Shown in pieces: positions 1 to 64,000 of a stretch of 64,000 bases of DNA. Each line of letters starts with the position of its first letter. Position 1 is the stretch's first letter. Made by a program: the position numbers and the translations under genes. The notes under the pieces were generated by a model, which saw only the letters and a program-made list of their open reading frames with translations, made no database searches and was not told where the DNA came from. This stretch comes from Verrucomicrobiia bacterium DG1235 (GTDB taxonomy: Bacteria > Verrucomicrobiota > Verrucomicrobiia > Opitutales > Opitutaceae). Where the stretch lies: NCBI GenBank assembly GCA_000155695.1, contig DS990592.1, positions 2,899,973-2,963,972 of the forward strand, read 5' to 3'.

Positions 1-1238
1 GGATTCTGATAATCTCCATAGCCTTCCGCCCAAGAGTTAGAGCGCTCGTAGTCGCCACGGAACACTTGATCAATCGCGAGATCGAAGTTCAAAGCGTACG
101 CGATGCCGACGCGGATATCCTTGTTGCTGAGCAAAGGCTTAGACTTGTTTAGCCAAACACCCCAGTTCGGACGCGGCTTATCAGTGTAGAAAACATACTT
201 CCCAACATAGCCCTTTTGCACGACTTCGTCGGTGTTGGGCAACTTAAGATGCCAGAATTCCGGAAGCGTTAGAGCGAAATAGTCCAACTCTCCCTTCTTG
301 AAAGCCTCGAGGGCCTTGTCTTGGTCTCGAATCGTAGTGAAGACGCGCTTGTCTGGATTGAAGCGATTTCTCCAGAAACGTTTATCGTCAGCCCACCAGT
401 CTTTCACACGAGTTACCGCGATAGTGCGGCCCTTCTTGATATCCTTCTCAAGCACCACATACGGACCAGCAGTCGGCTCGAAAGTCCACTGGTAGCGGGT
501 AGTAAAGTCCTCGCCATAATCCTTGTAATGATGGCTCGGCACAGGACGCACGTCCTCTTCGAACAAACGGAAAATGTCAGGCTTGGCCTCCTTCACCCCA
601 ATCGAAATCGTGTAGTCGTCATACTTGGTAACGTTCGTGTAAGTCGCCCCCATCGTGTACCAGTTCGTCGACCATGGCTCCTGGTGGAAGCTCTGCTGCA
701 TGAAATAGAACATGAACAAATAGTCGTCCGCAGTGATCTTTACCCCATCGGAATACTCTGCCTTGGGATCGAGCTTAAAGAAGACGCGCTTGTTCTCCCA
801 ATCGATCGACCACGCCTCGCAAAGTCCGGGATAATACTCGCCTGGAATGTTTGGATGCGGATGCACCACGCGCATGCCGTAGTCGTCATTCAAAAACTTT
901 CTAAATGCGCTGTTGGAGTCAGGTCCGATGATTCGCAAAGTACGCGGATAGGAAATTTGCCAATCGTAGAGAACGCCGCCGCGCTTGGCGTCAGGAGATG
1001 CGAATTCCGGTAGATCGCTCGAATCCTCCCAATCGATATCCGCCGGCAAGTCTTCCGGACTGGCGAAAACGAAAAAGTCGGGATGCTCCGCGTAGTACGC
1101 CTTGGCCTCCTCAAGCGCAGCTCCAGAACCGGCCTCGACCGCTTCCTCTTCTTTATCTCCGGAACAGCCAGCGAGAGTAAGCGCCAGAATGGCGACTGGT
1201 GCGGCAATCCAATTTCGTGTGCGTTTTGTACGTATCAT
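1..1238 (-). CDS. yejA: YejA-like peptide ABC transporter substrate-binding lipoprotein (partial, 3' end outside window)
   Basis: The minus-strand frame is open from an ATG at 1238 to the left edge (about 412 residues seen), so the C-terminus is missing. The start follows an AGGAGAGAGG stretch. The N-terminus MIRTKRTRNW leads into a hydrophobic segment ending in the lipobox TLAGC (Cys25), then an acidic linker, which predicts a lipid-anchored exported protein. The body has the extended family 5 (oligopeptide/YejA) binding-protein style, for example PDAKRGGVLYDW, YPGLCEAWSIDW and YSDGVKITADDY. It lies 14 bp downstream of yejE in a yejB-yejE-yejA operon. The expected job is to capture peptides (microcin C-type or oligopeptides) for the YejBE permease. 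The exact substrate is unknown. The ATPase gene (yejF) is not in the window and may lie further left. Confidence 0.9.
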   Translation of the reverse strand, partial: MIRTKRTRNWIAAPVAILALTLAGCSGDKEEEAVEAGSGAALEEAKAYYAEHPDFFVFASPEDLPADIDWEDSSDLPEFASPDAKRGGVLYDWQISYPRTLRIIGPDSNSAFRKFLNDDYGMRVVHPHPNIPGEYYPGLCEAWSIDWENKRVFFKLDPKAEYSDGVKITADDYLFMFYFMQQSFHQEPWSTNWYTMGATYTNVTKYDDYTISIGVKEAKPDIFRLFEEDVRPVPSHHYKDYGEDFTTRYQWTFEPTAGPYVVLEKDIKKGRTIAVTRVKDWWADDKRFWRNRFNPDKRVFTTIRDQDKALEAFKKGELDYFALTLPEFWHLKLPNTDEVVQKGYVGKYVFYTDKPRPNWGVWLNKSKPLLSNKDIRVGIAYALNFDLAIDQVFRGDYERSNSWAEGYGDYQN

Positions 1239-1252
1239 TTATTTCCTCTCTC

Positions 1253-2305
1253 CTACTGGTACAGGGTGAATTTCTTGGGATCGAAGGCCTCGCGAACGGC
1301 CTCCCCGATGAATGTGACAAGCAATAGTATAGTCACCATTGCAGAAAAGGTTGAGAGCACGATCCACGGAGCGTGCAAATTCGTGGTCCCTTGCTTCAGC
1401 AGTTCGCCCCAACTCGGAGTGGGCACGGGCAAGCCGAAGTTCAAAAAGTCGAGCGCCGTGAGGCCCGTAATCGCAGCTGCCACCGTGAAGGGAATAAAGG
1501 TGACGAGCGTCGAAAGCGAATTCGGCAACACATGCTTAAAGATGATCCGAGCATTCCCAGCTCCGAGCGCCTCTGCGGCCGCCACATAGTCGCGGGCCTT
1601 CTCTTTGTACGCCCCGGAACGCATGTAGAAAGTCATGCCTGTCCACGAAAAGGCGACCACGATTAGAAGCAGCTTCCAGAAATCCGGCGTCGTGACGGAG
1701 GCGACGATTATCACGACATACAGAAAGGGTATGTTCGACCAAATCTCGATAAGACGCTGGCCGATCAAATCGAACTTGCCCCCGAAATAACCCATCGAGC
1801 AACCAATGCCGACCCCGATCAAATAAACCAAGCTCACGTAGCCCGCCGAAAAATAAAGGACGATGCGGAATCCATAGACGAGTCGGGCGAGCACATCGCG
1901 AGCCGTCTTGTCGGTACCCAAGAAATGGCTCTCCGCAAAGGACGGCTTGAAAGGAGGATAGAGACCATCCTTAAAATCGCTCTCGTTCGGACCATAAGGG
2001 ACCAAGGGCAAAAGCACCCAATTTTCGCTTCCTTCCTCCTCCCATTTTTGAGCAAGGTCCCGGTAGTTCGCCTCGAAGGAATAGTCCTCCCCGAAGTCCG
2101 TTCCGGAATACTGGTCACCGTAAGTCGGGAAATACAGCTCGCCTTCGTAGCTCACGATCAAGGCGCGATTGCTGACCCATAGTTCCGCCCCAAGAGCGAG
2201 AATCGATAGAACGCAAAATACGATAAGAGAAATGAACCCGCGACGATTGGAGCGAAAGCGCTCGAGCTTCTTGCGGGTTAAAGGATTAAGCTTAAACTTC
2301 AGCAT
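1253..2305 (-). CDS. yejE: ABC transporter permease YejE
   Basis: This 350-aa inner-membrane permease subunit belongs to the dipeptide/oligopeptide class. The N-terminal region (LNPLTRKKLERFRSNRRGF, then one membrane helix and VSYEGELYFPTYG) is the YejE-type extension. The C-terminal half carries about five membrane segments and the EAA loop that contacts the ATPase (DYVAAAEALGAGNARIIFKH). It is 17 bp downstream of yejB and 14 bp upstream of yejA, so the three are probably one transcript. With YejB it should form the translocation pore for peptides delivered by the YejA-like lipoprotein. Confidence 0.93.
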   Translation of the reverse strand: MLKFKLNPLTRKKLERFRSNRRGFISLIVFCVLSILALGAELWVSNRALIVSYEGELYFPTYGDQYSGTDFGEDYSFEANYRDLAQKWEEEGSENWVLLPLVPYGPNESDFKDGLYPPFKPSFAESHFLGTDKTARDVLARLVYGFRIVLYFSAGYVSLVYLIGVGIGCSMGYFGGKFDLIGQRLIEIWSNIPFLYVVIIVASVTTPDFWKLLLIVVAFSWTGMTFYMRSGAYKEKARDYVAAAEALGAGNARIIFKHVLPNSLSTLVTFIPFTVAAAITGLTALDFLNFGLPVPTPSWGELLKQGTTNLHAPWIVLSTFSAMVTILLLVTFIGEAVREAFDPKKFTLYQ

Positions 2306-2322
2306 CGGTATCAGGATTCTGA

Positions 2323-3336
2323 CTACTTGAAGCGAACGCGTGGATCAGCCAGAGCGACGAGCGCGTCGCCAATGAGGTTGCCAACCAACATGAATACCGA
2401 AGATATGAGCAAAACCCCCATAACGATCGGATAGTCGCGCTCCAAGGTGGACGTGTACCCGAGCAAGCCGAGCCCGTCTATGTCGAAGATTGATTCGATA
2501 AGGAAGGAACCGGTGACGAATATCGTAAAGCTTTGCCCAAAATTCGTCGCGATCGGGATCAAGGAGTTTCGCAAGGCGTGCTTAAAAACGGAACGCTTGA
2601 AACTCACGCCCTTCGCTACCGCCGTTCTCACGTAATCCGCGGCGAGGTTCTCCAGAAGATGATTCTTCATCAGCAGCGTCACGAATGCAAAGCTGCCAAT
2701 CAGATAACAGCTCAGCGGCAAGGCAGCATGATGGAAGAGATCCACCACTTGCTCCCAAAAGGTCATGTACTCCGCATCGTAACTTCGAAAATTTCCCATC
2801 GGAAACCACTCCCAACGCGCCGCCGGATAAACGACCAGCAAAGACCCCAGCACATAACCTGGAATCGCGTATCCACCAAATATGACAATCGACGTGATAT
2901 TGTCAGTATAAGTCATGTGCTTGATCGCCTTTAAGACCCCTAATGGCACGCACACCGCATATGTAATTAACAATGTCATTCCTCCATAAAAGAAAGAAAC
3001 CGGAAGCCGCTCCTTTATCATGCTCCACACGGAGTCATTGTAGATGTTGGAAGTACCAAGATCTCCCTGCACGACCTTCCCAAGCCAGTTGACGTAGGCC
3101 ACGTACCAAGGCTTATCCAGACCGAAGTAAGCCTTCATATTCTCGATCTGCTCCTCGGAGAGAGCCGCTCCACGAGAAGCCCCTCCACCGCCCTCTTCCG
3201 CTGCCATTTGAGCAGTCATTAACATTCTCTCGAAAGGACCTCCTGGCACAAATCGAGTGATTGCGAAGACAATCATAGTCACCCCAATCAACGTGGGAGG
3301 AATGAGCAGTAGTCTTCGAAGAAAGTAATCGCGCAT
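2323..3336 (-). CDS. yejB: ABC transporter permease YejB
   Basis: This 337-aa permease starts MRDYFLRRLLLIPPTLIGVT, the typical first helix of DppB/OppB-like subunits. It has about six membrane helices, a large periplasmic loop (residues about 40-100) and a C-terminal EAA motif (DYVRTAVAKGVSFKRSVFKH). It is first in the yejB-yejE-yejA operon. The promoter should lie in the interval before 3336, shared with the divergent methyltransferase gene. That interval is only 15 bp if the methyltransferase starts at 3352, but about 140 bp if its ancestral start at 3479 is right. Confidence 0.93.
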   Translation of the reverse strand: MRDYFLRRLLLIPPTLIGVTMIVFAITRFVPGGPFERMLMTAQMAAEEGGGGASRGAALSEEQIENMKAYFGLDKPWYVAYVNWLGKVVQGDLGTSNIYNDSVWSMIKERLPVSFFYGGMTLLITYAVCVPLGVLKAIKHMTYTDNITSIVIFGGYAIPGYVLGSLLVVYPAARWEWFPMGNFRSYDAEYMTFWEQVVDLFHHAALPLSCYLIGSFAFVTLLMKNHLLENLAADYVRTAVAKGVSFKRSVFKHALRNSLIPIATNFGQSFTIFVTGSFLIESIFDIDGLGLLGYTSTLERDYPIVMGVLLISSVFMLVGNLIGDALVALADPRVRFK

Positions 3337-3351
3337 AGCTTATCTTAAACA

Positions 3352-4206
3352 GTGGTGGTGAAACGAAAAATAAGGGAGGGCATTTCCCCAAAAAGCAAGT
3401 CCGAGCTCCCAGCAACTTTCAGGCCGTGGCCTGCCGCGACACTTGCTTTACGTACTTTCCCTCCTACCTTGTCCCGAAATGTACGAGCACTCCGCCGCTA
3501 CTACGACCTCATCTACAGAAATCTCAAAGACTACAGCGATGAAGCTGCTAAAATTGACGCGCTGCTGAAGCGATTCGATCCGATTCCCAAGCAAATTCTC
3601 GACATCGCATGCGGCACCGGCGAACACGCCCTCCAGCTCAGTCAACACTTCGGCTACGAAGTGGACGGAATCGACATTCAATCGAGCTTCATCGAAATCG
3701 CGAAAGGCAAACTGCCGAATGCCCGCTTCGAGGTCGCCGATATGCGAAACTTCTCTCTTGGCAGAACATACGACGCAGCCCTCTGCCTCTTCAGCTCGAT
3801 AGGCTATGTCGAAACGATAGATGCGCTTCAAGACGCTCTCGCCTGCATCGCCCGACACCTCAATCCCGGAGGCTGGCTCATCTGCGAGCCATGGGTCTCC
3901 ACGGAGAATTGGACGCCCGGGCTTGTTGATGTTACCCATGCTAGCGATCCCCAGAGCGATACAGAGGTCTCTCGCACCCGACGTGGTGAGACAGACGGAT
4001 CCGTAGCCGTCATGAAAATCGATTACGCCATCAGCACCGCAGCCGGTAAAAAAAAGCTAGCCGAAACGCATCGACTCGGCCTCTTCACGGATAAGGAAAT
4101 CGAAATCGCCCTCGAAAAAGCCGGATTCAGTTTTCAGTGGGGAGAACATGGCCTGCACAACGGAAGAATCGTGTTCGCGAAACGACTGTCCGACCAGTGC
4201 AGCTGA
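3352..4206 (+). CDS. Class I SAM-dependent methyltransferase (5' end probably frameshifted)
   Basis: The frame encodes a Rossmann-fold methyltransferase with motif I ILDIACGTGEHALQL, an acidic loop VDGIDIQ, and post-motifs ALCLFSSIGYV and LNPGGWLICEPW. The substrate cannot be told. The only in-frame start is a GTG at 3352, giving a non-conserved leader of about 48 residues and leaving 15 bp to the divergent yejB. An ATG at 3479 in another frame reads MYEHSA and stops matching exactly where this frame begins YYDLIYR. Adding one base near 3498 would give MYEHSA-x-YYDLIYRNLKDY, the usual N-terminus for this family. I infer a 1-bp deletion or sequence error there. The enzyme is likely functional only if that is an error or the GTG start works. 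Confidence 0.8.
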   Translation: MVVKRKIREGISPKSKSELPATFRPWPAATLALRTFPPTLSRNVRALRRYYDLIYRNLKDYSDEAAKIDALLKRFDPIPKQILDIACGTGEHALQLSQHFGYEVDGIDIQSSFIEIAKGKLPNARFEVADMRNFSLGRTYDAALCLFSSIGYVETIDALQDALACIARHLNPGGWLICEPWVSTENWTPGLVDVTHASDPQSDTEVSRTRRGETDGSVAVMKIDYAISTAAGKKKLAETHRLGLFTDKEIEIALEKAGFSFQWGEHGLHNGRIVFAKRLSDQCS

Positions 4207-4208
4207 AT

Positions 4209-4655
4209 CTAGGAAGCCTCGGCCAAATGCGCCGGAAGGTTCCAATTACCCCAGTATTTCACGATGTCACCCATCATGTCGCAAAGCGTCTTCAGCTCGT
4301 AGGGCTTGATCAAATAGCTGTTCGCTCGCTTCTCGTAAGCTTCCTTCCGATCCCTGCTGGCGGCGGAGGTGGACAGAATCAACACCGGGATATGCTTGAG
4401 ATCCTCGTCGTTTTTAACCTGATCCAGTACCTCAAGACCACTGAGCTTCGGCATGTTGAGGTCGAGCAATACCACGTCCGGCAGCTCACGATCCGCGTAC
4501 TCGCCCTCCGCTCTCAAAAACCTCAAAGCCTCCTCGCCGTCACTCGCAAAATTCAAGTTATCAACGACTCCAGCTTTCTTGAAGCCAAACTTGATGAGCT
4601 CGAGATGCGACTCGCTGTCGTCCACTATCAAATACCTTGAGTTTCTTTCCGTCAT
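4209..4655 (-). CDS. Single-domain response regulator (receiver)
   Basis: This 148-aa protein consists of a CheY-like receiver only. Acidic pocket Asp12/Asp13 lies in YLIVDDSE, the phospho-acceptor Asp65 in VVLLDLNMP, the switch Thr/Ser in LILSTSA, and Lys117 in YLIKPYE. This is the Rcp1-like class that docks with phytochrome- or HAMP-type kinases. I chose the ATG at 4655 (MTERNSRY) because it sits 13 bp after the kinase stop codon. The open frame continues upstream to 4703 inside the kinase, but without a receiver motif. It is last in a binding-protein, kinase, receiver operon and has no output domain, so it must act on a partner protein or relay phosphate elsewhere. Confidence 0.88.
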   Translation of the reverse strand: MTERNSRYLIVDDSESHLELIKFGFKKAGVVDNLNFASDGEEALRFLRAEGEYADRELPDVVLLDLNMPKLSGLEVLDQVKNDEDLKHIPVLILSTSAASRDRKEAYEKRANSYLIKPYELKTLCDMMGDIVKYWGNWNLPAHLAEAS

Positions 4656-4668
4656 ATTATCGTTGGTT

Positions 4669-6513
4669 TTAAATCTCATAAGCCAATGTTGGCACGCGCG
4701 CAAAGCTCAAACGAAAGGTCGCCCCCTTGCCTAGAGCAGAATCGAGCCAAACGTCTCCGCCGAAAGATCGCATCGTCTTCCTGACAATTGACAGACCCAC
4801 GCCCGATCCGGGTTTCGAAACGTCAAGTCGATTGAACAGGCCAAAAACCTTCTCATGATACGCCGGATCCACTCCGATCCCTAAATCCCGCACATACAGC
4901 TCAACCGCGTCCCCCGTCTCCTTCGCCTCTATCTCAATCACGTTCGGATTTCCATTCAGCGAATGCCCATACTTCAAAGCGTTCCCTATCAAATTATCAA
5001 TCACTTGAGAAAGGCGTACCCTATTCATCGATACAGCTGGCAGATTCGGCTGCACGCGGACCTCAAAGCCTTCCTCAGCGATTTTCTGTTCATAGCTTTC
5101 AACAATCTCATCCACCAGCGGACTCAACTCAACCTCCTCCACCTCTACGTCCACCTTGCCCACGCGACTCAAGTCAAGCAGGTGATGAATGAGCTCCACC
5201 ATGCGGGCGTTCGCCTTCTCAAGCTGGCCGAGCTTCGCAAAAGCCTCGTCGGGCTCCCCCATTTCCTTGAGCTCCCGCATCATGCCAATAAACCCCTGAC
5301 TCGTCACGATTGGCGATTTCAAGTCATGGGATACAGTATAAACGAAACTCTCCATCTCTTCATTCGCCCGCTCTAGCTGGCCCGTCTTCGCGTCGAGCTC
5401 ACCGCGCATTCGCTCCGACTCCTCCAACAAGCCTTCTGTCTCCAAATTCTTCTTACGAAAAACTTCCGCAGCCTCAGCCATGGTTCCAATCTCGTCATTA
5501 CGAGCGGACGCGTCGAAACTCGCTTTCTTATCTCCCGAAGCAAGCCGCCTCAACACATCCGTTATGCTCGTAATCGGACCTACCGTACTCCTGGCAACGA
5601 GCACCGACGCGACCAACGCCCCCATTGCCGCGACCAATGTAAGCCAAAGCACTATTTTCCTTCGATCATCCGCTGCAGCGAAGGTCTTATTCCTCAATTC
5701 ATGTAAAGACTCGAATCCTCGAACCTTGAGAGCTTCCACATTATAGGAAAACTCTGAAGACTGGCCGGCCATCACCACGTTCACCAAAAACAGGTAGGCA
5801 CGCGTCGCCTGGACCGCTCGCAAAAAATCCGCTTCGTAGGTATCCAAGCTCTCCACGAACGTTCCAATCGCCACCTCTGTGGCGAACGCGGACCCTCCGG
5901 GCATGTTTGCCATAGCTTGCTTTACCTCTAACACTCTTTCCTTCGCTTCGTTCACCAAACTAGTGTCCAAATACTTGAAATAGTCTGCAGCCGCCCGCCT
6001 CATCTGATAAAGCTTTCGGAACGCCTCTCCCGTCGCCACGTCACTTACATCCTGGTCGGCAAAGGTCTGAAGCATGCCCGATAAAATCGCGAAATCATCA
6101 ACCAGCCTCTTGTCCACATACTCGCTGCGAAGGCGGCGCTCAACGATAGCCGATTCGAAATTCTCCATATAGGTCCCAAGATGCTCCTTCATCTTAGACA
6201 GGTACCCAAGCGATTCTTCATCAGTCTCCCGAGACAATAAAGCATTTATTCTCGAATCAATTTCCTTCTCCAGAAAGCGAGCTTTCTGGACCATTCCATC
6301 GTATCCAGTAAAAATATACATCTGAACGTTTCCGTTCAGCTCTTCCGCTAAGCCATCCAGCTGAGAAAGCTGCAGCGTCCGAGTCGCGTCCTGGTCGAAA
6401 TTCTTAAAGTCGAAGACAATCTCGTTAATGGAATGCCTTCCCATATAAGCTATGCCAAACACCATCGCGACCACGATGCCAAACCCAAGATAGACCTTTG
6501 CTCTAATCTTCAT
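4669..6513 (-). CDS. HAMP-domain sensor histidine kinase
   Basis: The start is set at the ATG at 6513 (MKIRAKVYLGFG, first membrane helix), giving 614 aa. A longer frame to 6603 would overlap the upstream gene. Order: membrane helix, a periplasmic helical bundle of about 270 residues without a recognised ligand fold, a second helix (VLWLTLVAAMGALVASVLVA), HAMP (ITDVLRRLASGDKKASFDAS), a short coiled coil, HisKA with H-box SHDLKSP (His396), and HATPase with N-box NLIGNALKYG, G1 DLGIGV and G2 GSGVGLSIV. All catalytic parts are present. It sits between a binding-protein gene and a lone receiver, so it probably senses ligand through the binding protein and phosphorylates the receiver. Confidence 0.9.
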   Translation of the reverse strand: MKIRAKVYLGFGIVVAMVFGIAYMGRHSINEIVFDFKNFDQDATRTLQLSQLDGLAEELNGNVQMYIFTGYDGMVQKARFLEKEIDSRINALLSRETDEESLGYLSKMKEHLGTYMENFESAIVERRLRSEYVDKRLVDDFAILSGMLQTFADQDVSDVATGEAFRKLYQMRRAAADYFKYLDTSLVNEAKERVLEVKQAMANMPGGSAFATEVAIGTFVESLDTYEADFLRAVQATRAYLFLVNVVMAGQSSEFSYNVEALKVRGFESLHELRNKTFAAADDRRKIVLWLTLVAAMGALVASVLVARSTVGPITSITDVLRRLASGDKKASFDASARNDEIGTMAEAAEVFRKKNLETEGLLEESERMRGELDAKTGQLERANEEMESFVYTVSHDLKSPIVTSQGFIGMMRELKEMGEPDEAFAKLGQLEKANARMVELIHHLLDLSRVGKVDVEVEEVELSPLVDEIVESYEQKIAEEGFEVRVQPNLPAVSMNRVRLSQVIDNLIGNALKYGHSLNGNPNVIEIEAKETGDAVELYVRDLGIGVDPAYHEKVFGLFNRLDVSKPGSGVGLSIVRKTMRSFGGDVWLDSALGKGATFRLSFARVPTLAYEI

Positions 6514-6536
6514 GCAACACAGTATCCAATCTATCC

Positions 6537-7832
6537 CTACGAAACCATAAACTCGTACCAACGCTGCAGACTGTACTCGTAAACGTCCATTACGGTATTC
6601 CACACAGCCACGTTGCTGAAACGCTTATCGTAAGACCCACCCCTGCGAACCTCGCCCTCAACCACAGTCACCTTCCCGTCCGTTCCCAGCAATTGCCCCC
6701 GAGCTGGCTGGCCCGCATACCAATAATCCCACTCCGCGTCGGACAAATGCTCCCGAGAGCGCTCAGGATTCGAAATATAGTAGCCTTGACGAGCGATGAA
6801 CGCGCCCGGCCAACCGGACAGCCACCAATTCATAAACCTGTAGGCCGCCTCCTTCACCGGACCTTCCGTAGTCCGCGAAAGACACATCACCCCATGCCAA
6901 GCACGGTAGCCCTCCTTCGGCGCAGCGTATACGCACGGAATGCCCATTCCGTTCAAAGTCGAAACACCCGGCGAAAACATGCTCTGCACAGACACCTGTC
7001 CACTCGCCATAAAATCCACGCTCTGAGGGACAGAACTCCAAACACCTCGAAAATGTCCCCGCTCCTTGTACTCCACGAGAATCTTAAAAAGCTGGTCGAC
7101 CTCCCCTCGCGTCATCGCCCCGATATCCTTGAAACTCATCAAACCCTTAGCCTCCGCTGCAAGCGCCGCATCGAAAATGCCAATCGTCGGAGCGTTCACC
7201 AGAGCGACTTTTCCCCGATAGCTATCGTCAAGCAACCACCCCCAACTCTCCGTCTCATACGGCAGGCCTCGAGGAATCACCGCCGCGTTATACCCAATCG
7301 AATCCGTGTTGTGGACATACGGAAGAAAGCTCAACTTTCCCGTACGCTTGGAGCCCAGCGTCCCATCCTCCTGCACGTTGATGATCCGAAACGGCGCATC
7401 CCCCTTCCCCAAAGGAGCCTCAGGAGTCAGACGGCCCGTCTTCGTCAATCCATTCACCTCACCCCACCGCTCAATTCTTCCCGTCTCGATCGGTTGAATA
7501 GCATTCGCCTGCCAAAGCACCCTTATGCTGTCAGACCACTGCTCGTAGAGATCAAAACTCTCCGGCTCGGTCGACGCCTTGTGCAGCACCTCCGCGCTGC
7601 CGCCCGGATAAAACTCGATAGCGAATCCCAACTCCTCCTGAGCCCGCAGGCGAATCGCCTCTTGCAACGTAACATGCGTGCCGCGAACGCGAAGCACCAC
7701 CGGCGAAGTCTTTGCCCGCACGTACGGAGCTCCCGCTAGCCAGGCCGCCGCACCAGACGCCGCTACTACTCCCTTCGAGACAAAGCGCCGACGCGAAATA
7801 TCGCTCGTTCTATCATCGCGGGCCGGATTCAT
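6537..7832 (-). CDS. Tat-exported PotD-like substrate-binding protein, orphan of its transporter
   Basis: This 431-aa protein has an N-terminal twin-arginine signal (SRRRFVSKG, then a hydrophobic run ending APYVRAKT). The body resembles ABC-type spermidine/putrescine or iron-binding proteins: VLRVRGTHVTLQEAIRLRAQ, LPYVHNTDSIGYN, and C-terminal RFMNWWLSGWPGAFIARQGY. No permease or ATPase gene is next to it. Instead it is followed after 23 bp by a membrane histidine kinase and then a receiver. I infer a sensory role, presenting a bound ligand to the kinase. A free-standing transporter component remains possible. Confidence 0.85.
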   Translation of the reverse strand: MNPARDDRTSDISRRRFVSKGVVAASGAAAWLAGAPYVRAKTSPVVLRVRGTHVTLQEAIRLRAQEELGFAIEFYPGGSAEVLHKASTEPESFDLYEQWSDSIRVLWQANAIQPIETGRIERWGEVNGLTKTGRLTPEAPLGKGDAPFRIINVQEDGTLGSKRTGKLSFLPYVHNTDSIGYNAAVIPRGLPYETESWGWLLDDSYRGKVALVNAPTIGIFDAALAAEAKGLMSFKDIGAMTRGEVDQLFKILVEYKERGHFRGVWSSVPQSVDFMASGQVSVQSMFSPGVSTLNGMGIPCVYAAPKEGYRAWHGVMCLSRTTEGPVKEAAYRFMNWWLSGWPGAFIARQGYYISNPERSREHLSDAEWDYWYAGQPARGQLLGTDGKVTVVEGEVRRGGSYDKRFSNVAVWNTVMDVYEYSLQRWYEFMVS

Positions 7833-8097
7833 CGATTAAGTAATGCGCTGTTAAGCTGAAGCATAGCTACTATCCAAAAAGGTAGTTCAAAGAAGCCCGA
7901 TTCGTAAATTTGGAAAGGGGCAAACTCACTTTTTACCAAGCCCTTCATATTCTCTGAAGCCGGTAGGACCACGCCATAACCTCACCAAAGGAACCGCCAA
8001 GGACTCCCTTCCCGCAATACACTCACCCTCTAAGTCCCTAATGTAGAAAGAGCTCCAGCCATCTCCATGAACAATCTGATGACCCTCACACACCTAT

Positions 8098-8136
8098 CAA
8101 AAATAAAGTCCGGCCCCCCAAGAGGGGGCCGGACTT
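8098..8136 (-). terminator. Rho-independent terminator (minus strand)
   Basis: AAGTCCGGCCCCC (8106-8118) and GGGGGCCGGACTT (8124-8136) form a perfect 13-bp stem with a 5-nt loop. On the minus strand it is followed by TTTATTTTTGA. It ends leftward transcripts, either from the MscS gene (250 bp away) or from a short transcript starting in the A+T-rich segment near 8300. Confidence 0.75.
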
Positions 8137-8167
8137 CTCCCAAACAACATAAAGAAAGTGACTGGAA

Positions 8168-8287
8168 CTAGCTGCCCAAGATGATCGGACTAAGCATAAT
8201 TCGCTGCATAGAAACAACCAATAGTTGGATCGGGGTTTGGAGCAAATCGTTTAGAGGTATGATTGTAAAAAAAATGATATTTAACAT
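8168..8287 (-). CDS. Possible small hydrophobic peptide (39 aa), weak
   Basis: A 39-codon minus-strand frame begins MLNIIFFTIIPLND and ends SPIILGS. It is rich in Ile and Leu and lies about 30 bp before a strong terminator. There is no Shine-Dalgarno site. A second frame of equal length (8190-8309, beginning MSKYIKKYVKYH) overlaps it. Either one, or a small non-coding RNA, could explain the promoter-like A+T-rich stretch and the terminator. No homologue is recognised. Confidence 0.15.
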   Translation of the reverse strand: MLNIIFFTIIPLNDLLQTPIQLLVVSMQRIMLSPIILGS

Positions 8288-8385
8288 ATTTTTTAATATA
8301 TTTACTCATCACGTAAGTGCTATTTTTTATCACAAATAGCGATTACCCTATAGTCTTTTCGCTCAGAAGAGGCATAGGATAAAAT

Positions 8386-9639
8386 TTATGCCTTCGCGTC
8401 ACCTGAAAGCTGTGGCAAACCGCCTTCAATATGAAGCGTACGCGTCGGAAAGGCGATCGAAGAGCCGCGATCCGCCACCGCTTTCATGAGCTTCAAATTA
8501 ATGCGCTGACGGATATCCATGTGCTCCAGCCAAGCCGTAGTGGACGTGAAATAGTAAACCAGAATCTGCAAAGCGCTATCGCCGAAATCCGTGAAATTCA
8601 CCAAAATGAAATCCTGATTCACTCCCTCGTCTTCGCGTAGCAACTTCCGAATATCCTCCACCAGGCCCTCCATGTTCTCCGGCGACGTGCTGTAGGTCAC
8701 CCCGAGGTACTGCTTGACGCGGCGTTTCGGCATGCGACTCCAATTCTCTATGATTTCGTTGGCCAGCACCTTGTTGGGAATCGTGAGCTGCGACTTCGCC
8801 CAAGTACGCACCTTGGTCGATCTCAGACCGATCTCCTCCACGTCGCCATCCACTCGATCGCCTACCTGAATCCAGTCGCCCACCTTGAAAGGACGATCCG
8901 CCACGATGCTCACCGAACCAAAGAAATTGGCCAAAGACTCCTGGGCAGCTAAAGCCAAGGCCAAGCCGCCAATCCCCATGCCCGCCAGCAAAGAGCCGAC
9001 CGAGTAACCAAGATTCTGAACGACAAGCACAACCGCTACCACAATCAGAAAAACGCGAGCCGTCTTCTTTATCAGAGGAATGAAATGATACACTCCCATG
9101 TCCCGCTGCTTGGCCACATCGACCATCACCTCCGCGAACACATCCACCAACCGCAGCAAACCCCAAAAGAGCACCGTCATCGTGGACGCCTGAAAAATCC
9201 GCAAAACCACAAGGTCCATTCCAGACGTCAGGCTCAGCACGGAAATCGATAGAAAAAATCCGATCACATAAACCATCGCCCCGATCGGACCCGTCATCGC
9301 CGGGATCAACTTGTCATCAAAAGTCCACGCCGTCCTCTCCGCCACCCGCATGAACCAACGAGAGAAAATCACGATCACGATTTTTCGAGCGATAAAGGTG
9401 GCCAGCAGTAAAACGAAAAACAACAGCCAGCGCATACCCGAGTTCCCTCCCAAATCCAAATCGGTCAACTGGCTCAATCGGTTGATCGCGTCCTCCTTCG
9501 CATTCGCGAAACTCTCAAGTTCCCTCGGCGGAACAGCCTCAGGTTCGACCTGCGGGTCAGCGGCCGCCTGCCCCATGACCAATAAACCATAGAACGCGCT
9601 AAAAACGCAAAAAAACGAAACTCTTAAAAACCGTACCAT
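8386..9639 (-). CDS. MscS-family mechanosensitive channel
   Basis: I start it at the ATG at 9639 (417 aa), giving a signal peptide (MVRFLRVSFFCVFSAFYGLL...GQAAA). A GTG six bases upstream (9645) is 10 nt after GGAGG and may be the true start. A much longer frame upstream is Arg-rich and unlike protein. Several membrane helices precede the MscS pore helix and beta domain: LLAGMGIGGLALALAAQESL, then NFFGSVSIVADRPFKVGDWI and STKVRTWAKSQLTIPN. The small C-terminal alpha/beta domain is complete. The expected role is release of solutes on hypo-osmotic shock. It is the first of two MscS-type genes in the window. Confidence 0.92.
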   Translation of the reverse strand: MVRFLRVSFFCVFSAFYGLLVMGQAAADPQVEPEAVPPRELESFANAKEDAINRLSQLTDLDLGGNSGMRWLLFFVLLLATFIARKIVIVIFSRWFMRVAERTAWTFDDKLIPAMTGPIGAMVYVIGFFLSISVLSLTSGMDLVVLRIFQASTMTVLFWGLLRLVDVFAEVMVDVAKQRDMGVYHFIPLIKKTARVFLIVVAVVLVVQNLGYSVGSLLAGMGIGGLALALAAQESLANFFGSVSIVADRPFKVGDWIQVGDRVDGDVEEIGLRSTKVRTWAKSQLTIPNKVLANEIIENWSRMPKRRVKQYLGVTYSTSPENMEGLVEDIRKLLREDEGVNQDFILVNFTDFGDSALQILVYYFTSTTAWLEHMDIRQRINLKLMKAVADRGSSIAFPTRTLHIEGGLPQLSGDAKA

Positions 9640-9724
9640 TTCCACTAAGCACAAACCTCCTCGCCCGCCAGTGACAAGGCCAATAATAAACCCCAACACT
9701 CCCAAACGCTGCCACCCACGAAAA

Positions 9725-9752
9725 AGTCGGCCTCGCCTAAGCGAGACCGACT
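9725..9752 (-). terminator. Rho-independent terminator after the hsp20 pair
   Basis: A hairpin AGTCGG-c-CTCGC / GCGAG-a-CCGACT with a CTAA loop is followed on the minus strand by TTTTTCG. It lies about 35 bp past the stop of the 9788 gene. Confidence 0.8.
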
Positions 9753-9787
9753 CCCCTCCTCCTATCTGTGAGCCCCTAGCCCGACCG

Positions 9788-10207
9788 CTACTTGATAGCG
9801 ATCTGACGAGGCTTCTTGTGCTCTGCCTTCGGTAAGGTGAGCAGCAAAACACCATTCTCTAGATTGGCCGAAATCTTGTCGCCATCGACCTCATCCCCGA
9901 TAGCGAGGCGCAGTCGATAAGCCACTCCGTCCTCTGCGTCGCCCGCGACCGACTTCCAGTCCTTACTGTCAGACCATCCACGGTTCCCCACAATATCAAG
10001 GACCCCGTCAACGAGCGACACCTCTAGATCCTTCTTGCTTACGCTTGGCATGTCGATTTCCGCAACGAAAGACGTATCCAATTCCTCGACACGGTATTTC
10101 GGTCGCAAAGTGCGAATCGGTCGAGCGGAACCGGCGATAGGTTTCGTCGATTCGTCTTCCTTCTTAACTACAGCTTCCTTGTTTTTATTAATGTTTAGTA
10201 AAGTCAT
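9788..10207 (-). CDS. Hsp20/alpha-crystallin small heat-shock protein
   Basis: 139 aa. The alpha-crystallin domain runs from about residue 35 to the end: YRVEELDTSFVAEIDMPSVS, LEVSLVDGVLDIVGNR, and the closing strand NGVLLLTLPKAEHKKPRQI. Its N-terminal arm is short. AAGGAGG lies 8 nt before the ATG, which is strong for this genome. It is 45 bp downstream of a second hsp20 gene and shares its terminator, so the two are probably co-transcribed. It is expected to hold unfolding proteins. Low similarity between the two copies suggests separate roles or hetero-oligomers. Confidence 0.92.
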   Translation of the reverse strand: MTLLNINKNKEAVVKKEDESTKPIAGSARPIRTLRPKYRVEELDTSFVAEIDMPSVSKKDLEVSLVDGVLDIVGNRGWSDSKDWKSVAGDAEDGVAYRLRLAIGDEVDGDKISANLENGVLLLTLPKAEHKKPRQIAIK

Positions 10208-10252
10208 TATTAGGTTCCTCCTTAAATTAAGTATTCGTTATACAACTACTAA

Positions 10253-10720
10253 CTATTTTTTGAAGCTCACTTCGATTTGACGTGGCTTCGCTTTCTCTCC
10301 CTTCGGAAGCGTCAAGCTCAAGACTCCATCGTCATAGTTCGCTACGATTTTTTCTTCCTCCACGCCTTCCGGCAACTCGATCGTCTTGCGATAGCTAAAG
10401 CTGCCTTCCGACTTCGCATCCTTGTCAGCAGCCTCAAACTTTCGAGTAGCCGACACCGTCAGCGCGTCGTTCTCAAGCTCGAGAGAGATATCCCCCTTCT
10501 TAACGCCAGGAAGATCAAGGCGAAGCATGTAAGAATCATCCTTCTCGTACCAGCGCGTCTTCACCGCTCCGCTCGGAACACTGAAAAACGCGTCGTCATG
10601 CAGATCGAAAAGCGACGGGAATCCCGCAAAAAGCGAGTCAAGCTGCTTGTCTAAGCTACCAAAACTGGCAGGCCAGTTCAGCGTATTAAGACGTGAGTTA
10701 TATGGGCTTAAGTATGTCAT
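10253..10720 (-). CDS. Hsp20/alpha-crystallin small heat-shock protein (class A type)
   Basis: The start is the ATG at 10720 (MTYLSPYNSRLN), 6 nt after GAGGAGG, giving 155 aa. A longer frame to 10822 lacks a start signal. The N-terminal arm contains SLFAGFPSLFDLHDDAFFSV. The alpha-crystallin domain follows: WYEKDDSYMLRLDLPGVKKG, LTVSATRKFE, YRKTIELPEGVEEEKIVANY, DGVLSLTLPKGEKAKPRQI and a short C-terminal tail. It is the first gene of the hsp20 pair. Heat induction is expected, but I see no CIRCE element or clear alternative-sigma promoter in the 345 bp upstream. Confidence 0.93.
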   Translation of the reverse strand: MTYLSPYNSRLNTLNWPASFGSLDKQLDSLFAGFPSLFDLHDDAFFSVPSGAVKTRWYEKDDSYMLRLDLPGVKKGDISLELENDALTVSATRKFEAADKDAKSEGSFSYRKTIELPEGVEEEKIVANYDDGVLSLTLPKGEKAKPRQIEVSFKK

Positions 10721-10856
10721 TGTTTTTCCTCCTCTAAGATTTTTGTTGAGTTGTTCGATGCCACTATTCTGCACAATTGATACCAAACACTTAAAACATC
10801 TTACTCTCTGTAAACCAGTCACTTACAGATTATATTGAAAATCGATAGAGCCAAAC

Positions 10857-10888
10857 TGTCACACAACCTACCAGCACTAGGTGTGACA
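10857..10888. repeat. 8-bp perfect inverted repeat, possible operator
   Basis: TGTCACAC (10857-10864) and GTGTGACA (10881-10888) are separated by 16 bp. They sit in the 345-bp divergent interval between hsp20 (start 10720) and the DUF4097 gene (start 11066). No T-run follows, so a protein-binding site is more likely than a terminator. Nothing else recognisable was seen in this interval. Confidence 0.4.
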
Positions 10889-11065
10889 ATTCACACGCCA
10901 AACCAACCCAAGAGCGCTCCTGTGCAGCCATACTTCTCCTGGCCTCACGAAAAAGAGCGGAGCTCCCTATTCCTCCGCCAGGCGCGCCCATTTCTTGAAA
11001 CCCAAAAAAACAAGTAACCTTCGCCCCAGCCAAAGAGTATACATGAGCCAGACACACAATCGCTC

Positions 11066-12046
11066 ATGAAAACAAAACTCCTTTCCCCAGCATTCATCCC
11101 AGCGCTCGCCGCGCTGTTCGCCTTCGCCGTCACAGCCCAAGCAGCAGACGAAGTGCAAACCTTCGAGCTCGACGGCATCAACCAGCTCAAGTTCAGCATC
11201 GCCAAATCAAACGTCTCCATCATCGGCACCGACCGTAGCGACATCCAACTCACCCTCGAAAAACCCTTCACTGGCTTCGACCCTGAAAAGGTCACCCAAA
11301 GCGTGGACCGCGTCGGAGATACCCTGGTAATCGAAATCGAATACGAAAAGAGCGGCAAAGGCTGGTTCTGGTCTTCCGACAACAAAGGCTACTCGGCCGC
11401 CAACCTTATCGTGCCAAACGAACTCGTCGCCTCCATCCGCACCAGCGGCGGAAACGTGACAGCCGAAGCCATCAACGCGCCGCTCACCCTCAACACTTCG
11501 GGCGGAAACATTCGCGCCGCAGACATTAGCGGACGCCTAGACATCAAGACTTCCGGCGGAAACATCCAGCTTCGCCACATCACCGGAGACACCGACGCCC
11601 ACACCTCAGGAGGAAACATCTCCGTCGAGGGACTCGCCGGCGCCGCATCCGTCCACACCTCCGGAGGCAACATCAACATCGAAGGCCAAATCTCATCACT
11701 TAAAGCCCACACTTCGGGCGGACACATCAACGCACACCTCCAAAGCCAGCTAATCGAGCCCCTCGTCCTCAAAACTTCCGGCGGAAACGTCAGCGCCACG
11801 CTCGACCAAGGCATGACCGCCCCCGCAGAGCTCAGCACCTCAGGCGGCAGCGTATCCATCAACCTTCCCCGAGACCAATCATTCAAGATCTACGCCAAAT
11901 CAAGCGGAGGCCACGTCTCGCTCGACCACGGCGGATCCTTCAACGGAAGCCTCAGCAACAAGAAGATCGAAGGTACCGTCAACGGCGACGGCCCCCTCGT
12001 CAAACTCAGCACCCACGGCGGACGCGTGCGCATCTCCGAAATCTAA
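11066..12046 (+). CDS. Exported DUF4097-family beta-repeat protein
   Basis: 326 aa. A signal peptide (to about residue 26, AVTAQAA) is followed by a first beta domain and then about eight turns built on T-S-G-G-N/H every 18 residues (RTSGGNV, NTSGGNI, KTSGGNI, HTSGGNI, HTSGGNI, HTSGGHI, KTSGGNV, STSGGSV). This pattern predicts a right-handed beta-solenoid as known for DUF4097. The biochemical function of the family is unclear. Some members sit near envelope-stress regulators, but here the neighbours are hsp20 (divergent) and truC. A terminator follows at 12121. Confidence 0.88.
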   Translation: MKTKLLSPAFIPALAALFAFAVTAQAADEVQTFELDGINQLKFSIAKSNVSIIGTDRSDIQLTLEKPFTGFDPEKVTQSVDRVGDTLVIEIEYEKSGKGWFWSSDNKGYSAANLIVPNELVASIRTSGGNVTAEAINAPLTLNTSGGNIRAADISGRLDIKTSGGNIQLRHITGDTDAHTSGGNISVEGLAGAASVHTSGGNINIEGQISSLKAHTSGGHINAHLQSQLIEPLVLKTSGGNVSATLDQGMTAPAELSTSGGSVSINLPRDQSFKIYAKSSGGHVSLDHGGSFNGSLSNKKIEGTVNGDGPLVKLSTHGGRVRISEI

Positions 12047-12120
12047 TTCCGCCCCAAACCCAAAAACCAATTTTCAGTACGGTATATCGCTGACATAAGT
12101 TAGCAGATGAAAAGGAGGGA

Positions 12121-12149
12121 AGCCCGCATCCAAACGATGCGGGCTTTTT
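12121..12149 (+). terminator. Rho-independent terminator
   Basis: AGCCCGCATC and GATGCGGGCT form a 10-bp perfect stem with loop CAAAC, followed by TTTTTC. It ends the DUF4097 transcript, 75 bp after its stop. Confidence 0.9.
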
Positions 12150-12334
12150 CCTTTCCCCCAATCTCCCCGAGATAAGAGCTTGCTTGTCACGCGCGCCCCC
12201 AACCCGATCCACTCCAGTCATGCCAACAACCAAACCTACCGGCTCGCCAGAGCCACCTACTCGGCGCCAGCCGACCTGACAATCCCCACACCCCTTACAC
12301 AACCTTCTCCAAGAAAACTTCCACACCTCTTCCA

Positions 12335-12370
12335 TTTCATCCGTGTAAATCCGAGCAATCTGTGGGCAAA
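12335..12370. repeat. Short dispersed-repeat-like string before truC
   Basis: The string TTCATCCGTGTAAATCCG followed by AGCAATCTGTGGGC resembles a short dispersed sequence ("cattcgtgtaaatctgtgg" type) that I recall as common near genes in several bacterial genomes. It lies directly before the truC start. The remainder of the 334-bp interval 12047-12380 holds only the terminator. A genome-wide search is needed to show it is repeated. Confidence 0.3.
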
Positions 12371-12380
12371 TACAAGCCGC

Positions 12381-13130
12381 ATGTCCGATCCTCTAACCGA
12401 GCCAACACCACAACCACCCCTCGAAATCCTCTACCGCGACGAACGCCTCGTCGCCATCCACAAGCCCTCCGGCCTGCTCGTCCACCGCAGCCCCATCGAC
12501 CGCCGCGAAACCCGCTTCGCCATTCAGCTCCTGCGCGACCAAATCGGCCAACACGTCTACCCCGCCCACCGCATCGACCGCCCCACCTCCGGCATTCTCC
12601 TCTTCGGCCTCGACGAGGCAGCAGGTACCGCCCTCTCGCTCCTCTTCCAAAACCGAGAAATCCAAAAAAACTACCTCGCCGTCACCCGAGGTCACCTCCC
12701 CGAATCCGGCCTCATCGACTCCCCCCTCCACAAATACGAAGACGCCGACGGCCACATCAAAAGCTCCGAAACCCAAGAAGCCGAAACCGCCTACCGCCGC
12801 CTCGCCACCACCGAGCTCCCGTATCCAACAGAGAGATACGACACCACCCGCTACTCCCTCGTCGAGCTCACTCCCCACACCGGCCGCCGCCACCAGATCC
12901 GCCGCCACCTCGCCCACATCCGTCACCCCATCATCGGCGACGTCCGCCACGGCTGCAACAAAGCCAACAAGCTCGCCCGCTCCCACTTCGCCATCCACCG
13001 CCTCCTCCTCGCCGCCACCCACGTCGTCTTCGTTCACCCCTTCACAAACGCCCCCCTCAAAATCCACTGCCCCCCAGAGACAAGCTTCCAAACCGCCCTG
13101 CAATGCATCGACCTCCCCGTCCAAGCTTGA
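12381..13130 (+). CDS. truC: tRNA pseudouridine(65) synthase-like protein (RluA family, TruC type)
   Basis: Start chosen at ATG 12381 (MSDPLTEPTP), 249 aa. The frame is open for 67 more codons upstream, but those are Pro/Thr-rich and unlike the family. Core motifs: LVAIHKPSGLLVHRSPID, the catalytic loop HRIDRPTSGILLF (Asp66), HTGRRHQIRRHLAHI and IGDVRHG. The last motif and the short length point to TruC rather than to RluA, RluC or RluD. TruC converts U65 in tRNA to pseudouridine. It appears monocistronic. Confidence 0.85.
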   Translation: MSDPLTEPTPQPPLEILYRDERLVAIHKPSGLLVHRSPIDRRETRFAIQLLRDQIGQHVYPAHRIDRPTSGILLFGLDEAAGTALSLLFQNREIQKNYLAVTRGHLPESGLIDSPLHKYEDADGHIKSSETQEAETAYRRLATTELPYPTERYDTTRYSLVELTPHTGRRHQIRRHLAHIRHPIIGDVRHGCNKANKLARSHFAIHRLLLAATHVVFVHPFTNAPLKIHCPPETSFQTALQCIDLPVQA

Positions 13131-13235
13131 GCCAGTACCTCAAAAAAGCCCACGAATCCGAATACATTTCACATTTTACAGCAATAGCGCTTTCACTTAA
13201 TAAACGTCCGCAGTTCTAGCACATACCTTGCCCCC

Positions 13236-16200
13236 ATGAAAATGCGCCCGCTTCTCTTTCCCACCCTAGCTTGTCTCGTCGCCTTCCTTTCCTCACCCCT
13301 TTCCGCCCTCGAGCCCGCCGACCTCTCCCGCATCCTCGACGCACCCGAGCTCGATTTCACCCTCGAGACCAGCATCGGCGGCGCCGCAGAATCATCAACC
13401 TTCTCCATTGCTGGCGGATCCTCGCTTAAAATCACCCCCGCCTTCGACGCCGAACAAGGAAGCCAGGCCATCATCCTGAAACTAAAAATCGCCGCCTCTG
13501 GCCCGGGCCGGGTCAGCTTCCAAGTCCGCTCCGCCAAAGCCGATCCGCGAATCTTCAGCGTCAACTCCGCTCCGGGCTATGAAGCGCTACCTGAAGTCAT
13601 CGCCGAAGACACCTGGTATCCGGCCTCTTTCACAGTTTTCCCAGAAGCCGAAGAGATCGTCCTCTCCATCTCCACCATTCTCGACAATGGCGACGCCGCT
13701 CTCTACCTGGACGCCTTCTCCTTCCAGCCTGGCGTCAGCATCCAAATCCAAGACATCCCGGAAGCGGGCCCCATCCTGCTCTCTCCCCAAAAAGAACTCT
13801 ACCAAGTGGGCGAACGCGTCAGCGTCTCCCTCCAGCCCGCCGCCTCCTCCATCACCGCTAGTATCACGGAGATCGATCCCCGCTTCGCCATCTCCAAAGA
13901 CCGACCCAATTCCTTCACCATCGTCGCCGAAAACGACCTCGTCCTCCGCGCCACCTACCAACAAGCCCTGGAAATCCCCGGTCTCAAAGCCTCCGCCCGA
14001 CTCGTCAATTCCCTCATCGATCTCGAGGCAGACAATAGCATCACCACCGGCAAGCTGGTCCTCGAAGACATCCCCGCAAATTCTCTCCTCGCTTTCGACG
14101 CTACCCTCGTCGATGGCAAAACCGTCACGATCTACGGCGAAACCTCGATCCCCCTGCTCCGCCTCGAGCGCAGTCTGCCAAACCTCGCCTTCGAAAGCCT
14201 CCCCGGACAAGTCCTCCGATTTGATTTTCCCCTCGCCAAGCTCGAATTCACCCTTGACGAATGGCCCTTGGAAAACCGTGTCCTGATCGAAAACCTGCGG
14301 CTGATCACAAATCCGAGCGTTCTTCTACAAACAAGCGGCCAAGGCTCGGCCTCCGTCGAATACGCGGAAACCAGCGACCCAAACATCCTGCAAGCCACCC
14401 TCACCGCCTTGCCCGAGCCTGGCTGGGTCTTCGAACGCTGGTCCGGCGACATAGACTCATACTCCTCGAGTTTCACCACTCTCCTAGATGGCCCCCGCGT
14501 CACTCAAGCGCGTTTCATCGAAGCCTCCGATTCCGAAAACCGCGACATCGAGTTCACCCTTTCAGCCCCTCCCGGGAGCCTCAGCCTCACGCCTGACAAA
14601 GAAGCCTACCAGATCGGAGACACACTTAGCCTCAGTATCGAGGGGTCATATCGAGACCGTTTCGTCGCCTGGACCGGAGACCTCTATTCGACTTCGCCCA
14701 CAATCGAACTCGAACTCCTCCAGCCTACCCACATCCAGGCCGTCTTCTCCCATCCCATAGAAAACGCCAGCCCCTACGGTATCGAGAATTCAGGCACCCT
14801 CCTCTTCCCTCCTATCGCAAACTCCCAAAACCTCGCCTTCCCCTCCCAGACATTCGCTCTCCAAGACTGGACCGAATTCTCCATCCCCCTCGACGGTCCG
14901 CTGGCCGTGGGCCTGACCTTCAACGGCTATGGTCAAATGTTCGTCCGCGGCTGGCTCGACAACAAGAGCCTGGGCGAAGAAGCCATTTCCATCAGCGGAA
15001 ATACCATCTACTGCAACTCCACCTCGCCCGCAGGCGGCACCCTCCGCATCCGCATAACGAATACAAACGAGTCTCCTCAAACCTTCGGCATTTCCAAATT
15101 GGGCTTCTACCACGACGTAAACCTCTGGCACGACGGAACCAATCCCTACCACAATATCCGTCCAACCTTCACCGTAAGCCCCGAAAAACGCTTTCACGAA
15201 ATCGGCTCCACCGTCACCCTCACCCCCAATCCATACGATCCTCAAGAATTCGTCAGCTGGGACTCCCCACAGCTCTCCGCTGGCGAAAGAGAATACACCC
15301 TTCCGAGCAAGGGCCCTATCCTCGTCAAACCCCACTTCGGCATAGCGGACGAACCAGACGGCATACAATTCCTCCTCAACGAATCCTCTTCATGGAGCCT
15401 CCTCGGCGGAATCGATTTCACCAACAGTAACACATTCGAAAACAACGAGGTCCGCAGCCTCGTGCTCGAAGTCAGCGGCCCCGGCGTCCTCGCATTCACT
15501 CACGCGGCGAATTCACTCTTTCCTTTCGGCAACGTCGAAGAACCCGTAGAGCTCGAAGTCCTAGACGATGGAGCTCCAGCCCGACTCGGCGACTTCAAAC
15601 TAACCAGCAAGCAAGGTGACCGAGAGCTCCTCATCGACGCAGGCCTACACCGTATCGAGATCCTCACTACAATTTCCCTAGAAGCCATCGCCAAAGACGT
15701 CGATGTCACCTTGACCCGCCTAAACGACTTCCAGTTCATACCCGGCTACGCAGTAGTCAGCGACCCCAGCTACCCGCAAGCCCTCGCAGTCGCGCCCCCG
15801 CAAACCCCAGCCGTCTACGCCCCGGGCACCTCCGTCACCATCAGCGACGCCTACCTCTGGGAAGCCCCGTTCGGACGCTGGACCGGCGATCTCGCCGGTT
15901 CGCCTTCCACCGTCCAACTCGAGCTCGACCGACACATCGTCGCCAATCCCGCCGAATCACTCACCCGCCAGTTCGACATCCTCTCTTCCACTATTACCGA
16001 AAACGCTCGCTTCAGCACCATCGCGGAAGCCTCCAGCATCATCTACTACATCGAAAGCTCAAGCGGCCCCACCGAGCTCACCTTCGAAATCCCCGCCCTC
16101 ACCGAACTGTCCTTAAGCCTCGGATCCTACAACGCGCCTACCCAAGTCATCGTAAACGACACAACCGCATACTCCGGAGCTTCCGACTCCATAGACATCA

Positions 16201-18956
16201 CTATTCCGGTCAAAGAAACCGCGCAGACCATCATCGTCCAAATCGAACTCGATCCTACCTCCAGCGAACAGGCCTACGTCCAAGCCATTCCCTATCAGAG
16301 CTTCCAACTCTCCGGATACTTCGGAGAACAACAGGAATACACCATTCCCAGCCCGGCCAAAGACAGCTACGCGCCAGGCGAAAAAGTAACCATCAGCCTC
16401 GGCAATGGCGTCGATAGCGACTTCGTCTTCTACGACGTCGCGATCGCCTACCCTACCCTCGACATCATAGAATGGCCCGACCTCGATGGCCAAAAATCCT
16501 TCGAGGTCGAAATGAGCTCCCACGTCACCTTGCTCGGACGCGTCGGCGAAGCTCCTGCTCGAGAAACAGGCGACCTCGTACTCGGCTACGACATCAGCCT
16601 CTTCAACACTACAGAAGAAACGCCGGACGGCGGCTCAGCCAAACAAGCAACCCTGCTCGCCGACTTCTCCACACTGCGAATAGTCACCCGAGGAGCCCGA
16701 CACCTAGATTTTTGGATACAGCTACCCATTGGCACTGAACTGATCTTCAACGAAATCGAAATCGACGGCCTGCCCCTCGCAATCGAAGGCAACGGACTCT
16801 GGCAAAAAGCCTCCATCGCCGTCCCCCAAAACGCCAACTACCTCAACGCCTACCTCAGCGCCCCCTACCAAGGCATCCAATTCCTCATCTCCGACGTCTC
16901 TACCCAAACCAATTACGGTATCCAGTATCTCCTCACAGGAAATAGCTCCATCCTGCAAAGCCCGACCAACGGAACCGGCAGCCCCGACTCCCCCATCACC
17001 CTCAAACTCATCCCGGACGACGGATTCCACTTCTCCTCATGGGGCGCGCTCGACGCGCAAGACGCCACCCTCGTCGCCAAGCCCAGCCAAACGCCCTTCC
17101 TCCTGCCCGCCGTCGAAGAGGACGAGGAATTCGTCAGGCTGGACGGATACGACTTCCTGCTCGAAGGCCCCACCGCAAGCCAAAGCGAGAACAGCGTCAC
17201 CTTCCGCGACGAAGGCGATACCATCTCAGCCCTCGTCGACGGCCCCGCCCGCGTAACCTACGACTTCCAAAAAAATGGGTCGGTCGACATTACGACTTCC
17301 CTAGACGGCGAGGCATTCTACTGGGCAAACCAATTCCCCGATGGCTTCCGCCAGAATGACCGCGAACTCCTCATCCCCGCCGGCAAACACCTGCTCGAAT
17401 TGAAATTCGCCAAAGCATTTCCACAAAGAAGCGACTCCGCCACCTTAACTAACCTCACAGTAGAAGCTGGCGCCTACCTCTGGTTCAATCCCTACCAGTC
17501 CGCCGGCTCCCTCTCCGCTTCCTCCGACCAACGCTTCATTCCTCAAGGCGAATCGATTACCCTCACCGCGACCCCAGACTACGACTACGTCTTCGACTCC
17601 TGGCAAAGCGCCCTCGGATCACTCCCCGCGACGCCGGAAATCGCCCTCTCCCCGAGCGACCATTCAGAGCTCTCCGCCACATTCCGCTACGAACGCTCCT
17701 TCTCCCTTCAAGGCCTCGACTGGGAGCAGCTCTCCGATCCAAACAAAACAAGCTACTTCCTCTCTCAAACCATCGCCGAAGGTCCGGGCTACTTCAAGAT
17801 CGACCAATACCTCTCCCGCTCCACCGGCTTCTCCGCCCGCTTGAACGGACTCCTCGCCAAAACCTACCCCCATGGTTCCTTCAACTACCTCCCCATCCCC
17901 GCCGGCAAACACCGCATCGAATTCTCGACCTACTCTAGCCCCGCCAACCTCGAACACACCGCCTACTTTATCCCCGGCTACCTTCTCCTGCTCGCAGGCG
18001 AGTCGGACCTCCTCACTCCAAGCCCCCAACAAGACAGCTACGTCCTGGGAACCCGCGTATCGATAACGCAACTACCCAGCAATCCCAGCGACAAGCTCGA
18101 TACCTTCCAAGTAGGAGAACAATTCCTAAACGGCAGCCAAAACCTCGAATTCGACATCCTAGGTCACACCATACTGCCCGTTAGTCGCTCGCACGCGATC
18201 GCCGGAACCGCCTTCCACACAAACGCCCCCAGCGAACACATTTCCGTCGAATCAAACTCCAACGACCCGGCGTTCCTCATAACTCCGACCTACGAGTTTC
18301 CCCTCTCCCTCGAACGAACGTTCCAAGGACCGGGCACGCTCCGCTTCACCCTGGACAATCTCGAACCCGCCCGCCTCGACCTGCTCCTAGGCTCCGAAAC
18401 CGCCCTGACCACCAGCGAAGACGGCGACTACCAGCTCCTCCTGCCTCCAGGCGCCCATACCCTACGCTGGCAGCTCACTACAGCCGAAAGCCCCAAATGG
18501 CTCGAACCCGTCGCCATCCAGAACATCACATTCAACGCCGAAGTCCTGACCGAATTCCAAACCTGGATGGCCTCACAAATCCCTGCCCACCTCTTCGCCC
18601 GCGGACTGGATCTCTCCCCCACGGACGACCTCGACCATGACGGCCTCAGCAACCAGCAAGAGCGTGACTCCGGTACAAACCCCGCCTTCTTCGACCTGCC
18701 AGTTCGCATCATCCCTCACCAGAAAGACCAATACAGCATCACCTTCGAACTCCCTGAAACCATCGATCCCGCCTCCATCTTCACGCTTGCCCTCATCGAA
18801 GACGGATCGATGCGCTACTGGGGCCGCATCGCGATCGCCTCCATCGATTCCCGCAAGGAAACGCCCACCGGGAAAAGCACGACTCTCTTCGAAATCCCCA
18901 TCCAAGACCCACCACAAGAAGCGACTCTCTTCAAAATAGCCGTCGAACAAGAGTAG
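13236..18956 (+). CDS. Giant secreted protein with repeated InlB-like beta modules and Ca-binding-type tail
   Basis: 1906 aa. The signal peptide is MKMRPLLFPTLACLVAFLSS...LSA. The protein then has at least seven modules of the divergent InlB B-repeat (bacterial repeat) style. Each opens with Y-x-x-G-x-x-V-x-I/L (YQVGERVSVSL, YQIGDTLSLSI, FHEIGSTVTLTP, YAPGTSVTISD, YAPGEKVTISL, FIPQGESITLTA, YVLGTRVSITQ). Many contain F-x-x-W-x-G-D/S (FERWSGD, FVAWTGDL, FVSWDSP, FGRWTGDL, FDSWQSA). Modules of about 100 residues resembling carbohydrate-binding beta-sandwiches alternate with them. Near the C-terminus lies DDLDHDGLSNQQERDSGTNP, a thrombospondin type-3 or EF-like Asp-rich loop. No enzyme domain was seen. 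An extracellular adhesive or surface role is likely. Confidence 0.85.
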   Translation: MKMRPLLFPTLACLVAFLSSPLSALEPADLSRILDAPELDFTLETSIGGAAESSTFSIAGGSSLKITPAFDAEQGSQAIILKLKIAASGPGRVSFQVRSAKADPRIFSVNSAPGYEALPEVIAEDTWYPASFTVFPEAEEIVLSISTILDNGDAALYLDAFSFQPGVSIQIQDIPEAGPILLSPQKELYQVGERVSVSLQPAASSITASITEIDPRFAISKDRPNSFTIVAENDLVLRATYQQALEIPGLKASARLVNSLIDLEADNSITTGKLVLEDIPANSLLAFDATLVDGKTVTIYGETSIPLLRLERSLPNLAFESLPGQVLRFDFPLAKLEFTLDEWPLENRVLIENLRLITNPSVLLQTSGQGSASVEYAETSDPNILQATLTALPEPGWVFERWSGDIDSYSSSFTTLLDGPRVTQARFIEASDSENRDIEFTLSAPPGSLSLTPDKEAYQIGDTLSLSIEGSYRDRFVAWTGDLYSTSPTIELELLQPTHIQAVFSHPIENASPYGIENSGTLLFPPIANSQNLAFPSQTFALQDWTEFSIPLDGPLAVGLTFNGYGQMFVRGWLDNKSLGEEAISISGNTIYCNSTSPAGGTLRIRITNTNESPQTFGISKLGFYHDVNLWHDGTNPYHNIRPTFTVSPEKRFHEIGSTVTLTPNPYDPQEFVSWDSPQLSAGEREYTLPSKGPILVKPHFGIADEPDGIQFLLNESSSWSLLGGIDFTNSNTFENNEVRSLVLEVSGPGVLAFTHAANSLFPFGNVEEPVELEVLDDGAPARLGDFKLTSKQGDRELLIDAGLHRIEILTTISLEAIAKDVDVTLTRLNDFQFIPGYAVVSDPSYPQALAVAPPQTPAVYAPGTSVTISDAYLWEAPFGRWTGDLAGSPSTVQLELDRHIVANPAESLTRQFDILSSTITENARFSTIAEASSIIYYIESSSGPTELTFEIPALTELSLSLGSYNAPTQVIVNDTTAYSGASDSIDITIPVKETAQTIIVQIELDPTSSEQAYVQAIPYQSFQLSGYFGEQQEYTIPSPAKDSYAPGEKVTISLGNGVDSDFVFYDVAIAYPTLDIIEWPDLDGQKSFEVEMSSHVTLLGRVGEAPARETGDLVLGYDISLFNTTEETPDGGSAKQATLLADFSTLRIVTRGARHLDFWIQLPIGTELIFNEIEIDGLPLAIEGNGLWQKASIAVPQNANYLNAYLSAPYQGIQFLISDVSTQTNYGIQYLLTGNSSILQSPTNGTGSPDSPITLKLIPDDGFHFSSWGALDAQDATLVAKPSQTPFLLPAVEEDEEFVRLDGYDFLLEGPTASQSENSVTFRDEGDTISALVDGPARVTYDFQKNGSVDITTSLDGEAFYWANQFPDGFRQNDRELLIPAGKHLLELKFAKAFPQRSDSATLTNLTVEAGAYLWFNPYQSAGSLSASSDQRFIPQGESITLTATPDYDYVFDSWQSALGSLPATPEIALSPSDHSELSATFRYERSFSLQGLDWEQLSDPNKTSYFLSQTIAEGPGYFKIDQYLSRSTGFSARLNGLLAKTYPHGSFNYLPIPAGKHRIEFSTYSSPANLEHTAYFIPGYLLLLAGESDLLTPSPQQDSYVLGTRVSITQLPSNPSDKLDTFQVGEQFLNGSQNLEFDILGHTILPVSRSHAIAGTAFHTNAPSEHISVESNSNDPAFLITPTYEFPLSLERTFQGPGTLRFTLDNLEPARLDLLLGSETALTTSEDGDYQLLLPPGAHTLRWQLTTAESPKWLEPVAIQNITFNAEVLTEFQTWMASQIPAHLFARGLDLSPTDDLDHDGLSNQQERDSGTNPAFFDLPVRIIPHQKDQYSITFELPETIDPASIFTLALIEDGSMRYWGRIAIASIDSRKETPTGKSTTLFEIPIQDPPQEATLFKIAVEQE

Positions 18957-19514
18957 CCCGCTATCGACCCCGCCGGCGGAGCCAGCCAGAGCAAACTCCC
19001 CTTCGAACTCGCCCAATAAATCCGAGAACTCGGAGACGCAGCGAGCTATGTTAAGATCGAAGGCAGCGGAAAAAACGCCCTCGATTTCCACATCGCCTAC
19101 TTCCTCGGCGAACTCTCCCAAGCGCAGTCCCAAGACACCTTCCTCATCGTCTCAAAGGACACCGGCTTCGATCCCCTCATCGAATTCCTCAAGACCCAAC
19201 GAAAAGCCACCGTCCGCCGAATCAGCGACCTACAGGAAATTCAGCTCCCGCAATCACGCCACACCTTCCCTATCGCTCAAAAGGTAGATCTTGTAATCGA
19301 TCAGCTGAATAGCTCGCCCAAAAATTTGCCCAGCAAAAACCAAACCCTCAGAAACCGCATCAACTCCGTCTTTCAAATGCAACTGGCCGCGCCAGAGCTC
19401 GACGCCATCGTCAAGAGCCTCCAGTCCAGCAAACACATCCGGATCGACCAAGGAAAAGTCAGCTACCCCAAGCTCCAGCCCGGGAAGACAACAAACTCCT
19501 CCGGAAACAACTGA
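18957..19514 (+). pseudogene. Decayed PIN/NYN-like ribonuclease-family gene
   Basis: One frame (ending TGA 19512-19514) reads QSKLPFELAQ, then TAA at 19017, then IRELGDAASYVKIEGSGKNA, LDFHIAYFLGELSQ, FLIVSKDTGFDPLIEFLK and a C-terminal helix-turn-helix-like tail. These are hallmarks of a PIN-like protein family in which YVKI-GSG-NALDFHIA and SKDTGFDPLI are conserved. The first 40 or so residues of the domain, including the usual VDFEN acidic start, are absent. The homology begins just after the stop codon of the upstream giant gene. Both the missing 5' end and the in-frame stop argue for a dead gene. No suitable start exists downstream of the stop before the conserved core. Confidence 0.75.
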
Positions 19515-19601
19515 GCCCTGCCCCCGCCCCCAAAGAAACCCATTCTCCAAATTTCTTTTCGTGCCTTTCTCCGCCTCCATGTGGCAGTCTCCCGCCACAC
19601 C

Positions 19602-20306
19602 ATGAGACGCATCACCACCATCGCCTTCGACGCCGACGACACCCTCTGGCACAACGAAAACCTCTTCGAGGAGCACCACCGCAAATACTGCCAGCTCCTC
19701 TCCGAGTACCACGACGCCCAAACCGTCGAAACCACTCTCTTCCGCACCGAAATGCGCAACCTCGAGCTCTACGGCTACGGCGTCAAAAGCTTCACCCTCT
19801 CCAGCATCGAAACCGCCATCAAGCTCACCGACGGAGCCATCCCTGCAGAAGAGCTCCGCCGCATCATCGACTTCGGCAAAGACATGCTCGCCCACCCCGT
19901 CGAAGTCTTTGAAGGCGTCCCCGAAGTCCTGCAAACCCTCAGCCAAGACTACCAACTCATACTCATCACCAAAGGCGACCTCCGCGACCAAGAGCGAAAA
20001 ATCGCCAAGTCCGGACTCTCCCAACACTTCGAACACCTCGAAGTCGTATCCGAAAAAAACATCGAGGACTACGCCCGCCTCTTCCGTAAACGCCACATCG
20101 ACCCTGCCGAAATCCTCATGGTCGGAAACTCCCTCAAGTCCGACATCCTCCCCATCCTCGAACTCGGCGGCAGCGGCGTCCACATCCCTTACCACCTCAC
20201 CTGGGAACACGAACGCATCGAAGACCCACCCCACACCCACAACCGCTTCCACGAACTCAAATCCATCGCCCAACTCCCCGCCCTCCTTATCTCCCTTAAT
20301 TCCTAA
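19602..20306 (+). CDS. HAD-superfamily hydrolase
   Basis: 234 aa from ATG 19602 (MRRITTIAFDADDTLWHN); a GTG 21 bp upstream is less likely. HAD motif I is DADDTLW, with a helical cap of about 100 residues, motif II LILITKGD, Lys in VSEKNIEDY, and motif III/IV MVGNSLKSDILP. This arrangement fits phosphoglycolate-phosphatase/haloacid-dehalogenase-like enzymes. The substrate cannot be told. It is 12 bp upstream of the GH20 gene, so the two may be co-transcribed and it could dephosphorylate a sugar phosphate, but this is only context. Confidence 0.88.
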   Translation: MRRITTIAFDADDTLWHNENLFEEHHRKYCQLLSEYHDAQTVETTLFRTEMRNLELYGYGVKSFTLSSIETAIKLTDGAIPAEELRRIIDFGKDMLAHPVEVFEGVPEVLQTLSQDYQLILITKGDLRDQERKIAKSGLSQHFEHLEVVSEKNIEDYARLFRKRHIDPAEILMVGNSLKSDILPILELGGSGVHIPYHLTWEHERIEDPPHTHNRFHELKSIAQLPALLISLNS

Positions 20307-20318
20307 TACCCAATTGGA

Positions 20319-21941
20319 ATGCACCTCTTCCCCCCACCCCAAACCCTCGCCTACACCCGCGGCTCCCTCCGACAACCTTCTCAGTCTCCCACCCTTCATC
20401 CTTCAACCTTCAACCTTCAACCTTCCAGCTACACCCTCTCCATCACCCCCAAAGGCATCTCCATCACTGCCGCCTCCCCCGAAGCCGCCCACTACGCCCA
20501 AGTCACCCTCAACCAAATCCTCGCCCAACACCCCGACGGCCAAATCCCCTGCCTCGAAATCACCGACTGGCCCGACCTCCCCGTCCGCGGCTACATGCTC
20601 GACATATCCCGCTGCAAAGTCCCCACCCAAGCCTCCCTCTTCCAACTCATAGACCTCCTCGCCTCCCTCAAATACAACCAACTCCAGCTCTACACCGAGC
20701 ACACCTTCGCCTACCGAGACCACCCCCAAGTCTGGCAAGACGCCTCCCCCCTCACCCCCGCCGACATCCAAGCCCTCGACGCGTATTGTAAAGACCGATA
20801 CATCGAGCTCGTCCCCAACCAAAACTCCTTCGGCCACATGGAGCGCTGGCTCCGCCACCCCGCCTACCACCCCTTCGCCGAATCCCCCAAAGGCTTCGAA
20901 CACCCCATCTCCGGTTGGAAGGAGCATGGCTCCACCCTCAAGCCCACCCCCGCCTCCGCCGACTTCGCCGACTCCCTATTCGCCGAACTCCTCCCCAACT
21001 TCACCTCCCGCCAACTCAACGTCGGCGGCGACGAACCCTGGGAGCTCGGCCAAGGCTACTCCCGCGAACAAGTTGGAAAACGAGGAAAAACCCGCGTCTA
21101 CCTCGACCACCTCCTCCGTATCCAAAAAAAAGTACAAGCTCGCGGCTACGAGATGCAATTTTGGGGAGACATCATCATCAACCAACCGGAGCTCGCCGCC
21201 GAGCTCGACCCCGATGTAACCGCCCTACTCTGGGGCTACGAAGCCGACCACCCCTTCGCCGACCACTGCGCCGCCATGCAATCCGCCCGAGCAAACTTCA
21301 CCCTCGTCCCCGGCACCTCCACCTGGAACTCCATCGGTGGACGCCTGCAAACCGCTCTGCCCAACATCGACTCCGCCGCCGCCAACGCCAAACGCTACGC
21401 CGCCAACGGACTCCTCCTCACCGAATGGGGCGACAACGGCCACCACCACTCCAACCTCACCAGTATCCTTCCCATTCTGCAAGCCGCCGCCCGCGCCTGG
21501 CACCCCAACACCGAACCCCTCGACCTCGAAATCCCCGCCACCCAACTTATACCCAACCCTCTATCAAAATCTGAATACACCGCCCTCATCGAACTCAGCT
21601 CCATCGCCGCCAGCTTCTCCACCTACCTGCACAACGCCAGCTGGCTCAACAAAATCCTCTTCGCCCAGCCCAAGCAATTCCCCCAACTCGCGCCCCAGCT
21701 CATCCCCGCCGAGCTCGAAACCGCCCGCCAACGCCTGCGATCCCTCGCCACCACCGGCAAACTCGAGCTCGCCCACCAGCTCCTCCTCCACGCCGCCCGC
21801 AAAGGCATCGCCCTCACCAAGCAAAAACAGCCAGCCGCTTTCCCAGCCGAACTCCTAGAAACCTACCGCCACCACTGGCTCGCCCGCAACCGCCCCGGCG
21901 GCCTCGAAGAAAGCATCGCCTACCTCACCCCAAAGCCTTAA
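20319..21941 (+). CDS. Glycoside hydrolase family 20 (beta-N-acetylhexosaminidase-like)
   Basis: 540 aa. The N-terminal alpha/beta domain (YTLSITPKGISITAASPEAA) is the usual GH20 domain 2. The TIM barrel starts at LPVRGYMLDISRCKVPT. The catalytic Asp-Glu pair is in NVGGDEPWELG (Asp238-Glu239). Later strands include MQFWGDIIIN, LLWGYEADH, FTLVPGTSTWNS and LLTEWGDNGHHH. No signal peptide is seen, so it is probably cytoplasmic. It should release terminal GlcNAc or GalNAc. A heptamer tandem repeat is built into codons 26-36. Its last 17 bp overlap the convergent peroxiredoxin gene. Confidence 0.9.
   Translation: MHLFPPPQTLAYTRGSLRQPSQSPTLHPSTFNLQPSSYTLSITPKGISITAASPEAAHYAQVTLNQILAQHPDGQIPCLEITDWPDLPVRGYMLDISRCKVPTQASLFQLIDLLASLKYNQLQLYTEHTFAYRDHPQVWQDASPLTPADIQALDAYCKDRYIELVPNQNSFGHMERWLRHPAYHPFAESPKGFEHPISGWKEHGSTLKPTPASADFADSLFAELLPNFTSRQLNVGGDEPWELGQGYSREQVGKRGKTRVYLDHLLRIQKKVQARGYEMQFWGDIIINQPELAAELDPDVTALLWGYEADHPFADHCAAMQSARANFTLVPGTSTWNSIGGRLQTALPNIDSAAANAKRYAANGLLLTEWGDNGHHHSNLTSILPILQAAARAWHPNTEPLDLEIPATQLIPNPLSKSEYTALIELSSIAASFSTYLHNASWLNKILFAQPKQFPQLAPQLIPAELETARQRLRSLATTGKLELAHQLLLHAARKGIALTKQKQPAAFPAELLETYRHHWLARNRPGGLEESIAYLTPKP
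20394..20428 (+). repeat. Heptamer tandem repeat inside the GH20 5' coding region
   Basis: Five tandem 7-bp units: CTTCATC, then three perfect CTTCAAC copies, then CTTCCAG. They encode a low-complexity HPSTFNLQPS stretch before the first conserved GH20 strand. The unit is not a multiple of three. Gain or loss of a single unit would therefore shift the frame of the whole enzyme. Confidence 0.8.
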
Positions 21942-22368
21942 TCATCTCCCGCACATGCGACTCATCCCCAAAGAGCTCGTCATGCGCCGCCGCGATCTTC
22001 CCGTCCCCATCGATCAAATACGTGACCCGCTTCGTCACCCCGATCAAAGGCATTCGCGCCTCATAGAGCTTCGCCACCGTGCCGTCCTCATCAGCCAACA
22101 AATCAAACGGCAAGCCATGCTGTTCCTTAAACTTCAAATGCGTATCCACAGAATCCCGACTGATCCCAAACACAGGAACCTCTAAACCACGCAGCTCCGC
22201 AAACTGGTCCCGAAACGAACACGCCTGCTTCGTGCACCCAGGTGTAAAATCCTTAGGATAAAAATAAAGCACGCACACCTTTCCCTTAATCTCCGAAAGT
22301 GAAAAAGTTTCCCCACTCGTCGAAGCCAAAGAAAACTCCGGCGCCACAGATCCTATCTTCAAAGCCAT
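21925..22368 (-). CDS. bcp: Peroxiredoxin, Bcp/PrxQ type
   Basis: 147 aa. Thioredoxin fold with peroxidatic Cys in KDFTPGCTKQACSFRD; the second Cys five residues later is the PrxQ-type resolving Cys. Further family signatures are VAPEFSLASTSGE, LYFYPKDFTP, VFGISRDSVDTHLKF and FDLLADEDG. It reduces hydroperoxides using thioredoxin. It starts 1 bp after the stop of the YyaL-type thioredoxin-domain gene, so the pair is one operon with a likely shared redox role. Its 3' end overlaps the GH20 gene tail-to-tail. Confidence 0.94.
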   Translation of the reverse strand: MALKIGSVAPEFSLASTSGETFSLSEIKGKVCVLYFYPKDFTPGCTKQACSFRDQFAELRGLEVPVFGISRDSVDTHLKFKEQHGLPFDLLADEDGTVAKLYEARMPLIGVTKRVTYLIDGDGKIAAAHDELFGDESHVREMIKALG

Positions 22369-22369
22369 A

Positions 22370-24505
22370 CTATCTTAAAATCCCTTCCAAGGACTCAACG
22401 CTTCCCACCGGCTCCTTGCATGCGAAATTCTCGCAAACATAAACCAGCGGCTTCCCAGCCTCCGCCACCTCCAACATCGCCTTCAGTTTCTCGTTCCCGC
22501 CAAATACCTCCGGCAAGCCCACCGCTGGATCCACACCCACCAACACGCTGAACGAAGCCCGCCAACGATTCGCGCACGCGATCAACTCACGCGTCTCCGC
22601 CGCTTCCAAATCGCCCACCACCACGATCTGCTGATCCGACTCCAAAAACCGCGAAGCGGCCACCAACATCAAAGGCATCGCCCGCGGCGATCGCTTCCAC
22701 TGCTCCCCGAACGCCTCGATCGTCTCCCGTCCCAAAACCCGCAGCTTCTCGTCATCCAGCAAAGCCGCCAAGCGCAACAACGCCAACGCCGCCAGCGAAC
22801 TCGCCGCCGGCTCCGCCCCGTCGTAGTCATCCCGCAACCGTACCAATACATTCGCATCCCCAACCTCCGTCGCAAAAAAGCCACCCCGCTGCTCATCCCA
22901 AAACCGCAGCTTTAACTGCTGCAAAACCTCCCGAGCCCGCTCCACCCAAACCGCATCAAAGGTCGCTTCGTAAAGATCCAAACACGCGCCAGCCGCCGCC
23001 GCATAATCCTCCGCAAACCCGCCTTGCTCACCGCAGCCTCCCCGATACACCCGAGCAAAACGTCCCTCGCCCGCATCCCACATCTCAGCAAACAAAAACA
23101 CCGCCGCCTTCTTCGCCAATTCCAACGCATCCGCGTCCCCACAAGCCTGATACACCTTGCACGCCCCGGAAATCATCAACGCGTTCCAAGACACTAAAGC
23201 CTTGTCGTCCAAATGCGGACGCGGACGCCCATCCCTCTTCTCAAACAAAACGCCCAAGCACGCACCCAACCGCTCCCGCACCGCACTCACCTCCAACGAA
23301 AACCGTTTTCCCAGCTCCCCGTCACTCGCCACCCGCATCAAAGTATTCATTCCCTTCAGCTCGCCATGCGGATCCGATTCCGGCCGCGCGTTTCCTCCGG
23401 CCTTCACGTCGTAAGCCGACGCAAACAGTGCCGCATCCTCACCGAGCAATCCATCCAGCTCCGCCTTCGACCAAACATAAAACGCCCCCTCCCCATGCTT
23501 GCTCGCATCGTCCGGCAAAGCGCTGTCCGCATCCTCCGCCGCAAACAACTCACCCGCCGCTCCCTGCAAATCGCGAGCGACATAGCGAACAATCCCCTTC
23601 GCCACTGCAGCAAACGAATCCCTGCCGGTCAACCGATACGCCTCCGCATAGATCCCAGCCAGCTGCCCTTGATCGTAGAGCATTTTTTCGTAATGAGGCA
23701 CATGCCAGTATTTATCGACTGAATACCGATGAAAGCCACTACCTACATGATCCCAGATTCCGCCATCCGCCATCTTCTCCAGCGAGCCCGCCAACATCTC
23801 TGTCAGCCGCGCATTGCCACGACGCGAAATACCATCCACCAGCATTTGAAAATAACCCGGCATCGGAAACTTCGGTGCACCCCCAAATCCGCCCCATTGC
23901 TCGTCGTACTCCGTATCCAATTGCTCAAGACACAAATCAATCGCCCCCGCCGCTTCTCCAATCCCATCCGATAAATTCCGCGACGCGCTATCCGCCAACA
24001 AGGCCTGACTCTTCTCACCGTACTCCAGCAAGGTCGCTCGCTCGTCCCGCCAAAGCTGCCCAATCCGCTCCACCAAAGTCAAAAACCCCACCCGCCCGTA
24101 CTTGTCCTCAGGCGGGAAATAAGTCCCCCCATAAAAAGGCTTTAAGTCCGGCGTCAGCCACACGCTCATCGGCCAACCGCCGCTGCCCGTCGTCGACTGA
24201 ACATACGACATGTAAATCCGGTCCACATCCGGACGCTCCTCTCGGTCCAGCTTCACGTTCACGAAAAGATCGTTCATCCGCCCCGCAATCCCCTCGTCCT
24301 CGAAACTCTCATGCGCCATCACATGGCACCAATGGCAGGTCGAATACCCGATCGACAAAAAGATAGGCACTCCCCGCTCCCGCGCCTCCGCAAACGCCTC
24401 CTCGCCCCACTCCCTCCAGTCAACAGGATTGCTCGTATGCTGCAGCAGATAGGGAGAGCGGCTTTTCGCCAACGCGTTTCGTTTCTTGCCAGACGAATTG
24501 CTCAT
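22370..24505 (-). CDS. Thioredoxin-domain protein of the YyaL/SPATA20 family
   Basis: 711 aa from ATG 24505 ([10 protein letters not shown]), preceded at 4 nt by GGAG; an ATG at 24517 is also possible. The N-terminal DUF255 thioredoxin-like domain has [20 protein letters not shown] and CHWC in [18 protein letters not shown] long alpha/alpha-barrel follows with [28 protein letters not shown]-like [13 protein letters not shown] and [12 protein letters not shown]. The function in bacteria is uncertain (thiol-disulfide or sugar-epimerase-like). The operon with a peroxiredoxin favours a redox role. Confidence 0.92.
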
Positions 24506-24588
24506 CTCCGCAAGCATTCTACATCGGCGCTCTGCGGCAAAGCAAAACGCGCCCCTTCAGAAACTGCCACTCCGGCGTACCGTCGAAA

Positions 24589-25107
24589 CTAGTTCCAGTA
24601 CAATCCGTCTGATTCAAATTCCGCGTGCCGAATCCGCGCCACGCCTGTGATCGACTCCATCACCTCAACGCGATCCCCCTCGAAGAATCCCCCATCCTTA
24701 GTCTCCTGAACAACTACAATCACATGCCCGTCGTCCAAATCAATGGTCACTTCCTGAGCCACCTTCTTAGTCAGCTCCTTCTCAACCATTGGCCCAACCA
24801 CCACTCCAGCTGCCACGCCAACCGCCGTGGCGAGCACAGTACCATCCCCGCTGCCGACCGTTCTTCCGATACCACCGCCGATCGCAGCTCCCGCTGCCCG
24901 CCCGACATTGGAAGAAGTCCCGTCGATAACGATCGTTTTGACGGAAACAACCGTCCCGCCGTTCAGATGCTGCACCGTACCAGCGGCAGACCTCGGCACC
25001 GTCGGGTAACTCGATCGAGAGGCGCATCCCCCAAAAGCAAACGCAGCTAAGACAGCCGCGGCTAGCGCCACACGAAGCGGCGAAAAATCTTTCCTACGCG
25101 TTTCCAT
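24589..25107 (-). CDS. Glycine-zipper lipoprotein (SlyB/Pcp-like)
   Basis: 172 aa from ATG 25107 (METRRKDFSP). The hydrophobic leader ends AFAFGGC, a slightly atypical lipobox (Cys28). A glycine-zipper membrane region follows (GRAAGAAIGGGIGRTVGSGD, then VGVAAGVVVGPMVEKELTKK). The C-terminal beta segment (TIDLDDGHVIVVVQE) resembles the SlyB/Pcp outer-membrane lipoprotein pattern. It lies directly downstream of a similar but clearly diverged gene at 25172-25744. An envelope-integrity role is inferred from the family. Confidence 0.8.
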   Translation of the reverse strand: METRRKDFSPLRVALAAAVLAAFAFGGCASRSSYPTVPRSAAGTVQHLNGGTVVSVKTIVIDGTSSNVGRAAGAAIGGGIGRTVGSGDGTVLATAVGVAAGVVVGPMVEKELTKKVAQEVTIDLDDGHVIVVVQETKDGGFFEGDRVEVMESITGVARIRHAEFESDGLYWN

Positions 25108-25171
25108 CGAAAAACTGCTACGCCAAGTCCTCAGACTCGGATTCAGCAAAAAACCGATGAAAACACTGCAA

Positions 25172-25744
25172 CTACCAGGTCACCGGCTCGTAGTCTTCCG
25201 CCTCATAATCTTCGTCGATTATGTACGCTCGAGTCTCCGGATCGACGTACGGATCCTCGTCTTCGTGAAATATCCGCGAACTCCCCATCATCGTCGTATA
25301 CACAAGCACGGTTTCCTGCTCTTCAAACGGCCTATCCGTAAGAGGTTGAATAATGATCACTCGCTCCCCGCTCTCTAGTTGAATGGAAAGCTCCTGGGCC
25401 TTTTTCTCGGTCAATTTCTTCTCGATCACCCGTCCAGCCATACCTCCCAACACGCCGCCGACCGCGCCCGTCCCGATTGCCTGACGCAAATCACGATTGT
25501 CATCGATCGGTCCCGACGCCGCCGTACCAGCCACCGACCCTACCGCAGCCCCGAGAGACGTGCCCATCATGGTCGCCTGACCATCGATAACCACCTCGCG
25601 CGAACTCGTAACAACCCCCTTTTCCAACCTGTGCGCCATGCCTGCATGGCCAACCGGATAGCGAGCCTGAGGACGACTGCCCCCACATCCAATCAATACC
25701 AAAGAAATGACAAGGAATACGGGAAGGAGGAACGTTACTTTCAT
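25172..25744 (-). CDS. Glycine-zipper lipoprotein, paralogue of the adjacent gene
   Basis: 190 aa. Signal ends LVLIGC (Cys20), a good lipobox. A Gly-rich zipper (GTSLGAAVGSVAGTAASGP, GAVGGVLGGMAGRVIEKKL) is followed by the SlyB-like strand ELSIQLESGERVIIIQPL and an acidic tail (EDEDPYVDPETRAYIIDEDY). It shares order, spacing and key phrases (GGTVV/GVVTS, VVIDG, K-KL-K-AQE) with the 24589 gene, so the pair arose by tandem duplication. The acidic Tyr-rich tail is unique to this copy. Confidence 0.8.
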   Translation of the reverse strand: MKVTFLLPVFLVISLVLIGCGGSRPQARYPVGHAGMAHRLEKGVVTSSREVVIDGQATMMGTSLGAAVGSVAGTAASGPIDDNRDLRQAIGTGAVGGVLGGMAGRVIEKKLTEKKAQELSIQLESGERVIIIQPLTDRPFEEQETVLVYTTMMGSSRIFHEDEDPYVDPETRAYIIDEDYEAEDYEPVTW

Positions 25745-25961
25745 AGCTTAAAGGGCCGAAGGGTAATAGTGGAAACTACTAGAGGAAAACAGCAGAAATA
25801 TGTCAAGCCCAGCGCAACCATCGCCGATGCCATTAGTCTTAACAAATGATTAGTTAAAAATGAATTAATCAGGCCGATAAGATATAAAAGCAGACGCCTC
25901 TCTATTTACAGAAAGCCGCTCACCGCTAACCTTTGTCATTACCTAACTTACCCCTCTCAAA

Positions 25962-26159
25962 ATGAACAAACTCCAACCAAGCAGAAACGCTCTCTTCAAT
26001 CCACCCCTACGCATTTTCAGTCCAGCCCCAAGCGAGACGCTCGCCGACTCGGTAGCTTCCCGCTTTCAAAGACCGGAACTACAGCGCCTCGTTAAACACG
26101 ACCGGGTAGCCCGCTACTTCACCAAGCGTGGATTCTCAATCGGTTCCCATCTTGACTGA
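25962..26159 (+). CDS. Small hypothetical protein (65 aa)
   Basis: The frame MNKLQPSRNALFNPPLRIF ... RYFTKRGFSIGSHLD is basic and unlike any family I recognise. Three things support it: an ATG start, a strong terminator 30 bp after the stop, and an A+T-rich region with GATATAAAAG (25881-25890) about 75 bp upstream that could be a promoter. In that upstream region TGATTAgTT / AAtTAATCA near 25846-25870 forms an imperfect inverted repeat. Confidence 0.5.
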   Translation: MNKLQPSRNALFNPPLRIFSPAPSETLADSVASRFQRPELQRLVKHDRVARYFTKRGFSIGSHLD

Positions 26160-26185
26160 GGCTAAAAACTAGCTCTTCGTCTCTC

Positions 26186-26217
26186 AAGCCGGTGCGATTC
26201 GCTCCGGTTTTTCTTTT
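26186..26217 (+). terminator. Rho-independent terminator
   Basis: CCGG-T-GCGA / TCGC-T-CCGG forms a hairpin flanked by AA/TT and followed by TTTTTCTTTTT. It terminates the 65-aa gene and isolates the downstream ACT gene. Confidence 0.8.
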
Positions 26218-26271
26218 TGCCCCCTGGAACCAACACTTCTCCACCTTTACTTCATAAGCATCCCAAAACTC

Positions 26272-26685
26272 ATGAAATACGAAATCAAAACCCAACTGAG
26301 CGTTGCCATAGAGAACACGCCCGGAGCGATCGCCAAGTTAAGCGATACCCTCGCAGCCCACGACGTCAGCCTCAACGCCCTCACCGTCAGCGAAAACGAG
26401 GAGCAGGGAAAATTTCGCTTCACCGCATGCGATCCAGTCGCGGCAAAAAGATCGCTGGAAGAAAACGGCTACCGCGTCGAAGTCGATGAAGTCCTTTCAA
26501 TCCGCCTCACCGACAGCAAAGGACGCCTCGCATTCCTCGCCAACGCATTCTCCGAAAGCGGAATCAATATCGACTACATGTACGCAAGCGTGAGCGAGGA
26601 GGGATCCGGTTCACGCCTCATCCTTAAGGTTTCCAACATTCACCTCGCGACACACGTACTCGAGGAAATCCTAGTCGCTGCTTGA
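26272..26685 (+). CDS. Tandem ACT-domain protein
   Basis: 137 aa forming two ACT domains: QLSVAIENTPGAIAKLSDTL with VSLNALTVSENEE in the first, and LSIRLTDSKGRLAFLANAFS with GINIDYMYASVSEE in the second. ACT domains bind amino acids, and free-standing pairs usually regulate amino-acid metabolism. No enzyme is fused or adjacent, so the target is unknown. Its last 15 bp overlap the convergent xseA gene. Confidence 0.88.
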   Translation: MKYEIKTQLSVAIENTPGAIAKLSDTLAAHDVSLNALTVSENEEQGKFRFTACDPVAAKRSLEENGYRVEVDEVLSIRLTDSKGRLAFLANAFSESGINIDYMYASVSEEGSGSRLILKVSNIHLATHVLEEILVAA

Positions 26686-28053
26686 GCGATCCAAGCTCGG
26701 AGCCGCATCGACGGCATCAACCGTCATTTCCAATCGACCGTCGCTCAGCGACGCCACTACCGCCGCCCCACGCTGAGTCGCCGCAATCCGTGTCAAAGGC
26801 TTGCCCGACGCGTCTTCTAGGATCGCGTAACCACGCTTGAGAGTAGCTGCCGGCCCTATCGCCTTCAGCGTCGCCCCCGCCACATCCAACCGAGAGCGCA
26901 ACTCCGCGACCCCAGCCATCAAGCAGCCGTCCATGCGACGCTCCAAGCGGTCCAGCCGATCGCGCAAACGCAAGACCGCGCCCGACACGTCCTGAGCCAG
27001 GTAGCGGCGTTCCTTCCCCTGAAACACGTTCCGCCTCTCCTGCACCGACGTACGGTAAGCCGACAAAAAACGCGTCCCCAATTCATCGATACGCAAAAAC
27101 GCCCGCTCCAAAGCGGCAACCGGCGATACCGATTTCAGCTCCCGGCGAAGACGATCAAGCGCAAGCTCACGCTCCGCCAAGCCCTCGACAGCTAAAGAAT
27201 CCAAAGCTTCCCGAGCCGTTCGGTATCGCTCGATTGTCTCAAGGTACGCGCTGCTAATCATTTCCGCTACAGCAGAGGGAGTCTCCGCTCGAGCATCCGC
27301 CGCAAAATCGCTCAAGGTAAAATCGATCTCGTGCCCAACTCCCGATATAACTGGGACCTCGCTCTCCGCAACCGCCCGAGCCACCCTCTCCTCGTTGAAA
27401 GACCATAGGTCCTCAATGCTGCCGCCGCCTCTCGCCACGACCAAGAGATCATAAACTCCAAGCTCGTTCACGTACCTGATCGCCGACTCGATCTCCTCCG
27501 CGGAGCCGACGCCTTGCACCTTGGCCGGAAACACATGCAAGCCTCCGCCCCAACCCCGACGCTTCAAGATGCGAATAAAATCCTGCAAAGCCGCTCCAGT
27601 AGGCGACGTTACAATCGCCACCCTCAAGGGAAAATTAGGAATCGCCCGCTTTCGCTCGCTATCAAACAAACCCTCGTCAGCCAGCTTTCGCTTCAAGCGC
27701 TCGAACTCCCGAAAAAGACGGCCCTCGCCACTCTCCTTTAGCTCCCGAATTACCAGCTGATAACGTCCATAGGGCTCGTAGACGCTGATCTCACCAAAGG
27801 CTAAAACCTGCATTCCGTCCGCCGGAGCGAATTTCAATCGCGACGCCTGGCCGCGAAACATCACCGCCGGAATTTGAGAGCCCGCATCCTTCAAGGAAAA
27901 ATAGATGTGGCCAGACGCCTGTCGCCGCAAATTCGACACCTCTCCCACAACCCAGCACGGAGGAATGTTCCCCTCCAAAAGCTTTTTGATCGCCGCCGTA
28001 TACTTCGTTACCGAAACGCGCGGCAGATCTTCAAACAAATCATCCAAGCTCAT
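26671..28053 (-). CDS. xseA: Exodeoxyribonuclease VII large subunit
   Basis: 460 aa. An N-terminal OB fold (WVVGEVSNLRRQASGHIYFS) is followed by the catalytic core (RVAIVTSPTGAALQDFIRIL, VARGGGSIEDLWSFNEE, ISGVGHEIDFTLSDFAADAR) and a long coiled coil. It degrades single-stranded DNA to acid-insoluble oligonucleotides together with XseB. No xseB is seen nearby. Its start overlaps the stop of the upstream TVP38 gene by 14 bp, so the two are translationally linked. Confidence 0.95.
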   Translation of the reverse strand: MSLDDLFEDLPRVSVTKYTAAIKKLLEGNIPPCWVVGEVSNLRRQASGHIYFSLKDAGSQIPAVMFRGQASRLKFAPADGMQVLAFGEISVYEPYGRYQLVIRELKESGEGRLFREFERLKRKLADEGLFDSERKRAIPNFPLRVAIVTSPTGAALQDFIRILKRRGWGGGLHVFPAKVQGVGSAEEIESAIRYVNELGVYDLLVVARGGGSIEDLWSFNEERVARAVAESEVPVISGVGHEIDFTLSDFAADARAETPSAVAEMISSAYLETIERYRTAREALDSLAVEGLAERELALDRLRRELKSVSPVAALERAFLRIDELGTRFLSAYRTSVQERRNVFQGKERRYLAQDVSGAVLRLRDRLDRLERRMDGCLMAGVAELRSRLDVAGATLKAIGPAATLKRGYAILEDASGKPLTRIAATQRGAAVVASLSDGRLEMTVDAVDAAPSLDRSSSD

Positions 28054-28714
28054 TCCGCCCCTCCGCTACAAGAGCCCGCGCCTTCAGCCGACCTCTCCAA
28101 AACCGGAGCCCAATCGCGACCACCACCGCAAGCCCCACCCCCACAAACGCCAACTTCAAATTACCCTTCATCAGCGACTCGCCCAGCAAAATGAAGCTCG
28201 CCGAGATCGACCACACGATCGGAAGCGATACCGCCAGATACTTCAGCAGCGGCATTTGAGCCAGCCCCAGCAAATAGTTCTGCAACGGAAACGGCATCCC
28301 CGGAGTGATGCGCAGAAGAATGGCGACCCCGATCATGCTTCGATCAGACAAAACAGGGATCGAGTAGCCGAAACGGGAAACGATTCGAGCAAACAAAGGA
28401 CGAAACCACTTTCCGGATACAAACCAGGAGACTACCATGTTGAAGGTCAAAGCGCTGATTGACCCAATCACCGCCGTCTGAATGCCAAAAGCCGGAGCCA
28501 GCAGAAGAAACGGCGACAGCGGAGCCCAAAACAAAGGAAGCGTAGCCATCAGTCCGAAAAACACCCAAGGCCCCATCTCGGCGAACGACTCGACCAAGCC
28601 CATCAACTCGTCCCGATTCAGGTACTCGCGAAAATGCCAGCCCACCGCCACCACGCAAACCAGCCCAGCAACAAGCGCAAAAATAATACCCAAATGGATT
28701 CGACCGAGCTTCAT
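28040..28714 (-). CDS. TVP38/TMEM64-family membrane protein
   Basis: 224 aa from ATG 28714 (MKLGRIHLGIIF). The frame is open further upstream to 28864 but without family similarity. It has about six membrane helices and the SNARE-associated/DedA-like core: LPLFWAPLSPFLLLAPAFGI, FVSGKWFRPLF, RITPGMPFPLQNYLLGLAQM. This conserved core forms a re-entrant loop in the family. Members are thought to move or scramble lipids. It is upstream of, and overlaps, xseA; no functional link is known. Confidence 0.85.
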   Translation of the reverse strand: MKLGRIHLGIIFALVAGLVCVVAVGWHFREYLNRDELMGLVESFAEMGPWVFFGLMATLPLFWAPLSPFLLLAPAFGIQTAVIGSISALTFNMVVSWFVSGKWFRPLFARIVSRFGYSIPVLSDRSMIGVAILLRITPGMPFPLQNYLLGLAQMPLLKYLAVSLPIVWSISASFILLGESLMKGNLKLAFVGVGLAVVVAIGLRFWRGRLKARALVAEGRNELG

Positions 28715-28947
28715 CGCCTCAAACCATCCCCAAGCCCCCAAAGAAAGCAAACAAACTATCTCCCCAACGACAGCTCCTGAGCCGCTTTCAAGTCCTTCAA
28801 AAAATCCCAATTGCAGCAGATTTCCACTCGTATTCAGCTTGTGGTGACAGCTCGAAACGAGCAAAATACTGACCTTGCGATAGGATCCTTTTCAAATTTT
28901 CTCATCCTAAGGCTTTACTTGCCGCTCATTTCGACGAAAAACACACT

Positions 28948-29334
28948 ATGCCATCCGCACCAAAGGGAGCCGTATTGATAATTGACGACGAAGAGGGCAT
29001 CCGCGCAGTTCTCCTAGCCATACTAAGCAGCATCGAAATCGAGACCTTTGTAGCTCAAGACGCCCAATCCGCACTCGAAGTTCTCAACGCCAACAAAGAC
29101 AAAATTGCCGCCTGCATGCTCGATATGAACCTGGAGGACAGCTACGGAGAAGACCTCTACGATCGCCTGCGGGAAATTTCACCGGATCTCAAAGTCTTCG
29201 CCATGAGCGGCATCTTCGGAGAAGAAATAAAGGAACGTCTCGGCGATCGTGAAATTGCCGGCCTGATATCGAAACCGTTCTCAGCGCGCCACCTGATCGA
29301 AACCGTACAAGCCGGACTCGAAAAAACGAGTTAA
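28948..29334 (+). CDS. Single-domain response regulator
   Basis: 128 aa receiver only: Asp13/Asp14 in VLIIDDEEG, phospho-acceptor Asp59 in CMLDMNLED, Ser in FAMSGIF, Lys109 in ISKPFS. No kinase is adjacent. This type often works with hybrid kinases; the 45-kb hybrid sensor is one possible partner, but that is a guess. Confidence 0.88.
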   Translation: MPSAPKGAVLIIDDEEGIRAVLLAILSSIEIETFVAQDAQSALEVLNANKDKIAACMLDMNLEDSYGEDLYDRLREISPDLKVFAMSGIFGEEIKERLGDREIAGLISKPFSARHLIETVQAGLEKTS

Positions 29335-29347
29335 GCTAGCCGCCCGA

Positions 29348-29557
29348 TTAGGCGATAGTGTTCAAGCGACGACCAACCGACCCACCATCCAGCGGTTCGT
29401 TCTCGTGCAAGACAGCCTCACGCAAGCCGAAGAAGCCAAACTCCTCAGCTTCACGCCGAGGACCTTCTTCCTCTTCCTCACGCTCTTCCCTTTCCCGCTG
29501 TTCACGCAGTACAGGGTAGTGGCGTTCTAAAATGTTTAGTGGATAGAGCTGTTCCAT
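29348..29557 (-). CDS. Small charged hypothetical protein (69 aa)
   Basis: MEQLYPLNILERHYPVLREQ leads into a run of Glu and Arg (EREEREEEEEGPRRE), then GFFGLREAVLHENEPLDGG and a basic end. ATG start with no clear ribosome site. It is convergent with the receiver gene, 13 bp apart. Composition and the sensible ends favour a real gene, but nothing in it is recognised. Confidence 0.4.
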   Translation of the reverse strand: MEQLYPLNILERHYPVLREQREREEREEEEEGPRREAEEFGFFGLREAVLHENEPLDGGSVGRRLNTIA

Positions 29558-29873
29558 GCTCGTGTTAGTTTAATCAGAATCCTTTCTGGTCACGAAGATT
29601 CAGTAATCCCCAATACGTCTATCGTCGTCTACGACCTTCACTTAAATCTCAATACCCCATTTTTCGCCTTTTTAACATTCGCTGAACCCCAAACTGATCC
29701 CAGCCAAAGACTTAACCTCAGATCAAAACTCAACTTCTCCCTAGGCAAATGAGGACAATTCCTCCCAAAACAGCCGCCAAAGCCATTGGCGCTTCTAATG
29801 GTGCATAAAAGAAAATGGCCTTTTTGCGCCTAAGCTTGTTGCCTTCGATCAGTCCGCCTCCACAATCCCACTC
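29558..29873. other. Intergenic stretch, 316 bp
   Basis: This is the divergent promoter region between the small charged protein (minus) and the SirB1-like gene (plus). A GCATAAAAG string at about 29803 could be part of a -10 box. No hairpin with a T-run and no RNA gene was seen. Confidence 0.4.
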
Positions 29874-30743
29874 GTGCAATCCGAAGACCTGACAGACGAC
29901 AAGCAAGACGCTTTTCGATCACTGTTAGACGACCCGAGCCCTTCCGTGCAGAAGGCTCTCGTCGAAGAATTGTCCCGTATCGGCATTAGTGCCATCGCCT
30001 TCCTCGAAGACCTCTCCGCTGGCTCAAACCGTATGCTCGCGCTACACGCCAGAAGGATCCTGCAGGAAATCGAAAACGCCAATCCTAGCAGAGAGTTCCG
30101 AAAATTCATCAGCTCCCAAAACTACGAGCTGGAAACAGGAGCCATCATGCTCTGCCGCGTCGCCTACCCAGAGCTCAAGGCCGCCGATATCTGCACCCAA
30201 ATCGACGCCATAGCCGACCGCTGCCGCGAGCTCATAGCAAAACCCATCTCCCCGCGCGAACGCTGCGTCGTCATAAATCGCGTCCTCTTCCACGAGCTAG
30301 AGTTTCGCGGAAATGCGGAAGACTACGAAAACCCAGACAACAGCTTCCTCAATAGAGTTCTGGAAACGAAAAAAGGACTCCCCATCTCCCTTTCTATCCT
30401 CTACCTGCTGGTCGCCCAACGCCTCGGAGCCGATCTCGACCCCATCGCCTACCCCGGACACTTCCTCGTCGGATCGTTCGAAGAAGACCTCCCCTTCTAT
30501 ATAGATCCCTTCAAACGCGGACGCTTCATCTCCCCAAGCCAGCTTCTCGACTACTCGAACGGCTTCATTTCAGTTTCCCAGCTGGGAAACATGGCTCCCT
30601 CCCCCATACGCGAAGTCCTAAGCCGCTGCTGCCGAAACCTGTCCAACCACTACTCCGCTACCGGACAGGAAAAAATGTCGCGCCTCTTCTCCAGCTTCGT
30701 CAAAGACTTCCTAGCCGCCTACACGAAGCAGCCAAGCAGCTAG
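29874..30743 (+). CDS. SirB1-family transglutaminase-like protein
   Basis: 289 aa from a GTG start at 29874. After a helical HEAT-like N-terminus (about 90 residues) comes the SirB1 core: VVINRVLFHELEFRGN, NSFLNRVLETKKGLPISLSI, LLVAQRLGADLDPIAYPGHF, IDPFKRG. The His of PGHF and the Asp of IDPF fit the transglutaminase fold. The substrate is unknown. It is followed 56 bp later by aroE, possibly in the same transcript. Confidence 0.87.
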   Translation: MQSEDLTDDKQDAFRSLLDDPSPSVQKALVEELSRIGISAIAFLEDLSAGSNRMLALHARRILQEIENANPSREFRKFISSQNYELETGAIMLCRVAYPELKAADICTQIDAIADRCRELIAKPISPRERCVVINRVLFHELEFRGNAEDYENPDNSFLNRVLETKKGLPISLSILYLLVAQRLGADLDPIAYPGHFLVGSFEEDLPFYIDPFKRGRFISPSQLLDYSNGFISVSQLGNMAPSPIREVLSRCCRNLSNHYSATGQEKMSRLFSSFVKDFLAAYTKQPSS

Positions 30744-30799
30744 CAGAGGACGCCGATTTTTCTCGCCTGAGGCGAACGAGCCACGCAACCATAAAGGCC

Positions 30800-31726
30800 A
30801 TGCTCAGCTACTCAGCCGACCAAACCTACACCCTAGAAGATCTGCGCAATTGGCAATACCCCGGCACTAGCCTCGCTGTATTGGGACAACCAGTACGCCA
30901 CTCCATCAGCCCGCAGATGCACAACGCGGCGCTTGCAGCCCTCAGCAAAAAAGACGCAAGAATCTCAAACTGGCGCTACTTCCGCTTCGAGATTGAACCG
31001 GAACAGTTGCTCGAAAGCCTGCCCATCTTCCACGGCAAAGGGTTCGCAGGACTCAACCTCACCGTTCCCCACAAAGAAATCGCATTCCCCGCCGTCTCCC
31101 CCATCGATCCCGCCGCACAACCCATCGGCGCCGTAAACACCCTCGCGCGCCACGAATCTGGATACAAAGGATACAACACAGACGGCTACGGCCTCGCCAA
31201 AGGCATAGAGCTCCAGCTAGGGAAAAAAATGAGAGGTGCCGACATCGTTCTCCTCGGAGCAGGCGGCGCCGCGCGAGCGGCAGCCATCCAAGCGCTGCAA
31301 TCCAACTGCCAAAGCCTCACCATCGTAAACCGAAACCAGGAAAGACTCGCTCGCCTCATATCCGAGATCAGCCCAATCGCGAAAGCTAAAGACATTTCAC
31401 TACGACCCCTCGCCCCCCAAGACATCAAGACACTCCCAGAATCCTGCCTCCTCGTAAACGCTACTTCCCTCGGTCTCAAATCGAGCGACCCCACCCCGAT
31501 GCCTGAAGAAAGGCTTCCAGCCAATACGAGTCTCTTCGATATGATCTACAATCCACCCGAAACCCGACTCATGAAAAAAGTCACCGAAAAAGGGGGACAA
31601 GCATGCAGCGGCCTGTCCATGCTCGTGCACCAAGGGGCCAAGTCACTCGAAATCTGGACCGGCACCCCAGCCCCTGCAAACACCATGCAAGACGCAGCCG
31701 AACACGCCCTCGCAAACCATCTCTAG
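30800..31726 (+). CDS. aroE: Shikimate dehydrogenase
   Basis: 308 aa. Substrate-binding N-domain: LGQPVRHSISPQMHNAAL, with the SxS pair, and FAGLNLTVPHKEIAF (catalytic Lys). NADP domain: VLLGAGGAARAAAIQAL, IVNRNQERLARL. Closing helices: LFDMIYNPPETRLMKK and GLSMLVHQGAKSLEIWTG. It reduces 3-dehydroshikimate to shikimate. A DAHP synthase gene lies 3 kb away on the same strand, with four minus-strand features between. The prepilin peptidase starts 3 bp after its stop. Confidence 0.95.
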   Translation: MLSYSADQTYTLEDLRNWQYPGTSLAVLGQPVRHSISPQMHNAALAALSKKDARISNWRYFRFEIEPEQLLESLPIFHGKGFAGLNLTVPHKEIAFPAVSPIDPAAQPIGAVNTLARHESGYKGYNTDGYGLAKGIELQLGKKMRGADIVLLGAGGAARAAAIQALQSNCQSLTIVNRNQERLARLISEISPIAKAKDISLRPLAPQDIKTLPESCLLVNATSLGLKSSDPTPMPEERLPANTSLFDMIYNPPETRLMKKVTEKGGQACSGLSMLVHQGAKSLEIWTGTPAPANTMQDAAEHALANHL

Positions 31727-31729
31727 AAA

Positions 31730-32611
31730 ATGGAAACGCTGCAATTTATCGAAGAAGATTTCCCCTGGCTCATGCCATCATTCGCATTTTTGATGGGCGC
31801 CATTGTTGGCAGCTTCCTAAATGTATGCATCTATCGGATACCCGCCAAAAAGTCCATCGTCTCGCCAGGATCCACCTGCGCCTGCGGACAGCCTATCAAA
31901 TGGTACGACAACATTCCCATACTCAGCTGGTTCATACTTCGAGGAAAAGCGCGCTGCTGCGGATCAAACTACAGCTTTCGCTACCCCTTCATTGAAGCCC
32001 TCACTGGCATATTCTTTCTAGCGGCGTGGGAGGCTCATTCGCCCCTGAAAGCTCTGTGCATCATGATCTTCGCCGCGATGCTCGTCTGCGGAAGCTTCAT
32101 CGACTTCGATCATATGGAGATTCCAGATCGCTTCTCCATCGGTTTAGCTGTAATCGGATTCGCCTTATCCGTATTGATACCAGAACTACACGGATTCGAT
32201 CGGGCCGATTTTGCAGGCGCAAGCATCAACGCCACCCTCCAATCTATCCTTGGCATCCTCATCGGATCCGGAACCATACTTTGGATTGCCCTACTCGCTG
32301 AAATCGTGCTGCGCAAAGAAGCAATGGGATTCGGGGACGTAAAACTACTCGGCGGCATCGGCGCCTTCCTCGGCTGGCAAGGCGCCATCTTCTCCATTTT
32401 CGGAGGAGCACTAATCGGCTGCGTTGGACTTCTCCTATGGGCAATCGCAAAGCGCATGATTTCGTCAAAGCGAACTAGCAATGACGAAGCCCTCCTCGGA
32501 CGCCATATACCTTTCGGCCCCATGCTTGCCGGAGGAGCTCTGCTCTATTCCTTCGCCATGGAGACAGCAGTGCTCAAATACTTCGCCCAGTTCGAAAAGC
32601 TCTTTCAATAA
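31730..32611 (+). CDS. pilD: Type IV prepilin peptidase / N-methylase
   Basis: 293 aa integral membrane aspartic protease. Order: AIVGSFLNVCIYRIP, the zinc-like Cys motif CACG ... CCGSNYSFRYPFIE between helices, the first catalytic Asp region FIDFDHMEIPDR, and the second GFGDVKLLGGIGAFLGWQGA. It cleaves and methylates prepilin-like leaders at the inner membrane. It starts 3 bp after aroE and is probably co-transcribed. Confidence 0.94.
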   Translation: METLQFIEEDFPWLMPSFAFLMGAIVGSFLNVCIYRIPAKKSIVSPGSTCACGQPIKWYDNIPILSWFILRGKARCCGSNYSFRYPFIEALTGIFFLAAWEAHSPLKALCIMIFAAMLVCGSFIDFDHMEIPDRFSIGLAVIGFALSVLIPELHGFDRADFAGASINATLQSILGILIGSGTILWIALLAEIVLRKEAMGFGDVKLLGGIGAFLGWQGAIFSIFGGALIGCVGLLLWAIAKRMISSKRTSNDEALLGRHIPFGPMLAGGALLYSFAMETAVLKYFAQFEKLFQ

Positions 32612-32657
32612 GCTCACCTAAATGGCTGCTCCGAAACCGTATCCAAGAGACGGGCAC

Positions 32658-32690
32658 AAAAAAACCCGCAGCCATGAAGCTGCGGGCTTT
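32658..32690 (-). terminator. Rho-independent terminator of the HU gene (possibly bidirectional)
   Basis: CCCGCAGC (32665-32672) and GCTGCGGG (32679-32686) form a perfect 8-bp stem with loop CATGAA. On the minus strand TTTTTTTG follows. On the plus strand the tail is weaker (CTTTATC), so it may also help end the pilD transcript. Confidence 0.85.
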
Positions 32691-32707
32691 ATCGAAAATC
32701 TTAAAAA

Positions 32708-33022
32708 CTAGAGTTGATCCTTCAAGCCAGCGCCAGCCTTGAACTTAACGTTCTTGCTAGCCTTGATCTTGAGAGGCTCCTTGGTAAGAGGATTGATGCC
32801 GGTGCGAGCGGAACGCTTGCCAACCGAGAACGTACCGAAACCAACCAACTGGATTGCTACAGCGTCCTTAGAATCCTTGTCGCGAAGCTTAACTTCCTTC
32901 CCCGCCTTCTTAACAGCGGTTTTGATAGAGGAAAGAACAGCGCTCAACGCTTTTTCCGCTTCAGCCTTCGAGGAGGCACCTAGGTTGCTTTGAATTTCGG
33001 CAATAAGTTCAGATTTATTCAT
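32708..33022 (-). CDS. HU-family DNA-binding protein
   Basis: 104 aa. Standard HU/IHF fold: MNKSELIAEIQ, VGFGTFSVGKRSARTGINP (DNA-binding arm), LKIKASKNVKFKAGAGLK. A ten-residue insertion (DKDSKDAV) before the arm is unusual in length. It bends and compacts DNA. A single gene with its own terminator. Confidence 0.95.
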   Translation of the reverse strand: MNKSELIAEIQSNLGASSKAEAEKALSAVLSSIKTAVKKAGKEVKLRDKDSKDAVAIQLVGFGTFSVGKRSARTGINPLTKEPLKIKASKNVKFKAGAGLKDQL

Positions 33023-33131
33023 ATGTGGAGTATATTATAGCTTTGTTAGGGTAGATCTTAGAGAAAGATTAAAGGAGTTACTGAATAGCCAAGTTTTGCG
33101 CGGTCAAAACAAAACGCTCGTAATCAGATAA

Positions 33132-33359
33132 TTATTGAGGACCACAAAGCCCCTTGGAATCAGGCCCTTCGTAGGATTCGCCCGCCCTTCCCGAGCGAAC
33201 GAGCTTCAGCAATTGCGACAAGGCAGCCACTCGATCTATTCCCCGCTCCTCAGCGAGCTGATCCGCACGCTTAGCCAACTGAGCTGCCATGGCCTTAGCT
33301 TGACGCCCGTCAGCTCCCATCTGCTCCAACAAAGCTTCTAACTGCTCCCTCTCAGTCAT
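33132..33359 (-). CDS. Small hypothetical protein (75 aa)
   Basis: From ATG 33359 (MTEREQLEALLEQM) the protein is helical, Ala/Leu/Glu-rich (AKAMAAQLAKRADQLAEERG, RVAALSQLLKLVRSG) with a short polar tail. It overlaps the end of the YgfZ gene by 8 bp, so translation is probably coupled. No family recognised; a small helical partner or coiled coil is likely. Confidence 0.6.
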   Translation of the reverse strand: MTEREQLEALLEQMGADGRQAKAMAAQLAKRADQLAEERGIDRVAALSQLLKLVRSGRAGESYEGPDSKGLCGPQ

Positions 33360-34296
33360 CGCTGGAACCTTCACTCCTGAGCAGCCGCGCCGTCATCGTT
33401 CCAGCTTGCAGAGAATCACCAGAGAACCCCGAGCTCACGATGCCCAAGCCCATGCCTCCAGACTTCGAATACGCCATTGCGCGAAGTTGCCCCTGACGCT
33501 TTCCAGCCGCATCCAGCAAATCAATTGGCAGATCACCTGGAGCAATCGTATTCGGTCCCTCAATACTAATTCGTACCAAACGCTTGCGCACGCGACCCAT
33601 CGCATGAAGCCGCGCCATAACCTCCTGCCCTAGATAGCAGCCCTTATTAAAGGAAACCGCATCCCGCTCCAAGCCGAGCTCCTGAGGCAAGTCCGAATCG
33701 CCAAAACCTAAGCCAATCTCAGGCACTTTCGCTTCGATCGCCAAAAAACTCATCGCTTCCCGGTCCAGCTCCTCAGAGCCGATATCTCTCAACCCCGCAT
33801 CAACAATTTCAATACGATCCCTCCCCTCTTCCGTTAAGGCCAAGAACTCGAGAGCTCCTTCGCTCCCGCGTTTTCCCCAGAAGGCGATCAAGCCATTCGA
33901 CTCCGTAAACCGATCTGCCAAAGGCATCTCGATTCCCACCTTCTCGCACGCAGCGACTTGCGGCGATTCTCCCAAAATGCAGATCGCTCGAGCTCCATCG
34001 CTCGAGCCGGACAACTCAACCTCCTCCATGATCAAGTAAGCGTCAAGTCGCTCAAAAATCGTCTTCTCCCCACAATCAACGCTCACCACCAGGTAGTCCT
34101 CAGGACCACGGCGCAACACGAAGCTATCGGCCAAAACCTTCCCTTTCCGATCAAGCCATAGACCATAGACAACGTCGCCAACGCCCATCTTCGATAGGTC
34201 ATTCGAAAACTGTCCCTGCAAAAACGAGCCCGCGTCGGGACCCGTCACCTTCAGGCAACACCGTGGTATAAATTTGTGAAATCTTGAAAATGCCAT
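33352..34296 (-). CDS. ygfZ: Folate-binding YgfZ/GcvT-like protein
   Basis: 314 aa with the hallmark K-G-C-Y-x-G-Q-E motif (FNKGCYLGQEVMARLHAMG) and the GcvT-like N-terminus (LKVTGPDAGSFLQGQFSNDL). YgfZ assists iron-sulfur enzymes such as MiaB in a folate-dependent way. The downstream 75-aa gene overlaps it. Confidence 0.93.
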   Translation of the reverse strand: MAFSRFHKFIPRCCLKVTGPDAGSFLQGQFSNDLSKMGVGDVVYGLWLDRKGKVLADSFVLRRGPEDYLVVSVDCGEKTIFERLDAYLIMEEVELSGSSDGARAICILGESPQVAACEKVGIEMPLADRFTESNGLIAFWGKRGSEGALEFLALTEEGRDRIEIVDAGLRDIGSEELDREAMSFLAIEAKVPEIGLGFGDSDLPQELGLERDAVSFNKGCYLGQEVMARLHAMGRVRKRLVRISIEGPNTIAPGDLPIDLLDAAGKRQGQLRAMAYSKSGGMGLGIVSSGFSGDSLQAGTMTARLLRSEGSSDD

Positions 34297-34370
34297 CTAT
34301 GAACAACTTACCGAAAATCTCATGCAATATGCGAATTTTTCTTTGACAGTGCCAAAAATTCATTCATCTC

Positions 34371-34468
34371 ATGCCGTCATTCACAAACACTTTCTCGCCT
34401 AGCGAGATTTTGGGGTAACTAAGAAAACGAGATGGCGGATCGCTTAGGGGTAGGCGGTCCGCCTTTTT
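34371..34468 (+). promoter_or_regulatory. Candidate attenuator leader of the DAHP synthase gene
   Basis: GGCGGATCGC (34434-34443) and GCGGTCCGCC (34454-34463) form a 10-bp stem with one G-U pair, then TTTTTCTT. This intrinsic terminator lies upstream of a gene, with no plus-strand gene before it for more than 1.6 kb. A smaller hairpin, TCTCGC-CTA-GCGAGA, precedes it at about 34392. TCTCG there could alternatively pair with CGAGA at 34429-34433. A 15-codon frame, MPSFTNTFSPSEILG (34371-34418), carries two Phe codons. TTGACA at 34343-34348 is a good -35, but its -10 is poor. The likely sense is premature termination relieved by a Phe or other signal. Confidence 0.5.
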
Positions 34469-34556
34469 CTTGCCCGAATCCCAACGATCCACACGAGTAG
34501 ATTTACCGGAATTCGCATTTGAAATTTCCCCGTCGCTCTACCAAAACCCCCCAATC

Positions 34557-35621
34557 GTGAAAAACACCTCCGACATAAACGTCACCCGCACGGTCGCTCT
34601 CCCGAGCCCAGATCAACTCATCAAAGAGTACGAAAAGTCGGAAGCGCAGGCTGAGTTTATCACCAAGTCCCGCGAAGAAATTCACGAAATAATCTTCGGC
34701 GGCGACAAGCGGCTCCTCGTAGTCATCGGTCCCTGCTCCATCCACGACACCGCTGCCGGACTCGAATACGCCAAGCGCCTCGCCGCCCTCAGCGAGAAAG
34801 TCAAAGACCGCATCTGCCTCGTCATGCGCGTCTACTTCGAAAAGCCCCGCACCTCCCTCGGCTGGAAAGGCCTCGTCATGGATCCCGACCTAGACGGATC
34901 CGAAAACATTCAAAAAGGTCTCCGCGTCGGACGAGACTTCCTTCGCCAAGTCATCGACCTCGGTCTGCCCACCGCAACCGAGCTGCTCGACCCCATCACG
35001 CCGCAGTACATTGCCGATCTCGTTTCATGGGCAGCCATCGGCGCTCGCACCACCGAGTCCCAAACCCACCGCCAGATGGCCTCAGGCCTCTCCATGCCCC
35101 TCGGCTTCAAAAACGGCATGGACGGCACAGTCGGCGTAGCCGTCAACGCCATCAAAGCCGCCAGCGGCACACAGACTTTCCTCGGCATCAACCGAGACGG
35201 CATCGCCTCCGCTGTCACCACCCGCGGAAATCCCAATTGCCACGTCGTCCTTCGCGGAGGAAGCAGCGGGCCAAACTACGACGCCGCCAGCCTCGCCATC
35301 ACCGAAACCGAACTCAAGAAAGCAGGCCTCATCCCCGCCATCATGGTCGACTGCAGCCACGGCAACAGCAACAAGGACCCCGAGCGCCAGCCAGCCGTCC
35401 TCGAAGAAATCATGACCCAGATCGAGGCCGGAAACGATTCCATCATCGGAGTCATGATCGAAAGCAATCTCAAGGCGGGCAAACAAAAGTTCCCCGCCCC
35501 CAAGGAGGAGCTCGCCTACGGCGTATCCATCACCGATGGCTGCATCGACTGGGAGACTACCGAAGCCAGCATCCTCTCCGCATACGAAAAACTCGCCGCC
35601 CGCTTCGCGGTCCAAGCCTGA
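34557..35621 (+). CDS. aroG: 3-deoxy-7-phosphoheptulonate (DAHP) synthase, class I AroG/AroF type
   Basis: Start chosen at GTG 34557 (MKNTSDINVTRTVALP), 354 aa, the normal family length. An upstream TTG at 34470 would place the start within the terminator tail. Motifs: LLVVIGPCSIHD, VYFEKPRTSLGWKGL, DLGLPTATELLDPITPQYIA, SWAAIGARTTESQ, KNGMDG, HVVLRGG and MVDCSHGNSNKD. It condenses PEP with erythrose-4-phosphate, the first shikimate-pathway step. The candidate attenuator suggests end-product control of transcription. Confidence 0.95.
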   Translation: MKNTSDINVTRTVALPSPDQLIKEYEKSEAQAEFITKSREEIHEIIFGGDKRLLVVIGPCSIHDTAAGLEYAKRLAALSEKVKDRICLVMRVYFEKPRTSLGWKGLVMDPDLDGSENIQKGLRVGRDFLRQVIDLGLPTATELLDPITPQYIADLVSWAAIGARTTESQTHRQMASGLSMPLGFKNGMDGTVGVAVNAIKAASGTQTFLGINRDGIASAVTTRGNPNCHVVLRGGSSGPNYDAASLAITETELKKAGLIPAIMVDCSHGNSNKDPERQPAVLEEIMTQIEAGNDSIIGVMIESNLKAGKQKFPAPKEELAYGVSITDGCIDWETTEASILSAYEKLAARFAVQA

Positions 35622-35749
35622 GCCCAACTTAAGCTCCGCTCAACCCAACGTTAGCGAATCTAATCGCCACAAACAGCAGCCGCTAATTATTAGCACTGCT
35701 TGTTCTTTTAATTCGCTTTAATAACGTTTCTGGATAGCGTCGAAACGCT

Positions 35750-36733
35750 ATGAAAAACCCAGTTCATGTCGCGGTCACCGGCGCAGCCGGTCAAATCGGT
35801 TACTCACTCCTCGTACGCATTGCGTCAGGACAGCTGCTCGGCCCCGATCAGCCAGTCGTGTTGCGACTCATCGAGATCGAGCCTGCCATGCAGGCCCTCG
35901 AAGGCGTGGTGATGGAGCTCCAAGACTGCGCCTTCCCCCTCCTTAAAAACATAGTCCCCACCTGCGACCTCGCAGAGGGATTCTCAAACGCCAGCTGGGC
36001 ACTCCTCGTCGGCTCCGTCCCACGCAAAGCGGGAATGGAGCGCAAGGACCTCCTCAGCATCAACGGCAAGATCTTCACCAGCCAAGGCAAGGCCATTCAG
36101 GAAAACGCCGCCTCGGATATCCGCACCCTCGTAGTCGGAAATCCATGCAACACAAACTGCCTCATCGCCATGAACAACGCGCCAGACGTACCGAAGGATC
36201 GTTGGTTCGCGATGACTAAGCTCGACGAAAACCGAGCCAAGACACAGCTCGCCCTCAAGGCAGACGTCGACGTCACAGACGTCAAAAACCTCGCCATCTG
36301 GGGCAACCACTCCTCCACCATGTATCCAAACTACTTCGACGCCACCATCGGCGGAAAAGCAGCCACCGACGTCATCACCGACGAGGCATGGTACAAGGAA
36401 AACTTCATCCCGACCGTTCAGCAACGCGGCGCCGCCATCATCAAGGCGCGCGGACTCTCCTCAGCCGCTTCCGCCGCCAATGCCGCCATCGACACCGTGG
36501 CAAACATCGTCAAGCCCACCGCGGCTGACGACGTGTTCAGCGTAGCAGTCTGCTCAAACGGCGAGTACGGCATCGAGCCAGGTCTCATGTACTCCTACCC
36601 GATGAAGAGCGACGGCGAAAAACTCTCCGTGGTCGACGGCGTAGAACTTAACGCGTTCAGTAAGGAGAAAGTCGTAGCCACCGAAAACGAGCTTAAGGAA
36701 GAGAAGGCCATGGTCGCCAGCTTGCTTCCCTAA
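35750..36733 (+). CDS. mdh: Malate dehydrogenase
   Basis: 327 aa, type-2 NAD malate dehydrogenase: [18 protein letters not shown], substrate loop [41 protein letters not shown], and catalytic [16 protein letters not shown]. It interconverts malate and oxaloacetate. Monocistronic, with a palindrome GCTAATTATTAGC (35682-35694) about 55 bp upstream and a strong terminator after it. Confidence 0.96.
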
Positions 36734-36760
36734 GACACTAAACCAAAACCCGTCTTTCCG

Positions 36761-36793
36761 AATGCCAGCCGCGCCCAGCGGCTGGCATTTTTT
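36761..36793 (+). terminator. Rho-independent terminator of mdh
   Basis: AATGCCAGCCGC (36761-36772) pairs with GCGGCTGGCATT (36778-36789) as a perfect 12-bp stem with loop GCCCA and a TTTTTT tail. Confidence 0.93.
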
Positions 36794-36898
36794 GTGCCCC
36801 AACCACACCGTGGGAGCGCGCTTACCACGCGATCTCCAACAGCCAGCACCCATCCACTTCCCAAGCCCAACCCACTCACTACCCCCAGAAAAACCGCC

Positions 36899-39265
36899 AT
36901 GCGCCAACTCACTACATCCCTCATCCTTTCACTACTCACCACTCACTACTCACTACTCTTCGCCGCCGCCCCGGCGGCAGAGCTCTTCCCCCCCGCCGAA
37001 GTCACCATCGCCCCCGGCCCCTTCCGCGACTCCATCGAGGCTGACGTCACCTACGTGCTCGCCCACGACCCCGACCGCCTCCTCGCACCCTTCCTCACCG
37101 CCGCCGGCCTCGAGCCCAAAGCCGAGAAGTACGGAAACTGGGAATCCTCCGGCCTCGACGGACACTCCGCCGGACACTTCCTCTCCGCCTACGCCACCCT
37201 CTCACTCCAAAGCGACAACCCCCTTCTCCGTGAACGCCTTGACTACATGCTCGACGAACTAACGCGCTGCCAAGACGCCATCGGCACGGGTTACCTCGGA
37301 GGCGTCCCCAACTCCCAAGAATTCACCACCAGGCTTTTCGCCGGCGAAATCAAGGCAGACCGCTTCTCCCTCAACGGAGCCTGGGTCCCCTGGTACAACC
37401 TCCACAAAACCTACGCCGGCCTCAAAGACGCCTGGCTCGTCGCCGACAGCGAAAAAGCCAAAAACATCCTCATCGCCCTCGCCGACTGGACCGTCGCCGC
37501 CACCGCCAAGCTCACCGACGAGCAAATGCAAGAAATGCTCTACACCGAGCACGGCGGCATGAACGAAATCTTCGCCGACCTCTACCTCCACACCCAAGAC
37601 CAGCGCTACCTCGAACTCGCCTACCGCTTCACCCACCACGAGCTCCTCGATCCACTCCTCGAAAACCAGGACAAACTCACAGGCTTCCACGCCAACACCC
37701 AAATCCCTAAAGTCATCGGCTACCAACGCACCGCCCTCGCCGCCCAAGACGAAAAACTCCACCAAGCCTCCCAGTTCTTCTGGGACACCGTCGTCAACCA
37801 CCGCTCCGTCTCCATCGGCGGAAACTCCGTGCGCGAACACTTCCACCCCGCCGACGACTTCCGCTCCATGCTCGAGTCCCGCGAAGGACCCGAAACCTGC
37901 AACACCCACAACATGCTCCGCCTCACCACCCTCCTCTTCGAGGCAGAGCCCACCGCCGCCCTCACCGACTACTACGAACGCGCCCTCTACAACCACATCC
38001 TCTCCGCCCAACACCCCGAAACCGGCGGCCTCGTCTACTTCACCCCCCAGCGCCCACGCCACTACCGCGTCTACTCCGTTCCCGAAAACGCCTTCTGGTG
38101 CTGCGTCGGCTCCGGCATCGAAAACCCGGGACGGTATTCAGAATTCATATACGCCCATACTGACGACGCCCTCTTCGTAAACCTCTTCCTAGCCAGCTCC
38201 CTCAACTGGCAAGAAAAAGGCCTCCGCCTTACCCAATCCACAAACTTCCCCCAAACCGCCTCCACCGAGCTCACCATCGACCAAGCCCCCAAGAAAAAGC
38301 TCACCCTAAAAATCCGCCGCCCAGCCTGGACCACCGACGCCTTCCAAATCACCCTCAACGACAAACCCGTCAAAACGAAGACCAACGCAAACGGCTACGC
38401 CTCCCTCACCCGCAAATGGAAAACCGGCGACACCCTCTCCGTAGCCCTCCCCATGCAAGTCCACGTCGAGCAAATCCCCGACCACTCCCCCTTCTACTCC
38501 TTCCTCTACGGCCCCATCGTGCTCGCCGCCAAAACCGACGCCGGCGACACTCCAGGCCTCTTCGCCGGTTCCGGCCGCATGGAACACATTGCCCCCGGAG
38601 CCTACCTCCCGCTCGACCAAGCCCCCATGCTCGTCGGAGACACGACCGACCTAGCCTCGCGCCTCCAACCCGTACCCAACAATCCCCTACGCTTCCAACT
38701 CAGCGGCGACATCCGCCCCGAACCCGCCACTCCCATCATACTCGAACCTTTCAACCAGATCCACGAGTCACGCTACACTACCTACTGGCAAACTGTCGAC
38801 ACTGCTAGCTACGCAGCCCTCCAGCAAAAGCTCGCAAAGGAAGAAGCCATCCAGCTCGCCCTCGCCGCCCGTACCCTCGACTCCATCGCCCCCGGCGAGC
38901 AACAGTCAGAAGTCGAGCACGACTACCGCGGCGAAGAAGCCCGCACCGCCGCAAACCTCGGCAAACGCTACCGCGAAGCGTCTCAATGGTTTGAATACAG
39001 TATTCGTTCCGAGCCAAATACCCCCCTCGAACTCGCCGTCACCATCCTCGGCAGCGAATGGGGCAAAGCCTGCTCCATCCAAATCAACGGAACCGAAATC
39101 GGCCAAATCGAGCTCAGCGCCCAAACCGCCGACCAATTCTCCGAACAAACCTTCCCCATCCCCGCCAAGCTCATCGACGCCGACCGAGCCACCGTCCGCA
39201 TCCAGACAATCGACCAACGACCAACCCCAATGGTATTCGGAATTTCCCTACGCCGCGTCAACTAG
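36899..39265 (+). CDS. Exported glycoside hydrolase, GH127-type (beta-L-arabinofuranosidase-like)
   Basis: 788 aa from ATG 36899, which starts a signal peptide (MRQLTTSLILSLLTTHYSLL...APAAE). An upstream frame extension is low-complexity. The catalytic (alpha/alpha)6 barrel has GLDGHSAGHFLSAYATL, WYNLHKTYAGLKDA, EHGGMNEIFADLY, REGPETCNTHNMLRL and CCVGSGIENPGRYSEFIY, the Cys-based active site known for GH127/GH146. Two beta domains and a C-terminal carbohydrate-binding-like segment follow. It probably trims arabinose from plant or algal polymers in the periplasm. No neighbouring degradation genes are seen. Confidence 0.9.
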   Translation: MRQLTTSLILSLLTTHYSLLFAAAPAAELFPPAEVTIAPGPFRDSIEADVTYVLAHDPDRLLAPFLTAAGLEPKAEKYGNWESSGLDGHSAGHFLSAYATLSLQSDNPLLRERLDYMLDELTRCQDAIGTGYLGGVPNSQEFTTRLFAGEIKADRFSLNGAWVPWYNLHKTYAGLKDAWLVADSEKAKNILIALADWTVAATAKLTDEQMQEMLYTEHGGMNEIFADLYLHTQDQRYLELAYRFTHHELLDPLLENQDKLTGFHANTQIPKVIGYQRTALAAQDEKLHQASQFFWDTVVNHRSVSIGGNSVREHFHPADDFRSMLESREGPETCNTHNMLRLTTLLFEAEPTAALTDYYERALYNHILSAQHPETGGLVYFTPQRPRHYRVYSVPENAFWCCVGSGIENPGRYSEFIYAHTDDALFVNLFLASSLNWQEKGLRLTQSTNFPQTASTELTIDQAPKKKLTLKIRRPAWTTDAFQITLNDKPVKTKTNANGYASLTRKWKTGDTLSVALPMQVHVEQIPDHSPFYSFLYGPIVLAAKTDAGDTPGLFAGSGRMEHIAPGAYLPLDQAPMLVGDTTDLASRLQPVPNNPLRFQLSGDIRPEPATPIILEPFNQIHESRYTTYWQTVDTASYAALQQKLAKEEAIQLALAARTLDSIAPGEQQSEVEHDYRGEEARTAANLGKRYREASQWFEYSIRSEPNTPLELAVTILGSEWGKACSIQINGTEIGQIELSAQTADQFSEQTFPIPAKLIDADRATVRIQTIDQRPTPMVFGISLRRVN

Positions 39266-39283
39266 CACATTCCAGCCCAAAGC

Positions 39284-42200
39284 TCATTTCCCCTCGAAAT
39301 CAGACCCGCCATCGCCATAGTGTTTCACCGACCAACGGAAAAACATCCCCTCGCTCGCAGGTACAGATATCCCAAACCCAATTTCACGAAAGAGCGTATC
39401 CCCTTCCCAAACGTCCGACCACTTCGGGCTAAAGGGAAGCCAGTTCTCCAAATCCTCGCTCAACTCGAAAACCAAGGCGTAATCGTCATTCGAAACGACG
39501 CGCCCATTCATCCCTAGACTCAAACCACCTCCCGATTGGCTGAATTCCAGTTTCGGCAAACGATCCTCTCTTACAGGATCAAGGTCGAATAAGAATTCGA
39601 GATAGTTGCGAACGCCATCGCCGTCCGAATCTCCTTCTTCATCGAACCAAGAATCGTCTTGCACCAAGACCTCTGCCTGCTCTCCCAACCACTGCCGATA
39701 GGTCTTGGAAACCAATGGTGAATACGAAAGCCGATCCAGCCAAAAAACACCCAAACCCGTGTCATCACTATTCTGATACACCAACTCAAAAGCTGGCGCA
39801 AAATCCCCCTCCGTATCGTAGCGAGGATGCCAAGCTAGCTCGTCACCATTCCCGTAGAGTTGTCTCTGATACAGAAAATAAGACCCCGGAGAATCAAACT
39901 CGAAACGAATCCCACTAGTCCCCCCACGCTCGATCTCGCCAGATCGCAAGGAACTCGAACCATCAATCGACACGCTCCTATCCACCCGCCAAAGAGCATC
40001 TCCCCAAGTAGTCACCTTCACTCCGGGCATCTCTACCGCCGCTCCCAAATCGCCAACAAGAGAAAGCGCAACCGGTCTACTCACCACCTGCTTCCCCTGT
40101 GATTCTAGCAGCACATCGTAAGTACCCAAATCTCCCAGCTCCATGTCCTCAAACGCCAACGCGCTTTCCGTCGCCCCAGAAATCGGATTCCCGTCATGCC
40201 GCCACTGATACGAAATCGCTCCTCTTGAAAAAGCATCTACCGAAAACGACACATCCCCGCCAAGGTAAGTCGCATAGTGCATCGGCTGCTCTATAATGGC
40301 CAAATCATCCACAGTACGAAAACCGTCCAGCCATAGCCTCAGCTCGCTTCCTTCGCTCTTCTCAATTGCGAAATAGATATTTCCTGAATTAACCGGCAAA
40401 GAAACCTCCTGCCAGTCATCGGTAAGCTCTAGCTCTATTTCCTCCCACCAGCCATTGCGTACCGTCGCTTTTGTAGACGCATCATAGCCGGACAAGCGCA
40501 CATGCATCTCGCTCCCCGGATACCGATCACCCTCATTGCTGCCATTAAAGACCTGAAAAGACCCCCAAGGTATTCCTTCGGAAAAGTCCGCCCGAGCGGA
40601 TGCCCCCCCCTCGAGGTACACCTCGAAATCCTGCATAAACCGCTGCTCGTTAAACGGCGTGCTAAACGATTCATCACCTACAATTTCTCCGAAACTTAAA
40701 AGGTCGCTCGCCTTCAATTCCATCGTCTTCGAGCGCTGTGTTACCCCATTCGCATCAGTGACTTCGCAATAGTATTCGCCCACCAGATCCAACGACGGCT
40801 CCACTGCATCAAATCCAAACACACCCGAATAGGTAATGGAGGAGGTCGTCGCCGTATCGCTTTTCACAAACTCACCATCCTTGTACCAAGAAGCCACCGC
40901 AGGCAGATCAGCAGCAAAATAGACAAAAAGCCTCCGTCCTATCCCTCCAATCATTCCTTCCGGATAATCACTGTCGCCCGTCTCTATAAATATAGTCCCC
41001 GCTCCCGATCTCACCTTGCGAAGAGATTCGCGACGCTGCAAGCCGTTGCCTATATTCGCGACCCGAAGCGTCACCTTATGCTCACCTTCAGGCACGCGGA
41101 TATAGTTCCCATAGTACGCCGTCAAACCTCTCCACTCTCCTTCCTCATAAGCGACATCGTCGAGAAACGCCTCCCCACTGCCGCGACTGTAGGTCAACAT
41201 GGCCGGCCCCTCCACCATCAGGTCAACCCAAGCGGACTCACCCTCCGCCATCGAAACCGTAATCACCTCTTCATCCGACCAAGGACTGAGCTCCCACTCA
41301 CAGTCTCCTCCGAACGCAACCCTAACCCCTTCGGGCGCAAATCCAGTATCCTCCACCCGCACGAATCGAATCGGCCCAGTTGTCACAGATCCGAATTCCG
41401 AACTCACGCGCAACACGTATTCATCTTCTGAATTCAGATCCTCAATCGCTACCCCAAGCAGGTCGCGATTCTCGCCGGCCACAGGCTCTCCGTTCCGTAA
41501 CCATTGATAAGAGAGCTCGCCCGCTCCCCACGCTTGCACGCGAACCCTCGCTCCTTCCGAGTCCGCCACCACAACACCAGGAACATAGCCAACGATAGCA
41601 GGCGCATCCGTTTCCTCCATCATGTCCAGCCACCCTTTCTGCTCCGGATCAAGTCCGACGAAATTCCAGCGCACCTCATGCTCGCCTTCCGGTACATGAA
41701 CCACGCTTCGCGTCCATCCCTCCGCTACCTCTTCAGCTCCGTTTAAAACGTAGATCGGCTCCCCTCTGTTGTACTGCCCGCCATACGAACCAACATCCAC
41801 TTCAAAGTAGCCATTTTCAGACGTTCGCTTCCAATAAACACTCAAGTTCTTCGGCCCCACAATTTGCGAAACGATAGCGGCGCTAAACCCTCCCACATCG
41901 CCATTGTAAGACCCTCCCAAAAACGGATACTCCCGCGAAAACTCCACCGCATCGTCCCCATCCATCGACACCTCGGACTGCCCGTACCACCAGCCGGCAT
42001 CTCCAAAACTGTTCGCGCTCCATTCGTAGCCCTCAATGTCCAAAGCCTCGCCCACTCCTAGGTCGACCTGTATCCAATAGACGTCGTCGCGAAACGATCC
42101 CTCCGGATTCTTCACCTCCAAGGCATAAATGCCGGACCGGTCGTACCCCATCGAGTCGTACTCCAAATCTAGCGATGTCTCGCCCACCAACGGCCGACCA

Positions 42201-43252
42201 TTCAAATACCACTGAAAGGTCATCGAATCCGAAACATGTTCCAGATAATGCGAGATATCGAAGGACTCACCCTCCCTTATTTTGTAAGTATAGATATCTC
42301 GCTTCCCCAACACAGCGTCGGGCGAAAACTCCTTGTCAGCGACCGACACCCAAACCCGATCACTGAAGCTCCGCCCCCCGTAAGGATTATCGATCTCTAA
42401 GCGATATTCCCCCGAGTCCTCCATCCTCAAAGTATCGATCCGCAGCACCGGCCCCGTTTCTCCAGGAATAGGATAATAGTCGCGATACCATTGGTAACTC
42501 ATCGGAGGACTTCCCACGTGCTCCAGCGAGAGATCCAACCCCATCCCCGGTTCACCTACGAAATCAGCGCTCCTCTCTACGAATCGAGCGGGCGTCCTAT
42601 CCTCATCCATATCCAAATATCCACTACGGCTCTCGTCAGTCCCGAACGCATTGCTAACCACCACATGATACCGTCCTTCATCCTCCGGCCCGACATCATT
42701 AATAGAAACACTAGAATCATCCCAAAACGGCAATGTCTCTCCATCCTTAAACCAATTATAAGTTAAGTCAGTCCCATCCGCCAAAGCGTACACGTAAGTA
42801 GAACTAAAAGGCTGCACAGATTGATCCTGCGGATGCTGATACACGACAGGCGGCACTTCACCGATCGGGTACAGTTTCAGATAGTCGATCACAAGCTGAC
42901 CGCCATTCGCACGATCATCGCCCGAACTCCCCCACTCCCATACCACCTCGTACTCCTTCGCCTCCGCCAGCGTAAAGCGACCCATATCCCACTCTCCATT
43001 TCTCGGAGACAAATACTCCGACTCGTCCCCAACCCTACAGCTAGCTCCAGAAAGATACTCGCTCCCATTGGCGAAACGCCACATGAAGCGCAACTCCCCA
43101 GGACCCGTGACCAAAGCGTTCAATCGATGCCTGTCGTACTTTCCTGGATACTCGATCTGGATGTGACTTCCACCTCGGCTGGCCTCATCTTCTTCAAGCG
43201 TCCAAGGCGAACCCTCCCGAGAAAACACCTGAAACGAATCGCTTGCGTCCAA
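39284..43252 (-). CDS. Ig-like repeat protein: C-terminal part of a broken subtilase/Ig gene
   Basis: 1322 codons, beginning without a proper start (TTG in MDASDSFQVF). At least six Ig-like domains show the C-strand Trp and the D-x-G-x-Y pattern: YNWFKDGETLP, YQWYRDYYPIP, FQWYLNGRPLV, YQWLRNGEPVA, ASWYKDGEFVK, YQWRHDGNPIS, with DEGRYHVVVSN, DSGEYRLEIDN and similar. Beta-sandwich modules lie between them. Near the end EGDSDGDGVRNYLEFLFDLD is a type-3-repeat-like Asp-rich loop. The conserved frame continues upstream across two frameshifts into the subtilase gene at 43332-45104. I judge the original protein to be one secreted protease with Ig repeats, about 1960 aa. Confidence 0.85.
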   Translation of the reverse strand: MDASDSFQVFSREGSPWTLEEDEASRGGSHIQIEYPGKYDRHRLNALVTGPGELRFMWRFANGSEYLSGASCRVGDESEYLSPRNGEWDMGRFTLAEAKEYEVVWEWGSSGDDRANGGQLVIDYLKLYPIGEVPPVVYQHPQDQSVQPFSSTYVYALADGTDLTYNWFKDGETLPFWDDSSVSINDVGPEDEGRYHVVVSNAFGTDESRSGYLDMDEDRTPARFVERSADFVGEPGMGLDLSLEHVGSPPMSYQWYRDYYPIPGETGPVLRIDTLRMEDSGEYRLEIDNPYGGRSFSDRVWVSVADKEFSPDAVLGKRDIYTYKIREGESFDISHYLEHVSDSMTFQWYLNGRPLVGETSLDLEYDSMGYDRSGIYALEVKNPEGSFRDDVYWIQVDLGVGEALDIEGYEWSANSFGDAGWWYGQSEVSMDGDDAVEFSREYPFLGGSYNGDVGGFSAAIVSQIVGPKNLSVYWKRTSENGYFEVDVGSYGGQYNRGEPIYVLNGAEEVAEGWTRSVVHVPEGEHEVRWNFVGLDPEQKGWLDMMEETDAPAIVGYVPGVVVADSEGARVRVQAWGAGELSYQWLRNGEPVAGENRDLLGVAIEDLNSEDEYVLRVSSEFGSVTTGPIRFVRVEDTGFAPEGVRVAFGGDCEWELSPWSDEEVITVSMAEGESAWVDLMVEGPAMLTYSRGSGEAFLDDVAYEEGEWRGLTAYYGNYIRVPEGEHKVTLRVANIGNGLQRRESLRKVRSGAGTIFIETGDSDYPEGMIGGIGRRLFVYFAADLPAVASWYKDGEFVKSDTATTSSITYSGVFGFDAVEPSLDLVGEYYCEVTDANGVTQRSKTMELKASDLLSFGEIVGDESFSTPFNEQRFMQDFEVYLEGGASARADFSEGIPWGSFQVFNGSNEGDRYPGSEMHVRLSGYDASTKATVRNGWWEEIELELTDDWQEVSLPVNSGNIYFAIEKSEGSELRLWLDGFRTVDDLAIIEQPMHYATYLGGDVSFSVDAFSRGAISYQWRHDGNPISGATESALAFEDMELGDLGTYDVLLESQGKQVVSRPVALSLVGDLGAAVEMPGVKVTTWGDALWRVDRSVSIDGSSSLRSGEIERGGTSGIRFEFDSPGSYFLYQRQLYGNGDELAWHPRYDTEGDFAPAFELVYQNSDDTGLGVFWLDRLSYSPLVSKTYRQWLGEQAEVLVQDDSWFDEEGDSDGDGVRNYLEFLFDLDPVREDRLPKLEFSQSGGGLSLGMNGRVVSNDDYALVFELSEDLENWLPFSPKWSDVWEGDTLFREIGFGISVPASEGMFFRWSVKHYGDGGSDFEGK

Positions 43253-43261
43253 ACCGCTTAG

Positions 43262-43391
43262 CAGCTCCTCGTCGACGCTAGCACGCGCAAGAAAAACGCC
43301 ACCTCAACCACCCCATCGTCATTCTCCGCCACTAGCTTGTAGCTACCCCCGTCCAAAACGGCAATCGAATCCAAAACCAACGTCGCGTCGT
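43262..43391 (-). other. Frameshifted junction between subtilase and Ig-repeat frames
   Basis: About 31 codons in a third frame (43389 down to 43297) read DATLVLDSIAVLDGGSYKLV then AENDDGVVEVAFF, the second half of an Ig domain. The subtilase frame ends its share at VELVGET (near 43390). The Ig frame resumes as LARASVDEELLSGLD after a run of five T (A at 43292-43296 on the plus strand). One base added at each site restores a single frame. Thus there are two 1-bp deletions, or two sequencing errors, in 100 bp. Confidence 0.8.
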
Positions 43392-45104
43392 CTCGCCAAC
43401 CAACTCCACATCCTCGTAATACCAGCGAAAACTCACCGGCAGCTCGCTCGACACCACCGCAGAAAACGTAGCCGTCTCACCCTCCAGCTTCGCCACGACC
43501 TTTTCCGAATGCTCGATCAAAACCGGCGGAAACGGAACCTCCTCCATCGCCAAGCTCAAGGCCAAGTTAACCACTCCCCCCGAACGCGCCCGCTGAAACA
43601 AATCACCCCTCCGACGCGACGACTGAACCAAACGATCAAGCTGCAACTGCAAGGAATCATTCGGGCGCAAGACCAAGTTCAACGCCAAAACACCCGTCAC
43701 ATAAGGAGCCGCCATCGAAGTGCCGCTCTCATACGAATAAGCGTCGTCAGCCGAATGCCAAGTCGACAAGACATAATCCCCTGGAGCAACCAAATCAGTC
43801 GTCTCAAAGCCGTAGTTGGAAAACCCCGACAACGTTCCATCCGGCGTCGAACTCGCCACCGAAATCACATTGGCCAGCGTGCTCGACGCAGGATAAGAGT
43901 AAACCTCGTCGTTATTCAGACCCTCGTTACCCGCCGCCGCCACGATAGCCACGCCACCCACGCGAGCTCGGTCCATCGCCCGCTCCAAAGAAGCAGCCCG
44001 CCCTTCGCCCCCCCAGCTAGCGTTGATGACCTTCGCCCCATTATCCACCGCATAGTCGATCGCCTTCACCGCATCCTCCAGCGTTCCCCGCCCCGAAGCG
44101 TTCAAAAACTTCACCGCCATCATCCGCGCCCGCCACGCCACGCCGCTCGTCCCGATTGCATTGTTACCCTCCGCTCCCACGATACCCGCCACATGCGTGC
44201 CATGCCCATAGTCGTCGCTCGGATCCCCACTGCCCTCGATCACATTGATTCCGTGCACGTCGTCCACATAGCCATTCCGGTCGTCATCCACTCCGTTGCC
44301 TGCCACCTCCCCAGAGTTCAGCCAAAGATTCGCCTTCAAATCCTCATGGCTCAAACGCACCCCCGAGTCGAGGATCGCCACCGTCACACTCGATGCATCG
44401 CTCAATAGATCCCATCCATCCGGAGCGTCGATATCGTTGTCCTGCTGACTTTCCAAGCCCCACAATTCCTCCCAAAGCTCGTCATCCGGCCGAGTCGCCA
44501 TCGCATAGTAAATGACATTAGGCTCCACATCCCCACCAAACGCCGCACGCATCGCTCCCGCAAAAAGCCCCACACCCTCGCTAACCGTATCCAAATCAAA
44601 AGACTCCGCCTCCAAGGTCGCCAGCAATCCATTCCGCGAAACCTCGTCCAACCGCCATGCCGTGCCAGCCACAAGACGCTCCAGATCGCCGCGATCCATC
44701 GGTTCGCCCGAGGAAACCACCAGCTCGTTCGCCAACATCGAACCGACCAGCCTCTCCACCCGCCCGGTCCCGTCTGACGCCAATCGCTCCTTCAGCAAAA
44801 CCGGCTTCCCTAAATCCTCAGCCATCACCACGCGCCAACGCTCGACGCCAGCGCCTCCCGCCAGCTCGATCTCCTCGCCCGCAAAAAGCTCCGCGCTCAA
44901 GCTCCAGTCCCTCGAATCCCGCAAACGCTCAACAGACCCGACACCCCCATCCAAATGCGTCACCACGTGACTCGCTTGCGCCGCCGGCGACGCGATATCG
45001 CCAAAAGACTTCCCAACATCAGAGCTAGGCAGACGCAAAAAAAACGCGGCAAAAACCACCGCCAAAACAGACACGACCAGAAAAACCCATCGAGCTCGAT
45101 TCAC
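43332..45104 (-). CDS. S8-family subtilisin-like protease (N-terminal part of the broken gene)
   Basis: 590 codons. An N-terminal membrane/signal segment (RWVFLVVSVLAVVFAAFFLRL) is followed by a propeptide-like region of about 200 residues, then the subtilase domain with the full triad: Asp246 in VAILDSGVRLSHEDL, His301 in YGHGTHVAGIVG, Ser463 in YESGTSMAAPYVTG; oxyanion Asn393 in AAAGNEG. A GVDDDRNGYVDDVHG insert resembles a Ca site. The last about 55 codons are the first half of an Ig domain, ending in off-frame residues after 43390. The protease domain itself is intact and could still be made and exported. Confidence 0.88.
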   Translation of the reverse strand: MNRARWVFLVVSVLAVVFAAFFLRLPSSDVGKSFGDIASPAAQASHVVTHLDGGVGSVERLRDSRDWSLSAELFAGEEIELAGGAGVERWRVVMAEDLGKPVLLKERLASDGTGRVERLVGSMLANELVVSSGEPMDRGDLERLVAGTAWRLDEVSRNGLLATLEAESFDLDTVSEGVGLFAGAMRAAFGGDVEPNVIYYAMATRPDDELWEELWGLESQQDNDIDAPDGWDLLSDASSVTVAILDSGVRLSHEDLKANLWLNSGEVAGNGVDDDRNGYVDDVHGINVIEGSGDPSDDYGHGTHVAGIVGAEGNNAIGTSGVAWRARMMAVKFLNASGRGTLEDAVKAIDYAVDNGAKVINASWGGEGRAASLERAMDRARVGGVAIVAAAGNEGLNNDEVYSYPASSTLANVISVASSTPDGTLSGFSNYGFETTDLVAPGDYVLSTWHSADDAYSYESGTSMAAPYVTGVLALNLVLRPNDSLQLQLDRLVQSSRRRGDLFQRARSGGVVNLALSLAMEEVPFPPVLIEHSEKVVAKLEGETATFSAVVSSELPVSFRWYYEDVELVGETTRRWFWIRLPFWTGVATS

Positions 45105-45171
45105 TCGACCAAGCTAGTACAAAAACAATGAAGATAAAGCCCGAAACCTACCGCAACAAAAGCCCCGCCAA

Positions 45172-48100
45172 CTAACCCACCTTGCTGTTCCCCTGCGCAG
45201 CCCTCAAAGCCTGCACAAGATCCTCCACGCTGAACGGCTTACCGATAAACCCAACCATTCCAGCCTCCTTGCAGCGCTCTATCTCTACCTCCAGAACCCC
45301 CGCCGTTAGGCAATAGACAAAGGGTCGCACCTCAGAACTGCTGTTGCTCAGGATGAGCTTAGTCGCCTCGATGCCACCCATTTCAGGCATCTGCACATCC
45401 ATCAATACAAGATCGAACGCCTTTTTCTCAAACGCTTTCACTGCCTCCAAACCATTGGAAACGACTGTCGCCTCGACCCCTAAACTCAGCAAAAGGCGAC
45501 GAGCCACTTCCTGGTTCATCTCGTTATCCTCGGCGAGCAAAACCGACATGCCATCGAAGCTTGGATACGAGTTGCTCTCCAGCTCACTCGTTAGACCTCG
45601 CTCTATTCGCAACGGTTTTTCAGGCTTTCCAAAAGCCAAGGACAACAAAGCCAAAAGCCGGCTAGGCACCACCGGCAAGGACATCAACTCGACGCCCGGA
45701 GCTCGCCCCTTTTCGCCTTTCTCGAGACGAGAAAGATCTGAGTCTAGCAAGATCATCGGTTCATCGCTCTCGCTAGCCAAATTCAACAACAAGTTCAAAT
45801 CTTCACGTTCGATGCCCTTGGTCTCGATAACGAAACAGTCCCACTTCGACTCCAAAGAACTCCAACTGCTGACCAGATTTTTCGCATCCACATAACGGAT
45901 ACTTAAACCCCATTCAGACAAATAGTTCCCCAAATACCGCCGAGTCTCCCCATTCCCACTACTAAGCACAACCCGACCTCCCTTGAGCGCGGAACTATTC
46001 CACAGCCGGATGCTATCCTCCGCCGCCGGCAAACTCAAACTCACCCTAAAGGTCGAACCCTCGTCCAGTCGACTCTCCAACTCTATGTCACCTCCCATCA
46101 GCCCCGCCAGCTGCCGGCATATCGAGAGTCCAAGACCCGTTCCCCCAAACTTCCTAACATCCGACACATCCGATTGCGCGAATGCTTCAAACACCGCCTC
46201 GTGCTTATCCTCCTCGATCCCCACACCCGTATCCGAAACCTCCATCACCAAATGATCAGAATCATATCCAGATTTTGGATATAAAGAAACAGTCACACTG
46301 CCAAGCTTAGTAAATTTGATAGCGTTCCCCAACAGATTATACAGAATCTGGCGCACCCGAGTCGGGTCTCCGTAGTGCAAGCGCTTGATTCGCGGGTCGA
46401 TCAACAGATGCAGATCGAGCTCCTTTTCATTCGCTTTCAGGCCAAGCAAAGACACTACACTCTCCACCAAATCGACCAGATCAAAAAGGATACACTCCAA
46501 ACTCAATCGCCCCTTTTCGATCTTCGAATAGTCAAGAATGTCATTCACTACTTCGAGCAAGCTCAAACCCGACACCCGGATCGACTCCAAGTAATCCCGC
46601 TGCATCGAATCCAAATTCGTTTGTCGCAGCACCGAGCACATCCCGATCACTCCATTGAGCGGCGTCCGAATCTCATGACTCATGACCGCCAGAAAACTCG
46701 ACTTCGCCGCAGCCGCTTGCTCCGCGTGCTCCGCCATCTCCTTTAGCTCACGGTTAACAAGAACCAGCTTTTCGTTCTTCTCGTTCAACACACTAGTGCT
46801 CTCTTCAACCAGCCGAGCCAACTTAGCATTCGACCTCCTCAAGGCCAGAATCCGAAACCTTCCAATCAGCAAAAATAGTCCAAGCGCCGAAAGAGTGTAG
46901 AAAGCATACGCCTGCTTCGTCTGGTAAAATAGAGGCAGCACGCGAAACCGAACCTCTGCCGGCGCTGCCAACTCGCCAGCCTCATCGATCGCCCGCGCAG
47001 TCAGCGTGTAGTCACCGGACTGCAAACCCGAAAACTCAAACGTAGACTCCTTTCCTGGCTCCGAGACCATGCTCTTCGGTCCACTCAACTCGAAGACAAA
47101 AAGGGGCGGACCCGACATCTGCAGTTGATTCACCTCCGCCGATACCCGAATCGAAGTCATCCCAATTTCCAGTTCGACAACTCCCGCCTCCGACTCTGCC
47201 AACAAATCGAGAGAATCGCCCTTACCCGTAGCGGCCTTCAGGCTAGAAATCCACGTTTTGAATACGCGCGCCTTCACTCCTTTAAATCGCTCGTCGTAAT
47301 GCAAGATTCCCTCGTTCATTGCGAAAACGTACGATCCATCCTCGAGAGCTATAAAACCATTCACCTTGGTTCGGGGTCCACCCCCCATCAACTGCACGCC
47401 CTCGCCATAGTCGCCCTCCGGCTTCTTAATCAAATTCCCCGAGGCAAGAGAAGACTTAGCCCACCTTCGACCACTACCGTCAGCTAAATCCTCCCGAAAA
47501 ACATAGGGACCCGGCGGTGGAAAATAAGTCAGATCGCCCTCTTTCTCAAAACGACGCGAATCCGGATCGAACCCCAACAACTGAGGAGACTTCGTCGTAA
47601 ACGCTACCCGCCCGCCAAACTCCAAAGCACTCGTCCAGCCATCAGTCAAACCATCCTCAGTAGTGAAGACTTCAATACGAACTGAATCCCCTCTCAATTC
47701 AGCTCTACGAATCAAGCCTTCCCCAGAATTTATCCAAACGACCCCTTCCCTCTCCTCGGTGATTCCGTAAACCGGAAACTCGAAGTCCCAATCCTCATGT
47801 TGAGCCCAAACTCCCGACAACCTGCTGAACAAAGTCAGACCACTCTTACTGCCCACCAGTACCCGATCTGTCTCGCCTGAAATCGACTTAAGATAAGAAG
47901 AGTCAATCTCGGGCTTAACCAGAAAAAGCTCATCATCACGAATCTCATAGAGCCCATAATACGTCCCCACCACCAACACATCGCCCACCCGCTCCAAGCT
48001 CTTGCAGCCACCCACTCCGCCCACGCGGACAAATCCGTCCCCTAAGCCACCGACAGAAAAGTCCCTCCGAAACAAGCCCAGCGAAGTCCCCGCATAAAGC

Positions 48101-49155
48101 TGCCCCCCGAATTCAGCCAAAGCGTTCACCTCCCCCTCGAGGCCATCCGAAACATCGTAGCGCGTAGTAGCCAGACCAAGCTGAGCCATCGACAAGCCGC
48201 GCTCCTGCATAATCCAAACCCTCCCGTCCGCATCCTCCGCTAAATCAATCAGAGACCCGTCCAGAAGACCATTCTCACGATTCAAAGACTGCACAAGATT
48301 CGCCTCCCGATCAAAAACGAGAACGCCTTCCCCGACTATCCCCACAACCACGTTCCCCGATCGAGTAAGCTCCACCGACCTCACGTCCATCCACTTCCCC
48401 AAGTCCGCAAACGACGACAACCCGCGACCATCAAACCAAAGCAGCCAACGCCCGCTAATCACGAGACAAACCGCCGTATCGTTCTCCGCCGAAAACGCGC
48501 TCACCGCCGCCTCCGCTCCCTCCGGGAGACTCACGCTCCCCATCTCAATCCATCGTCCAGCATCCAAGCGACGCAACATCAAGTCACCGCCGATTCGATA
48601 AAGACGTCCTCTAAATTCGAATACGTTCCGATCGAGCTCCATTTCCGGCAAACGAACGAGCGTACGCTCAAACCCATCCCAGAAAAACTCCGCGCCTCCC
48701 GCACGCGCATAGGCCCCGCCCTCGACCGCGAGCACCTCGTCGAAATAATCCGACGACGTATCACCAAAATCCCCTTCCCCAAACACTGAAACATACTCCT
48801 CCCCCTCTCTCGTGTCTATGTATCCAAAATCCCCGAACAAGCCCACGTAGAGAACGCCATGTTCGCTAAGATCAACACTGTACACAGTCTCCCTGCGGCC
48901 AAACTCCAGCTCCCTCCAGTTGGAGCCTTCCATTCTAAACAAACCGCCCTGCGACGCCAGATAGCCCACTCCAGAAGAGCCAAACGCCAGCTCGTATCCG
49001 CCATCCGCCTGATACTCCTCCACAAACACTTCTCGCAACAAAGGAGTGCCCCGCTGTACGGCCATCGCCTGCGAAGCAAACGCCCAAGCCCATAAAGACC
49101 CCCCCAAAGCAAAAAGGCGAAACAACACGCTAGCCCTACCCAGTCTACTTAGCAT
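45172..49155 (-). CDS. Hybrid two-component sensor (propeller, Y_Y_Y, kinase, two receivers)
   Basis: 1327 aa from ATG 49155, 11 nt after AAGGAG; a GTG four codons upstream is less likely. Order: signal peptide (to SQAMA), a beta-propeller of about 600 residues of the two-component-regulator type (for example DADGRVWIMQERGLSMAQLG, EREGVVWINSGEGLI), a Y_Y_Y-like domain (SGLQSGDYTLTARAIDEAGE), a membrane helix, HisKA (AVMSHEIRTPLNGVIGM), HATPase (GNAIKFT, DTGVGIEEDK, GTGLGLSI). A degenerate receiver-like domain follows, then a full receiver (LLAEDNEMNQEVA, LVLMDVQMPEMGG, IGKPFS). No DNA-binding domain is fused, so it must signal to another protein. Periplasmic sensing of a carbohydrate is typical of this architecture. 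Confidence 0.92.
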   Translation of the reverse strand: MLSRLGRASVLFRLFALGGSLWAWAFASQAMAVQRGTPLLREVFVEEYQADGGYELAFGSSGVGYLASQGGLFRMEGSNWRELEFGRRETVYSVDLSEHGVLYVGLFGDFGYIDTREGEEYVSVFGEGDFGDTSSDYFDEVLAVEGGAYARAGGAEFFWDGFERTLVRLPEMELDRNVFEFRGRLYRIGGDLMLRRLDAGRWIEMGSVSLPEGAEAAVSAFSAENDTAVCLVISGRWLLWFDGRGLSSFADLGKWMDVRSVELTRSGNVVVGIVGEGVLVFDREANLVQSLNRENGLLDGSLIDLAEDADGRVWIMQERGLSMAQLGLATTRYDVSDGLEGEVNALAEFGGQLYAGTSLGLFRRDFSVGGLGDGFVRVGGVGGCKSLERVGDVLVVGTYYGLYEIRDDELFLVKPEIDSSYLKSISGETDRVLVGSKSGLTLFSRLSGVWAQHEDWDFEFPVYGITEEREGVVWINSGEGLIRRAELRGDSVRIEVFTTEDGLTDGWTSALEFGGRVAFTTKSPQLLGFDPDSRRFEKEGDLTYFPPPGPYVFREDLADGSGRRWAKSSLASGNLIKKPEGDYGEGVQLMGGGPRTKVNGFIALEDGSYVFAMNEGILHYDERFKGVKARVFKTWISSLKAATGKGDSLDLLAESEAGVVELEIGMTSIRVSAEVNQLQMSGPPLFVFELSGPKSMVSEPGKESTFEFSGLQSGDYTLTARAIDEAGELAAPAEVRFRVLPLFYQTKQAYAFYTLSALGLFLLIGRFRILALRRSNAKLARLVEESTSVLNEKNEKLVLVNRELKEMAEHAEQAAAAKSSFLAVMSHEIRTPLNGVIGMCSVLRQTNLDSMQRDYLESIRVSGLSLLEVVNDILDYSKIEKGRLSLECILFDLVDLVESVVSLLGLKANEKELDLHLLIDPRIKRLHYGDPTRVRQILYNLLGNAIKFTKLGSVTVSLYPKSGYDSDHLVMEVSDTGVGIEEDKHEAVFEAFAQSDVSDVRKFGGTGLGLSICRQLAGLMGGDIELESRLDEGSTFRVSLSLPAAEDSIRLWNSSALKGGRVVLSSGNGETRRYLGNYLSEWGLSIRYVDAKNLVSSWSSLESKWDCFVIETKGIEREDLNLLLNLASESDEPMILLDSDLSRLEKGEKGRAPGVELMSLPVVPSRLLALLSLAFGKPEKPLRIERGLTSELESNSYPSFDGMSVLLAEDNEMNQEVARRLLLSLGVEATVVSNGLEAVKAFEKKAFDLVLMDVQMPEMGGIEATKLILSNSSSEVRPFVYCLTAGVLEVEIERCKEAGMVGFIGKPFSVEDLVQALRAAQGNSKVG

Positions 49156-49237
49156 TCGAGCGACCACTCCTTAGATCTGATCCCCCAGAAGCCCCCTGCA
49201 GCCTTAACCGCAAAGCCAGTCGGCGCGCTCTTAAGCA

Positions 49238-50650
49238 TCACTCCTCGCCTTTCTTCATCACTACCTCTATCGGCGCCCCACCCCGAAAATTGAGATCACG
49301 CTGCGGGAACGGAATCTCGATGCCGTGCTCCTTAAACAAATCCCACATTCGCACATAAATTCCACTACGCAAATTGTTCAACCCGTTCGCAGGATCGCGT
49401 ATCCAAACCCTCAACTCAAAATCTACCGAGCTATCGCCGTATCCAAGCAACCAACACACAGGAGCCTTATCCGGCAAAACCCGCTCCGTTTCCTTGCCCG
49501 CCTGGATCGCCAATTTCATTACCTGATGAATATCCGAATTGTAAGAAACACCAAAAGGCACTTTCACCCGCACCATGTCATCGCTAAACGACCAGTTCGT
49601 CACCTTCTCCGTTATCAACGTCTCGTTCGGAATCAAATGCTCCATCCCGTCCCGCGTAATCACGCTCACGTAACGAGCGCTCAGCTTGTTGATCCAGCCA
49701 TAAGTATTGTCCACCTCGATCACGTCCCCCGGCTTGATAGAACGATCGCTCAGCAAGATCACCCCGCTGATCAGATTCGAAATCACCTTCTGAAAGCCAA
49801 AGCCCAAGCCCAGGCCCACCGCGCCCCCCATAAACGCCAGAGCCGACAAGTCGATGCCCAGCGAGCTCACCCCAAACAAAACCGCCAGCACCACGATGCA
49901 CGACTTCATCACCTTCACCACCAAGATCCGCAGAGCCGGAGTCATCGCCGCAGACCCCAGCGTCTTGCGCTCCCCCAGCGCCATCACCCAGCTCACCAGC
50001 GGCACCAGCATCAGAATCACCACCAAGCCCTTCGCCACCGACAAAACCGTCACGCGCGTCGTGTCCGCATCCGACACCGGCAGCAATTGGATCCTGTCCA
50101 ATCCATCCCGGATCGCCTCCCAAAAGCCCAGCAAGTTCATCAGCAGCACGAACGAGATCACCCAGATCAAAACCCGCATGTACGCCTTCTTCCTCAGCGA
50201 AAGCGGCACCGCCCGCATCAAGAGCAAAAAGGCCGCCAAGCTCGCGCAAGCCCTCAGCAAAATATAGTTTTTGGCGACGACCACCGTCCCCTCCGCCCCA
50301 TCCGTCGCCACCAAGGCGATCGCCTCGTTACGCGCGTCAAACCAAAGCGAGATCGACCACAGAAACCCCGTCGCCAAAAAGCCATACAGATTGTCGCTCA
50401 CCCAATCCACCGAGCTCTCTATCCAGTCGTCGCGCTCCTCGATCGCCTCCGTGATCTTGCGAAACAGCGGGCGCAAGCCCAAGGTCAGCACCAAGGCCAC
50501 CAGCAAGCCCCCCGCCGCCGCGCCCAACTGCACCAGGAGATCCTCGCCTACGAACACCTTGGAAAACCCCTCCCACCAAGGCAGGAAAGACTCAGAATAC
50601 AACTCCGACAAAGACAAGTCGGCCAGCAGGGCGAATAGCGTGGGGATCAT
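49238..50650 (-). CDS. MscS-family mechanosensitive channel (long form)
   Basis: 470 aa. Several N-terminal helices precede the MscS core: LAFMGGAVGLGLGFGFQKVI, SNLISGVILLSDRSIKPGDV, IEVDNTYGWINKLSARYVSV, and the C-terminal domain ends GIEIPFPQRDLNF. The PQRDLNFRGG end is typical of YjeP/MscK-like short versions. Independent of the 8.4-kb MscS gene and only distantly similar. Confidence 0.93.
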   Translation of the reverse strand: MIPTLFALLADLSLSELYSESFLPWWEGFSKVFVGEDLLVQLGAAAGGLLVALVLTLGLRPLFRKITEAIEERDDWIESSVDWVSDNLYGFLATGFLWSISLWFDARNEAIALVATDGAEGTVVVAKNYILLRACASLAAFLLLMRAVPLSLRKKAYMRVLIWVISFVLLMNLLGFWEAIRDGLDRIQLLPVSDADTTRVTVLSVAKGLVVILMLVPLVSWVMALGERKTLGSAAMTPALRILVVKVMKSCIVVLAVLFGVSSLGIDLSALAFMGGAVGLGLGFGFQKVISNLISGVILLSDRSIKPGDVIEVDNTYGWINKLSARYVSVITRDGMEHLIPNETLITEKVTNWSFSDDMVRVKVPFGVSYNSDIHQVMKLAIQAGKETERVLPDKAPVCWLLGYGDSSVDFELRVWIRDPANGLNNLRSGIYVRMWDLFKEHGIEIPFPQRDLNFRGGAPIEVVMKKGEE

Positions 50651-50861
50651 TAGTCAAAATCCTGTTCGCCAAATCGCTCGCAATCAACTTGATTTCCTCA
50701 AACAAAAGGAGCATAAGCCCCATCCTGTTCTTTGACCTCAAGTCAAGACGCCGCAAACGCGGCACCAGCAACAAATCGAATTTCGAAGAGTTTCACAGTG
50801 ATTCGCCCAGACGCGGCTCCCGCCTCCCGCATTCACCACTCACTCTTCACCACTTTAAACT

Positions 50862-50878
50862 CGCCAGCTCCGCTGGCG
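50862..50878. repeat. TCC-loop hairpin just before ssrA
   Basis: CGCCAGC-TCC-GCTGGCG forms a perfect 7-bp hairpin ending three bases before the tmRNA 5' end. Hairpins with the same AGC-TCC-GCT heart recur at 57458, 57876 (imperfect) and 58160. Confidence 0.6.
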
Positions 50879-50881
50879 CAT

Positions 50882-52486
<1,605 letters not shown>

Positions 52487-52490
<4 letters not shown>

Positions 52491-52660
52491 GTCGATACAA
52501 CCTCACCTAGCAATTGCTTCACTTCGGAAAGACGAGCACGGACGCATCCCCGAATTTTGACTTTCGCAAGTTCACCGTTGGCGAACATCCTTTCGACAGT
52601 ACGGGTTGAGACACTCAGAATCTCAGCCGCCTGCTTTTTCGAGATCAACTCCTTCTGCAT
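52487..52660 (-). CDS. xis: Excisionase-family helix-turn-helix protein (57 aa)
   Basis: The frame MQKELISKKQAAEILSVSTR ... continues TVERMFANGELAKVKIRG and ends LLGEVVST. ISKKQAAEILSVSTRTVERM is a MerR/excisionase-type winged HTH. Its stop TGA overlaps the integrase GTG start, and its ATG lies 1 bp after the 253-aa gene stop, so all three are translated as a coupled operon. It likely directs excision by bending attL/attR DNA. Confidence 0.88.
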
Positions 52661-52661
52661 T

Positions 52662-53423
52662 CTAAAATCCCTCCAAGCTATCGGGCATCAGATCGTAGGG
52701 CCAACGGCCCTCAGCTTGAGCTCTGGAAATAGGCGGCAATAGTTCGAGAGCCTCTAATTTAATCCTTTCCACATCCTTTGTCGCGATAGCCCTGCCATCA
52801 ATACAGACAGCTACTAGAAACCACCGCTGTTGCATTCGTTCTGACAAATCCACTAAGAACTCTTCACGATTTTTAGGACCTTCACAAAAGGTGAAGTCTG
52901 GACCATCATCTTCCTCGAATATCATCATGAAATGATAAGGGAGCTTTTCCCGTCTTGCTTGAGCTCTAAAGTCCTTGATCTGCTCCTTGCAGAATCGACG
53001 CAAGGTCTTTGTCGATGGGATTCTCGACGGGCGTTTCTTTGCGATCTCAAGCATCTCATCAAACAAGTTGGTCCCACCCAACATCGAAGATCGAAAATCG
53101 TCCCAGTCGCGTTCTAGGAGCCTTTGATAAAGCTCTTCGTCAGTTTCGAAAGGTATCGAGCCAGGAAAAACACCTGCATTACCATCGTCATAGCTGAGAC
53201 TGAATACTGGCTCGACTCCATCCAATCGCAATGAGAAGTCCACATCATCAGGAACTAACTCACCAATTCGATCCAGTATTCGCCTAGCAACTACAGTTTG
53301 CTCTACGGACAACCCTGAAATTCCTTCCGGATTGCTGTAACGCTCTAAGACAAGCTGTCCAAATTCATCCCGATCTAGAACGAGTGAGCCTGCGAGCGAA
53401 GAGTTTAATTCAAAAATGTTCAT
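52662..53423 (-). CDS. Hypothetical protein of the integrative element (253 aa)
   Basis: Acidic, soluble, no signal peptide or membrane segment. Begins MNIFELNSSLAGSLVLDRDE; has a basic helical segment (TLRRFCKEQIKDFRAQARRE) and a C-terminal strand-rich part (RWFLVAVCIDGRAIATKDVE). No family recognised. Position directly before xis and int in a tight operon suggests a role in element maintenance or control. Confidence 0.75.
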   Translation of the reverse strand: MNIFELNSSLAGSLVLDRDEFGQLVLERYSNPEGISGLSVEQTVVARRILDRIGELVPDDVDFSLRLDGVEPVFSLSYDDGNAGVFPGSIPFETDEELYQRLLERDWDDFRSSMLGGTNLFDEMLEIAKKRPSRIPSTKTLRRFCKEQIKDFRAQARREKLPYHFMMIFEEDDGPDFTFCEGPKNREEFLVDLSERMQQRWFLVAVCIDGRAIATKDVERIKLEALELLPPISRAQAEGRWPYDLMPDSLEGF

Positions 53424-53443
53424 ATTCGTATCCTAGTAATGTT

Positions 53444-53764
53444 CTACTTTTTGCCTTTTGACTTAATCGGCTTGGAACGATTGCTAAACTTCTCGCGGCA
53501 TTCATCTATGTATTTATCTAGCCTTCCCTTCGCATCATCTTGAGCGGTTTTTTCACCACTCGTGCTTTCAAGGAATAGCGTCACTATTTTCGCTAGCGTT
53601 GCCGATCTCGTGCGGTTCGTCACCAATCCGAGCACGTCGACACCCTTCTTTTCGTCCTCGCTGACCATGAAGCAGATAGTCTTGTCCCTTGGGGCTTCCA
53701 TTTCTCCCTGAGGTCGACGACCTGTCTTTCCTGTCAGCTTCGAGCGGGTATCCATTTCTGTCAT
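53444..53764 (-). CDS. Small putative regulator (ribbon-helix-helix-like)
   Basis: 106 aa from ATG 53764 (MTEMDTRSKLTGKTGRRPQG); an in-frame ATG at 53755 is possible. After a basic N-terminal arm, RDKTICFMVSEDEKKGVDVL followed by RSATLAKIVTLFLES resembles strand-helix-helix proteins (ribbon-helix-helix), and a Lys-rich tail follows. A 14-bp inverted repeat sits 18 bp before the start, which fits autoregulation. The assignment is by pattern only. Confidence 0.6.
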   Translation of the reverse strand: MTEMDTRSKLTGKTGRRPQGEMEAPRDKTICFMVSEDEKKGVDVLGLVTNRTRSATLAKIVTLFLESTSGEKTAQDDAKGRLDKYIDECREKFSNRSKPIKSKGKK

Positions 53765-53781
53765 GCAACGACTGATCCCCC

Positions 53782-53819
53782 AAACATATAGGTTTGTCAA
53801 TAAAGAAACCTATATGTTT
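53782..53819. promoter_or_regulatory. Perfect 14-bp inverted repeat, likely operator
   Basis: AAACATATAGGTTT (53782-53795) and AAACCTATATGTTT (53806-53819) are exact inverse complements 10 bp apart. They lie immediately upstream of the small regulator gene on the minus strand. No T-run follows, so binding by a dimeric or tetrameric repressor is the simplest reading. Confidence 0.65.
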
Positions 53820-53822
53820 CAA

Positions 53823-54012
53823 ACCTAAGTTGGTTACCCCAGCTTAGGTAGAGACTAAACACGGTGAAACAGAAACACTGCCAATCAGCGATCAACAGAG
53901 TCTCTTTCCTTCTCAGAGGTCTACTACCTCAAAACTCGGACAGTTACGGTAGTAGTGTGAACTTTAAAGGGGCAACTTCTCATCTCGTAGTTACATACCG
54001 ACAATTGAGAAG
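53823..54012. repeat. Cluster of inverted repeats in the element's only long non-coding gap
   Basis: Three further inverted repeats lie here: ACCTAAGTTGG / CCAGCTTAGGT (53823-53849, one G-U pair, 5-nt loop), CTACTACC / GGTAGTAG (53921-53955), and CTTCTCA / TGAGAAG (53976-54012). The gap 53801-54053 is otherwise empty. With a HUH replication gene in the element, this is a candidate nick site or origin. Confidence 0.5.
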
Positions 54013-54053
54013 AATTAACCGCCCATCGACTAGCCCTTATCACTTTCCAGTTC

Positions 54054-54638
54054 TCAGCTAGCGATCAGCGTAGCGGTTGCCTTCATCAAATTTAGATAAT
54101 TATCGATCCGTGGACTACCATTTTCTACTTCAGTCAACAATCGGCCAGGCGTCATCCCCCGGGGCCAACTACCATAGATACTGGTGGCTATGGTTCGAAA
54201 CTGGAGCCTTACATTATCAGACCTGTGCACTATCCGATTACGAAGCTTTCTAATCGTCGTGAATGAGGGTGCAGCAAGTGGCTGGTACGGATGCTGGCCT
54301 TGGAACAAAGCGTTCGCCCTCATAAGCGTCCAGTGCTCATTCAACCACTTCCCAAATTGATTGTTCCCTATAGCAACCTGTTGAGCATTCGAAGATGTCG
54401 CAGATGCCGAAACCTGAAGTGCGTATGCTCTCCCGTGAATGCTCTGGCTGCCTCTAAGATAGCAAATGAAGGACTGCTCAAGGAACTCCTCCCAAGCCAG
54501 AGTTGCCCGAACAAATCGAAGCTCATTGAGGCGTTCTGCCCATACTCTCGATTCTAGTGAAAGCCCTTGCCACGCTGATAACTGATCAAGCTGCGAGGAT
54601 ACCTCGCGTAATTTTACTCTAAGAGATGGCCTACCCAT
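54054..54638 (-). CDS. HEPN-like protein with RNxxxH motif, partner of DUF262
   Basis: 194 aa, helical. The motif RNRIVH (Arg133-Asn134 ... His138) after IRKL is the Rx4-6H signature of HEPN ribonuclease domains. Earlier helices include RFVRATLAWEEFLEQSFICY, the typical HEPN helix with conserved acidic residues. The gene starts 14 bp after the DUF262 stop. HEPN proteins are usual toxins or RNases in defence and toxin-antitoxin loci, and HEPN proteins next to DUF262 are a recurrent pair. The exact HEPN subfamily is not certain. Confidence 0.7.
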   Translation of the reverse strand: MGRPSLRVKLREVSSQLDQLSAWQGLSLESRVWAERLNELRFVRATLAWEEFLEQSFICYLRGSQSIHGRAYALQVSASATSSNAQQVAIGNNQFGKWLNEHWTLMRANALFQGQHPYQPLAAPSFTTIRKLRNRIVHRSDNVRLQFRTIATSIYGSWPRGMTPGRLLTEVENGSPRIDNYLNLMKATATLIAS

Positions 54639-54652
54639 CGATTAACCAAGCC

Positions 54653-55705
54653 TTAGAGGGATTTAAAAATATTAATTAGGTACTCGTGACGCGTCCGACG
54701 AGGCCTAACATTGTCAGTTTGACGGGCTGAAGCAGTAACGAAACGAGCTAGTTTTTTTGGAGGTTCGTCAACCTTTGTCGCATTTGACAGCTCCTTGAGT
54801 TTAGCAACAAGATTTACTTGCTGCTTACTGCTTAGTGTTTTCGAGGGAAATCGATTCAGCTTACCAGAACCACCATCTATGCCATACAAGGCATCGCCAA
54901 CTGCCATAAACAGAGAATAAAACAATGCGGGTCTAGTGAAAACTGTGCCTTTAAGTTCAGACATTAGATTTTGCTGTAACCAATTCAACACCCGATCGAA
55001 CTTCTCGGTAACTTGCTTTTCACTAGGAAACTGGTCTTCGTAAGATTTATAATAACGGTCAAGAGAGGCTTTTTTATCCTGAAGTCCCGCCAACAACCCA
55101 ACTAGCAACTCAGAAGTTAATTCCGCCTCGCCCATTCTCGCGATCTTCTGATTAGTCAATATACTATTGCGAGTCCAGAACTCCAAGTGCTCAGTCCCAA
55201 GTCGATAAGCAACATCCTTAAACCGACCAAAGTACTTCGCGTTTCTTTTCTCCTGTGCATTGAGAGTCACGCTGTAAGAATTTATTCTAGCAAAGATCTG
55301 GAGAACCTGAGTGTCATTAGCTCCGACGAGCAAGTCTGCCGAGATGTCGTAAGATAGGATCGAACTTCTTACATCGTCTGGCAATTTCGAGAATTTCTTT
55401 CCCGCGGCAATCGATGAATGCGTTCTCGAAACTGCGAAATTATCATCGATGTAAGAAAACACCGCGTCTAGACGCTGCTGACCGTCTACGACTTCCCTAA
55501 TAGATTTTATCGAATTAGGATCAACCTGCATACGATAATAAATCTTAGGCATCGGCAAACCTCGCACGATCGTGTCGATAAGGTACGAGCGGGCGATCGG
55601 ACGCCAAACCTTTCTCCTTTGAAACTTTGGCTGCAGATAAAGCTCATCTTTTTTGTGCCAGTTGTAGAGATCCGAAATCGTGAAAGCTTGCGTTTTGAAT
55701 TCCAT
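54653..55705 (-). CDS. DUF262-domain protein (ParB-like NTPase fold)
   Basis: 350 aa. N-terminal DUF262: FTISDLYNWHKKDELYLQPK, FQRRKVWRPIARSYLIDTI, LPMPKIYYR, and the signature DGQQR (residues 74-78) in EVVDGQQRLDAVFSYID; then IFARINSYSVTLNAQEKRNA. The C-terminal part (about 150 residues) is helical. DUF262 is the ParB/Srx-like nucleotide-binding half of GmrSD and SspE restriction enzymes, where it senses modified DNA. Here the GmrD-like HNH half is missing and a HEPN-like gene follows instead. Confidence 0.88.
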   Translation of the reverse strand: MEFKTQAFTISDLYNWHKKDELYLQPKFQRRKVWRPIARSYLIDTIVRGLPMPKIYYRMQVDPNSIKSIREVVDGQQRLDAVFSYIDDNFAVSRTHSSIAAGKKFSKLPDDVRSSILSYDISADLLVGANDTQVLQIFARINSYSVTLNAQEKRNAKYFGRFKDVAYRLGTEHLEFWTRNSILTNQKIARMGEAELTSELLVGLLAGLQDKKASLDRYYKSYEDQFPSEKQVTEKFDRVLNWLQQNLMSELKGTVFTRPALFYSLFMAVGDALYGIDGGSGKLNRFPSKTLSSKQQVNLVAKLKELSNATKVDEPPKKLARFVTASARQTDNVRPRRTRHEYLINIFKSL

Positions 55706-55716
55706 TTTCCCTCGTC

Positions 55717-55992
55717 TTAGCTCATCAGGCGAGAACCAGCAACAAACTTTTTTACTAGACCAGATTGGTAAACCGGGACTCTGCCAAACCTGAATCTCTG
55801 CTCCTTGCCTACGCTAATTATATCTTCGTCACTCAAGATATTGCTCGCTTCGCTGCGCTCCAACTTGACCGCCTTCGCTAAATTCGCTTCGCCAGCGGGC
55901 AGGGATTCAACGATTGTCTTCCAAGGCCTGCCCCCGCAAAAAAGCTTCTCCGGACTGAAACTTTTCCAAGGAAACTGCCCTAACTCGAACAA
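55717..55992 (-). CDS. Possible small hypothetical protein (91 aa)
   Basis: A TTG-start frame after AAAGGAAAGAG overlaps the 3' end of the rep gene by 86 bp and stops 11 bp before the DUF262 gene. It reads MFELGQFPWKSFSPEKLF ... QRFRFGRVPVYQSGLVKKFV. It fills an otherwise open gap in a gene-dense element. No family recognised; start uncertain. Confidence 0.35.
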   Translation of the reverse strand: MFELGQFPWKSFSPEKLFCGGRPWKTIVESLPAGEANLAKAVKLERSEASNILSDEDIISVGKEQRFRFGRVPVYQSGLVKKFVAGSRLMS

Positions 55993-57223
55993 CTCTTTCC
56001 TTTAATTCAATCCCTCCCGCCTTGTAGTTCATGACAACCGCTATCGGCTCCGAAACTGGCGACAAGATAGGGGCTGGCTGAATGGTTGCAGTCACCCAGC
56101 TTCTCAATGGCCCCTCAAAGGGCTCCTTGTCCTTCTTTTTCTTGAACGAATTCCAGTTAGGAACCAAAGCCCAGCCAGGACCACCCTCACCTCCACGCCG
56201 CACCAAACGCATCCGCTCTTCCTCGATGGTCTTAATTTGATCCTTCAGCCTTCCCATAGGCTGCACCAAGTGCATTCGAAAGGTCTGCTCATATAGCTCC
56301 TTCAACTCCGGCCCCGTCAGCTTGAGAAGGTCCTGAGGCTTCACGAGATACTTGCACGCCTCCCTCGCCTGATTAATACGCTTCGCATCCGTCACGTGAG
56401 CTTTCCACCACCTATGCAAGCGACTCAACACCCCACTCCATTCCTCACGGGGAATGCGCCCTTTCAAATTAACGATCACATGCGCGTGAATGTGGAAAGT
56501 TGGCCTGCCATCTGAATCACGTTCCAAACTTCCGAGCTCTGAAGACCTGAACACCATTTCTATTCCGGCTTCCTTCATGAAGCTCTCCGAATTCAGCTTG
56601 GAAAGACGGCGATGCAACAGGCTCAGAGTATCCCTCGTATTCTCCAAACGGGTACGCGGTCCCGACGTAAATACCCACATCCGGCAATAGGGATGCTTCG
56701 ACATGAAGAACTCCAAATTGCGAAGCGCAGGAGCACGCTTCCGAGCCGCAACGAAAGGAATGAAGACAACATTCCGGAAGTCAGGCAACTCAAGCACCTC
56801 ACCCGAGCACAGACCCACCATGCAGATTCCACCCTTACCACGAACCTTAACATCGTTTTCCTCCAATCGATCCGCAATCCATTCACTCTGCTGCAACAAT
56901 CGCTCCCTGTCCTCCTTCTTTTTCTCAAAGTATTCCAGGTCCACAACAGCTCCGGAGTCAGCGCTGCACATTTCCAAGTATCGCTTTTCTTGATACGAAA
57001 CCCCTGCAGTGACTTCGTCGGGCGATGGAGGCGACGCCTCCAATCGCCCGTCGAGCGTCACATGCCAGCTCGGGTCTGCCAACAGCGAATCAATTACAGA
57101 ATTGCCAGTCAGACGAATCTCGTCATGGTCATTTGCTGTAACTTCTTTGGCTTTCGAAAGGCTTTGGTTATGTAAGACCTCCTGTGTTGGCGCACTGGGG
57201 GTCTTCCCGTCTAGGGGTCTCAC
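55907..57223 (-). CDS. rep: HUH-type rolling-circle replication initiator
   Basis: 438 aa from GTG 57223. The HUH metal motif is HIHAH (residues 244-248) in RPTFHIHAHVIVNL. The catalytic Tyr292 with Lys295 lies in REACKYLVKP. This order fits plasmid and phage Rep proteins of the rolling-circle class. The N-terminal 150 residues and the basic C-terminus have no clear domain. It likely nicks the element at an origin and supports replication of the excised circle. Its start overlaps the stop of the integrase-tail remnant (GTGA). Confidence 0.82.
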   Translation of the reverse strand: MRPLDGKTPSAPTQEVLHNQSLSKAKEVTANDHDEIRLTGNSVIDSLLADPSWHVTLDGRLEASPPSPDEVTAGVSYQEKRYLEMCSADSGAVVDLEYFEKKKEDRERLLQQSEWIADRLEENDVKVRGKGGICMVGLCSGEVLELPDFRNVVFIPFVAARKRAPALRNLEFFMSKHPYCRMWVFTSGPRTRLENTRDTLSLLHRRLSKLNSESFMKEAGIEMVFRSSELGSLERDSDGRPTFHIHAHVIVNLKGRIPREEWSGVLSRLHRWWKAHVTDAKRINQAREACKYLVKPQDLLKLTGPELKELYEQTFRMHLVQPMGRLKDQIKTIEEERMRLVRRGGEGGPGWALVPNWNSFKKKKDKEPFEGPLRSWVTATIQPAPILSPVSEPIAVVMNYKAGGIELKERVVRVRAVSLEKFQSGEAFLRGQALEDNR

Positions 57224-57435
57224 GGAACAGCCTCCCTTCCTTTTCGTCTGGAAGCATCGACGATAGCGACTATCGCCGCCTGAAGCTCAGGAGCTAACGA
57301 CGGCCAACACTCGACAAGCTTCGACAGATCCTGCCTGTCTTTGCCTGAAATCTGTGTCCATATCTGTGTCCACCTATCAACTACAGTTTTACCATCTAAC
57401 TGATAGTCTGAGCCTTGTGAAACGCGGGAGGAAAA
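57220..57435 (-). pseudogene. C-terminal tail of a second integrase, cut at attR
   Basis: From attR leftwards the frame reads DRWTQIWTQISGKDRQDLSK then WPSLAPELQAAIVAIVDASR and stops at the rep start. DEWTQKWTQISGGSGQN is found near the end of the active integrase, so this looks like the equivalent tail of a related integrase. The catalytic domain is absent: only about 70 codons lie between attR and the stop. The GTGA overlap with rep implies an ancestral int-rep operon. Confidence 0.6.
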
Positions 57436-57461
57436 TTCGACTCCCGCCACCTCCACCAATT
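57436..57461. repeat. attR
   Basis: Right copy of the 26-bp direct repeat, identical to 51219-51244. It carries a tmRNA/tRNA-like T-loop and CCA end but no other tmRNA part. A TCC-loop hairpin starts within its last four bases. Confidence 0.9.
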
Positions 57462-57480
57462 TTCAGCTCCGCTGAAAATT
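57458..57480. repeat. TCC-loop hairpin at attR
   Basis: AATTTTCAGC-TCC-GCTGAAAATT forms a perfect 10-bp hairpin. It is directly next to attR, as the related hairpin at 50862 is next to ssrA. Two copies of AGCTCGCAGAGCGAAGG follow at about 57490 and 57531. Confidence 0.6.
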
Positions 57481-57625
57481 GCCCGCCGAAGCTCGCAGAG
57501 CGAAGGAGGGCTTATGCTCCTGATAGTAGCTCGCAGAGCGAAGGGGGGACCCAATAACAAAAGACTTCCCAATACCTCCCAAAAACCTTTTGCCTGAAGC
57601 GCGAGGAGTTTTCAGCATCTATGAT

Positions 57626-57868
57626 ATGTTCTTCGTCTATCAGCTCCAATCAATTGAACACCCCAGCGAGCGCTACACAGGACTGACCAAAGACGTCGAC
57701 GCTCGCTTGCTCGCCCACAACAACGGGCAGTCTCCCCATACTGCGAAACGCAAGCCCTGGCGGCTTGTTAACTACTTCGCTTTCTCCAATGAAAGTACCG
57801 CGCGAGCCTTCGAAGCCTACTTAAAGACCGGGTCCGGCCGCGCCTTCGCCAAGAAACGCCTTTGGTAG
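57626..57868 (+). CDS. GIY-YIG nuclease-family protein
   Basis: 80 aa from ATG 57626 (MFFVYQLQSIEHP); the frame is open upstream to a TTG at 57590. The two GIY-YIG strands are FVYQLQS and YTGLTKD, with Arg in DARLLAHNNG and Glu in FEAYLKTGSGRAFAKK. This is the short UvrC/YhbQ-like form, possibly a DNA endonuclease. It lies 164 bp outside attR and is the first gene on the plus strand after the element. Confidence 0.85.
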   Translation: MFFVYQLQSIEHPSERYTGLTKDVDARLLAHNNGQSPHTAKRKPWRLVNYFAFSNESTARAFEAYLKTGSGRAFAKKRLW

Positions 57869-58507
57869 ATCCCACTTTTCAACTCCGCTGAAAATTGCCC
57901 ACCATCACGTCCACCGACAAGTCCGCCGGAGCTTCAGCGAAGGCGGAAGCCTTAGCGAAGGACGGATCCGCACAAATCGGTCGCAGATCCTGAGCCCGCC
58001 GAAGGGCGGTTAAAAACAAAGCACAACCCGATCTACAAACAGAAGGGTTTATTTAACATCGTTCGTTCCACTCACTGGATCCTTACGTTTCACTTCAGGC
58101 CAGGATCACTCCACTTCGTTCCGTGGCAGGTTTGATCATTCAATTTTAAAAAGTCATCCCCCAGCTCCGCTGGGATCCTCCCTCGACAAAGTCGAGATCA
58201 AGCGCAGCGATGTCCCAACAATAAAACACAACCCCGCTCATCAGTACCGAGGCTTCCGACAAAGCGAAGCGCCCACGGCCTCCAAAAACGCGGCTATCAA
58301 GCCGCCCCAACAACCCGATCAAAATGTTTCGTCGCTACGCTTCTCAAGTGTAGTCATTCCATTCCTCGGTACGCGTTCATTAGCATTCATTAGCGGTCAA
58401 AAACACAACCCGCCCGCAGCTAGGTATTTCCCGTTAATAAACTTGCCCGAATCTTTCGCGCCAACTAGTAGTTCAAGCGATCCGCAACCCTTGAACCCAA
58501 CCCCCCA
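57869..58507. other. Hairpin-rich non-coding stretch, 639 bp
   Basis: It contains TTTTCAAC-TCC-GCTGAAAA (57876-57894, one mismatch), CCCAGC-TCC-GCTGGG (58160-58174), CTCGAC-AAA-GTCGAG (58182-58196), and GCGAAGG-type repeats near 57935-57965. A CATTCATTAGC-like duplication lies near 58378-58400 (CATTAGCATTCATTAGCGG). No convincing coding frame or RNA gene was recognised. It looks like a repeat-filled junction between islands. Confidence 0.5.
58160..58174. repeat. TCC-loop hairpin
   Basis: CCCAGC-TCC-GCTGGG, 6-bp stem. It is followed by a second hairpin with an AAA loop at 58182-58196. Confidence 0.55.
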
Positions 58508-59014
58508 TTGGTCCGACTCTCCTCTCCCATATCGTCCCGCCTCATCCTAGCAGCCGCCTATGCCGCCATAGGAGGATTCGCATTATACGGAGCGTTCTGG
58601 CTACTGTACGGCGAGAACGCTAGCCTCGAGACAGCATCCTTCCTCTACAAGTCTCCCGACCATGGACTCCTCGAGGACATCATCGAATTCATAAACATGC
58701 TCGGCCCTATTTTCGGGACCCTTGCTTTTACCGCCCCCTTCCTACCCTTCACGTTTATCTACGCCTCCTGGGTATGCCCAAGCCGTATCACCATTACCGA
58801 TACGGAAATACGGGCCAAATTCTTCAGCACGGAAAAACGCTACCCGATCACCGAGCTCACCCAAGTCTCCTTCCAGACCGCCAACGACAACCAATTCATC
58901 ATCTTCAAGGTCGCAGGCAAAACGCTCAAAGCCGAGATAGAGCACGGCATCTGGGGCCGCATCCGCGATCTGCTCCCCCCTGAAATAGCGTATAGGGCTA
59001 CTGCTAAATCATAA
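58508..59014 (+). CDS. Hypothetical membrane protein (168 aa)
   Basis: TTG start at 58508 (MVRLSSPISSRLIL). Two predicted membrane helices (LILAAAYAAIGGFALYGAFW and FGTLAFTAPFLPFTFIYASW) are followed by a cytoplasmic beta domain (SRITITDTEIRAKFFSTEKR, FIIFKVAGKTLKAEIEHG) that resembles a small PH-like or YcxB-like domain. No firm family. The start is uncertain because no ATG fits. Confidence 0.65.
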   Translation: MVRLSSPISSRLILAAAYAAIGGFALYGAFWLLYGENASLETASFLYKSPDHGLLEDIIEFINMLGPIFGTLAFTAPFLPFTFIYASWVCPSRITITDTEIRAKFFSTEKRYPITELTQVSFQTANDNQFIIFKVAGKTLKAEIEHGIWGRIRDLLPPEIAYRATAKS

Positions 59015-59167
59015 ACTCCCCATATTTTCCTCATACCGTTAGGCCCCAAGAGCGCCTAAACTTCCCCTCAAAAAGAAGCGATGAACCAACATCCCAAACT
59101 CAAACGAACCTTTCGCATACCCGTCTAAGCCTTTCAAATCCTACCTCTTACCTAACTGCTAATCTAC

Positions 59168-60556
59168 GTGCCAGAGTCCCAAAACATCGAGTGGAAGCGC
59201 TCCTGGAAGGACGAATACCTCAAATGGGTATGCGGCTTCGCCAACGCAAAAGGCGGCAAGATCTACATCGGAAAAAACGACGACGGAGCCATCGCTCCGC
59301 TCAACAACGCGAAGCGACTCCTCGAAGAGATCCCGAACAAAATAAAGAGCCTCATCGGCCTGACCGTAGACGTTAACCTCAACCAAACGAAAGACGGAGA
59401 TTTCCTCGAAATCGATATTCTCCCGCAGTCCGTTCCCGTTTCCCTCAGAGGACGCTACTACTACCGCACCGGCAGCACGAAAATCGAGCTTACCGGAGCA
59501 AGCCTCAACGAGTTCCTTTTGAAGAAGTCAGGGTCCACCTGGGACGCCTCCATCGAAAGCCGGGCAAACCTCGAAGACATCGACTTGCGGAGCATCGATC
59601 AATTCCTTGCCAATGCCAAGACAGCCAATCGACTTCCAGACGCCAACGGCCTTCCCCTTCCAGACCTTCTAGCCAAACTGAGACTGCTAACCAACGGTCA
59701 ACTTACCTGTGCCGCTCTTATTCTGTTCGGCAAAGACCCAGCGAGGCTCTACCCGGGACTCAGTGTCCGCATCGGCCGCTTTGGCTCCTCCGACACGGAC
59801 TTGCGCTTCCAAGAAGTCATCGAAGGAAACTTGTTCTACTGCCTCAAAGAAACCCTCTCCCTCCTAGCCAGCAAATTTCTGATCAAGCCCGTCCGCTTCG
59901 CCGGCATCCAGCGCATCGAAGACGACCAGTACCCACTCCCCGCCCTTCGCGAGGCCCTGCTCAACGCCCTCGTGCATCGCCGCTACCAATCCGGCGTGCA
60001 CGTGCAAATTCGCGTCTACGACCACCGTCTCGTCATCTGGAACGACGGCCCGCTTCCCGAAGAAATATCCATCGAGGCCCTCCTAGGCCCCCATGCCTCC
60101 CGCCCTCGCAACCCCCTCATCGCCGATATCTGCTTCAAGGCAGGCTATATCGACTCCTGGGGCCGCGGCATCGAAAAAATCTCAAACGCTTTTCTCGAGG
60201 CAAACCTACCCTCGCCCCAGTTCGAGGAGAATTCCGGCGGCGTTCGCGTCACTCTTTTTTCTTCAAAACAAGCGACATCAGAATCCACCACCCCGGAAGT
60301 CACCCCGGAAGTCACCCCGGAAGTCACCCCGGAAGTCAAAAAGCTACTAACTGCCTTCTCTGGAGAACAAACGCGCCAGGAGCTACAAGCAACACTTGGA
60401 CTTAAAGACAACGAACACATGCGCTCCTCATATCTAAAACCAGCCTTGGACGACGAGCTAATCGAAATGACGATTCCAGACAAACCGAAGAGTCGACTAC
60501 AAAAATACCGCCTCACGAAAAAGGGAGAGAGGCTGATATCAACAAGCAAGGACTGA
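59168..60556 (+). CDS. AlbA/Schlafen-type ATP-binding protein
   Basis: 462 aa from GTG 59168. N-terminal AlbA_2 (Schlafen-like) domain: IEWKRSWKDEYLKWVCGFAN, AKGGKIYIGKNDDG. Then a HATPase_c_4-type domain: REALLNALVHRRYQSG, VYDHRLVIWNDGPLP, DSWGRGIEKI. A linker of four TPEV repeats leads to a C-terminal winged helix (TRQELQATLGLKDNEHMRSS, KYRLTKKGERL). The family is widespread in accessory DNA and annotated as transcriptional regulators. Some members are linked to defence islands. The actual role is unknown. Confidence 0.85.
   Translation: MPESQNIEWKRSWKDEYLKWVCGFANAKGGKIYIGKNDDGAIAPLNNAKRLLEEIPNKIKSLIGLTVDVNLNQTKDGDFLEIDILPQSVPVSLRGRYYYRTGSTKIELTGASLNEFLLKKSGSTWDASIESRANLEDIDLRSIDQFLANAKTANRLPDANGLPLPDLLAKLRLLTNGQLTCAALILFGKDPARLYPGLSVRIGRFGSSDTDLRFQEVIEGNLFYCLKETLSLLASKFLIKPVRFAGIQRIEDDQYPLPALREALLNALVHRRYQSGVHVQIRVYDHRLVIWNDGPLPEEISIEALLGPHASRPRNPLIADICFKAGYIDSWGRGIEKISNAFLEANLPSPQFEENSGGVRVTLFSSKQATSESTTPEVTPEVTPEVTPEVKKLLTAFSGEQTRQELQATLGLKDNEHMRSSYLKPALDDELIEMTIPDKPKSRLQKYRLTKKGERLISTSKD
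60290..60337 (+). repeat. Four tandem 12-bp units encoding TPEV
   Basis: ACCCCGGAAGTC occurs four times without change, between the ATPase-like domain and the winged helix of the 59168 gene. Perfect DNA identity shows recent expansion or contraction. The unit keeps the reading frame. Confidence 0.95.
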
Positions 60557-60693
60557 CACCTTTTTACCTCCTGCCAAAAGCCAATTTATAAATAACTCAT
60601 TCTTCCCTGAGCCCTTCGAACGACTAATTACCCCGCTAGGGCTTGTCTGTTACCAAGCCGCCCTAAAGTCAGTCTAACTACTTTTCGAGTCCT

Positions 60694-60718
60694 AAGCCTT
60701 CAAGCGTAGGGCTTTTTT
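60694..60718 (+). terminator. Rho-independent terminator
   Basis: AAGCC (60694-60698) and GGCTT (60710-60714), with flanking CCTA/TAGG alternatives, are followed by TTTTTTATTT. It lies 138 bp after the AlbA-type gene and 70 bp before the DUF5131 gene, separating the two. A second hairpin (TAGGGC / GCCCTA, 60637-60665) precedes it without a T-run. Confidence 0.6.
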
Positions 60719-60787
60719 ATTTCATAAATATAAATCTTTAAGCACGAAACTCTTGCCGTAGAGAATTATTAAACCTTCACTTGCTAG

Positions 60788-61618
60788 ATGGCACGAAACT
60801 CAAAAATTGAGTGGACTCACAACACCTTCAATCCTTGGTGGGGTTGCTCAAAAGTATCCCCTGCGTGCAAAAATTGCTACGCAGAAACTTGGGCAAAACG
60901 AGTTGGCAACAACATATGGGGCAAGGAGAACCCTAGACGGTTCTTTACAGACAAGCACTGGAAGGAACCTTTGAAATGGCAAAGGGAAGCCGAGAATAAT
61001 TCCGAACGTACTAGAGTGTTCTGTGCTTCAATGGCCGACGTATTTGAAAGAAGGGCCGAACTCAACGAACATAGAAATCGCCTCTGGGAGCTAGTTTACC
61101 GCACCCCATCACTCGATTGGCTCATCTTGACAAAAAGGCCGCAAAACATCGAAGGAATGGTCCCTTGGGACAACAACAACTGGCCGAATAATGTATGGAT
61201 CGGGACAACTGTTGAGAATCAAAAATGGGCAGACTTCCGCCTTCCCATCTTACTCAACCTGAATGCTAAAGTACGTTTCCTCAGCTGCGAACCCCTGCTT
61301 GGCGAAATCGACATTACATCTTACAACGCGGCATCCGATACCAACAAAATCGATTGGATAATAGCAGGAGGGGAAAGCGGACCTCACTCTCGTCCAATGA
61401 ACCCCAATTGGGTACGAAGCTTAAGGGACCAGTGCATAAATGAGGAAATTGCCTTTCACTTTAAACAATGGGGACACTGGAGCCCTCATTCACTCCTTAC
61501 TTCAACTCAGAAAAAAACTATAACTATAGAAGACACTGAAATGACAGCCACAGGAAAAAAGGCATCTGGAAGAACCCTCGACGGAAGAATTTGGGACGAG
61601 CTACCCTCCTCCGCTTAA
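60788..61618 (+). CDS. DUF5131 (phage Gp37/Gp68-like) three-Cys-motif protein
   Basis: 276 aa. N-terminus SKIEWTHNTFNPWWGCSKVS holds Cys20, with Cys27 and Cys30 in PACKNCYAE: the three-Cys motif. Further signatures: RVFCASMADVFE, WLILTKRPQNI, NVWIGTTVENQ, VRFLSCEPLLG, WIIAGGESGP, FKQWG. The fold is thought to be radical-SAM-like TIM barrel, but the Cys spacing differs from the classic CxxxCxxC. First gene of a tight operon with tcmP (10 bp gap) and a NACHT gene. Confidence 0.9.
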   Translation: MARNSKIEWTHNTFNPWWGCSKVSPACKNCYAETWAKRVGNNIWGKENPRRFFTDKHWKEPLKWQREAENNSERTRVFCASMADVFERRAELNEHRNRLWELVYRTPSLDWLILTKRPQNIEGMVPWDNNNWPNNVWIGTTVENQKWADFRLPILLNLNAKVRFLSCEPLLGEIDITSYNAASDTNKIDWIIAGGESGPHSRPMNPNWVRSLRDQCINEEIAFHFKQWGHWSPHSLLTSTQKKTITIEDTEMTATGKKASGRTLDGRIWDELPSSA

Positions 61619-61628
61619 CCTCAAAAAC

Positions 61629-62516
61629 ATGGAATCCAACACCCACCTTTTTGACCTAAACGACTATACGAACGAAGCGAAAGGCAAAGGATACCTACCC
61701 CTAGACTATCCGCTCTGGACTAAAAACAAGGCTCATTTTATTGCGAGGTACCTCAAGTCCTTTACGTACGTCACAAGGCATGGCACATATATTGACGCCT
61801 TTGCAGGGCCCCAACACGAAGAGAGTCGCAACGACTCATGGGCAGCTAAACTTGTTATGCAAAACGAGCCCGCGTGGCTCAGAAACTTCCATCTTTTTGA
61901 TCTAGCCTCAGATCAAATTGGCCATCTGAAGAATATAAAGAAAGAATACCTCGAAAAACACCCAAAGAAGCCGCTTAGAACAGTCACTATCACTGAAGGC
62001 GACTGCAACACAACCCTACCGCGATTTCTAAATGAAAACCCCATACAAGAAAAGGAAGCATCATTCTGTCTTTTCGACCAAAGAAGCACCGAGTGTGCGT
62101 GGGAAACTGTAAAATACGTAGCTGAACATAAAGGAGGTAAAGGCGGACATAAAATCGAACTCTTTTATTTCCTTCCGCAAGGATGGATAGACCGAACAAT
62201 CAAAAGCTGGAAAAATGATGTCGAAAGTCGTTGTCTGCGATGGTGGGGACGCGCAGACGTTTTAAATTTTCTAAAGCTTCGCAGCAATGAACGGGGAATC
62301 GCGATGGCCGATCGATTCAGAGAGGAACTAGGGTACAAATATTCCTTTCCATTCCCTATTCAAAAATTTGGCAAGAATGGGGCCGTCATGTTTTGGATGA
62401 TACACGCGTCCGACCACAGCCGTGCAACTGACTTGATGAGACAATCCTACAATTTCATTGGTGCAGGTGGCGGCGTATCCGATCCCTGCGAACAATTCGA
62501 ACTGAAAATTGAGTAA
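61629..62516 (+). CDS. tcmP: Three-Cys-motif partner protein TcmP
   Basis: 295 aa. Characteristic TcmP stretches: FIARYLKSFTYVTRHGTYID then AFAGP, ASFCLFDQRSTECAWETVKY, KIELFYFLPQGWIDR, and RFREELGYKY with a C-terminal VMFWMIHASDHSRATDLM. Members are named for always accompanying the three-Cys-motif protein; their activity is not established. The D-A-F-A-G-P motif recalls the SAM-binding loop of Rossmann methyltransferases, so a methyltransferase-like fold is possible. The NACHT gene starts 1 bp after its stop. Confidence 0.88.
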   Translation: MESNTHLFDLNDYTNEAKGKGYLPLDYPLWTKNKAHFIARYLKSFTYVTRHGTYIDAFAGPQHEESRNDSWAAKLVMQNEPAWLRNFHLFDLASDQIGHLKNIKKEYLEKHPKKPLRTVTITEGDCNTTLPRFLNENPIQEKEASFCLFDQRSTECAWETVKYVAEHKGGKGGHKIELFYFLPQGWIDRTIKSWKNDVESRCLRWWGRADVLNFLKLRSNERGIAMADRFREELGYKYSFPFPIQKFGKNGAVMFWMIHASDHSRATDLMRQSYNFIGAGGGVSDPCEQFELKIE

Positions 62517-62517
62517 A

Positions 62518-64000
62518 ATGATTTTAGAAGCTGCAATTCCTCACCTAACAAAAAAAGCGATAGATGCTACGCTATCTAAAACTCAAAACAACTCTATAAC
62601 CCAAGATGATCGGAAAATAGAGGAGGCAATAGCAGGCCACATCAAAGAAATGACAAACTGGTGCTCAGAAATCAGTTTCAAAGACTTAAAGCAACCAAAA
62701 CCGATATCCGGCTTCTATATCCCGCTAGACTTCTACATTTTCCCTCAAAGCAGAAGAGTCAGCGGAGAAGAAAAGATAGAAAAACTAAGCATCTCAGAAA
62801 TCTTTAACCAATCCAAGAGACATTCAATATTACTAGGGCAACCAGGAGCAGGAAAAACAACATCCATAAAGAACTTATGCAATCAGATCCTCAAAAACGA
62901 TAAATTTGAATGCTACGACTTGTCTTTTCCTTTAGTGATCCGGCTCCGAGAGCTAAACAACGACAATAGCACACAGTCCATCGTCGAACACATCGCTTCC
63001 ACACTTCACTTCAAAATCCAGGCGGCTTCCAATGAATCGGAAAGAAAGGAAAATCGATCAAAAATAGCCAACTTCATCGAAGAATTAAAAATAATATTAA
63101 TCCTAGACGGATTCGATGAATTGTCGTCCAAGCCTAAAAGGGAAGACTATATCGAGGAGATCCGTTTCCTAGCACGTACGTTATCATCCTCACTACTACT
63201 GCTAACATCTCGAACCGGAGATTTTACTTATAACATTGAAAACGCTAATACATACGAACTCTGCTCACTAACCGACCAACAGGTATCCGAATTCGCTCAC
63301 AAATGGATTACCCCCAAGAAAGCCGCATTAAATTTTCTTGAAGAAATCAAGAACTCTCCATTTCACGATACTGCAATCAGACCTTTAACCATAGCCCACT
63401 TATGCGCTATATACGAAAGAATAGGTCGCATTCCTCAAAAACCAAAAACGGTTTACAAGAAAGTAATCCAACTTCTTTTAGAAGAATGGGACGAACAACG
63501 TTCAGTTTCCAGATTATCTCGATACGGAGCATTCGAATCTGATCGTAAATTCGATTTCCTTTCAAAAATAGCATTCGAGCTCTCCGCAAAACACTCAACA
63601 CCAATTTTCTATACCGATAGTTTAAAGGCTATCTATAAAAACTGCTACGAAGATTTTGACCTCCCAAAAAGCGAATCAACCAAGGTCATAACGGAAATCG
63701 AATCTCACAACGGTTTAATCCTCCGAACTGGATTCGAGAGATACGAATTTGCACACAAATCGCTACAGGAGTACTTGGCGGCTGAATACATAGTTCGACT
63801 TTCAGAAATACCCACAATCAAAAAAATTATTGAACGGATTCCGAACGAACTTGCAGTAGCAGTTTCGATATCTTCAGATCCTAGCCACTATCTCACTGAA
63901 CTAGTACTCAGCAGGTTCCAATCGTTCAAGCCAACAAAAGAGTACCTTTCAATTTTCATATCCAGACTCCTTTTGGAACGCCCTGACTTCAACAGAAATG
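62518..64000 (+). CDS. NACHT-type STAND NTPase (partial, runs off right edge)
   Basis: The frame starts at ATG 62518 and is open for 494 codons to the window end. Walker A is GQPGAGKTT (from residue 107), Walker B with the NACHT-type tail is LILDGFDEL (194-202), sensor LLTSRTGDF, then the winged-helix region and the FAHKSLQEYLAAEYIV motif typical of NACHT proteins. About 100 N-terminal residues (GFYIPLDFYIFPQSRR) form a small domain of unknown type that could be an effector or adaptor. The C-terminal sensor is missing. It is translationally close-coupled to tcmP and A+T-rich like it. Confidence 0.88.
   Translation, partial: MILEAAIPHLTKKAIDATLSKTQNNSITQDDRKIEEAIAGHIKEMTNWCSEISFKDLKQPKPISGFYIPLDFYIFPQSRRVSGEEKIEKLSISEIFNQSKRHSILLGQPGAGKTTSIKNLCNQILKNDKFECYDLSFPLVIRLRELNNDNSTQSIVEHIASTLHFKIQAASNESERKENRSKIANFIEELKIILILDGFDELSSKPKREDYIEEIRFLARTLSSSLLLLTSRTGDFTYNIENANTYELCSLTDQQVSEFAHKWITPKKAALNFLEEIKNSPFHDTAIRPLTIAHLCAIYERIGRIPQKPKTVYKKVIQLLLEEWDEQRSVSRLSRYGAFESDRKFDFLSKIAFELSAKHSTPIFYTDSLKAIYKNCYEDFDLPKSESTKVITEIESHNGLILRTGFERYEFAHKSLQEYLAAEYIVRLSEIPTIKKIIERIPNELAVAVSISSDPSHYLTELVLSRFQSFKPTKEYLSIFISRLLLERPDFNRN

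Follow-up and report, generated by a model that had tools for sequence, protein, structure and literature searches.

Genetic organization of the ssrA island

The window, which is the whole analyzed stretch of 64,000 nucleotides from Verrucomicrobiia bacterium DG1235, carries an island of about 6.2 kb at the tmRNA gene ssrA, bounded by a perfect 26-bp repeat. A pair of adjacent genes encoding a DUF262 protein and a HEPN-like protein is located inside the island. The features are the following:

50882..51241, + strand: tmRNA gene (ssrA), the integration site (ARAGORN, Rfam RF00023)
51204..52490, - strand: tyrosine integrase overlapping the tmRNA 3' end (PF00589 E 3.5e-13; phrog_1 E 1.7e-37)
51219..51244, + strand: left att repeat at the 3' end of the tmRNA (perfect 26-bp direct repeat)
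52662..53423, - strand: 253-aa island protein (ORF)
53444..53800, - strand: 118-aa island protein (ORF)
54054..54638, - strand: HEPN-like protein of 194 aa with R133-x4-H138, candidate RNase effector (motif, model pLDDT 94.4)
54653..55705, - strand: DUF262 / GmrSD_N protein of 350 aa (Pfam PF03235 E 1.7e-20)
55907..57223, - strand: replication-initiator-like protein (weak; PF23343 E 0.0019, below cut-off)
57436..57461, + strand: right att repeat (perfect 26-bp direct repeat)

The DUF262 gene (55705..54653) precedes the HEPN gene (54638..54054) on the minus strand with 14 nt between them, the spacing already given in the first-pass annotation. The same annotation had placed the pair on a small mobile element, and this is borne out by the repeat, the integrase and a tmRNA site with varying cargo. 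Allowing up to 3 mismatches, the 26-bp att repeat occurs only twice in the window and not at all in 100 shuffles, and its first 23 nt occur only twice in the genome when up to 2 mismatches are allowed. No match was found for the 253-aa and 118-aa proteins in Pfam, PADLOC or NCBIfam at E up to 1, or in PHROG at E up to 0.1. Near the pair, two promoter-like sites were counted versus 3.0 expected, and six terminator-like sites versus 2.8 (sd 1.8); no conclusion was based on these counts.

Integrases 45% and 42% identical to that of the window are found at the same tmRNA position in two congeners, G002 and G005. Two att copies 5.04 kb apart enclose the integrase in G002, and the other island proteins have no match in this element (tblastn E up to 1e-3). 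The cargo of this element (the element is at L130 422-5485) includes a 411-aa protein with a SIR2_2 match of 22.8 bits (cut-off 24.5), for which a PDB sequence search returned nothing. A 461-aa ORF beside this cargo contains an HLHML stretch which by eye resembles HIHAH of the replication-like protein in the window. In G005 the second att was not seen within the 15 kb examined, and in G001 and G006 such an integrase was found neither in the whole genome (E 1e-20) nor in the stretches after their tmRNA. The integrases of G002 and G005, together with the differing cargo of G002, indicate that integration at ssrA recurs, with cargo that varies, and the DUF262-HEPN pair is one such cargo.

Just outside the island, a DUF5131 protein and a three-Cys-motif partner TcmP are encoded in tandem (60788-62516) and match both parts of the PADLOC candidate defence system PDC-M41 (8.4e-63 and 1.4e-9). 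A protein with SLFN/AlbA_2, HATPase_c_4 and Fic-like_C domains adjoins the island at 59168-60556.

The DUF262 protein

The 350-aa protein comprises a ParB/Srx-like NTPase domain at residues ~1-147, with DGQQR at 74-78, followed by an alpha-helical C-terminal part. DUF262 with DGQQR is a hallmark of GmrSD, and the claim of the first-pass annotation that the motif is intact here was confirmed (PF03235 E 1.7e-20; D74-G75-Q76-Q77-R78). D74, G75, Q76 and Q77 are invariant and R78 is nearly invariant in the DUF262 alignment A6, whose 67 rows consist of 66 loci from the best 80 of 170 and the window. GmrSD_C (DUF1524/HNH) had no Pfam match in this protein or in nine other window proteins scanned; in contrast, a Rhizobium protein in locus L004 possesses both GmrSD_N and GmrSD_C.

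The structure model of the DUF262 protein (pLDDT 93.1) matches residues 1-420 of BrxU (Foldseek E 3.2e-4; VIA Z 9.6, 296 aligned, rmsd 17.5, a value which suggests that the parts are probably arranged differently in BrxU and the model). It also matches SspE, and its residues ~1-147 match ParB/sulfiredoxin domains (Foldseek/VIA). Among the PADLOC models, NsnA (2e-36) scored better on this protein than PD-T4-2_A (4.5e-21). A scan of viral contigs returned a single locus, with 31% identity over residues 73-158.

The HEPN-like protein

HEPN relatives were collected with a first profile, A1, built from five HEPN proteins, one of which (L002) has no DUF262 partner. Two alignments were then used. A4 has 76 rows: 72 of 73 HEPN loci (L019 is cut and was left out), the window and three plasmid proteins. 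A5 has 71 rows, composed of 70 of 72 loci and the window; L066, where the HEPN is split into two ORFs, and L083 were left out. No column of A4 other than R133 and H138 is fully invariant (76/76 for these two, window included). In A5 the counts are 71 for E50, R133 and H138 and 66 for E54, and the residue after R133 is N, H or D in all 71 rows. The RNRIVH stretch, the invariance of R and H, and the N, H or D after R conform to the HEPN R-x4-6-H motif. Two positions after the histidine, Ser (57), Thr (9) or Gln (5) occurs, thus Ser or Thr in 66 of the 71 rows.

The AlphaFold model of the protein has a pLDDT of 94.4. The first fifteen rows of VIA-align are HEPN-type structures with Z 7.7-9.0 (best 7ae9, rmsd 4.0, 128 aligned), although Z values under ~13 can reflect the common arrangement of helical bundles. 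Ten of the fifteen are titled HEPN or HepT, and 1jog, 1wty, 1wwp, 1ylm and 7bxo we take to be of HepT/HEPN type. The next row is a designed protein (Z 6.6), with unrelated helical proteins below it. Foldseek alone gave no match at E up to 0.001. The clean grouping of the VIA rows, together with the invariant R/H motif, leads us to predict a HEPN-type fold for the 194-aa protein. The first-pass annotation had read RNRIVH as the HEPN RNase signature, and had made this reading depend on the predicted fold and on conservation of Arg133 and His138; on both points it held.

Its proposed profile search turned out less favourable. RiboL-PSP-HEPN (PF18735) touches residues 124-145 of the window protein, the R/H region, with E 0.44 and 10.9 bits against a gathering cut-off of 28.4, and 14 of the 76 members reach this family at E <=0.01 (best 6.6e-6). 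The window protein has no match to a PADLOC model at E up to 1 and none in NCBIfam or PHROG. Searching the PDB sequences with the HEPN profile yielded no more than three weak rows, each of them a golgin chain. With tblastn the Rhizobium pair was found in a plasmid record (E 3e-5), along with a weak phage record (E 0.2), and no relative was confirmed in the scan of viral contigs.

Association of DUF262 and HEPN genes

A sensor-seeded survey of the species-genome collection used as query an alignment of the DUF262 proteins from the window, the Rhizobium plasmid (L004) and a Glutamicibacter plasmid (L005), and the best 80 of 170 confirmed loci were kept. A HEPN gene recognized by profile A1 adjoins DUF262 in 73 of these 80 loci, and after inspection in 76 of the 78 that could be assessed. 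L049 and L076 were not counted among the 78, since they end within 38 nt of the gene. Inspection revealed a cut HEPN start beside DUF262 in L082 and divergent HEPN proteins with RNYFCH or RNFFAH in L084 and L092, whose A1 matches are weak (E 0.0015 and 1.7e-4). The latter two, together with the HEPN of an Escherichia phage record (L107), align to the family profile over 197 columns with R and H in register (hhalign probability 97). L039 shows no HEPN in 469 nt, and a type II methyltransferase takes its place in L086. All three seeds are HEPN-paired and the rows are not independent, so these counts describe a clade rather than DUF262 at large. Within the sampled clade, pairing is near-constant and far beyond chance, and the two genes are supported as a stable unit. 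The paired genes are mostly separated by gaps ranging from small overlaps to ~30 nt (loci from the best 80 of 170), a spacing in keeping with coupled translation.

The first-pass annotation regarded DUF262 of GmrSD/SspE as normally linked to an HNH nuclease, which a HEPN would have replaced at this locus. The survey for a HEPN neighbour, which it had suggested, does not support such a replacement: HEPN is the usual partner in this DUF262 clade, and the neighbours of other DUF262 proteins include a kinase, Menshen genes and HEPN proteins of other families. A one-off HNH swap at this locus was accordingly rejected.

The HEPN-paired rows span 14 phylum labels (loci from the best 80 of 170). Two of the labels, those of L016 and L046, are archaeal; both belong to metagenome-assembled contigs of ~30 kb, and the Methanosarcinales row stands beside a Chitinophagaceae row, so wrong binning is as possible as inter-domain transfer. 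The pair is carried by plasmids, by the ssrA island and, in a distant form, by the Escherichia phage record.

Searches starting from HEPN show that its relatives are rare and scattered. They were found in 4 of 387 genomes in the phylum of the window (A1, E up to 1e-3), and with A5 at E up to 1e-5 in 2 of 398 in the phylum of a Bradyrhizobium and 5 of 296 in that of an Olleya, each count including the centre genome. DUF262 adjoins 8 of these 11 matches, or 5 of 8 without the three centre genomes. The weakest matches of these searches, L012, L014 and L104, have no DUF262 within their loci of 3.5-3.7 kb. The two surveys overlap, as L013 and L099 look like loci L053 and L065 of the sensor-seeded one.

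Some individual loci deserve mention. In Escherichia phage vB_EcoM-689R6 (L107 3477-5188), a DUF262 gene and a 216-aa HEPN gene (RNACAH) lie between an integrase and icd; the DNA of this pair is also present in 9 of 5426 complete E. coli genomes. In Rhizobium (L004 7982-12717) a 769-aa ORF with no Pfam match comes after the pair, and then a full GmrSD (705 aa). A PADLOC scan covering 122 of 160 selected neighbours found Gabija GajA, methyltransferases and a reverse transcriptase among the 25 of 85 families listed, mostly as one protein each; as the scan had no control, it was not counted as evidence.

Phylogeny and co-divergence

Distance matrices of DUF262 and HEPN were compared over the 64 rows common to A5 and A6 (loci from the best 80 of 170). 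Their correlation is r = 0.92, whereas the maximum in 2000 permutations was 0.20. Shared ancestry alone would also yield such a value, which thus indicates joint inheritance rather than contact. HEPN evolves faster, with a median identity of 22% versus 39% for DUF262.

A DUF262 tree of 79 rows was constructed by a quick method; its branches are long and its deep joins unsure. The 70 HEPN-paired rows group with the methyltransferase row L086 (SH-aLRT 90, not starred). Outside this group are the kinase-paired L006, L009 and L010 and the plasmid rows from E. coli and Klebsiella, whose HEPN proteins score above the cut-offs for PF18737 and PF18735. When profile A5 was compared with the single HEPN proteins of the Klebsiella and E. 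coli plasmids, the R/H stretch aligned but the match fell short of significance, and the controls (L096 and window 52662-53423) gave no match. A separate plasmid branch of DUF262 is accompanied by an annotated protein kinase (L006 3992-6138, L009 3974-6218, L010 3971-6113), which was checked with Pfam for L006 and taken from annotation for L009 and L010.

Putative mechanism and alternative explanations

The pair is real and conserved, and it is probably a defence system of partly known type that is co-inherited across very different microbes. As a class of mechanism, we consider it likely that an NTP-using DUF262 sensor controls or restrains a HEPN RNase which is released on infection. The DUF262 protein, a putative GmrS/BrxU-like NTPase sensor with no nuclease domain, would form a complex with the HEPN protein and hold it in check. 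It would recognize an invader, possibly through modified phage DNA or another phage product, and NTP binding or hydrolysis may then alter the complex and free or activate a HEPN dimer. The dimer would cut RNA via R133 and H138, and growth stop or death of the infected cell may follow (abortive infection). Modified DNA as the trigger is a plausible but tentative choice, for which we see somewhat more doubt than promise.

Several observations point to a DUF262 sensor with a HEPN RNase in defence. They include the pairing in 73/80 and 76/78 loci (best 80 of 170) with short gaps and r of 0.92, the invariance of R133 and H138, HEPN-MNT structures as nearest folds (Z 9.0 versus 6.6 for the first unrelated one), and the BrxU match. 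The rare, scattered HEPN relatives, their carriage on plasmids, a phage record and an island, and the analogue PD-T4-2, which protects both its native strain and K-12 from T4 according to the accessible part of PMC9519451, are also in favour of it. On the other side are the Foldseek null, the warning on Z under ~13, the three loci L012, L014 and L104 without DUF262, the lack of a PADLOC match for the window HEPN, and the r of 0.92 being expected from shared ancestry too.

The main rival is a toxin-antitoxin or addiction module, in which a DUF262 antitoxin would keep the HEPN RNase inactive and maintenance of the element, not phage sensing, would be the main effect. The putative antitoxin-first gene order with short gaps, the HEPN-MNT toxin-antitoxin structures as nearest folds and the mobile-element location are all consistent with it. 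However, DUF262 resembles the phage-DNA restriction NTPases BrxU and SspE, HEPN relatives without a DUF262 neighbour exist, and the accessible part of PMC10952713 counts PD-T4-2, Menshen and Dazbog, all with DUF262, among the defence systems. We judge the addiction role to be rather unlikely.

That the pair is a diverged PD-T4-2 itself appears less probable again. PD-T4-2 is listed under both DUF262 and the HEPN family PF18735 in the same part of PMC10952713, the window DUF262 matches PD-T4-2_A (4.5e-21), and the Rhizobium HEPN homologue touches PD-T4-2_B with E 0.048. But the window HEPN has no PD-T4-2_B match at E up to 1, only one of the 76 members reaches E 0.01 (at 0.0067), and the window DUF262 prefers NsnA. 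This comparison was made by models, and PD-T4-2_B may be narrow, for the clear PF18735 partner in L097 escapes it too. Searches for PD-T4-2_B in the genome of the window, in 14 genomes or records behind the loci and in 197 genomes from the order to which Mixta belongs found no match.

A HEPN protein which is catalytically dead or acts on DNA, with a structural or nicking role beside DUF262, is very improbable: inactive HEPN families appear in a table of the accessible part of PMC3710099, but R and H invariant in 76/76 sequences would be unexpected for a purely structural role.

Returning to the DUF262 sensor restraining a HEPN RNase, the restraint could conceivably be covalent, through NTP-dependent phosphoryl or nucleotidyl transfer to the near-invariant Ser/Thr two positions after the histidine. 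In that case DUF262 would act as the ParB/sulfiredoxin-fold equivalent of the MNT antitoxin, and phage DNA or nucleotide depletion by the phage would relieve the block. We give this idea very little credence; a duller reading is that the Ser/Thr is a helix N-cap, as the next helix of the model begins at residue 141. If covalent silencing were true, DUF262 would serve as a general sensing chassis whose effectors can be exchanged (at least two HEPN lineages, protein kinase, OLD and HNH).

These results describe a clade of nuclease-less DUF262 sensors tied to a single HEPN family that evolves fast. Defence surveys may count too few of these pairs, even with the DUF262 half detected, since the HEPN half is poorly recognized by the models used: the window protein is missed by PADLOC and by the Pfam cut-off, and PD-T4-2_B is reached by 1/76 (E 0.01). 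The pair may offer a simple two-protein case of how a DUF262 NTPase signals to a separate effector, which BrxU and SspE do within one protein. The distant homologue in E. coli (the Escherichia phage record and nine chromosomes) is a tractable case.

Comparison with known systems

The window DUF262 shares its domain and DGQQR with GmrSD, BrxU and SspE, and differs from them in having no DUF1524/HNH match, the candidate effector being a separate HEPN protein. Membership in GmrSD was rejected, as the DUF1524/HNH domain was not found. The accessible part of PMC12839542, on BREX-related systems, makes no mention of the pair.

HEPN-MNT modules provide the nearest solved folds and resemble the pair in their R-x4-H spacing (R102/H107 in the 7ae entry titles) and in forming a two-gene unit. 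However, the partner in the window is a ParB/Srx-type DUF262 instead of a nucleotidyltransferase, and the position two after the histidine is Ser/Thr in 66/71 rows versus Tyr in 7ae2 (title H107A-Y109F). Membership was rejected, since no MNT partner was found.

Menshen (NsnABC) has DUF262 in its NsnA, which the window protein matches (2e-36); the assignment of NsnA to Menshen was taken from gene annotation. In a Vibrio phage, NsnA has 629 aa, with the NsnA/DUF262 match starting at residue 222, and is followed by NsnB and NsnC. By contrast, no NsnB or NsnC match was found among six island proteins scanned, and membership in Menshen was rejected.

DUF262 beside HEPN has already been published. 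In its accessible part, the 2013 HEPN survey (PMC3710099) tabulates 'Ribo L-PSP-HEPN ... operon with ParB', places the MAE_28990 HEPN in an operon with ParB nuclease and DNA methylase genes, and describes HEPN fused to ParB (DUF262) with HNH. The likeness is a HEPN adjoining a ParB-fold gene, with 14/76 members of the present family reaching PF18735; the window HEPN differs in falling below that cut-off (10.9 versus 28.4 bits). The PF18737/PF18735 plasmid pairs have their DUF262 on another branch of the quick, long-branched tree. A plasmid gene table already labels an E. coli pair as DUF262 and 'MAE_28990/MAE_18760 family HEPN-like nuclease'. Titles and abstracts in the literature searched, a scope beyond which preprints and most subscription papers lay, included none on this HEPN family or on a DUF262-HEPN mechanism. 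PD-T4-2, published in 2022 as a phage-defence system, shares the DUF262 and HEPN composition and differs in its HEPN model and in the preference of the window DUF262 for NsnA. The pair in the window is a widespread variant of the published type.
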